32,270 bases of DNA from a virus: positions 1 through 32,270 of IMG/VR virus record IMGVR_UViG_3300042914_001846, one strand, 5' to 3'. A model generated the notes under the pieces. The model was not told where the DNA came from and searched no databases. It saw nothing but the letters and a program-made list of their open reading frames with translations. Positions within the stretch are counted from its first letter, which is position 1; each line of letters starts with the position of its first letter. Shown piece after piece: positions 1-32,270 of the stretch. The translations under genes and the position numbers were made by a program.

Positions 1-2
1 AT

Positions 3-239
3 TATGGTGGGGTCTATTATGGTAGAAAACAAGGTACTTACTCTGTAAAAAGAAAAGTTATTGCTAAACAAGATATACCAAAATTACAACCATATAAAGA
101 GAGGTATGGTTGTTTTTACTGTAGTTCTCTAATATCAGAACAAGATACTATTGATAAAGGATATAAATATTATCAAGATTACTTAAATTTTTCTGGTAAA
201 TGTAATACTGGGGTTTGGGAAAAGGTAGAAAATGACTAA
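3..239 (+). CDS. Hypothetical protein, 5' end outside the window
   Basis: An open frame enters from the left edge (codons in phase with base 3) and ends at TAA 237-239, giving the last 78 residues of a rightward protein. The visible part is rich in Lys and Tyr. It has a CxxC pair (CFYC) and a third Cys about 30 residues later (GKCNTG), which could be part of a small metal-binding fold, but the fourth ligand is not evident. Its stop overlaps the start of the next gene by 8 nt, so the two are probably co-translated. I do not recognise the family. Both genes run opposite to the structural block and belong to a different transcription unit. Confidence 0.55.
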   Translation, partial: YGGVYYGRKQGTYSVKRKVIAKQDIPKLQPYKERYGCFYCSSLISEQDTIDKGYKYYQDYLNFSGKCNTGVWEKVEND

Positions 240-510
240 CTTAGAAAATTTATTTGAACAACACTTTCCCAAAGGAGTTAAATACTATCCAAAGTCTAGT
301 AAAGAACTGATAGTTTACATAACTGAAGAAGAATACTTACTAAGTTTAAAGATTAAATTGTTTATTGACACTTGGGCATCTTATCTTTACTTTGGAGATA
401 ATTTAGATAAGATGCTTATTTATCAGTCAACAGATTTAGATGAATTAATGCGGGTTACTAAAGATAAGTTAAATAAAATGTTTACAGGTTGGGTTAGTAA
501 AGTAAACTAA
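232..510 (+). CDS. Hypothetical protein, 92 aa
   Basis: A small rightward gene beginning at ATG 232, with AAGG about 6 nt upstream as a plausible ribosome site, and overlapping the preceding partial gene by 8 nt. The product is charged and aromatic-rich, with no signal peptide or membrane segment, and I recognise no domain. The tight overlap and the ribosome site argue that it is a real gene. It is the last sizeable rightward gene before the convergent junction with the leftward virion block. Confidence 0.6.
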   Translation: MTNLENLFEQHFPKGVKYYPKSSKELIVYITEEEYLLSLKIKLFIDTWASYLYFGDNLDKMLIYQSTDLDELMRVTKDKLNKMFTGWVSKVN

Positions 511-511
511 T

Positions 512-583
512 ATGAATAACTATAAAATTAATTTACTATTAGGTATCCCCATTGAGCCTCCTAATTTTAATTTAGATCAGTAA
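512..583 (+). CDS. Possible 23-residue micro-ORF at the convergent junction
   Basis: ATG at 512 lies one base after the TAA of the 92-aa gene and the frame runs 23 codons to TAA at 581-583. It crosses the end of the leftward DUF4815 gene by 7 nt. No Shine-Dalgarno sequence is visible, so translation would rely on coupling to the upstream stop. It is too short for composition to be informative and may be chance. Confidence 0.2.
   Translation: MNNYKINLLLGIPIEPPNFNLDQ
538..565. terminator. Weak hairpin between convergent genes
   Basis: ATTAGG and CCTAAT form a 6-bp stem around a 16-nt loop, followed on the plus strand by TTTAATTTA. It sits where the rightward genes meet the leftward virion operon, a sensible place for a (possibly bidirectional) terminator. 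The stem is short and AT-rich and the loop is long, so the call is tentative. Confidence 0.25.
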
Positions 584-3393
584 ACAGCTCCCTTCAGTTT
601 CATAATATAAGGTACTATTTCAACATTCTGACTACTAAACTCTATTTTTAAAGTTAATTTAGTTCTCAACATTCTAGAAGTATTACCATTGATATCTGTA
701 CTTACTGTAGTAGGGTCTAAATTCTTAACTACCCAAGTACCTTTATATAAAGGTATATTCCCATTTACTAACCCTACACTAGTAGTATCTAACTGTATTG
801 CTTGCCAAGTTTCCCCAGTATTAGAACTGAATGCTACATTAATGCTAGTTCCAGTAGGTTTATAGTAATCAAACTCTACTTCTACATTTCTATAACCTTT
901 TTTGTAATCTATAGTTCTGCTAACCCAAGTCCCAGTCTTCTTATTTTCATGGATAGTAAAGTCAGATTGATTTAGCAATACTATAGGAAACAAGTTAGCA
1001 GTACCACTTAAAGATAACTTAATATCAACTTCACTTCTGTTGCCTTCTATTGGTTGACTAGAGTTAAGAGGTAACCAACTGCCATTAACATTCTTATAGA
1101 AGTATTCTACTTTAGTAGCCTGAGGACAAATAGTCTTAATATTTCTGTTAATAAAGTGAATATTACCTAAAGGATTACTAATCTTGTAAACTAGTTCACT
1201 ATTGCTAACTGAAGGTACTGCTTGTACTAACTGAAAAGTTAAGTCTTTAGATAACTCTCTATTCCAGTTAAAAGGTCCACATAATACTAATTTTTTAGTT
1301 ATTAAGTCTCCTCCAATTAAAGGTTGCAAATCAGAAACAGAACTAGAATTAAGACTTCTTTGACCTTGTTCAGCATAGTAAAACTCTAAAGGTTGACCAT
1401 TAGTTAAAGGAGCTATTACTAAAGCATATTGTCCTGTAGATGTTAAAGGGACGGGTATATCAAAATTAACTGAACTAAATCTTGTACCATCTGAAGATAA
1501 GTTAACATCTATTAATTTTAGTAACCCTTGTCCTAATACTTCTCCAGTAGGTAAATCATTTGTAGCTTTTACTATGGAGACTAAAGCAACATTAGTATTA
1601 AGATTATTAAACTGAGGAACTCTTCTTAAAGCTAAATTTACTTTACTAAGCATTAAAGGAGCTTGGATAGTAAAAGTTTGAGCAATACTAGAATTATTGT
1701 CTAATTTAGTTAACTCACTACCTTTATCTCTAAATAATACACTAGCTGACTGATTACTATTAGATACTGTAATAGTGTATTGTTTGTAAAGTAAGTTAGC
1801 TGGCACATTAAAAGTTAACTTAAAACCGCCATCTTCACTAGCTTTAATAGTGTTAACACTAGTTCCTAAAACTCCTTTAAGTAAGTTAAACTCAGTAATC
1901 TGAACATTACCAAATACTATTTTTAAATTATCTGCACTAGAATTAAATCCATATCCTTCTAATGTTACTAAAGTTGTTTCTAAAGTAGAAGTAATAATTA
2001 CGTTACTTGGAGTTTGTACTTCTAACTGATAGGAATTAAAAGGTTCTAACTCAGTTAAAGATTGGTACTCTTTAGTTAACTTATTAGGAGAACCATTAGA
2101 AGGATTAATTGTAATAGTAGCTCTAGATGCAGAGTCAGTTAAACTAACAAAACCAGTAGCTCTATCTTGCTGTATTACTACATTCTCACTAAGAATGGGA
2201 GTAGCAATATAAGGTAATCCATCTTTACTATTTACCTCTATACTTGCAGAGGATAACTGAGTTAAGTTACTAAAGTTCAGGGTGTTAAAAGTTACTCCAC
2301 TTCTCAATAAACCATATTTAGGAATTATAGAAGAATTGTATTCTATGTTATTAATGTCACTATTATTTAGGTTAACAAAAGAGTCAACTACAATACCTAA
2401 CAAATTAGAGTCTTCAAATGTAAACTTATCTACAGATTGCTTACTAAGAGTATTCTCTAAATATATTTCTTGATTTAGTTTATTTCTACTAAATAATAAC
2501 TTTAAATCTGAGTTAGTAACTGGTCTAGCTTTAGTAGACAATACTTGAAGTTTACTATTTACTCTTTCTATTAATCCTAAGAATATAGAGTTAGGTTTAG
2601 AAGTGGGGGCAGCTTTCTGTAAAATTAAACCACCATAGTAAGTTAAATAAACAGAATACTGTGCAGTTACTTCTCTAACTATGTTAAAAGAGGAGGGGTA
2701 ATAAAGCTCTACTAACCTACCATTTATATAAGCTTTTCCCGCATTAATACCAACTGTATTAATAGAAGTAATAGATAACTCTAATCCTTCAGCTACAAAG
2801 TTACCAGCCTCTTCATATATTCTTTGAGCTAAGTAATCTGTAATTAAAGAAGTAATATATTGATTACTATATTGTAATGAATAACCTTTCTCTCTATAGT
2901 AAAAGATATAAGGATAATTACTAATAGATTCTCCTTGAATTACAGCTATAGGAAAACTATCTGCATTTAATACTATCTTAGAACTAACTACTAACCTATC
3001 TGCACCCATGTCGCCACACAACTCACCCCCTATTAAAGGGTCTCTAAATTCAGTGACAGTAATAAACTCAGGATTGATACCTACATAAGTTCTTTGACTG
3101 TATAAAGCTAAAAAAGTAGTCTCAGGTATAGCTACAAAGTAACCTTTATTCTGAATTCTAATAAACACTTGACCTTTAGATAACTTCATCAAGTAACCTT
3201 CAGAAGTAAAACTATCTAAAGTAATCTGCAATCCTTTTATAATTCTGTAATTAGAAAATAAGTAGTCAAAAGCCTGAGTCTGTTGGTAGTTAATTAAAGA
3301 TTGTATTTCATTAAATTCAGCAGCTTGAGTTTTTTTATCAGGTCTAAATAGTATCTTTTGCCAAGTAGGATCAAATCTATCAAAGTAAGTCAT
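577..3393 (-). CDS. DUF4815-type baseplate/tail periphery protein (smaller paralogue, 938 aa)
   Basis: The N-terminus (RFDPTWQKILFRPDK, then AAEFNEIQSL at residues 24-33) matches the pattern of the phage DUF4815 family. So does the later FRDP...G.MGADRL segment near residues 116-133. Around residues 470-565 lies a beta-rich segment like an Ig/IPT-TIG module (EGYGF, then VPANLLYKQYTITV). A beta-sandwich-like region follows, and the C-terminal ~120 residues (GTWVSR...Y) are shared with the next gene upstream. DUF4815 proteins are virion proteins of myoviruses, thought to form baseplate or fibre-base parts. GAGG lies 5 nt before the ATG. It is the last gene of the leftward operon, starting 7 nt after the end of its paralogue. 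Its exact role, fibre network or adhesin scaffold, is inferred. Confidence 0.75.
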   Translation of the reverse strand: MTYFDRFDPTWQKILFRPDKKTQAAEFNEIQSLINYQQTQAFDYLFSNYRIIKGLQITLDSFTSEGYLMKLSKGQVFIRIQNKGYFVAIPETTFLALYSQRTYVGINPEFITVTEFRDPLIGGELCGDMGADRLVVSSKIVLNADSFPIAVIQGESISNYPYIFYYREKGYSLQYSNQYITSLITDYLAQRIYEEAGNFVAEGLELSITSINTVGINAGKAYINGRLVELYYPSSFNIVREVTAQYSVYLTYYGGLILQKAAPTSKPNSIFLGLIERVNSKLQVLSTKARPVTNSDLKLLFSRNKLNQEIYLENTLSKQSVDKFTFEDSNLLGIVVDSFVNLNNSDINNIEYNSSIIPKYGLLRSGVTFNTLNFSNLTQLSSASIEVNSKDGLPYIATPILSENVVIQQDRATGFVSLTDSASRATITINPSNGSPNKLTKEYQSLTELEPFNSYQLEVQTPSNVIITSTLETTLVTLEGYGFNSSADNLKIVFGNVQITEFNLLKGVLGTSVNTIKASEDGGFKLTFNVPANLLYKQYTITVSNSNQSASVLFRDKGSELTKLDNNSSIAQTFTIQAPLMLSKVNLALRRVPQFNNLNTNVALVSIVKATNDLPTGEVLGQGLLKLIDVNLSSDGTRFSSVNFDIPVPLTSTGQYALVIAPLTNGQPLEFYYAEQGQRSLNSSSVSDLQPLIGGDLITKKLVLCGPFNWNRELSKDLTFQLVQAVPSVSNSELVYKISNPLGNIHFINRNIKTICPQATKVEYFYKNVNGSWLPLNSSQPIEGNRSEVDIKLSLSGTANLFPIVLLNQSDFTIHENKKTGTWVSRTIDYKKGYRNVEVEFDYYKPTGTSINVAFSSNTGETWQAIQLDTTSVGLVNGNIPLYKGTWVVKNLDPTTVSTDINGNTSRMLRTKLTLKIEFSSQNVEIVPYIMKLKGAVY

Positions 3394-3400
3394 ATTTACC

Positions 3401-6400
3401 TCAGGCTACATAAGTTTTAATATTAAGCACGTTAGGTTGAATGGCTACATTATTAGTAGTAAACTCTACTTTCCACCTAAATCTATTTCTACCTTCTCCA
3501 TTACTTATATAAAGAGTTTCATTAGATAATTTCCATGTAGCTTGCTTAACTTGTAACCCTGCATCAATAAATTTATCAGTAGTGGTATCTTTAGTTAGCT
3601 CAAACCATTCTTGACCTTGGGTAAGTAAACCTTCATTAGGACTATAATAAACTTTAATATTAGTTTCATCAGGTTGTAAGTAATCTAAAGTCACATATAT
3701 GTCTTTATACAGGCTATTATAAGTAATCTGATTAGATATAATATAAGAACTAGATAAACCTAGATACAAACTAACTGAAGAACCTTGCAACATCAATGCA
3801 GGAGAAACATTGTTTCTTAGTGAAGATAACTTAGCTCTAATGGCTACATGGAATACAGGAGTATCTAAACACACTAATTTATTAGAGTCAAAGTTAACCC
3901 AAGTATTAGTTCCAATAAGCTGGTATTGATATTGAATAAAAGTATCTGAAGGTAATATATCTCTACTATTTAAACAAAAGGAACTAACAGAACTTAAGTT
4001 ATCTACTATACCATAGTTGCCTAAATTAACAATAACCTCATTAGCAATAGTAAAAGTAGCTTTTTGTAACTCATAAGTTAAGTCTTCCCTTTCTAATCTA
4101 TTTAAAGCTTTACCCTCATTAGAATAAAATAGCTCCCCTTCTAGATAAAGTTGGTCTCCTACTAATCCTCCAGTAAGTAAATCAGTTCCAGCAACTTCAG
4201 CACTAAATACTTTATATCCACTACCTTTAGAATAAAGACTAAAATTATAAAGTTTCTTAGGATCTATTAGTATAGGATAACTAAAAGTAAACTCAGTCCA
4301 ATTAATGCCATTTGTAGAAGGTTGGTATAGATTACTAAAAGCACTAGAATAATAACTTCTGTTAGGAGCTTTATCAACTAAATCAGCTTCTCCTAAGTTA
4401 ACTATTAAGTCTTCATTTAGGTCTATAGACTTTAGTTTTAATTTTACTTTAGTTAAGTAACAGTAGTCGTATACTTTAAAAGTTTGATAGATAGAATCAA
4501 ACAATATAGGAAACTGCTGTTCTGTAGTTAAAGCGGTTGAACTAATATTAGGTAGAGTGCCAGGATTGACTATACTGCTATTAAACTGAAAAGTTTGAGA
4601 ATCATATCTATTAGACTTTAACTTTAGTAAAAAAGAATCTGCTATAGGTTTATTAAAAGATATATCCCAATTTTCTAAAGTAGATATAACTATCTGACTA
4701 AATAAATTATTGTAGACTCCTATTTGAGTTTTAGCATAACCTTTACTACCAGTTGAAGCTACAGATACAACTTCTAAACTATGAGAACCAAAGACTAAAT
4801 CAGTAGGTATAGTAAAACTAAAAGAAATAGTACCATCACTTTTACTTCTTATACTACCTGGATACTCTACTGATAAAGGTGTACTGTCTAATAAAGTATA
4901 GTTTCTTATCTCAGTTCCAGATAAATATACTTTATACCCCCCATTGTTAGGAGGTAATTCTTCTACTTTTACTTTAACTAAGTTAGTATTAGACTTAACT
5001 AAATTAGATATATATCCAAAAAAGCTAACTGTATTCTGAAATATATTTCCTATAGGAGTACCTTCTATAAAAGACTTATATAACTTTTCTCCAAAAGACT
5101 TAAATAATACTTGATTATTAGTAGATATATTTTGAAGTATTAAAGACTTATTATCTGAAAGTCTAGTAAGTAAAGTAGTAGCTTTTGCTAAAGGGTCACA
5201 AGAAGTAAACTTACTAAAAGGTTTATTATTAAAAATTAATTCAGGATAAGCTGTAATTTTAGCTCTTTTGTTAATATTAATCTGAGAATTTACTGTTCTA
5301 ATTTTAGTTAATCTATTTTGAGATAACAGTACAGAGTTAGAGTAAGGTAATGTTACAAAATAGCTATTTCCAAACTCATTGTTACTTACTGTACCTCCAG
5401 ATACATACTTTAAGTTAACATCTTTATGTGTGTAGCCTCCAGTAAGAGATTGTATAGAAGGTGATATAGCCCCTGTACTGTTATCCAAGTTTACTTTAGA
5501 TAAATCTTGAAGAGAGTTATTGTAATAACCTATAGGGGTTACTTCATTACTAGCAGCATCTAATTGAGCAGCCACATCTAACTTTTGGTTCCCTAACTCA
5601 CAAGTATTCTTTTTAACTAACTCTACAATACTTTGAATCTCTTCATTTCTTAGTATTTTACAATCAGAAGGAGTTACTTCAATAGAGTTAGCATATACTT
5701 TAAAAGTAGCTAAAGGTAACAGATTATTAGCTACAACAGGTAATTCAGTTACTCCAGAAGAAGATAGAGTATAGTTTAGATTACCTTCTTTATCTAAAAT
5801 TATTACTCCTATTTTAAAAAGATAGTAAGTGTAGTCTACATAAAATCTCTGATTAGGAGCAGGTGTAGTATTAATAAACTCAATAGAATCAGTAACTTGA
5901 TTTAATTGGTAATCAGTTCCTTTAGCTAAAGGTTGAGTATATAAAAAAGATACATAGTAAGTAGTCCCAGCAGAGGGTTCCCTAGCATTTACAGAACTTA
6001 AAGACCAATCTATTTCAGACTGATTAATTAATTGATAGTCTACTCCTTCTACATAAGTAGTATCTGCCTGGAATACTTTAACTATTTTAAATATAGAATC
6101 ATCTCCTAACTTATCTGTAGTTCCTGAAATTACTCCTCTAACTATAGGTTTATTATACTCAGCTAACTCAGCAGTTACATTAACTACATCTGCTACTGGT
6201 CTAAATCCTAATTGATAAGAGTTAGAACTACCTGCCCCTGATAAGTTAGCTGAGTTAACATTTACTAATAAAACTTCAGAGTTCCCTACTATAACATTAT
6301 TAGTATCTCTTTCTTTGATAGTTATATTAACTTCTATTTGATTAGCTATTTCATTTAAAGTAGTGGATGTCACTTCTAAAGCAGAACCAACTCTATTTAT

Positions 6401-7801
6401 AACTAAATTATTTTTAATTATAGTTCTTAATATCTCACTGCTTAATATTAGAGTAGTAGAACTAATGTTTATAGAGCTTAAAGTTTGATTAATAGGTTTA
6501 TTAACTTGAATAGTTATAAAATCAAGTAGACTATTTATACTATTAAAAGAAGTATTATTTAAAGACAATTCAAGTTTAATATCTACAAACTGCTGGTTAT
6601 AGAGAAGTTTAGTAAACTCAATAACCAATAAAGTGTTTTGATTAACTACATCAGACCATAAAGAGTTATTCTCTAAACTAAAAGTTCTTAAAGTAGTAGC
6701 TTGATTACCAGCATAAGTAAAAATAGCCCCATTAACTTTACTAACTTCTAAACTCTTAGGCACTTCTAATACTACAGGAGATAGTATAGGAACTCTGTAC
6801 CCTTCTACATAAGCAACTCCAGGAGATACAGAAAAGTAAACTTTATCAGTAAGTAAACTTTTAGCACTAGTTAAAGACTGTTGAGCTTTATCTGAGATTA
6901 TTTTTTTACTTGTATACAATCTAGATAATTCATTATATCTAGCTGTAATATCTTCTAACCTTAATTCCAAGTCTTGTAAAGCAATTAAATTAGAGTTAGT
7001 TGGGGTTCTGTTGTAAACTAAAGTAGCTGCTTGAACTTGAGAAGTTAAGTTATCTACAGAAGTTTTAGCATTTAATACTTGAGAATAAGCATTTTGAGTT
7101 TCATTAACTAAGTTTGTAGTATTGTCTTGTAAAGCATTATATTTAGCTACATCTGTAACTGCTTTGTCAGTAGCTTCAATAACAGATACTTCTAAACCTC
7201 CCGGTAAACAAAAGTTTCCTGTTCTAGCATAAGTATAGTTAGCCAAAGATTCATCTATTTTGGAGTAAAGGTTAGTTTCTCTTTGAATCAAACCTCCATT
7301 AACTACTCTAGCTAAAGTAAAAGCAGTAGTATCATCTATTACTAAAGTAGTATTCCAAATTAATCTAGCTGCACCAGGTAAACCATATAAAGCTCCTTCT
7401 TTAACAGGGTCTCTTAAATTAGGTACTTCTTCTTCAGTAATAATAGATGGAGTAATAGATAACCCTATATTAAACTCTCCAGTATTATTAACCGTAATAG
7501 TTTGTTCTGGTACATCTAACACAATTCCATCTACATAGAACTTACCAGATGATATAGTAAATATACTTTCATCTACTGTTTTAGATAGTAATTCAAACTT
7601 AAGCCCATAGATGACAGTACCATTAGCAAACAAAGTATCTAAACCTTGTTTCATAAAGTCCTGCATTAGTGACTGCATCTCTATTAACTCAGCAGTCTGG
7701 AGAGGTCTACCATGATTAAAAAGTAGCTTTACCCAACCTGTCTCTCTTGTGTATCTATCTCTATAATCACCAGAATTAAAGTTATATAAATTAGTTGCCA
7801 T
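3401..7801 (-). CDS. DUF4815-type baseplate/tail periphery protein (larger paralogue, 1466 aa)
   Basis: This protein shares its N-terminal module with the neighbouring 938-aa protein (GWVKLLFNHGRPLQTAELIE at residues 22-41; NLRDP...G.PGAARL at 128-147) and also the C-terminal module. It differs by a strongly helical, heptad-like insertion of about 105 residues (roughly 212-318), just before the SPGVAYVEGYRV strand region, where the shorter paralogue has only a few residues. An Ig-like segment (VPTD-type strand pattern SFTIPTDLVFGSHSLEVVS) and a jelly-roll-like region occupy the second half. It probably assembles at the baseplate periphery as a fibre or fibre-attachment protein. No Shine-Dalgarno sequence is visible before the ATG, which lies one base from the stop of the 192-aa gene, suggesting coupled translation. 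Confidence 0.75.
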   Translation of the reverse strand: MATNLYNFNSGDYRDRYTRETGWVKLLFNHGRPLQTAELIEMQSLMQDFMKQGLDTLFANGTVIYGLKFELLSKTVDESIFTISSGKFYVDGIVLDVPEQTITVNNTGEFNIGLSITPSIITEEEVPNLRDPVKEGALYGLPGAARLIWNTTLVIDDTTAFTLARVVNGGLIQRETNLYSKIDESLANYTYARTGNFCLPGGLEVSVIEATDKAVTDVAKYNALQDNTTNLVNETQNAYSQVLNAKTSVDNLTSQVQAATLVYNRTPTNSNLIALQDLELRLEDITARYNELSRLYTSKKIISDKAQQSLTSAKSLLTDKVYFSVSPGVAYVEGYRVPILSPVVLEVPKSLEVSKVNGAIFTYAGNQATTLRTFSLENNSLWSDVVNQNTLLVIEFTKLLYNQQFVDIKLELSLNNTSFNSINSLLDFITIQVNKPINQTLSSINISSTTLILSSEILRTIIKNNLVINRVGSALEVTSTTLNEIANQIEVNITIKERDTNNVIVGNSEVLLVNVNSANLSGAGSSNSYQLGFRPVADVVNVTAELAEYNKPIVRGVISGTTDKLGDDSIFKIVKVFQADTTYVEGVDYQLINQSEIDWSLSSVNAREPSAGTTYYVSFLYTQPLAKGTDYQLNQVTDSIEFINTTPAPNQRFYVDYTYYLFKIGVIILDKEGNLNYTLSSSGVTELPVVANNLLPLATFKVYANSIEVTPSDCKILRNEEIQSIVELVKKNTCELGNQKLDVAAQLDAASNEVTPIGYYNNSLQDLSKVNLDNSTGAISPSIQSLTGGYTHKDVNLKYVSGGTVSNNEFGNSYFVTLPYSNSVLLSQNRLTKIRTVNSQININKRAKITAYPELIFNNKPFSKFTSCDPLAKATTLLTRLSDNKSLILQNISTNNQVLFKSFGEKLYKSFIEGTPIGNIFQNTVSFFGYISNLVKSNTNLVKVKVEELPPNNGGYKVYLSGTEIRNYTLLDSTPLSVEYPGSIRSKSDGTISFSFTIPTDLVFGSHSLEVVSVASTGSKGYAKTQIGVYNNLFSQIVISTLENWDISFNKPIADSFLLKLKSNRYDSQTFQFNSSIVNPGTLPNISSTALTTEQQFPILFDSIYQTFKVYDYCYLTKVKLKLKSIDLNEDLIVNLGEADLVDKAPNRSYYSSAFSNLYQPSTNGINWTEFTFSYPILIDPKKLYNFSLYSKGSGYKVFSAEVAGTDLLTGGLVGDQLYLEGELFYSNEGKALNRLEREDLTYELQKATFTIANEVIVNLGNYGIVDNLSSVSSFCLNSRDILPSDTFIQYQYQLIGTNTWVNFDSNKLVCLDTPVFHVAIRAKLSSLRNNVSPALMLQGSSVSLYLGLSSSYIISNQITYNSLYKDIYVTLDYLQPDETNIKVYYSPNEGLLTQGQEWFELTKDTTTDKFIDAGLQVKQATWKLSNETLYISNGEGRNRFRWKVEFTTNNVAIQPNVLNIKTYVA

Positions 7802-7802
7802 A

Positions 7803-8381
7803 TTAAAGTTTTAATAATAGTTGGAATATAGACGTTTTAGCAAGTATGTTACTCTTAAATATGGGTGTAAAGTAAGAAGCCCAGTATAAACTACCTTGAT
7901 TGACTACAGAAGTGGGTAAGTATCTAATTTGTCCTGGGTTAGTAAAAGTAACATTTTTAAATAACCCTGCCACTCTAAAGTTTTCTATATTGGCAAAAGT
8001 TAAATCACTTTCTTCAATCAGTATTCTAAAGTAAAGATAATCTGGGGATATTGCTTCTAAAGTTTCTCTATTAGTAGTTTGTAAGTTAATAAGAGTTAAC
8101 TCTTGATTTCCTATAACCTCTCCACAACTTTCAAACTGTATACCCTCACATTGGCTTTTAGTTGCTAAAGTTTTATATATAGGCTGTTTATATAACTTGA
8201 TATCTGGAATGCTAGTTATAGTTTCTTCAAGGCTAGGCGGATTTTCTTCACTTACATCAGCTCCCCAACTATTATTCCAAGCTGTGTTCTTACCTATAGC
8301 AAAAAAGTAAGTAGAGTTCACTAAGTAAAGTAGTCTATCTACTTTACTAATACTAGTATTTATATTTCTAAATATTGTCAT
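7803..8381 (-). CDS. Small baseplate wedge-like structural protein, 192 aa
   Basis: Residues 26-35 read FFAIGKNTAW, followed after a short gap by ENPPSLEE (46-53). This aromatic-AIG-x3-W then PP signature is common at the N-termini of myovirus baseplate/fibre-base proteins (pattern FYxAIGRxxPW...PPxP), so a baseplate wedge role is likely, though I cannot name the T4 counterpart. The gene overlaps the end of the FAD-protein gene by 14 nt. It has a good ribosome site (AAAGGA, 8 nt spacing) inside that gene, so the two are translationally coupled. No catalytic motif is seen. Confidence 0.55.
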   Translation of the reverse strand: MTIFRNINTSISKVDRLLYLVNSTYFFAIGKNTAWNNSWGADVSEENPPSLEETITSIPDIKLYKQPIYKTLATKSQCEGIQFESCGEVIGNQELTLINLQTTNRETLEAISPDYLYFRILIEESDLTFANIENFRVAGLFKNVTFTNPGQIRYLPTSVVNQGSLYWASYFTPIFKSNILAKTSIFQLLLKL

Positions 8382-9489
8382 GTTCTATATCCTTTATAAT
8401 CTCTTTGGCTGTAATACCTGCTGATATTAAAGAATGCTGTCTTGGTCCATCATAAGCAGTAGCTAGTATACCTGACACATACCAATTAGCATCGGCGTAA
8501 TTAAGTTTAAAGTTATTAGTTATATCTGGAAAGTTAGCTATATAAGCATTAGTATTTACTTCTAAAGGAAGTGAATTTAAACTAGGAACTAAACCAGCAA
8601 CTAAACTAATATAATCAACCTCTACGTTAATAACTTCAGAGTAATCTTTAACTATTAATTTTTTAAAGTTAGTATTTTTAAGCTTACTTGCTATATAAGA
8701 AGTGATAGAAGGCTGCCATTGCTTAACTTTATTCAAGTAATTTAATCTGTCTTTATAGTTAGTTAAACTTTTGTAATAGCTTCCTAACGCTGATTTAGTT
8801 CCCCATTCTTTATAGTTAGGTGCAGGATACTGATTTAATTTAGGTTCTTTTTTAATAACCCAAGTTACTTCACCTGTTAATTTACTACTAAAATAGTTAA
8901 CTTGTTCAGCAGCTCCTTGACCTGACCCCAATACTAACCATTTCTTATTAAAGTAATCTTTAGGCTTTTGTAATATATTATTTAACTTAATTACTCTATC
9001 TTTTAGACTGGTATTTTTAATCCAACTAGGTATATTATCTTTACCTTTATACCCAATACAGAATACTACAGCATCTCCTTTTATAGATTTACCATTAGCT
9101 AAATTAACAGTATTACCCTGTACAGAAGTTACTGTTTGTTTGACTAACTTTACTTTATTATCTAAAAGGTACTGTAATACCCATTCAAGATAACTACAGA
9201 AGTCTTCTCTGTTTACTTTAATATCACAAGATTCTATAGCTGTTTGATTATTAGTAAAAGGTAAATTGTATTCTAAATATTTATTTAAACTAAACTCTTG
9301 AAGTTCCTCTAAATAAGTTACTAAATCAAAAGTAAGTGGACTTCTCATTTGTAAATCTTCTATTAAGTAGTTAGAAGTCCAAGTATGTAAAGGAGAAGGG
9401 TCTATTAAAGTAACTTTATGGCATTTATATAGAGCATACAAAGCTACAGATAATCCTCTTGGACCAGCTCCTACAATAGTAATTTTCAT
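8368..9489 (-). CDS. FAD/NAD(P)-binding oxidoreductase (SidA/NAD_binding_9-like) embedded in the baseplate operon
   Basis: The protein is 373 aa. It begins MKITIVGAGPRGLSVA, a textbook beta-alpha-beta dinucleotide fold (GAGPRG, residues 7-12), with an acidic residue ending the second strand (LIDP, 28-31). A hydrophobic FCIGY segment (143-147) takes the place of the usual ATG motif. A second Rossmann motif GSGQGAAE (188-195) resembles the NADPH site of N-hydroxylating monooxygenases such as SidA/PvdA. The C-terminal YVSGI...GPRQHSLISAGITAKEII (337-365) fits the closing FAD-contact segment. Such enzymes oxidise small molecules using FAD and NAD(P)H in the cytosol, and the substrate here is unknown. 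It lies between two virion genes, 33 nt after one and overlapping the next by 14 nt, with GGGAG upstream. It has all the major motifs and no frameshift, so it is probably functional. A reduced or structural role is also possible. Confidence 0.8.
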   Translation of the reverse strand: MKITIVGAGPRGLSVALYALYKCHKVTLIDPSPLHTWTSNYLIEDLQMRSPLTFDLVTYLEELQEFSLNKYLEYNLPFTNNQTAIESCDIKVNREDFCSYLEWVLQYLLDNKVKLVKQTVTSVQGNTVNLANGKSIKGDAVVFCIGYKGKDNIPSWIKNTSLKDRVIKLNNILQKPKDYFNKKWLVLGSGQGAAEQVNYFSSKLTGEVTWVIKKEPKLNQYPAPNYKEWGTKSALGSYYKSLTNYKDRLNYLNKVKQWQPSITSYIASKLKNTNFKKLIVKDYSEVINVEVDYISLVAGLVPSLNSLPLEVNTNAYIANFPDITNNFKLNYADANWYVSGILATAYDGPRQHSLISAGITAKEIIKDIEHDNI

Positions 9490-9522
9490 ATAGAGTAAAC
9501 TCCCTTATTTTTCTTGACATAT

Positions 9523-11889
9523 TTATTCAATTAATAATTCATTATTATCTTCTAACATTAGATTAGATAACTGGGTGTCTGTTGAGTCTTTGTCTTCTAA
9601 ACAATTAGCAGATTCCGCTATAAAATTTACTAAGGTAATAACTTCATTTAGTATACTTTTAGTAGCTACTGGTAAACTGTTATTAATTTCTTTCTCAATA
9701 ATACTAGTAATAGGTTGAAGTACAGTAACTTCTGCAATGTTAGTAGAAGCATAATTAGTACCTATATAGTAATCAGTTCCTAATAATGTTTGACTCTTAG
9801 TAGAATTTAACTTTAGTATTTGATTATAAGGTTCTGAATTAAAGTTAGCAACATTGAACCTATTAATCTTTTTAGATAAACCTACAGAAGTTATACTATT
9901 TTCTTGCCCTCCTAGTACGGAACTGATATAGCTAACTAATTCAGAGTCTAACTCTTGAGGTAATCTAAAAAATCTTAGAAGTTTAGTATAAGTTAATAAT
10001 CTAAACCCTTTTAAAGAATTTAAATAGTTATTAGAGATTATATCTTTGCTAAATACATTAAAAGTAGAAAGGTTATTTCCTATACTTTTTAGTAGTTTGT
10101 ACACACTACCAGTAAACTGTAAAGCTTTCTTAGCAAACCAGCCATAATTAGTAGGTAAATCCAATAACTTTTTTAATATTAAACTTCTTTCAAATGACAA
10201 ACTAGAAGTCAAATAGTAATCTCCTTTCTGTATAACTTCTAAATTATACAAACTAGGATTACTTAAACAAGAACATAGATATACAACAGTATTAGTAGAC
10301 TCTACTCTATTTAAAGTATCTAAAAAAGTAGTTATATAATTCTGTAACTTAAAAGATAAATAGTATAGATTACTGTTACTAATATCTAGTAAAGAAGTAT
10401 AAGGATTAGTTAAAGTGGTAAAGTTCAAAGAAATAGGATTAATCTTTAAGTAGTCTTGAGATAGCTTATTTAAGTTAACTATATTGACTCCATTTAAAGA
10501 TTCTTTAACTACTCCATAATCAAGTATTAGATTACTTTCTATTTTAGTTATAAGGTTTTCTACTACATCTGCTCTATTTACTAAATTACTAAATAGTAAA
10601 CTATAAGATATATCTTCTATGTTAAAAGTATTAAACTCTTTCTTTTTAAAATTATAAAATGTTGACCATATAGCTTCTTCTATATTAGTAGCTGTTTCTA
10701 AATAAGTAGAGTTAACTGTGTAATCATAATGTTTAAGTAAAGCAATATAAACTACTACAGCAGTTGACAGATTATATTCTACTATTTCTTCTGACTCAGA
10801 TAACACATCTGCGTGAGTCCACCCTTTACTAGGTAGATTATTAGTGGCATTAATCTGATTTACTAGATAGAAAGCTAATAAGTCTAAAAGATAAGTATAT
10901 TGAGAATTATCTAAATAAAGGCTGTAAGTGTAGATTAACAAATAAAACCAAGCTATAGCTCTAGTAGATACTTCTCTAGAAGAAGTTATAAATACAGATT
11001 TGCTGACTAAACACTCATCATCAACACATTCTTGATTTACACACCTAGCTATATTGTCTAAATAAAATTTATCCTCATAAAGTAAATCTGAAGTTAGATA
11101 AGTAGTAAGAGTCTTAGGAATACTGTTTAGTCTTCTAGAAGTTGATTTAAAATCTACTAAATCAACAATAGCACTTATGTTATCTTCTATAACTTTTTTT
11201 ATATAAAAGTCTAATTCACCTTTAATAAAATACTTTACAGTATTTAATTCTGTAGATTTATAAGTAGAAAATATTAGGTTAATTAGTCCTTGAGATAATA
11301 ACTCTAAATCAGATTGCTGATCTTCAGCGTTATACTCTAGTAAGTACCCAATTTTAGTTCTAGTTATTCTTTTATTATTTTTGTACTCTCCAAATGAATG
11401 TAAAACAGAAGTAGTTTGGCTATAAGATACTTTTCTTAATACAGCTAACTTAATGCCTTCTGGTAAAGTTATTCTAGATTTAAAGTAACCTTTATTATTA
11501 ATAGATACTGATTTATCTTTAATTAGAAAGTCACCTGTAACAGAGGATACAATACCTAAATCTAATACCCATACATTACCTTCAGAATCTAAAGAGCCAG
11601 CCACCCAATATTCTGTAATTCCATTATTATCTCTACTAATATTAGAAGTGATAGCAGTAGTCCATATACCACCCTCTACTACACAACTTTCCTCTACACA
11701 AAAAGGATCTAATACAGCTTTACTTGATAAGTTCAGATTACTAATAATACCTTCTAAGTAAAATTTATCTGTAAATTGACTACCTTTAATAAACTTAAGA
11801 GTAATCTTTTTATTATTAAAAAGAATAGACTCTCCTCCAGGTTGGTGTAAGTTAACTAATCTTTCATAACATATATCTTGAGTAGACAA
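9523..11889 (-). CDS. Large baseplate-operon protein with possible alpha-toroid domain, 788 aa
   Basis: The start is TTG, not ATG: AGGAGG lies exactly 5 nt upstream, the best ribosome site in the window, and overlaps the end of the J-like gene. The N-terminal ~200 residues are beta-rich. There are two cysteine clusters (FCVEESC at 63-69; CVNQECVDDEC at 283-293) that might bind metal or form disulfides. Residues ~300-520 are helical, with phrasing typical of six-hairpin (alpha/alpha) toroids (STAVVVYIALLKHYDYT, YLETATNIEEAIW). The family could be a degenerate glycosidase-type toroid used structurally or for surface glycans, but I see no assured catalytic acids. The position after the J-like wedge protein suggests a baseplate component. 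Confidence 0.6.
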   Translation of the reverse strand: MSTQDICYERLVNLHQPGGESILFNNKKITLKFIKGSQFTDKFYLEGIISNLNLSSKAVLDPFCVEESCVVEGGIWTTAITSNISRDNNGITEYWVAGSLDSEGNVWVLDLGIVSSVTGDFLIKDKSVSINNKGYFKSRITLPEGIKLAVLRKVSYSQTTSVLHSFGEYKNNKRITRTKIGYLLEYNAEDQQSDLELLSQGLINLIFSTYKSTELNTVKYFIKGELDFYIKKVIEDNISAIVDLVDFKSTSRRLNSIPKTLTTYLTSDLLYEDKFYLDNIARCVNQECVDDECLVSKSVFITSSREVSTRAIAWFYLLIYTYSLYLDNSQYTYLLDLLAFYLVNQINATNNLPSKGWTHADVLSESEEIVEYNLSTAVVVYIALLKHYDYTVNSTYLETATNIEEAIWSTFYNFKKKEFNTFNIEDISYSLLFSNLVNRADVVENLITKIESNLILDYGVVKESLNGVNIVNLNKLSQDYLKINPISLNFTTLTNPYTSLLDISNSNLYYLSFKLQNYITTFLDTLNRVESTNTVVYLCSCLSNPSLYNLEVIQKGDYYLTSSLSFERSLILKKLLDLPTNYGWFAKKALQFTGSVYKLLKSIGNNLSTFNVFSKDIISNNYLNSLKGFRLLTYTKLLRFFRLPQELDSELVSYISSVLGGQENSITSVGLSKKINRFNVANFNSEPYNQILKLNSTKSQTLLGTDYYIGTNYASTNIAEVTVLQPITSIIEKEINNSLPVATKSILNEVITLVNFIAESANCLEDKDSTDTQLSNLMLEDNNELLIE

Positions 11890-11890
11890 G

Positions 11891-12952
11891 CTAACCTCCT
11901 GTATTTAAAGTCAAGTCTATATTTCTAATCTTTAGTAAAGTGTCTTTAAGTGCGGTTACTTTAGAGGCAGCAGGATCAACTATTCTTATGTCTCTAATAC
12001 CTTGAATGTTAGAGCAAAGTACAGCTAAATTAACTGGATATAACTCTTGTCCCAATTCTAACCCCTCAAAATAGTTAAAACATATCTGTCTAATATTATC
12101 TGCTACACTTTCTGCAAATTCTACTGAAGTTAAAGTTACTATAAATCTTAGGTCAATAAAAGTAGTTTGTATTGACTTAATTTCAAAAGCAGTACCTATA
12201 GGTTTAACTAACATTAAACTTTCTTCTACTAAATCTATTAAAGATTGATCTAATGTATTTACATAAACAGTAAAATAGCCAGTAACAGGATAACCTTCTT
12301 TAATAAAAAACTTAGTAATGTTAAGCTCATTTAACTTATTAATTACAGCATCTATAGTACCTTTAGATTGATTGTTAATTTGAGATATTATCCTATTTCT
12401 AAAAGAAAGATCAGACTCAGAACTTCTGCCTCCTTCTAGACCTCCTATATAGTTTCCAGTTAAACCCACAGAGTTAGCTACTACAAACTTTATGTTAGGG
12501 TAAAAAGAAGAAGTTAATACTGTACCTGCATTAAGGTTAGCTAACTCTGTAGCCAACAAAGAAGTAATAGGTATATAAACTCCAATGGCAGTTGATATTG
12601 CAGATTGAGTAGTTTGAAACTGATAATTAATATTAGGTGAATTAAGTATAGTGTTAACTGGAATCGTAGTATCTACAGTAGATGTAGTAAACACATAACC
12701 AGAAGCAAAGCTACCTTGATTTCTAACTATATTAAAATCTCTAGCTCTAGCATCTAAGTTATCTTTAGTAGCACTAGCTAAAAAACTATTTAAGTAGTAG
12801 TTATCTAAGTCAGAATACTGCTGACTTATAACTGCCCCTATACTCCTAAATATCATAAAGATATTACTATAGTTAGTAAAAGAAGCTAGAGGAGAACCTA
12901 AGTTAGTAAGGTTAGTTTTAAAAGAATTAATTATTTCTGTAATAGATTTCAT
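11891..12952 (-). CDS. Baseplate wedge protein, J-like (P2 gpJ/T4 gp6 family)
   Basis: The protein is 353 aa and matches the baseplate J-like family. It has an N-terminal helical region ending LDARARDFNI and a strand region with SGYVFTTS and IPVNT. The diagnostic GGLEGGRSSESDLSFRNRI (residues 170-188) is the family's GGxDxESDxxxRxRI signature. After it come the helix-strand arm domains. J/gp6 proteins form the wedge ring that links the central hub to the fibre-bearing periphery. It directly follows the gp25-like gene, 6 nt apart, as in P2-like and Mu-like tails. No Shine-Dalgarno sequence is obvious. Confidence 0.9.
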   Translation of the reverse strand: MKSITEIINSFKTNLTNLGSPLASFTNYSNIFMIFRSIGAVISQQYSDLDNYYLNSFLASATKDNLDARARDFNIVRNQGSFASGYVFTTSTVDTTIPVNTILNSPNINYQFQTTQSAISTAIGVYIPITSLLATELANLNAGTVLTSSFYPNIKFVVANSVGLTGNYIGGLEGGRSSESDLSFRNRIISQINNQSKGTIDAVINKLNELNITKFFIKEGYPVTGYFTVYVNTLDQSLIDLVEESLMLVKPIGTAFEIKSIQTTFIDLRFIVTLTSVEFAESVADNIRQICFNYFEGLELGQELYPVNLAVLCSNIQGIRDIRIVDPAASKVTALKDTLLKIRNIDLTLNTGG

Positions 12953-12958
12953 TTCTTG

Positions 12959-13381
12959 TCATAAAGGTAGAGATAGTAAAGAATTTGTAGTTTGCTGGTT
13001 GTAAGTATAATTAACTTCTATACTTAAAGAATCTAAAGTATAGCTAACTATGTTGACTGAATTAAAGGTTAACCCAGGTACGTCTTTAATTGAGTTTAAA
13101 CATCTATTAATATCAGCTTGAGCTTCTATTATAAAAGATAAAGTTAGAGGTTCTGAAAGTTTACTATATAAAGGGTTGCCATAGTTCTTATCTAACCACT
13201 GAATGTTATTTTGAATAATAGCTTTCTTTATATAACCTAAAGGAGTCTCCAAAGTTCTTCTAATTAGTTTAGTTATAAATTGGTTTGTAGTTTCAATAGA
13301 TAAATCATAGTAGTCAATGTTTTGGTTATCATACTCTATTTTATCTATTAAAACATCTCCGTAATCTAACAATAAATCCAT
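12959..13381 (-). CDS. Baseplate wedge protein, gp25/W-like
   Basis: The protein is 140 aa. It opens MDLLLDYGDVLID, then QFITKLIRRTLETPLGY (34-50) and a YGNPLYSKL segment (67-75), followed by the helix-strand pattern INRCLNSIKDVPG. This order (GD-rich start, LxTPxG, YGxxL, then a C-terminal beta-hairpin) is that of T4 gp25/P2 W/XkdS-type wedge proteins, which nucleate sheath assembly. Size and position next to the J-like gene agree. It abuts the 124-aa gene with no intergenic base. Sequence similarity is recognised by pattern only. Confidence 0.7.
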   Translation of the reverse strand: MDLLLDYGDVLIDKIEYDNQNIDYYDLSIETTNQFITKLIRRTLETPLGYIKKAIIQNNIQWLDKNYGNPLYSKLSEPLTLSFIIEAQADINRCLNSIKDVPGLTFNSVNIVSYTLDSLSIEVNYTYNQQTTNSLLSLPL

Positions 13382-13756
13382 TTACATTAATGTGATAGGG
13401 GGATACATTGAATATGGTATTCCAATAGCTAGGTAAGGTGTAGGTTGAATTATACCTATTGTAAGCTGTCCTATTTTAGGTTGCTGGTCAGATAACATAG
13501 TTCCTCTAATAGTATAAAAACCTGCATTAAGATTATTATTCGTTTGATAGAGAAATAAAGTACCAGCAGGATTTCCTTCTATAACTTGCTCCCATATCTT
13601 TAATTCAGATTTATTACAATTAACCCAATCAAACAAAGGATTACTTTCAGAGTAATATATTTCTAATTTAATAATGTATTTAGATTTAGTTTCTATGGCT
13701 GGAAAAAATACAGTTATACCTTTAGCAAGAAAAGGTAATATATCAATTGGTTGCAT
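13382..13756 (-). CDS. Hypothetical baseplate-operon protein, 124 aa
   Basis: A small protein with beta-strand character (alternating hydrophobics, Pro/Gly turns, KYIIKLEIYY near the N-terminus). It has no recognised domain, signal peptide or catalytic motif. It lies one base after the 1144-aa gene and ends immediately before the gp25-like gene, so it is certainly part of the same transcript. No Shine-Dalgarno sequence is visible and coupling is likely. A small baseplate or hub accessory role is inferred from place only. Confidence 0.6.
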   Translation of the reverse strand: MQPIDILPFLAKGITVFFPAIETKSKYIIKLEIYYSESNPLFDWVNCNKSELKIWEQVIEGNPAGTLFLYQTNNNLNAGFYTIRGTMLSDQQPKIGQLTIGIIQPTPYLAIGIPYSMYPPITLM

Positions 13757-13757
13757 A

Positions 13758-16700
13758 TTAAGCTAATAAATAAGAGTCAACAATATCAAGGTTAAGAGAG
13801 TTTCCTATAGCTTCTGTATTAAACTTATAAAGCAGACCCTCTTCATTTTCTAATACTATGGAAGAATAAGATTTATCATAGAAAGCTACCCCTACATTAG
13901 AAACTGTATTATACTGACTAATCACAAAGGTATAAACAGAAGGTGTATATTGAAAGTCAGTTTGATAAGGTACCAAATACTCTTTACTAGATAAAGAATA
14001 AAACCCGGCTACTCTAAGCTGCACTAAATCATTTCTCTTAGGTAGTAAATAAATGTCAGATTTGAGAATATCAAAATTAGTTAGTTTAAATACTATACTC
14101 TGAGGTCTTAACTCTAATACTTCTATTTCTGATTGAAAGATATTAAGTTTAGGAAGTTTAAAACAAGTATCTAATACTAAGTTAGAATTAAGTGTTCTTT
14201 TGTATTCAACTAAATCTATTTCTTCATCTAATTCTTGATTTAGTTGGTCATTAACTTCTTTTAAAGTAGTATTATCTAAGCTGTCTAAAGTGTTCTTTAA
14301 CTCAGCTAGTCTACCAGTATTTTCTAACAAAGCAGCAGTATTCTTGCCATTACCTAATCCTTTAATAGAATCTAACAGTCCTTTAGTTTTATTAAAAAGG
14401 TCTAAACAATTAAGAGCAATACCAACTTGATCTATAGCTGGTATATTATGTTTATTCATTAAATTTAGTAAATCTGGAAGCAATTTAACAGAGTCATATA
14501 AACCTACCGCAGATTTAACTACATTAAATACTTTAGAAAGATTACCCGCTGTGTTAGCTCCTAATACTGTAGTTAGTAATCCCTCCAAACTATCTCCAGT
14601 TAGTATTTTTAAAACATCTCCGCTTTTACTATCTTTTATTAATTGAGATAAATCTTGATAAATATCATTAGCTTTCTGTATATTTTTATCTCCAGTTAGT
14701 TTAAATAGTATACCTGAAAATTCATCAATATAATCTTCAGGATAGATAGTACAACCTAACTTTACTCTACACATTATAGTTTTAAATAAAGGTATAGCAT
14801 CCTGAAGTTTTGGACCTAATAAATCAGATACTCTTTTTTCTAATACTTTTTTAATCTCAGTATTATAAACTTTATCAAAAGTATCTCTTAATAATTTATC
14901 TCTAGCTACTTTAGTTAAGTTCCCTTTAGTAATGTCAGTTCCAAACTGTAATAAAGTATCCATTAAGTCTGAGTTTTCTATTAGTTTTCCAAACACAGTG
15001 CCTTTAAGAGGTTTAGAAATAAAAGGTTTAGCAAAGTTAAAGATTTCTTTAAAATTTCCTCCTTGTATTAAACCTGGTAGTTTACTAAAATCTTTAACTA
15101 CATTAATATTTTGGCTAACAAAAGAGAAAGCTTTAGATAACCCTCCAAAAAATCCTATAGCAGGAGCTAGTTTAGCAGTCTCTACTGACTCAATAATTTT
15201 TGATTTTAGCTGGGGATACTCTTGAATTAAAGTGAATATAGCTTGTATTTTATTAGTATCTAAATCTTTAAAATCTTCTAAAGTATATTCAAACTTTCTT
15301 AGAACATCTAAATTTGACTCAAATAATTTAATATAAAACTGAGTGTAATTTAATACAGAAAGAAAATCAATTGAACTAGAAGTATTAGTTTCTTTAAGAA
15401 AGCTATTTGTGAATTCATTAATATATTCTGTAGTAAAAATACTTTCAACATCTGTTAAAGAAAAAGCAGCTTGCTCTAAAAAGTCAGCATTATCTAAGGC
15501 TTCATATAAGGTATTAAACTCAAAGCCTTCAAAGGACATTAAATCAAATAATACTTCTTCAGAATCAGTAACATATTTAGTCGGTAATACTCCTGCTGCT
15601 GTCAAAGAAGGTACAAATATGCCAGAACTATTATCAGTTATATTGGAACTAACAGAAGGAGGAGGGAGCTTACCAGTAAACATCCCTTCTCCTGTAGGGT
15701 TATAATTAGAAAAAATTTCTGATTCTCTGGGTAATTCTACTTTATTATTAGCAGAAGGTACTTCTGGAGGTTTAACTTGAGCTTGGTTAGCATAAGGATT
15801 AAAGTCTGGGGTCTTACCATATTTTTCAGCTAATATATTAAACTCTTCTATACTATCAGAATTAGCTTGAGGATTAAAATCAGGAGTTTTAGGATCAAAA
15901 TTGTTTTTCTCTTTAAATTTACTAGGTAAACAGTTTTCTAATTCTTTTTGTTTTAAGCTAGGTAATACAGGTAATGCAGGTATATCTACTAATTCAGCTT
16001 GACCAAAATCTATAATAGGAAAAGATAGTTTACCTAAAAAGGATCTTCCTTCTATAGTAAAGGTGCCTCCTTTAGGATTACCAAAATAGGTAAACTTTTC
16101 AGAAGTCATAGCTGCTCCTTTATCTCCTACAGTAAGATTCAATCCACCAGACAAAGTGAACTGATTCTTTGTGGAAGAAGATAAAATACCTTGGTCACTC
16201 ATAACTAAAAAGTCAGAGTAATCACTTGAAGAATTGATAATAGATATACTAGTTGGAGAAGATTCAGAAGCCCCTGAATCTTCTTCTCCTGATGCAGCTA
16301 TATTTGAGAGAGTGTTAGGTTTGGTAGACAAGATAGCTATATTACCATTACTCTGCATTCCCATGTCGCCATAAGCAGCTATCTGTGCAGTATCTCCAGA
16401 AACAGCTAATAATGTATTGTCAGCCATTACTTTATTAACTTTACCTAAACTACTATTCTCTTCTATTCCTACTGTTCTGTTAACTTTAGCTACGTTGTCA
16501 TTAGTAGAGGTAGCTACATTAAGAGAAGTTTGAGCTTGACTAATTTTAGTACCTTCTACAAACTTTACATCTTGTTTGAACTGATTAAAGTTAAAATCAG
16601 TTACTAAATTGATAGAATTATTACTTTGAATAGAGGTGTCTTGAGCAGATAAACTAAAGAAAGGGGATCTGTTAACAGTAGCAGTATCGCTAACTATGTG

Positions 16701-17192
16701 GACTGAGTTACCTGAGTTAATAAGAGTATTAAAAGCCCCATTAATAATATGACCATTAGCTAATTCTAAAGTTTTTGCCTGAGTTTGAGCTATAGTAGTA
16801 CACTTTTTATTAGTCTTATCAATACAATCTTTAATTTGATTATTATTAATAGCTGAAGGATTTTGAGATAAATCTTCTATTACTTCTAACTTTTCTTTAA
16901 TAGGGTTAACTATGGCTTGTCCTAGTACATTAACAGCAGCAATAGCAGCATTAATAATAGATTCAGGACTAATTACTCTAATAGGTTCAGCTAGTATTTG
17001 ATTACTAATGTACTTGTTACCTATATTTTGTTTATCTTTAACCTCTTCTGTAGTTATTTTAGTAGCAGCATTAGACTGTTGGTTAGCTACATCTTTGTTA
17101 ACATCAGCCGTTTGTTTTAAAATATTAGGATTAGCATCTTTAGATTTCTCTACAACTGGCTGCTGTTTCTGTATATCTGATGGTTTAGTCAT
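13758..17192 (-). CDS. Large mosaic baseplate/tail protein, 1144 aa
   Basis: I do not recognise the family. Four zones are visible. Residues 1-140 are polar and helical. Residues ~145-400 are Ser/Asn-rich with short alternating strands (HIVSDTATV, SINLVTD, NLTVGDKG), like beta-helical or spike-type structural domains. Residues ~400-530 form a Pro-rich linker with the repeat TPDFNP (436-441 and 461-466). From about 540 a long helical region runs to ~1000, followed by a C-terminal beta domain. It starts in a 4-nt ATGA overlap with the 422-aa gene. As the only very long protein between the lysins and the wedge genes it could replace or act with a tape measure. The beta-rich start argues instead for a baseplate/hub-associated protein. 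Confidence 0.55.
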   Translation of the reverse strand: MTKPSDIQKQQPVVEKSKDANPNILKQTADVNKDVANQQSNAATKITTEEVKDKQNIGNKYISNQILAEPIRVISPESIINAAIAAVNVLGQAIVNPIKEKLEVIEDLSQNPSAINNNQIKDCIDKTNKKCTTIAQTQAKTLELANGHIINGAFNTLINSGNSVHIVSDTATVNRSPFFSLSAQDTSIQSNNSINLVTDFNFNQFKQDVKFVEGTKISQAQTSLNVATSTNDNVAKVNRTVGIEENSSLGKVNKVMADNTLLAVSGDTAQIAAYGDMGMQSNGNIAILSTKPNTLSNIAASGEEDSGASESSPTSISIINSSSDYSDFLVMSDQGILSSSTKNQFTLSGGLNLTVGDKGAAMTSEKFTYFGNPKGGTFTIEGRSFLGKLSFPIIDFGQAELVDIPALPVLPSLKQKELENCLPSKFKEKNNFDPKTPDFNPQANSDSIEEFNILAEKYGKTPDFNPYANQAQVKPPEVPSANNKVELPRESEIFSNYNPTGEGMFTGKLPPPSVSSNITDNSSGIFVPSLTAAGVLPTKYVTDSEEVLFDLMSFEGFEFNTLYEALDNADFLEQAAFSLTDVESIFTTEYINEFTNSFLKETNTSSSIDFLSVLNYTQFYIKLFESNLDVLRKFEYTLEDFKDLDTNKIQAIFTLIQEYPQLKSKIIESVETAKLAPAIGFFGGLSKAFSFVSQNINVVKDFSKLPGLIQGGNFKEIFNFAKPFISKPLKGTVFGKLIENSDLMDTLLQFGTDITKGNLTKVARDKLLRDTFDKVYNTEIKKVLEKRVSDLLGPKLQDAIPLFKTIMCRVKLGCTIYPEDYIDEFSGILFKLTGDKNIQKANDIYQDLSQLIKDSKSGDVLKILTGDSLEGLLTTVLGANTAGNLSKVFNVVKSAVGLYDSVKLLPDLLNLMNKHNIPAIDQVGIALNCLDLFNKTKGLLDSIKGLGNGKNTAALLENTGRLAELKNTLDSLDNTTLKEVNDQLNQELDEEIDLVEYKRTLNSNLVLDTCFKLPKLNIFQSEIEVLELRPQSIVFKLTNFDILKSDIYLLPKRNDLVQLRVAGFYSLSSKEYLVPYQTDFQYTPSVYTFVISQYNTVSNVGVAFYDKSYSSIVLENEEGLLYKFNTEAIGNSLNLDIVDSYLLA

Positions 17193-18457
17193 GTAAGTAA
17201 ATCAAACTCCACTAATTTATTATCTTCATCTAGCTGGCTAAGTATTCTTAAGTTACTACCTATAAGTTGTAAGTGATTAAGGTTAGTCTTCTTCAAACAA
17301 TAACCTGCATAGAATATTAACTTGTAGACTCTATCTATTAGACTAATTAACTCTTCATTATTAGCTAATGGGTACAGATTACTATCAATAAACTGAGAAT
17401 AGGTAAGTATATACGCTCTATTAATTAATTCAGCAGCTATAGCGACCAACCATTGGTTTAACCCTCCTACTAAGTTAATAGACAGTATTCTGTAACTTTC
17501 TGCTGTTATGAATTCAGCAGTATTGTTAACTCTAATCTTAGTAAATAGTTTGTTTAATAAAACCTCTTCTTCAGTTAAGTTAGTAGTGATTTCAAACTGC
17601 TTTTGTTTTCTTAGATTAACTATACTTTGTATTGCATCTAAAATTAATAAATCTATTTCTTGGTGTAAAAACTTGTAAGGTAAATTGCTAAAAGATTCTA
17701 GATATAAACCTAGTTTAACCACAGACTGAGACATTTCTACTAACAAGCTAAAAGCTTTATAAGCTGAACTATCTTCTTTGTAAGGGTTAACTATATTAAC
17801 TCCTGAATACCATATTAGTAATTGTTGAATCCATTCTTCATAGAAAGTTAACTGATTAATGACTTTAACTAAATCTAATTCTCTAATTAGAGAACTACTT
17901 ATTTGATATAACTTATAGTCATCAACTAATTTATCCGACCTAATAAAAGATAATAATTTAGTTGAAAAATCAGGTAACTCTAATCTTTTAACTAACTCTT
18001 CTACAGATAATCTGACAAGTTTACTAGGATGGGCAAAATGAAGATTACTTTGAAATAAGTATAAATAGTAACCTAAACTTCCATAATTAGACCCCCACAC
18101 CTTATAGTTAGTGTAGTTAAGATTCTCTAGGTAAGTAGAATCAATAGGTTGAAAATAGTTAAGGTCAATAGTTTTCTTTCTACTGTAAAAAAAACTAAGT
18201 TTACTATTGTCTAAGTTAGATATAGTTGTGGTAGTTAGTAAAAGATAAAGATAACTTTCTAATACTAAGTTTAAGGTCTTAACTGTGTTAGGTCTTTGTT
18301 TAATACTACTATTTAATGTGGTTAAATAATTACTAATATTGCTTAAAGCTTGAGTAGTATTAAAAGCTAAGTTAAGCTGATTCTTATAATCTATAGAGTT
18401 AGGGTCTTCTATAGGATTAATAGGTAGTTGATCTAAGTTTAGTTGTTTAAATTCCAT
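17189..18457 (-). CDS. Hypothetical helical virion-operon protein, 422 aa
   Basis: The protein is almost entirely helical, with Leu/Asn/Tyr-rich amphipathic stretches and no membrane segment, signal or known motif. The start ATG at 18457 lies 19 nt inside the end of the 206-aa gene, and its TGA stop overlaps the start of the 1144-aa gene (ATGA). The three genes are therefore translationally linked and the products may form one subassembly. Position between lysin and wedge genes suggests a baseplate, hub-chaperone or tail-length role, but nothing in the sequence decides between them. Confidence 0.6.
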   Translation of the reverse strand: MEFKQLNLDQLPINPIEDPNSIDYKNQLNLAFNTTQALSNISNYLTTLNSSIKQRPNTVKTLNLVLESYLYLLLTTTTISNLDNSKLSFFYSRKKTIDLNYFQPIDSTYLENLNYTNYKVWGSNYGSLGYYLYLFQSNLHFAHPSKLVRLSVEELVKRLELPDFSTKLLSFIRSDKLVDDYKLYQISSSLIRELDLVKVINQLTFYEEWIQQLLIWYSGVNIVNPYKEDSSAYKAFSLLVEMSQSVVKLGLYLESFSNLPYKFLHQEIDLLILDAIQSIVNLRKQKQFEITTNLTEEEVLLNKLFTKIRVNNTAEFITAESYRILSINLVGGLNQWLVAIAAELINRAYILTYSQFIDSNLYPLANNEELISLIDRVYKLIFYAGYCLKKTNLNHLQLIGSNLRILSQLDEDNKLVEFDLLT

Positions 18458-19059
18458 ACTTCTATTTTATTAATTACTTGTTGAGTTAATTTAGTTGGGT
18501 ATTTAAAATATTCACAGAATATAGCAGCCGCTTCAATTCTACTATTATTAATTGCTATATCAATATACTTATCTATATTATTCATTTCAAAGTTAACTAC
18601 ATTAAAATACCTTTCTAATCTTTTTCTAGATAACACTTCATCTTGAGTAGTAAACAAAGAGCCACTATTTATTATTCCTACAGAGTTAATTTGAGTAATA
18701 GTATTCTTAAAAAAGATATCTTCAGTCAACTTATATCCAAACAAGTTATTATATCTATCTAAGTTTAACTTAGGAAGTAATAAAGAATGTGTAGCTGGAG
18801 ATAACTCTCTGTTTAATAAGTTGTGAGTTAGCTGCATTAATCTAACTGGTTGTATTAGATTAGTAGGTTCAGTTAACTGAAAGTCATCTACTATTATTGA
18901 TTCTAATGTAGTAAAGATTTGAGCTAACCCCACTTGAATGTAATAGGGAAATAAAAATAGTAAAGATGCTCCTGCTCTATAATCAAAATAGTTAGGAATA
19001 GATTGAGTTAGTAAGAAATTAAAATAATCTTTGTGAGTTTGGTTGATTGTATCTATCAT
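18439..19059 (-). CDS. Hypothetical virion-operon protein, 206 aa
   Basis: The predicted protein is mainly helical with some hydrophobic patches (ASLLFLFPYYIQVGLAQIF, residues 30-48) that could be a buried helix. It is too short and polar at the edges to call a membrane segment confidently. No family is recognised. It is the first gene after the inserted HNH relic and starts a tightly overlapping set with the 422- and 1144-aa genes. The AT-rich leader has no Shine-Dalgarno sequence but contains TATAAT-like sequence, so an internal promoter is possible. Confidence 0.55.
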   Translation of the reverse strand: MIDTINQTHKDYFNFLLTQSIPNYFDYRAGASLLFLFPYYIQVGLAQIFTTLESIIVDDFQLTEPTNLIQPVRLMQLTHNLLNRELSPATHSLLLPKLNLDRYNNLFGYKLTEDIFFKNTITQINSVGIINSGSLFTTQDEVLSRKRLERYFNVVNFEMNNIDKYIDIAINNSRIEAAAIFCEYFKYPTKLTQQVINKIEVWNLNN

Positions 19060-19102
19060 TTATAATAAAAACATATATTAAAAGAATTATAGAAAATTAA
19101 AC

Positions 19103-19698
19103 ATGACTAAAGTAATAGATATAACTGAACAATTGTTTGGGAAATTAACCGTTATTAACAAAAAAAGTAAAGCATTATAGTTATGTAAATGTGAATGCGA
19201 AAAGGAGACTTTAGTAACTAGTAAATCTTTAAGAGCTGGTACTACCAAAAGTTGTGGATGTATAGTTAACAAACATAATATGACTGATACTCCTACTTGG
19301 AATAGCTGGAGAGCTATGATAAGAAGATGCTATGAATTTAATAGCACTCAATATTTTAAGTATGGAGCTAAGAAAATTAAAGTTATTGAAAGATAGCATG
19401 ATTTTGTTAACTTTCTAGAAAAATACATAATAACACTACTTTAAATAAAATTAACAATAAAGGTAATTATGAACCTAGTAACTGTAAATGGGCTGATAAC
19501 TTTACTCAAAATAATAACAGAGGAGATTACAATACTAAATTAACTTTAGATTCAGAAACTAAAATTATAGCTGAATGGTATAGAGATTTAAATATAAAAC
19601 CTACAGCAATTATAGAAAAATTAAGAAGGGATTAGTCTGTAGAAAAAGCTGTATAAACTCTATTTAGACAACTAAAAAAGCAGCCTAAAATTGAATAA
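19103..19698 (+). pseudogene. Broken HNH homing-endonuclease-like gene (SWRAM/NYEPSNCKW family)
   Basis: On the plus strand the decayed frame reads ITEQLFGKLTVI, CKCEC, TTKSCGC, TPTWNSWRAMIRRCY, VIER-HDFVNFLEKY, then after a frameshift INNKGNYEPSNCKWADN. This is the order of the free-standing phage HNH/AP2-like endonucleases (Cys-rich ribbon, SWxxMxxRC, ERWxxFxxF, NGNYEPxNCRW). In-frame TAG codons occur at 19178-19180 and 19394-19396, then TAG 19633 and TAA 19654 after the shift. About ten residues that normally precede the catalytic DRI(D/N)NNGNY segment are missing at ~19425-19436. It lies opposite to the surrounding genes and overlaps the 3' end of the lysin gene by 14 nt. It is presumably a dead homing element. 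It occupies the only stretch over 300 bases without an intact gene. Confidence 0.8.
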
Positions 19699-20872
19699 AC
19701 TTTGTAGGGTCTACAGCATTGTCTCTACTTAAACGCGTCTCAAAATGCAAATGTTTACCCTGGCTACTTCCTGAATCACCTACTCCACCTATTACCTGAC
19801 CTTGTTTAACAGTCTGTCCTAAGCTAACAGCAGCAGAACTTAAGTGAGCATACAAAGTATATAAACCTTGATGTTTTAAAAAAACAATATTCCCATATCC
19901 TCCAAATCCCGGAGCTCCACAACCATATTTAGGAGTAACAGGACAACTAATGTGTATAGCATCTACAACTCCATCAGCAGCAGCATAAATAGGAGTTCCA
20001 AGAGAAGCAGCTAAGTCTACTCCTCTGTGCATTTTTCCCCATCTCCACCCAAATTTACTAGTAAAAGTATAAGGCTTCTTTAAAGGAATTATTAAACCCC
20101 CAGGTTTCAACTGACCGTTATAAGGTTCAGCAGCCTGACTTCCATTATCTTGAGATTGCCCATTAGCTTGATTATTAATAGCATTTACGCCAGGGGCAGC
20201 AGCCCCACTACCTAGACCATTACCAAAGATAGGATTAGCAGTCTTCTGTAAACAGCCTGGATAAATAATTCTATCTTGCTGAGTATAAAGGGGCGGTGGG
20301 CAATTCTGACCTGTAAGTAGTGCAGACTGTATACCTGATTGAAGTGTAGCTAAACCATTAGAAATAGCAGAACCAGCATCTTGAACTAGAGAACCTACTT
20401 GGTTAGCTGTTTGCTCAACAGAATTTAAAGGGTAGTTTACTCCAGAAGACTTACCTAAAAATAAATCTCTTTCAGCTTTTCTTCTTCTAGATAATCCTAG
20501 TAATACATTTCCTGTAATATCTTTATTAATATCTAAAAACTGATTTGCTGCTTCATTAAAATTTCCTGAATTCAAAGCAGCCATCAACTTGGGAAATTGT
20601 TTAATATTTCCTGTATTAAAATTAAGACTAGCTAATGCAGCCAATTGATTATCATTTAAAGGTCTATTTACATAACTTAAAACATTATTAACTGATGATT
20701 GTAATTCATCTCTTAATCTTTTCTCAGCTTCTTCTTTAGATATTATTTCTGTAGATGACTTAGCTCTTGTTCCATAACCAATAGAATAGTGACCACGATC
20801 CCAATATGCTTTAAGTTCACATCCTTCAAAGTGTTTAACAATATCAAGTAGTGCCTGGGGTACTTGTGCCAT
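19685..20872 (-). CDS. Bifunctional lysin: GH24 lysozyme plus M23 endopeptidase, 395 aa
   Basis: Residues ~5-140 form a T4/P21-type lysozyme. FEGCEL carries the likely catalytic Glu16, D25 lies nine residues later, and SIGYGT (30-35) follows, with Ser30 apparently in place of the usual Thr. A Gly/Ala/Asn-rich linker follows. Residues ~258-395 are an M23 (LytM-type) metallopeptidase: HRGVD gives H282 and D286, YAHL gives H343, and HLHFE gives H374 and H376. It would cut glycan strands and peptide cross-bridges. No signal peptide is present, so it is either a tail-borne lysin or an endolysin needing a holin. Being directly after the spike-amidase gene, a virion-associated role is plausible. The single candidate ribosome site AAAGG is 12 nt upstream, in a hairpin stem. 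Confidence 0.9.
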   Translation of the reverse strand: MAQVPQALLDIVKHFEGCELKAYWDRGHYSIGYGTRAKSSTEIISKEEAEKRLRDELQSSVNNVLSYVNRPLNDNQLAALASLNFNTGNIKQFPKLMAALNSGNFNEAANQFLDINKDITGNVLLGLSRRRKAERDLFLGKSSGVNYPLNSVEQTANQVGSLVQDAGSAISNGLATLQSGIQSALLTGQNCPPPLYTQQDRIIYPGCLQKTANPIFGNGLGSGAAAPGVNAINNQANGQSQDNGSQAAEPYNGQLKPGGLIIPLKKPYTFTSKFGWRWGKMHRGVDLAASLGTPIYAAADGVVDAIHISCPVTPKYGCGAPGFGGYGNIVFLKHQGLYTLYAHLSSAAVSLGQTVKQGQVIGGVGDSGSSQGKHLHFETRLSRDNAVDPTKFIQF

Positions 20873-20881
20873 ATATTTAAA

Positions 20882-20913
20882 ATACCTTTATACAGTTAAC
20901 TATATAAAGGTAT
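20882..20913 (-). promoter_or_regulatory. 11-bp perfect hairpin in the lysin leader
   Basis: ATACCTTTATA and TATAAAGGTAT pair perfectly (11 bp) around a 10-nt loop, between the stop of the spike-amidase gene and the lysin start. On the minus strand the 3' arm contains AAAGG, the only Shine-Dalgarno-like sequence for the lysin, and is followed by TTTT. It could be a terminator after the spike gene, a translational switch that hides the lysin ribosome site, or both. Confidence 0.6.
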
Positions 20914-20945
20914 CTTTAGTATATGTTTAATAAGTGAGTTGTTAG

Positions 20946-22541
20946 CTACTCATCCCCAATACCAAAAAAGATTTCTTTAGTTTTTGGATAGTTATTCCAC
21001 AGTTTCTCAAACTTAACTCTATCAAAACTTCTGGGGTCAATATTTGGAGAAATATTAGGTTGTGTTATATTAACTTCTTTGTGAGTAGTTATTCTTTCTA
21101 ATGGTACTCCTGTTTTAGCAGTTAACCAAGCAAGTGAATTATACTGGGCTTCTGTATATCCAGAATGTGTAGACTTATTATCATTAGGGGGTTGTCCATC
21201 TACAGGAGTTTCAAAAGATATATGGTAAGCAAAACTATTAACTGATTTAACTTTTTTACCATCATCTCTAACTCTTTCTTCAAACTCTTCTTTAAACTGA
21301 GAAGGTGCAGCCCCAAATGCTCTTTTTTTAGGGTCAGTAAAGTAAACTAAACCGCCATCAAGTTTAATCATTACATGATAGCTAACTTGAGCTTTGGGAT
21401 TTTGAAAAAGGTTAATTACAGAGTTAGCATTACCTATAGTTTCATGTAAAACTATTAAAGGTTTAAATTTAGTTTGAGTTCTCTCTCCATAATTAGTAGC
21501 AGCAACACTAGACTTCTCTTCATTAGGTTTATAGTCAGGTTTAGTTTGCTGCCCTTCTACAGATTGTTCTCCTTGGGGTAACTCACTACCTGAAGAAGTT
21601 TGCATTTGTAAACCTACTAACTGCCTAGCAGTATCTCCTCTATTACAAGATTGAGCCTGCTCTAAATACATTTGAGCTAACTTTTTATACTGATCTATAA
21701 AGTATTGATCAGTAAATGGGCTTCTTAAATTAGATTGACTCTTAGGATTACTTTGTTTACTAACAATAGGTTTTATTCCTGTAGTTTTCTTAGCTTCTTC
21801 TGGGGTAGTTTCCCTAATAATAGAAGTTTGAGCTAACAAATCAGCTTGTCTATTATAGTAATTAGCATATTCTATTAACTTAGCACATTTACTTTCAGCA
21901 GTACCTTCTGCCACATTTATAATATTAGCAGTATAGTTAATTATAGAATTATAAGCATAGTTGACTTTATCTCCTATAGAAGTAGCTAAATCTATAATTC
22001 CAGGTTGTCTGTTAGCTTTAGCTTTGTCTTTTATGTTATTTGTAAATCTAGCATCACTAAAAGTATTAAATAAGTTATTAGCACCATAAAAAGTAGCAGT
22101 AGCTCCAGGGTCAGTAATTCTATTAGGATGCCCTGATGGTTGGTTAATCTCAAATAACTGATTACTATATTCTTCTAATTGAGCAAACTCTTGAAGTTTA
22201 CCTTCACTATAATACTTATTATAATTACCTTCAGTATACAAAGTTCCAGTTATAATACCATTCTCTCCTATACCTTCAGCACAAGTATAAGTTACTAGAG
22301 TCCCTTCATCTAATGGGGCGTATCTACCTACTCCATTAAAGCCTCCAGTTGGAGATTGATATTTACAACCTAAGAATAAGGCACCTGTCTCTAAATCTTG
22401 TACATCATAAGTTTGAGCTAAATGGTTTTCTCTACTTACATTTACTACTACTCCTTGCTTTACTCCTATATTACTTCTATAAATATTATCTGCATTTCTA
22501 TTAGTATATGTATTATTAGGATTTAATATTTGATCAAACAT
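20946..22541 (-). CDS. Tail spike/hub protein with N-terminal OB-fold and C-terminal N-acetylmuramoyl-L-alanine amidase, 531 aa
   Basis: The N-terminal ~105 residues (VKQGVVVNVSRENH, FLGCKYQSP, APLDEGTLVTYTCAEG, ENGIITGTLY) have the strand pattern of the gp5/gpV-type OB-fold that plugs the tail tube. A long polar helical linker follows (to about 355). Residues ~358-515 match the Amidase_2/PGRP fold: LHET (H366), SYHV (H389), AYHISFET (H440, E444), THKEV (H487) and IDPRSF (D502). H366, H487 and D502 fit zinc-ligand positions. It would cut the MurNAc-Ala bond during DNA injection, as gp5 lysozyme does in T4. AGGAG lies upstream, overlapping the end of the hub gene. No beta-helix needle is evident. 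Confidence 0.8.
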   Translation of the reverse strand: MFDQILNPNNTYTNRNADNIYRSNIGVKQGVVVNVSRENHLAQTYDVQDLETGALFLGCKYQSPTGGFNGVGRYAPLDEGTLVTYTCAEGIGENGIITGTLYTEGNYNKYYSEGKLQEFAQLEEYSNQLFEINQPSGHPNRITDPGATATFYGANNLFNTFSDARFTNNIKDKAKANRQPGIIDLATSIGDKVNYAYNSIINYTANIINVAEGTAESKCAKLIEYANYYNRQADLLAQTSIIRETTPEEAKKTTGIKPIVSKQSNPKSQSNLRSPFTDQYFIDQYKKLAQMYLEQAQSCNRGDTARQLVGLQMQTSSGSELPQGEQSVEGQQTKPDYKPNEEKSSVAATNYGERTQTKFKPLIVLHETIGNANSVINLFQNPKAQVSYHVMIKLDGGLVYFTDPKKRAFGAAPSQFKEEFEERVRDDGKKVKSVNSFAYHISFETPVDGQPPNDNKSTHSGYTEAQYNSLAWLTAKTGVPLERITTHKEVNITQPNISPNIDPRSFDRVKFEKLWNNYPKTKEIFFGIGDE

Positions 22542-22553
22542 ACTTATATTCTC

Positions 22554-24395
22554 CTAAATATCAGAACAACACATTAATTGACTTATGTAACCTTTATCTC
22601 CTTGAGCAGTTAGTCTATGCTGCACCACTCTGACTGAATAGTAAGGAAGAATAAGGTTATTAATATTAGAGGGTAATCTATTTTCACTATTGATAGTATC
22701 ATTAACAAATTTAGATACTGCTGGGTTATCTTCACCTCTTTTATCATCAGGTATACTTTTTACTATATCAGATACTTTTTTTCCGTTATATTCTTCATTT
22801 TTAACTTTTACAAAATTAGCAGCATCAGCTTTGCTATCTACTACAGTATAAGTTTTAAAGTCATGTAGAAAAGTATTGTAAATTCTAATAGCTTCACCTG
22901 GACAAAAAGTAGGGTCTCCAACTACTTGCAGTTCTACACCTTGGGTATCTCTACTCCATACTTTAGCATTAGCTAAAGCAATAAGTAATGCCCCATACTC
23001 TTGGCTTTCATAGATAGCTAAACCTCCATCATAGATAATCTGTGTTTTACATGGAGGAGTTACTAATCTATTAGCTAACTTAGGGTCTAATACAGAGTAA
23101 CCAAATCTTAATGAACCTATTAATGAAGTAGCACTTCCTCTAGTATTAGAGCTATCTACAATTACAAAATTATTAAAACTAAATAGAGATGAGCTAACTA
23201 CTCTAATAGACTGAATCATTGCATTGAAGCTAGGAGGCTTAACATCAGGTACATTTTTAGGGTAAGTTCTATGAAAGTAGGTTCTATATTGTCTATTTAC
23301 ATCCTCAAAACCTGATTCATCTTTTACTCTAGGACCGAATATAAAGTCTCCATTAATATGACTAGCAAAGAAATCCATAGGTCTCTCTTCAGTCTTAGCT
23401 AAGTAATCTATTATCTCTAATGGGGTTTTGTTAAGTATCTGTAAACTAGCTTTAGGTTCACTTTTTACTAAAGGGGGCTTCTCTACCCAAGTATTAAATC
23501 TAGGGTTAGCTTTGTCATTCATTATTCTACAAGTAGCAGTCTGAATCCAAGCTGCTGGGTCTTGCGTAGGAAATTTTAAGTTAGTCTGCTCATTCTGTAT
23601 AGTAAATCCTCTAATAGACATTCCTCCCTCAATTAGTCTCCAGCATCTAGCTGTTGTTAAGTTTTCACCAAAAGGGTTACCACTAGCAGCATTAGCTAAC
23701 TGCAATAAGATTTGTGTTCTATCTCCACTAGCTATACCAGATAAAGTGGCATTATTCTGTTCAGTTTCTTGATTAGGCGCGTCTTTATTAACTTTACCTT
23801 GAATTGCTTTAAGACTAATAACTCTAGTATCAGCAAACACTCTAGTTCTATCTCTACATTGAAGAGTTACTTTAAAACCTTGAGGGTTAGCATCATAAAT
23901 AATGTTATCTATAAATCCCCAAAAGATAGGGCATAAAGGTTTCTCTGGAGTAGGTTCTACATCTTTATCTGTACTAATATCACGAAACTTAAAAGGTACT
24001 TCATCTAATAAGTCAGCAGTAATAGGAGTGGTTGAAGAAGCTACATAACCTGCATATATTCTTATTTCATCTTCTCTATCTAAATAAGGATAATCCCCTC
24101 CTCTATACAAAGAAACATCAGGTAAAGAAGGTAAAAACATAGCAGTATCAGGTAACTCACAAGTTAAAGTAATCTGAGCTTGACTAGTTCCCCAATCTCT
24201 AGTTAAGTTAACAATAATTTCCTTAAGAGTCCATTCTAATTTAACTTCTTTCTTTTCACTAGAGTTTTCTGGGTTAATGTAATCTCCTTTATCTCCAAAA
24301 TGATTAGTAAATAGAATAGGTTGAGTGTTAGAAGCTGCTGTAGCTAACGTTATTGCAGCAGCAGGAGTAGCCGCTTCAGGTGAGTATATTTTCAT
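22554..24395 (-). CDS. Baseplate hub protein, gp27/gpD-like, 613 aa
   Basis: The N-terminal domain (VKLEWTLKEIIVNLTRDWGTSQ, then DEIRIYAGY, CPIFWGFIDNI, GFKVTLQCRDRTRVFADT) follows the hub/late-control-D pattern: strands of a tube-like barrel with a WGFI turn and a CRDR segment. The middle shows TPLEIIDYLAKTEERP and a GDFIFGPR strand. Hub trimers cap the tail tube and hold the OB-fold spike encoded next. I chose ATG at 24395: a longer frame begins at GTG 24419, but that codon lies inside the perfect palindrome, which is probably a terminator. No Shine-Dalgarno sequence is visible. The next gene starts 12 nt after its stop. Confidence 0.75.
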   Translation of the reverse strand: MKIYSPEAATPAAAITLATAASNTQPILFTNHFGDKGDYINPENSSEKKEVKLEWTLKEIIVNLTRDWGTSQAQITLTCELPDTAMFLPSLPDVSLYRGGDYPYLDREDEIRIYAGYVASSTTPITADLLDEVPFKFRDISTDKDVEPTPEKPLCPIFWGFIDNIIYDANPQGFKVTLQCRDRTRVFADTRVISLKAIQGKVNKDAPNQETEQNNATLSGIASGDRTQILLQLANAASGNPFGENLTTARCWRLIEGGMSIRGFTIQNEQTNLKFPTQDPAAWIQTATCRIMNDKANPRFNTWVEKPPLVKSEPKASLQILNKTPLEIIDYLAKTEERPMDFFASHINGDFIFGPRVKDESGFEDVNRQYRTYFHRTYPKNVPDVKPPSFNAMIQSIRVVSSSLFSFNNFVIVDSSNTRGSATSLIGSLRFGYSVLDPKLANRLVTPPCKTQIIYDGGLAIYESQEYGALLIALANAKVWSRDTQGVELQVVGDPTFCPGEAIRIYNTFLHDFKTYTVVDSKADAANFVKVKNEEYNGKKVSDIVKSIPDDKRGEDNPAVSKFVNDTINSENRLPSNINNLILPYYSVRVVQHRLTAQGDKGYISQLMCCSDI

Positions 24396-24412
24396 ATAAT
24401 ATAGATAAACAA

Positions 24413-24444
24413 ATAGCACTTAGTTTAATTAAACTAAGTGCTAT
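24413..24444 (-). terminator. Perfect 32-nt palindrome after the tail tube gene
   Basis: ATAGCACTTAGTTTAA is followed immediately by its exact reverse complement, a 16-bp inverted repeat; the central bases would form the loop. On the minus strand it is followed by TTGTTTATCT. It lies 36 nt beyond the stop of the tail tube gene and just before the hub gene. It likely ends or attenuates the abundant sheath/tube transcript. A dimeric regulator site is an alternative, as the symmetry is exact. Confidence 0.7.
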
Positions 24445-24480
24445 CTTAAGAGTTTTATTAAAGTATTAAATAGGAGTTAA

Positions 24481-25212
24481 TTACGTTATATTACTCGATA
24501 CGTTAGTAACATCAACTCCTTGCTTAATAGGACTAGAACTTTTAGATGTATTTTTAGATTTAAAACTGTCTTGATAACTTCCAGTTAAGTCTATTATATA
24601 TCCTTCAGATACACCTTCCCATCTGTTAGCAATAATACGTCTACCAGGCATAATACCTTCAGACATACTATCTAACTTACATCTTACTAAATGTATTCTA
24701 CCTTTACTTCTGTTTTGGTCAGTAGGGGTTAAAAAAGGAGTCCCTTTTCTAAATCCTGCACCTACAGGATCAAAATAACCTCCTGAAGGTTGAGGACCTG
24801 ATTCAGCTACATAAGTAGCACTACTAACTCCGTTACCTTGTAAACCTACTGCATTATAGTCAATAGTAATTTGAAATCTTGGACCTCTTCCAATATATAC
24901 ATTTCTGTTTAAGTCATTAGTTCCAAACCATGCAGATAAGTTATCTACATTTAACTTACCTCTTTCTAACACCCAAGCTATCTGAATCTCCCCATCATAA
25001 TATGTAGGAATTCTTTGCCCTAAAGTAAGATAAGTTTCTGTAGCATTTCTTATAGTAAATGTACAAGATTGAAACTGACCTATATCTAAAACTTGTCCTG
25101 TTGCTAAATCAGTAGCCCATACTTCTACATCAAACCCTTGCATAGGGTCAATTCCAGCATTATTGACTACTGCTCCAAAAGGATTACTACTTAAACTGCC
25201 TCTTATAGTCAT
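24481..25212 (-). CDS. Tail tube protein, 243 aa
   Basis: The gene directly follows the sheath gene by 21 nt, the usual order. The segment DIGQFQSCTFTIRNATE, then LGQRIPTYYDGEIQI and LERGKLN (about residues 42-88), is typical of gp19-like tube subunits: an N-terminal strand, a loop, and a strand forming the inner barrel. An insertion rich in Gly/Pro follows at ~125-165. The C-terminal ~30 residues are polar and probably exposed. The AT-only leader has no Shine-Dalgarno sequence although the product should be abundant. The 32-nt palindrome follows. Confidence 0.8.
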   Translation of the reverse strand: MTIRGSLSSNPFGAVVNNAGIDPMQGFDVEVWATDLATGQVLDIGQFQSCTFTIRNATETYLTLGQRIPTYYDGEIQIAWVLERGKLNVDNLSAWFGTNDLNRNVYIGRGPRFQITIDYNAVGLQGNGVSSATYVAESGPQPSGGYFDPVGAGFRKGTPFLTPTDQNRSKGRIHLVRCKLDSMSEGIMPGRRIIANRWEGVSEGYIIDLTGSYQDSFKSKNTSKSSSPIKQGVDVTNVSSNIT

Positions 25213-25233
25213 ATTATTTTTTTATTTAGTTAT

Positions 25234-27468
25234 TTAAGTACCTTGAGAATTTAATCCATCATCATTACTTCTTATAATGGAAACTTGAATTTCTCTAATT
25301 GCATATATAGGTAAGAATCTAAAACTTACATTTAGTTGACCTAATGTATAAATTCCAGGTGGATTATTATCATTACTTACTAAGACGCTGCTGTAATTAG
25401 CTATTTTTCCTTCTATAGAAAGCTGTTTTAAGTATTGCTCTACAGCTACTTGAACTTGACTTCTTAATCTTAATGTATGAGGCTCTCCAATATAGAAAGA
25501 AAGAACATCATATAAATCTTGTCTAATAGAGTCATAACTTCTTCTAATATAAATATATTCCCAAGCAGGATCAGAAGTAAGAGTTCTACCAGTAGTAAAG
25601 AAGAAAGCTTGAGTTGCAGGGTCTACATGAAGGACTTCTAACTTAGCATCTGTATATAATTGCAATGCTACAGAGCTAGAGTTTTTAAATGTATCTACTT
25701 CAGTAATGTTTCTAACTGAACCAGCAGTCCTTCTAGCATTAGGGGATACATAGAAAGGAATAGCTGCAAGCACACCAGCATACAAAGCATCAGGAGACAA
25801 ACCAAATCTAGGAGCATCAGGTTGACCAGCATAAGTAGACCAACCAGCAACTTTAACTCCTCTCTTACTATTTAAACCTACAGTTTCTTGTTTAGCAGCA
25901 TTAGGAGAAAGATTAGGTTTAGTATTTAATATTGCTATTCTTAACCCATCTTTATCTTTAGCATTTTCACAGTGACTAAGTAAAGCTTGCTGAATAGTAA
26001 AATTAAACTTACCTGGAGTTATTACAATGTGAACTGGATAAGAATCTAAAGCATTAATAGCTCTAATGTAATCATCATCAGTTACAGCAGGACCATCATA
26101 ACCATCTTCAAGAGATACATCTAATAACTTAGTAAGACCATAGTAATTTGGATGTCTAATGTCATCTACATCAGTTATAGTTACATCAGCAGGAGCTAAT
26201 CTAACAGGAGATTGATTTACTAAGTTAACATCATAACCAACTGGATCTACAAACTTAGGTAAAAAGATACCTTTAATGTAAATAGATTCAGCTAGTTGAT
26301 TTAGTAAACCATTTGTGTCTAAATCATTAAAGTTGATTACATAAGATTCAGTACCTAATCTAGGATTGAAGTTGCCAGCATTCAAATCAGATACTTCTAA
26401 TCTAAAAGAGTTTTGTGAATCAGGATACAGATTAACTCTAATGTTATTACCATAGTCACCTACATAGTTAGCTTGGAGTCTTAAGAGGGGAGTACCATTA
26501 ATGGAATAAAAATCTCTATAAGCCACCCTTGGTCCATCTTCACCTCCAGTCATAAAGACAGCATTAGTAGGAGTTAACGCAGGAGTAGTTGTAATACCAG
26601 AGTTAACTGTATCTAATAATGTAAAGTAGTAACTAAATCTATTACCAATAGTTCCTACAATATCTGTTTGATTTCTATCTAATTCAAATACAACTCCATT
26701 ATTAGCATCATTAAGAGTAATCTCTTCTAATACTTCTAACCCTGAAACTGCACTAATAAAGTTAGTAGCTATTTGATAAGGAATGTCATTTTGATTAATA
26801 GGGATGGTAAATACATAAGAGTTAACTCTTATTTTAAACTCATCATTATTAGCTAGAGCTAAATTATTAGTTTGATCTACTTGACCAAAGGTAACAGAAA
26901 CTCCGTTTTCTACAACTTTGGAGACCCCTTTATCAGTAGTTAAGTTAACTGTAAAACTATTTGTTACTGTACTCCAGTTAATAGTTTCATCTTCACCTAA
27001 TACAATAAATTTGTATTTAATAGTGGCAACATTAGTAATAATACTAGTTACTTTAAAAAAGTATCTACCACTAACTGAACCAGTATACTTACCTGAAGTT
27101 ACTATTACTTCTTTAATGTTAGTAGTTTCTGAGGGTAAACCAATAAACTTAATATTAAAGTAAAGTGTGTTTGCTTTAGTTGCTATACCACTAAAACTAA
27201 CTTGACCTTTGGCTGGTTTAGCATTACCTAATACTCTTACACAAAGAAAATCTTCTGCTCCTTGATCTCTAGCAGCTTGATAAGCAAGTGAACCTATTGA
27301 AGTGTCATATCCATAATTGTTAGCAAAAAAGCTATCTCCAACAATAAAAGTTGGAGTGGTAGACCCTCTGCTAAAAGTAGAAACAATTCCAATTCTATTT
27401 CTAATATTTTGTCTTATAGGAGTAAAACCAACATTATTCTCTATAAAACTAATGGAGGGAATTCTCAT
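25234..27468 (-). CDS. Contractile tail sheath protein, 744 aa
   Basis: The N-terminus (IGIVSTFSRGSTTPTFIVGD, NNYGYDTSIGSLAY) fits the sheath entry motif GxxGxFxRGP...P. The central LSPDALYAGVLAAIPFYVSPNARRTAG and the last ~170 residues (LEVLHVDPATQAFFFTTGRTL, EYIYIRRSYDSIRQDL, then a helix-strand ending FRFLPIYAIREIQVSII) fit the conserved C-terminal sheath domain that interlocks subunits. At 744 aa it is longer than many sheaths (T4 gp18 is about 660), with extra beta domains in residues ~90-330, likely decorating the outside. It probably has its own promoter in the 65-nt gap upstream and ends 21 nt before the tube gene. Confidence 0.92.
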   Translation of the reverse strand: MRIPSISFIENNVGFTPIRQNIRNRIGIVSTFSRGSTTPTFIVGDSFFANNYGYDTSIGSLAYQAARDQGAEDFLCVRVLGNAKPAKGQVSFSGIATKANTLYFNIKFIGLPSETTNIKEVIVTSGKYTGSVSGRYFFKVTSIITNVATIKYKFIVLGEDETINWSTVTNSFTVNLTTDKGVSKVVENGVSVTFGQVDQTNNLALANNDEFKIRVNSYVFTIPINQNDIPYQIATNFISAVSGLEVLEEITLNDANNGVVFELDRNQTDIVGTIGNRFSYYFTLLDTVNSGITTTPALTPTNAVFMTGGEDGPRVAYRDFYSINGTPLLRLQANYVGDYGNNIRVNLYPDSQNSFRLEVSDLNAGNFNPRLGTESYVINFNDLDTNGLLNQLAESIYIKGIFLPKFVDPVGYDVNLVNQSPVRLAPADVTITDVDDIRHPNYYGLTKLLDVSLEDGYDGPAVTDDDYIRAINALDSYPVHIVITPGKFNFTIQQALLSHCENAKDKDGLRIAILNTKPNLSPNAAKQETVGLNSKRGVKVAGWSTYAGQPDAPRFGLSPDALYAGVLAAIPFYVSPNARRTAGSVRNITEVDTFKNSSSVALQLYTDAKLEVLHVDPATQAFFFTTGRTLTSDPAWEYIYIRRSYDSIRQDLYDVLSFYIGEPHTLRLRSQVQVAVEQYLKQLSIEGKIANYSSVLVSNDNNPPGIYTLGQLNVSFRFLPIYAIREIQVSIIRSNDDGLNSQGT

Positions 27469-27533
27469 GTTATATCTAGTTTATAAAATCTAAATTAGAT
27501 AGTAAAGAATACTTAATTGTTATTGGTATGCAA
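27469..27533 (-). promoter_or_regulatory. Candidate promoter region for the sheath gene
   Basis: A 65-nt non-coding gap before the most abundant tail gene. On the minus strand it carries TTTACT and, 15 nt later, TATAAA, which could be a -35/-10 pair with short spacing. It also contains a 13-nt symmetric element (27488-27500, ATCTAAATTAGAT on the plus strand). No Shine-Dalgarno sequence is present. The promoter call is weak and rests on position and AT-rich boxes. Confidence 0.3.
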
Positions 27534-28277
27534 TTACTTCATTAAGTCAACTTCTAAAGATATATCTTCAAGGGGGGATTGCCATATCTTTCTCCAATCT
27601 CTTGTCATATAGCCATTTAATCTTATTAGTAAATATCCTCTAGTATCTAATACTGAAGTTCCTTTTTCCCAAGGTATTGTAGGCAAATTAATATGAATAG
27701 GCTCTACTTTACCTAACGTACTATATATATTATTTCCTAAAGGAAATCTCCCTTGATGTAAAGTATCTTCTAAAGCTAATCTAGTCAACTCTATATATTG
27801 AGTAACAACATCTAGTGCTGGATTAATATATAAATCTACTTCTTTAGTTTCTTTATTTACTTTACCTATATCTTTAGGGAACACTACATGATTTTTGGGT
27901 ACCTTAATTAAGGTTGCGTCGTCAATTCTATTCTGACCATCTACATTAATACTTCTATAACTATAATCAATAATAAAATGATATTTAGCTTCATCTTCAT
28001 TAGCAACCCCTAAGTTATAGGTACTGTAAATAACTGAAGCATTAATGGTAGCTGGGCTAGTAAGGTTGTTATCATCAAACAAAGGATATATAGAACAAGT
28101 TAACCCATCATTAAGGGGAAACCCCCCTAAACCTAATCTATATTGAGATATCTCTACAGGTTCTCCAGTTAAAGTATGTTTAACCAACCCATTATTAAGT
28201 AAAGGATGATTTACTAAAAAATAGTAAATAGAATAATATAGAGTAGTTATGGAAGGGGCAACAATACTATCTAACAT
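27534..28277 (-). CDS. Neck or tail-terminator candidate, 247 aa
   Basis: I do not recognise a named family. The gene precedes the sheath gene, where tail terminator/neck proteins are often encoded. The C-terminal half (LPTIPWEKGTSVLDTRGYLLIRL, RDWRKIW) is strand-rich and ends in a conserved-looking amphipathic segment. It overlaps the end of the 686-aa gene by 11 nt, so the two are coupled and may contact each other in the virion. No catalytic or membrane features. Confidence 0.5.
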   Translation of the reverse strand: MLDSIVAPSITTLYYSIYYFLVNHPLLNNGLVKHTLTGEPVEISQYRLGLGGFPLNDGLTCSIYPLFDDNNLTSPATINASVIYSTYNLGVANEDEAKYHFIIDYSYRSINVDGQNRIDDATLIKVPKNHVVFPKDIGKVNKETKEVDLYINPALDVVTQYIELTRLALEDTLHQGRFPLGNNIYSTLGKVEPIHINLPTIPWEKGTSVLDTRGYLLIRLNGYMTRDWRKIWQSPLEDISLEVDLMK

Positions 28278-30327
28278 ACCAGTAACCTATTCCTTTTTGT
28301 TGAGTAAAACTAATTTTGTCTTTAATAGCTTGAATAGTAGAATTAGGAGTAAAGTTAACTTTTTCTGCACCTAACTTTCCATTACTATTCCCTCCATCTA
28401 TACTAGGATGTCTTCTTAATGCAGAGGGTATTAAAACAGCATCTACTATCAAAGACCTTGGCTTAGGTTTATAAGGAGTTCTTTCTATAAGACTTGTACC
28501 TGTAGCTATTTCTAAACCTTCTGGTATCTGCAATATGTCAATTACTTCTTTAACTTCTTCTTTAGTTCTCTTAAATGCAGTAAACTCTAAAGCATGAGGG
28601 TATGCTAATGCAGATAAAACATCTGTATACTGACTTATTTTATAAACTGCTTTTAATACTTCTAAAGCTACATCTTCAGCAGTAGCATTTACTAGATTAA
28701 TATCTAATGTTTTATCTGTAGAGTTTAAAAAAGAGAATATTTCAGGAACGTCAATCAACTTAGTAGATGCACACCTTAATTTTAGTAATCCTGTTACTGC
28801 GGCAAAACCCTCTTCTAATTTAAAGTAAAAAGTATTAATTAGACTATTAGAAGCTGCTGAACTTTCTCTACCTCCTATAGTTTTAAGAGTACCTTCTTTA
28901 ACATCTAATAGCAAGGATCTTGGTCCAAGTTTATCTAGTTTAGTAAAGTCATTTACTAAACCATATAGTAAACCTTCTACATGATCTTGAGATATATTTC
29001 TATAAACACTTAAGTTATCATGAGGACTAACTAACAACTCCCAGTAGTTAGTAGAATTATTAGGTATTTTGTTTAAAGAACTTTGCTTACATACATAACT
29101 TCTAGAATTATAGTCTACTATATTTCCAATAGAGTAATTAATAGAGTTACCCCAAACTCCCGTATATGTAAAGTTAGGTATATTAAGTTGAGATAATTTA
29201 GTAGAGGCTAAACTAACTTTATCTAAAGTATAAAATTTAATAATAATAAGTTCTCTGTTAGCTATTGAAGATACTCTTCTAGGGCTAAAAGATAAATAGT
29301 CTATTCTAGGTTGTAATCTAAAAGTAGCTGGTTTTCTATCAAAAGTTTTATCTACTTCACTTGGATATATTTTCTGTTTAAAAGTAGATATAGAGGTAGA
29401 AAGTAAAGTGCCAATATTAGGCGCAGTTATTATATTAGTATCTCTAGTTAACCCTGCATCATTTAAACTATCAGCTAAGTTAGTAATTATATCTTCTGAA
29501 GTGTCTCCAGATTTAATGGTAAATGTATCTTCTAATGGTGGAAATATAGTTAACTCTGGATTTAAAAATCCTGTATCTGTAGAACTAACTGATTCAAATT
29601 CTGTACCTGATATAAAGTAATATCCAAATGCTATTTTGTTTGAAGGGATAGTTAAAGATTCTAGTATCTTAACATTAGCAGAAGGATATGCTTGCTCTAT
29701 TACAATTCTTTCATCTACATTACCTACATTAAACCAGGTAGCAGGTAAAGTAGTCTTATCAATATCTAGTGAAATATAAATACTTTGTTGAAGAGTTGTT
29801 TCAGTATTTAGATTACTAGCATTAACATTTAATTCATTTCCTTTATATAACTCTACTATTCTATCTAAGTCTTCAAAGGCTCTCTTCTCAATATTCTCTC
29901 CTAAATCAATATTCTTAATGTCATTATTGATAGGAATACTTTTTATTAAAATAGCAGCAGTTAAAGAAGCAGCAACATTAGTAATACCTTCTGAATAAGG
30001 ACTACTAACTTCAGTCATTAACCTTATGATATTTTCATAAAGCGTATGTCTTAAACCATCATTGCTTGGAGAAGCTAACTGAGATTGAACAAAAGGTAGA
30101 GTAGCAAACAGAGGGGAGTTATCTAAATTCTTAGCAGCAGCTAACCTTAATCCTATTCTTGGGTATACCTGTCTAATAGCTATATTAATAACATCATTAG
30201 GTCTTCTTTGGTAGCTTTCAAGAATAACTGAATTAGAAGTTACCATATTAACAAAATCTGTTGATATGGAGTTAACAAATACTTCTATATCTGAGTTGCC
30301 TGAAAAACCACCAAAAGAGTTAACCAT
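28267..30327 (-). CDS. Virion protein of unknown family with an inserted CBM5/12-like module, 686 aa
   Basis: The N-terminal ~180 residues are helical. The middle is beta-rich, and the last ~200 residues mix helices and strands. At residues ~386-433 a compact segment, GVWGNSINYSIGNIVDYNSR then SYVCKQ...IPNNSTNYWELL, fits the carbohydrate-binding family 5/12 pattern (W...Y..GD.V.Y....Y.C....P.....W). This module is usually attached to chitinases and phage fibres and binds polysaccharides. Here it would be displayed from a neck or upper-tail protein. The gene lies 1 nt after the 156-aa gene and overlaps the 247-aa gene. The core family is not recognised and the head-tail role is positional inference. 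Confidence 0.6.
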   Translation of the reverse strand: MVNSFGGFSGNSDIEVFVNSISTDFVNMVTSNSVILESYQRRPNDVINIAIRQVYPRIGLRLAAAKNLDNSPLFATLPFVQSQLASPSNDGLRHTLYENIIRLMTEVSSPYSEGITNVAASLTAAILIKSIPINNDIKNIDLGENIEKRAFEDLDRIVELYKGNELNVNASNLNTETTLQQSIYISLDIDKTTLPATWFNVGNVDERIVIEQAYPSANVKILESLTIPSNKIAFGYYFISGTEFESVSSTDTGFLNPELTIFPPLEDTFTIKSGDTSEDIITNLADSLNDAGLTRDTNIITAPNIGTLLSTSISTFKQKIYPSEVDKTFDRKPATFRLQPRIDYLSFSPRRVSSIANRELIIIKFYTLDKVSLASTKLSQLNIPNFTYTGVWGNSINYSIGNIVDYNSRSYVCKQSSLNKIPNNSTNYWELLVSPHDNLSVYRNISQDHVEGLLYGLVNDFTKLDKLGPRSLLLDVKEGTLKTIGGRESSAASNSLINTFYFKLEEGFAAVTGLLKLRCASTKLIDVPEIFSFLNSTDKTLDINLVNATAEDVALEVLKAVYKISQYTDVLSALAYPHALEFTAFKRTKEEVKEVIDILQIPEGLEIATGTSLIERTPYKPKPRSLIVDAVLIPSALRRHPSIDGGNSNGKLGAEKVNFTPNSTIQAIKDKISFTQQKGIGYWYVR

Positions 30328-30328
30328 T

Positions 30329-30799
30329 TTACTTATATTCTTTTTCTAATATGTACTCAATAGCGTTAACTTTATTAGTATAATCTTCTAATTCTAAACC
30401 TTCTGCAATAACTCTAACTTCAGCAGCTTTCATTTCTTCTAACTGAGCTTTTCTATCTTCTAAAGAAATAGTTGACTCTACTACTCTAGACTCTTCAGCT
30501 AACTGTTCTTGAGTTTTAATTACAGGAGATTTAACTTCAATAGGTTCTACTTTTATTTCTGTAGTTACTAAAGGTGTATTAGCAAAAATACCAACTCTAT
30601 TTTTAAAATCTTCTTTAATGTTTTCTTCTACATACAACCAACCCTTCTTCATATAAGAGCTATCTAAAAGGAACTTTAGTTCATCTAGCTGCTCAGATGA
30701 AGAAGGGTTAAAGTACATACTATCTCCACATTGCTTATAGCTAGAAGAGCCATAAGTATATGTAAAATTAGTCATTACTAAAACCCTAACTTCATTCAT
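30329..30799 (-). CDS. Small virion-operon protein, 156 aa
   Basis: The N-terminal half (TNFTYTYGSSSYKQCGDSMYF, then LKFLLDSSY and KKGWLYVEE) looks like a small beta-domain. The C-terminal half (from ~100) is a highly charged helix with E/K/A heptads, probably a coiled coil. An in-frame ATG at residue 9 is an alternative start. The upstream ATG at 30799 has AGGA about 10 nt before it and sits 4 nt from the previous stop, so I kept it. Family not recognised; possibly a head-tail joining or head accessory protein. Confidence 0.55.
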   Translation of the reverse strand: MNEVRVLVMTNFTYTYGSSSYKQCGDSMYFNPSSSEQLDELKFLLDSSYMKKGWLYVEENIKEDFKNRVGIFANTPLVTTEIKVEPIEVKSPVIKTQEQLAEESRVVESTISLEDRKAQLEEMKAAEVRVIAEGLELEDYTNKVNAIEYILEKEYK

Positions 30800-30803
30800 T
30801 TAT

Positions 30804-31907
30804 CTATAGTCCTGTATCATAAGTATAGTTAATTGCAGAGATAGCAGTACCATCCCAAGTAATTCTTGCTAACTCACAAGGATAAGCATATTGAGTAAGT
30901 CTCTTTAACTCAGGTTGAGGTAAAATTACTGTACCTGACAATGCTTGGTTATCCAGGAAAATAGGATTCATTCTACCTAAGAAACTAGATACTTGTTTGT
31001 CTAACCACTTAGTTACAATGTAACCTTTAAAGGTTTGACCAATATCAGTTGTACTTGGAAGAATGTATTCTTGGATTACATAATGAGAAGCAGAGAAAGT
31101 ATAAACAGTACCATCTTCATCAGCAGCAATGATAGCAGCACTCACATCAGTACCTGTGTTATCTAACTGAGCATTACTTAAAGAAGAATAAGATTTAGCT
31201 GTTTTAATAAGCCATAAAGCTGAACCAAACTGAGAAGTAGCTTGTGCCCCAGTTAAAATCTTGCGTACAGTATTAATTTCACCTAACTGAGATTTAAGAG
31301 TTCTAAACTCACTTCTTGTTTTACCAGGGAATTCATTAGAAGAAGCTGTGTTGTCTACATACCGCAACTCACCAACTACAAAGTCATAACCTGTAGGAAG
31401 TAATGCTTTAATGGCAAACTTAGGATCTTGCAATCTTTCTATTTGTTGATAATAAGCATCATAGTTAGCAATATCAGCAGAAGTAGGATTAAAATATCTA
31501 GCTTGTTTAATCTTAGCAATGCCACCAGCAGCATTAATTTGAGCTAACACATCTGAAGGGAAGAATCTGTAAGCAATAGCTTCACCTTTAGAATTCTGAG
31601 CTACATAGTAATCTAAACCAGCAGATTCAGCAGCAGACTGAGAAGCAGGTTCAGTATAAGAAGCAACTGCAAAGATAGCATATTGTTTACCTGCTTGAAG
31701 TAAACTAGCTACGTTACCTAAGTCTAAAGATTTAGTTGCTTTGAATCTTTCACCATCTAACTCAACTTCTAAGTTAGTAAAAGTTACAGTATCTCCAGTA
31801 TAGGCAGCAGTACCTTTATCTGTTACTAAAGTAGTTACATAAGTTTTAGTAACCCCTTTGGTTCTACCTGCTTTCTGAATAAAATGAATTGGATCTAATA
31901 AAGGCAT
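30804..31907 (-). CDS. Probable abundant virion protein (head or decoration candidate), 367 aa
   Basis: The protein is rich in Ala, Thr and Ser with regular alternation of strands and short helices. Codon use looks tidier and slightly more GC-rich than in the neighbouring genes, as expected for a highly expressed structural protein. It starts MPLLDPIHFIQKAGR and has no signal peptide. It has its own leader of 72 nt with a hairpin upstream, supporting separate expression. It lies just upstream of the neck/tail genes, so capsid, decoration or connector function is possible. I do not see a clear HK97-fold signature and make no firm assignment. Confidence 0.5.
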   Translation of the reverse strand: MPLLDPIHFIQKAGRTKGVTKTYVTTLVTDKGTAAYTGDTVTFTNLEVELDGERFKATKSLDLGNVASLLQAGKQYAIFAVASYTEPASQSAAESAGLDYYVAQNSKGEAIAYRFFPSDVLAQINAAGGIAKIKQARYFNPTSADIANYDAYYQQIERLQDPKFAIKALLPTGYDFVVGELRYVDNTASSNEFPGKTRSEFRTLKSQLGEINTVRKILTGAQATSQFGSALWLIKTAKSYSSLSNAQLDNTGTDVSAAIIAADEDGTVYTFSASHYVIQEYILPSTTDIGQTFKGYIVTKWLDKQVSSFLGRMNPIFLDNQALSGTVILPQPELKRLTQYAYPCELARITWDGTAISAINYTYDTGL

Positions 31908-31943
31908 ATTTAATTTATCTCTAATATTTTAAATAGTTAAATC

Positions 31944-31965
31944 AGGAGACTTTAGATAGCCTCCT
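31944..31965 (-). terminator. Hairpin between the 93-aa and 367-aa genes
   Basis: On the minus strand AGGAGGCT and AGTCTCCT form an 8-bp stem (one G-T pair) with a 6-nt loop, followed by GATTTAACTATTT. It lies 15 nt after the stop of the 93-aa gene. It could terminate that transcript or form an attenuator/processing site before the 367-aa gene. The U-tract is poor. Confidence 0.5.
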
Positions 31966-31979
31966 TAAGTATGTAAGTA

Positions 31980-32261
31980 TTAATAGATTCCTAATGAAAT
32001 ATCACCAAGAATAACCAAACGTTTTTGGATATCTTCAACTTCACATACTGTCATGTGAACTACATTTTCTGGATACTTCAGATAAACCATACCTGCATTA
32101 CCAATTTGGAAAGCATAACCAGGTGCATTTGGAGGAGGTACATTATCAGAAGTTCTAGTCCATAAACCAGGTTTTCCACCCATTTCTTCAGAAATACAGT
32201 ATTGAGTTCTACCAGGTTGCTCACCTTGGTTAGATACAAAGATTACTTTATTCTTAGGCAT
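31980..32261 (-). CDS. Hypothetical virion-operon protein, 93 aa (N-terminus uncertain)
   Basis: A small protein with strand-rich character (KNKVIFVSNQG, GYAFQIGNAGMVYLKYP, VHMTVCEVEDIQKRLVILGD). No family is recognised. ATG at 32259-32261 is the first visible start, but the frame remains open to the window edge with no Shine-Dalgarno sequence in the nine bases seen, so the true start may lie outside. The hairpin just after it suggests independent, perhaps strong, expression. Confidence 0.55.
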   Translation of the reverse strand: MPKNKVIFVSNQGEQPGRTQYCISEEMGGKPGLWTRTSDNVPPPNAPGYAFQIGNAGMVYLKYPENVVHMTVCEVEDIQKRLVILGDISLGIY

Positions 32262-32270
32262 GATACCGTG

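Follow-up and report, generated by a model that had tools for sequence, protein, structure and literature searches.

Why should a flavin-dependent oxidoreductase be encoded among the tail genes of a phage? Phage baseplates are usually described as made up of structural proteins, lysins and depolymerases. A sequence-only reading of the 32,270 nucleotides of viral DNA analysed here (the window, a 32-kb virus record) singled out the minus-strand ORF 8368-9489, whose product is referred to below as FLAVO, as a flavoprotein gene built into a baseplate operon. Its coordinates, the length of 373 aa, the ATG start, the overlap of 14 nt with the next gene and the spacing of 33 nt to the preceding one (9523-11889, g05) were re-read from the sequence and are as that reading gave them, and the tail-gene setting was borne out by matches of the neighbours to BW3TFN, Baseplate_J, DUF4815 and sheath families (Table 1).

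Elsewhere the window contains the C-terminus of a major head protein, a sheath gene, and lysin-like and hub genes; scanning it for Rfam families and tRNA gave no match and no tRNA. The stretch 577-7801 is occupied by two tandem DUF4815 paralogues, the first of which appears in contigs L003 and L022 as a pair of overlapping ORFs (858 and 614 aa), possibly a split gene or a frameshift. The product of 20946-22541, of the baseplate type, carries an Amidase_2 domain (residues 362-490) in its C-terminal part, and the adjoining 19685-20872 has endolysin and metallo-endopeptidase matches.

Table 1. Features of the window around the FLAVO gene; residue numbers of motifs refer to FLAVO.
Feature	Coordinates	Strand	Remarks
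Second DUF4815 protein, 938 aa	577..3393	-	Paralogue of the 3401..7801 product
DUF4815 tail/fibre protein, 1466 aa	3401..7801	-	PHROG 877
BW3TFN-type connector (baseplate wedge 3 - tail fibre network), 192 aa	7803..8381	-	Pfam PF25691, E 7e-7
FLAVO, 373 aa	8368..9489	-	ATG start; putatively FAD/NAD(P)-binding, predicted N-hydroxylating-monooxygenase fold; PHROG 29209; Ma-LMM01 gp106 homologue
Overlap of FLAVO with the BW3TFN start, 14 nt	8368..8381	-	Overlap or very close junction in most relatives
Family-specific C-terminal YDGPRQHSLISAG, residues 346-358	8416..8454	-	DGPR invariant, 23/23 members
Family-specific YPAPNYKEW, residues 221-229	8803..8829	-	Y, P, P, W invariant, 23/23
NAD(P)-binding GSGQGAAE, residues 188-195	8905..8928	-	GxGQ in 23/23
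MRSPLTFDL, residues 48-56	9322..9348	-	Gapless alignment to MQ(I/V)SF(L/I)KDL of SidA/KtzI
FAD-binding GAGPRG, residues 7-12	9454..9471	-	G7, G9, P10, R11 invariant, 23/23 members
Shine-Dalgarno-like AAGGGAG	9500..9506	-	10 nt ahead of the FLAVO ATG
g05, 788 aa	9523..11889	-	N-terminal beta plus alpha/alpha-barrel-like part (~1-570) fused to BW3-like wedge domain (~580-750)
Baseplate J-like wedge protein	11891..12952	-	Pfam/PHROG matches

The flavoprotein, its fold and its substrate site

FLAVO is the product of a genuine gene and not of a chance ORF, as follows from its Pfam matches (Lys_Orn_oxgnase, E 8e-18; NAD_binding_9, E 9e-9; Pyr_redox_2), the PHROG 29209 profile covering residues 2-373, i.e., the full length (E 1.8e-65), a dN/dS of ~0.2 against the 83% identical relative in L002, and a structure model with pLDDT 91.3 and pTM 0.91. 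For its neighbours, dN/dS against L002 ranges from 0.08 to 0.18. Named relatives are found in ten records at 32-38% identity, belonging to Ma-LMM01-group phages of Microcystis and to Microcoleus phage My-WqHQDG; the putative host of the window's phage is taken by analogy from these relatives. Since gp106 of Ma-LMM01 is already annotated as "putative lysine/ornithine N-monooxygenase" and the family exists as PHROG 29209, the gene itself is not new; what is new is its constant position within a tail cassette and its altered substrate site, neither of which was described in the searchable literature. In the BFVD database the homologue of MaMV-DC was found, other viral matches being far weaker, which does not prove that closer ones do not exist.

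The best structural match of the FLAVO model is KtzI (Z 31.2, rmsd 3.1 over 347 residues), followed by PvdA (Z 30.4) and SidA (~29), with thioredoxin reductases at ~20; Foldseek likewise places the N-hydroxylating flavin monooxygenases closest, and PF13434 (Lys_Orn_oxgnase) is matched by 14 of 14 family members. Both dinucleotide-binding motifs noticed earlier, GAGPRG and GSGQGAAE, are present in the translation, and the proposed flavoprotein fold with two dinucleotide sites and SidA-type kinship is thus upheld by Pfam, motifs, predicted structure and structural comparison. Across 23 diverse members, GxGPR, GxGQ, RSPxxFDL, YPxP and DGPR are invariant; the final E of GxGQxAAE is replaced by D in the deep clade L065-L074.

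In SidA, ornithine is bound by K107, N293, N323 and S469, K107 being the lysine that contacts the substrate carboxylate (PMC8009421). The equivalent position in FLAVO is Phe54 (FDL versus KDL), and this Phe is invariant in the family, which makes ornithine or lysine an unlikely substrate; judging from the alignment, the name "lysine/ornithine hydroxylase" is probably wrong for FLAVO. Diamine and histamine enzymes likewise lack this Lys; DfoA and the histamine-type enzymes of cyanobacteria have Ala at the position (alignment; PMC8009421). The profile alignment of FLAVO with cellular monooxygenases ends near residue 205 and the C-terminal half is unaligned by sequence, so that the substrate site is not legible from the FLAVO sequence.

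A fixed place in the tail cassette of one phage lineage

Viral contigs were scanned with the FLAVO, Baseplate J and DUF4815 families, followed by profile searches. FLAVO stands directly before BW3TFN and DUF4815 in 27 separate contigs of IMG/VR, some ten of which are close to Ma-LMM01, and in the three named phages inspected, Ma-LMM01, MaMV-DH01 and My-WqHQDG; the scan seeds were FLAVO carriers, so the proportion of loci with FLAVO is not an unbiased census, and L042-L049, whose contigs end or diverge before the FLAVO place, were left out of the counts. The sequence-only reading held that absence of the gene from this place in related phages would count towards a mere cargo gene; instead, it stands there, in the same pairing, in nearly every phage of the clade. 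Its further remark that no standard tail gene of this type is known holds for the module of the SPO1/Herelleviridae type but not for the Ma-LMM01-like clade, where FLAVO is a core gene long annotated as an oxidoreductase.

FLAVO and BW3TFN share between 1 and 26 nt of coding sequence in most of these loci, and 43 nt in L066 if an alternative start is used; at the remaining junctions they lie a few bases apart, or 63 in L055. On the other side, the distance between g05 and FLAVO ranges from an overlap of a few bases up to ~6 kb. This slot, empty in the window, is variable (L002:8363-10004, L003:8407-9933, L004:11198-13870, L007:4050-9883) and holds tail-fibre-like genes in L002, L003, L004 (one of them with F5/8 type C domains) and Ma-LMM01.

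The FLAVO and DUF4815 trees agree (distance r 0.86, reached by none of 2000 permutations; 8 of 14 splits shared), a pattern of vertical inheritance of FLAVO with the tail genes, and no move of FLAVO to another genome place was seen among the scanned contigs. In cellular genomes the family is scarcely represented. The genome-contig scan gave one relative, on a phage-like contig of the cyanobacterium Elainella saxicola; among 386 cyanobacterial genomes the family was again confined to the Elainella contig, apart from four distant matches, of which the three scanned turned out to be two histamine-type N-monooxygenases and one dihydrolipoyl dehydrogenase. Canonical PF13434 enzymes occur in 3 of 79 sampled cyanobacterial genomes. 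A recent acquisition of the gene from a host is unsupported by this distribution. The Elainella contig (L022, LUGL01000101.1) carries the same tail cassette, and the IMG/VR contig L003 yields identical matches at identical positions; the Elainella cassette may belong to a prophage, a co-sequenced phage or a tail-like device.

Loci lacking FLAVO and the link to g05

Baseplate J, BW3, BW3TFN and DUF4815 genes are present, without FLAVO, in SPO1 and in the uncultured loci resembling it (L075, L076, L078 and L079). Two fragmentary records separate the components further. In L060 (67 kb), Baseplate J, BW3TFN and DUF4815 are kept, and searches of the whole fragment for g05 (with positive controls) and FLAVO gave no match; in L020 (39.8 kb), g05 and FLAVO are kept and followed by other fibre-like genes, with no DUF4815 match in the fragment and BW3TFN absent from the locus. 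A tight link of FLAVO to the fibres alone is weakened by both. Because L060 lacks both g05 and FLAVO and L020 keeps both without DUF4815, FLAVO appears to track g05 rather than the fibres, a link that draws on the sequences of one clade and these two fragmentary contigs of 39.8 and 67 kb. Among the fibre-like genes of L020, at the expected BW3TFN/DUF4815 position, lie two ORFs (L020:11782-12645 and L020:18371-19090) that start with GIYxIxNKxNGKMYxGKT and resemble GIY-YIG homing endonucleases.

The g05 gene is present in all FLAVO phages with the upstream region covered, and the named phage records containing it are the same ten as those containing FLAVO. BW3 of the SPO1 type matches the g05 profile only at the C-terminal part (~580-750, window numbering); the additional N-terminal part is carried by the FLAVO phages, being recognised only in patches in the deep clade L065-L074. 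In the g05 model, which is of moderate confidence (pLDDT 71), this N-terminal part includes an alpha/alpha barrel that is structurally most similar to glycosidases and sugar epimerases (7qsj, Z 19.5), and a part of the model matches a phi812 baseplate chain (Foldseek E 2e-3). The g05 relatives in L008 and L036 bear long Cys-rich inserts.

Possible roles and comparison with known systems

The constant place of FLAVO in this group of large phages, relatives of known cyanobacterial phages, suggests that it serves the making or the use of the tail and not ordinary metabolism. The explanation favoured here, still tentatively and at somewhat less than even chances, is a tail-dedicated flavin oxidoreductase of the N-hydroxylating-monooxygenase fold, fixed in the contractile-tail cassette of one clade and most likely directed at a tail component. 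Such an enzyme would bind FAD, draw electrons from NAD(P)H and oxidise a nucleophile, most likely an amine, other than free ornithine or lysine. It would be produced along with the fibre connector BW3TFN and probably next to it; the first candidate for its target would be g05 or whatever g05 binds, and the modification would be needed for assembly or host binding. A bolder version, which we regard as doubtful, places a working redox enzyme in the baseplate itself, FLAVO together with the barrel-like domain of g05 using flavin chemistry to act on a host-surface molecule or a protein of the tail.

Expression of FLAVO together with the virion genes, which the sequence-only reading assumed, is presumed from its position. 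In the Ma-LMM01 transcriptome paper, three of the five reported late genes are named (gp086, gp087, gp091), and its main text does not mention gp106 (PMC5780444). Co-transcription with its neighbours would not by itself mean that FLAVO acts on them. A literature search for virion proteomics of the Ma-LMM01-like clade found none, the MaMV-DH01 paper stating that mass spectrometry is still required (PMC9927357), and one for N-monooxygenases together with phage baseplates found nothing.

The constant position next to BW3TFN and the overlap of the two reading frames would also suit a former enzyme that now serves the baseplate or fibre network in a structural or chaperone-like capacity, with flavin bound and catalysis dispensable. 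The length of the family proteins (336-373 aa, versus ~430-500 aa in solved homologues) and the lack of a close cellular homologue in the genome-contig scan and the 386 cyanobacterial genomes are in line with this possibility, which is nevertheless rather unlikely: the FAD and NAD(P) motifs are invariant despite deep divergence, FLAVO is better conserved than its structural neighbours (38% identity between the window and the Microcystis phages, versus 22-27%), and it is retained in L020 despite the different fibre genes. Metabolic cargo, namely an NADPH oxidase or an enzyme for a soluble host metabolite (e.g., a diamine), lodged in the tail operon for expression only, is an alternative to which we give a similarly low probability. 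Cytosolic amine N-hydroxylases have the same fold, and the Lys-to-Phe change recalls the diamine enzymes, also devoid of that Lys (PMC8009421). Inheritance with the tail genes and the lack of any relocation speak against cargo, as do the restriction of the family to the phage-like contig among the cyanobacterial genomes and the rarity of canonical PF13434 enzymes in those sampled.

A further idea, that FLAVO is the redox partner of tail disulfides, was drawn by analogy from the disulfide-locked tail of phage Milano, with whose baseplate the BW3TFN family has been discussed (PMC10811340). The nine cysteines of g05, some of them conserved, would fit it. It is highly improbable, however, and was rejected because FLAVO has neither a CxxC motif nor an invariant Cys, its cysteines being limited to positions 23, 88, 98 and 144; moreover, the sheath has only 2 Cys, and by fold FLAVO resembles monooxygenases more closely than disulfide reductases.

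If the tail-dedicated enzyme is the right reading, an oxidoreductase that belongs to the core genes of a single tail lineage and tracks a single fused wedge protein would suggest that tail maturation or host entry includes a redox step. The data also suggest correcting a long-standing annotation of Microcystis phages, the gene being otherwise read as belonging to siderophore-type metabolism, and the system includes a cultured phage, Ma-LMM01.

FLAVO shares with SidA, PvdA, KtzI, DfoA and SsDesB (PF13434) the predicted fold (Z 29-31), both dinucleotide motifs and, by profile, the N-terminal half; it differs from SidA-type enzymes in the Phe replacing K107, in its own invariant YPxP and DGPR, in a shorter chain and in its location in a phage tail operon. 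The SPO1/Herelleviridae module (SPO1 gp14.2, 15.1, 16.1 and 16.2) has the same order of Baseplate J, BW3, BW3TFN and DUF4815 genes, but it lacks the flavoprotein gene and its BW3 is without the N-terminal part of g05. In Ma-LMM01, a 3.7-kb insert with a tail-fibre-like gene lies between g05 and FLAVO, and gp106 is shorter (~337 aa), yet it is 38% identical to FLAVO over 99% of the length and likewise precedes a BW3TFN-like gene, gp107, and a DUF4815 gene, gp108.
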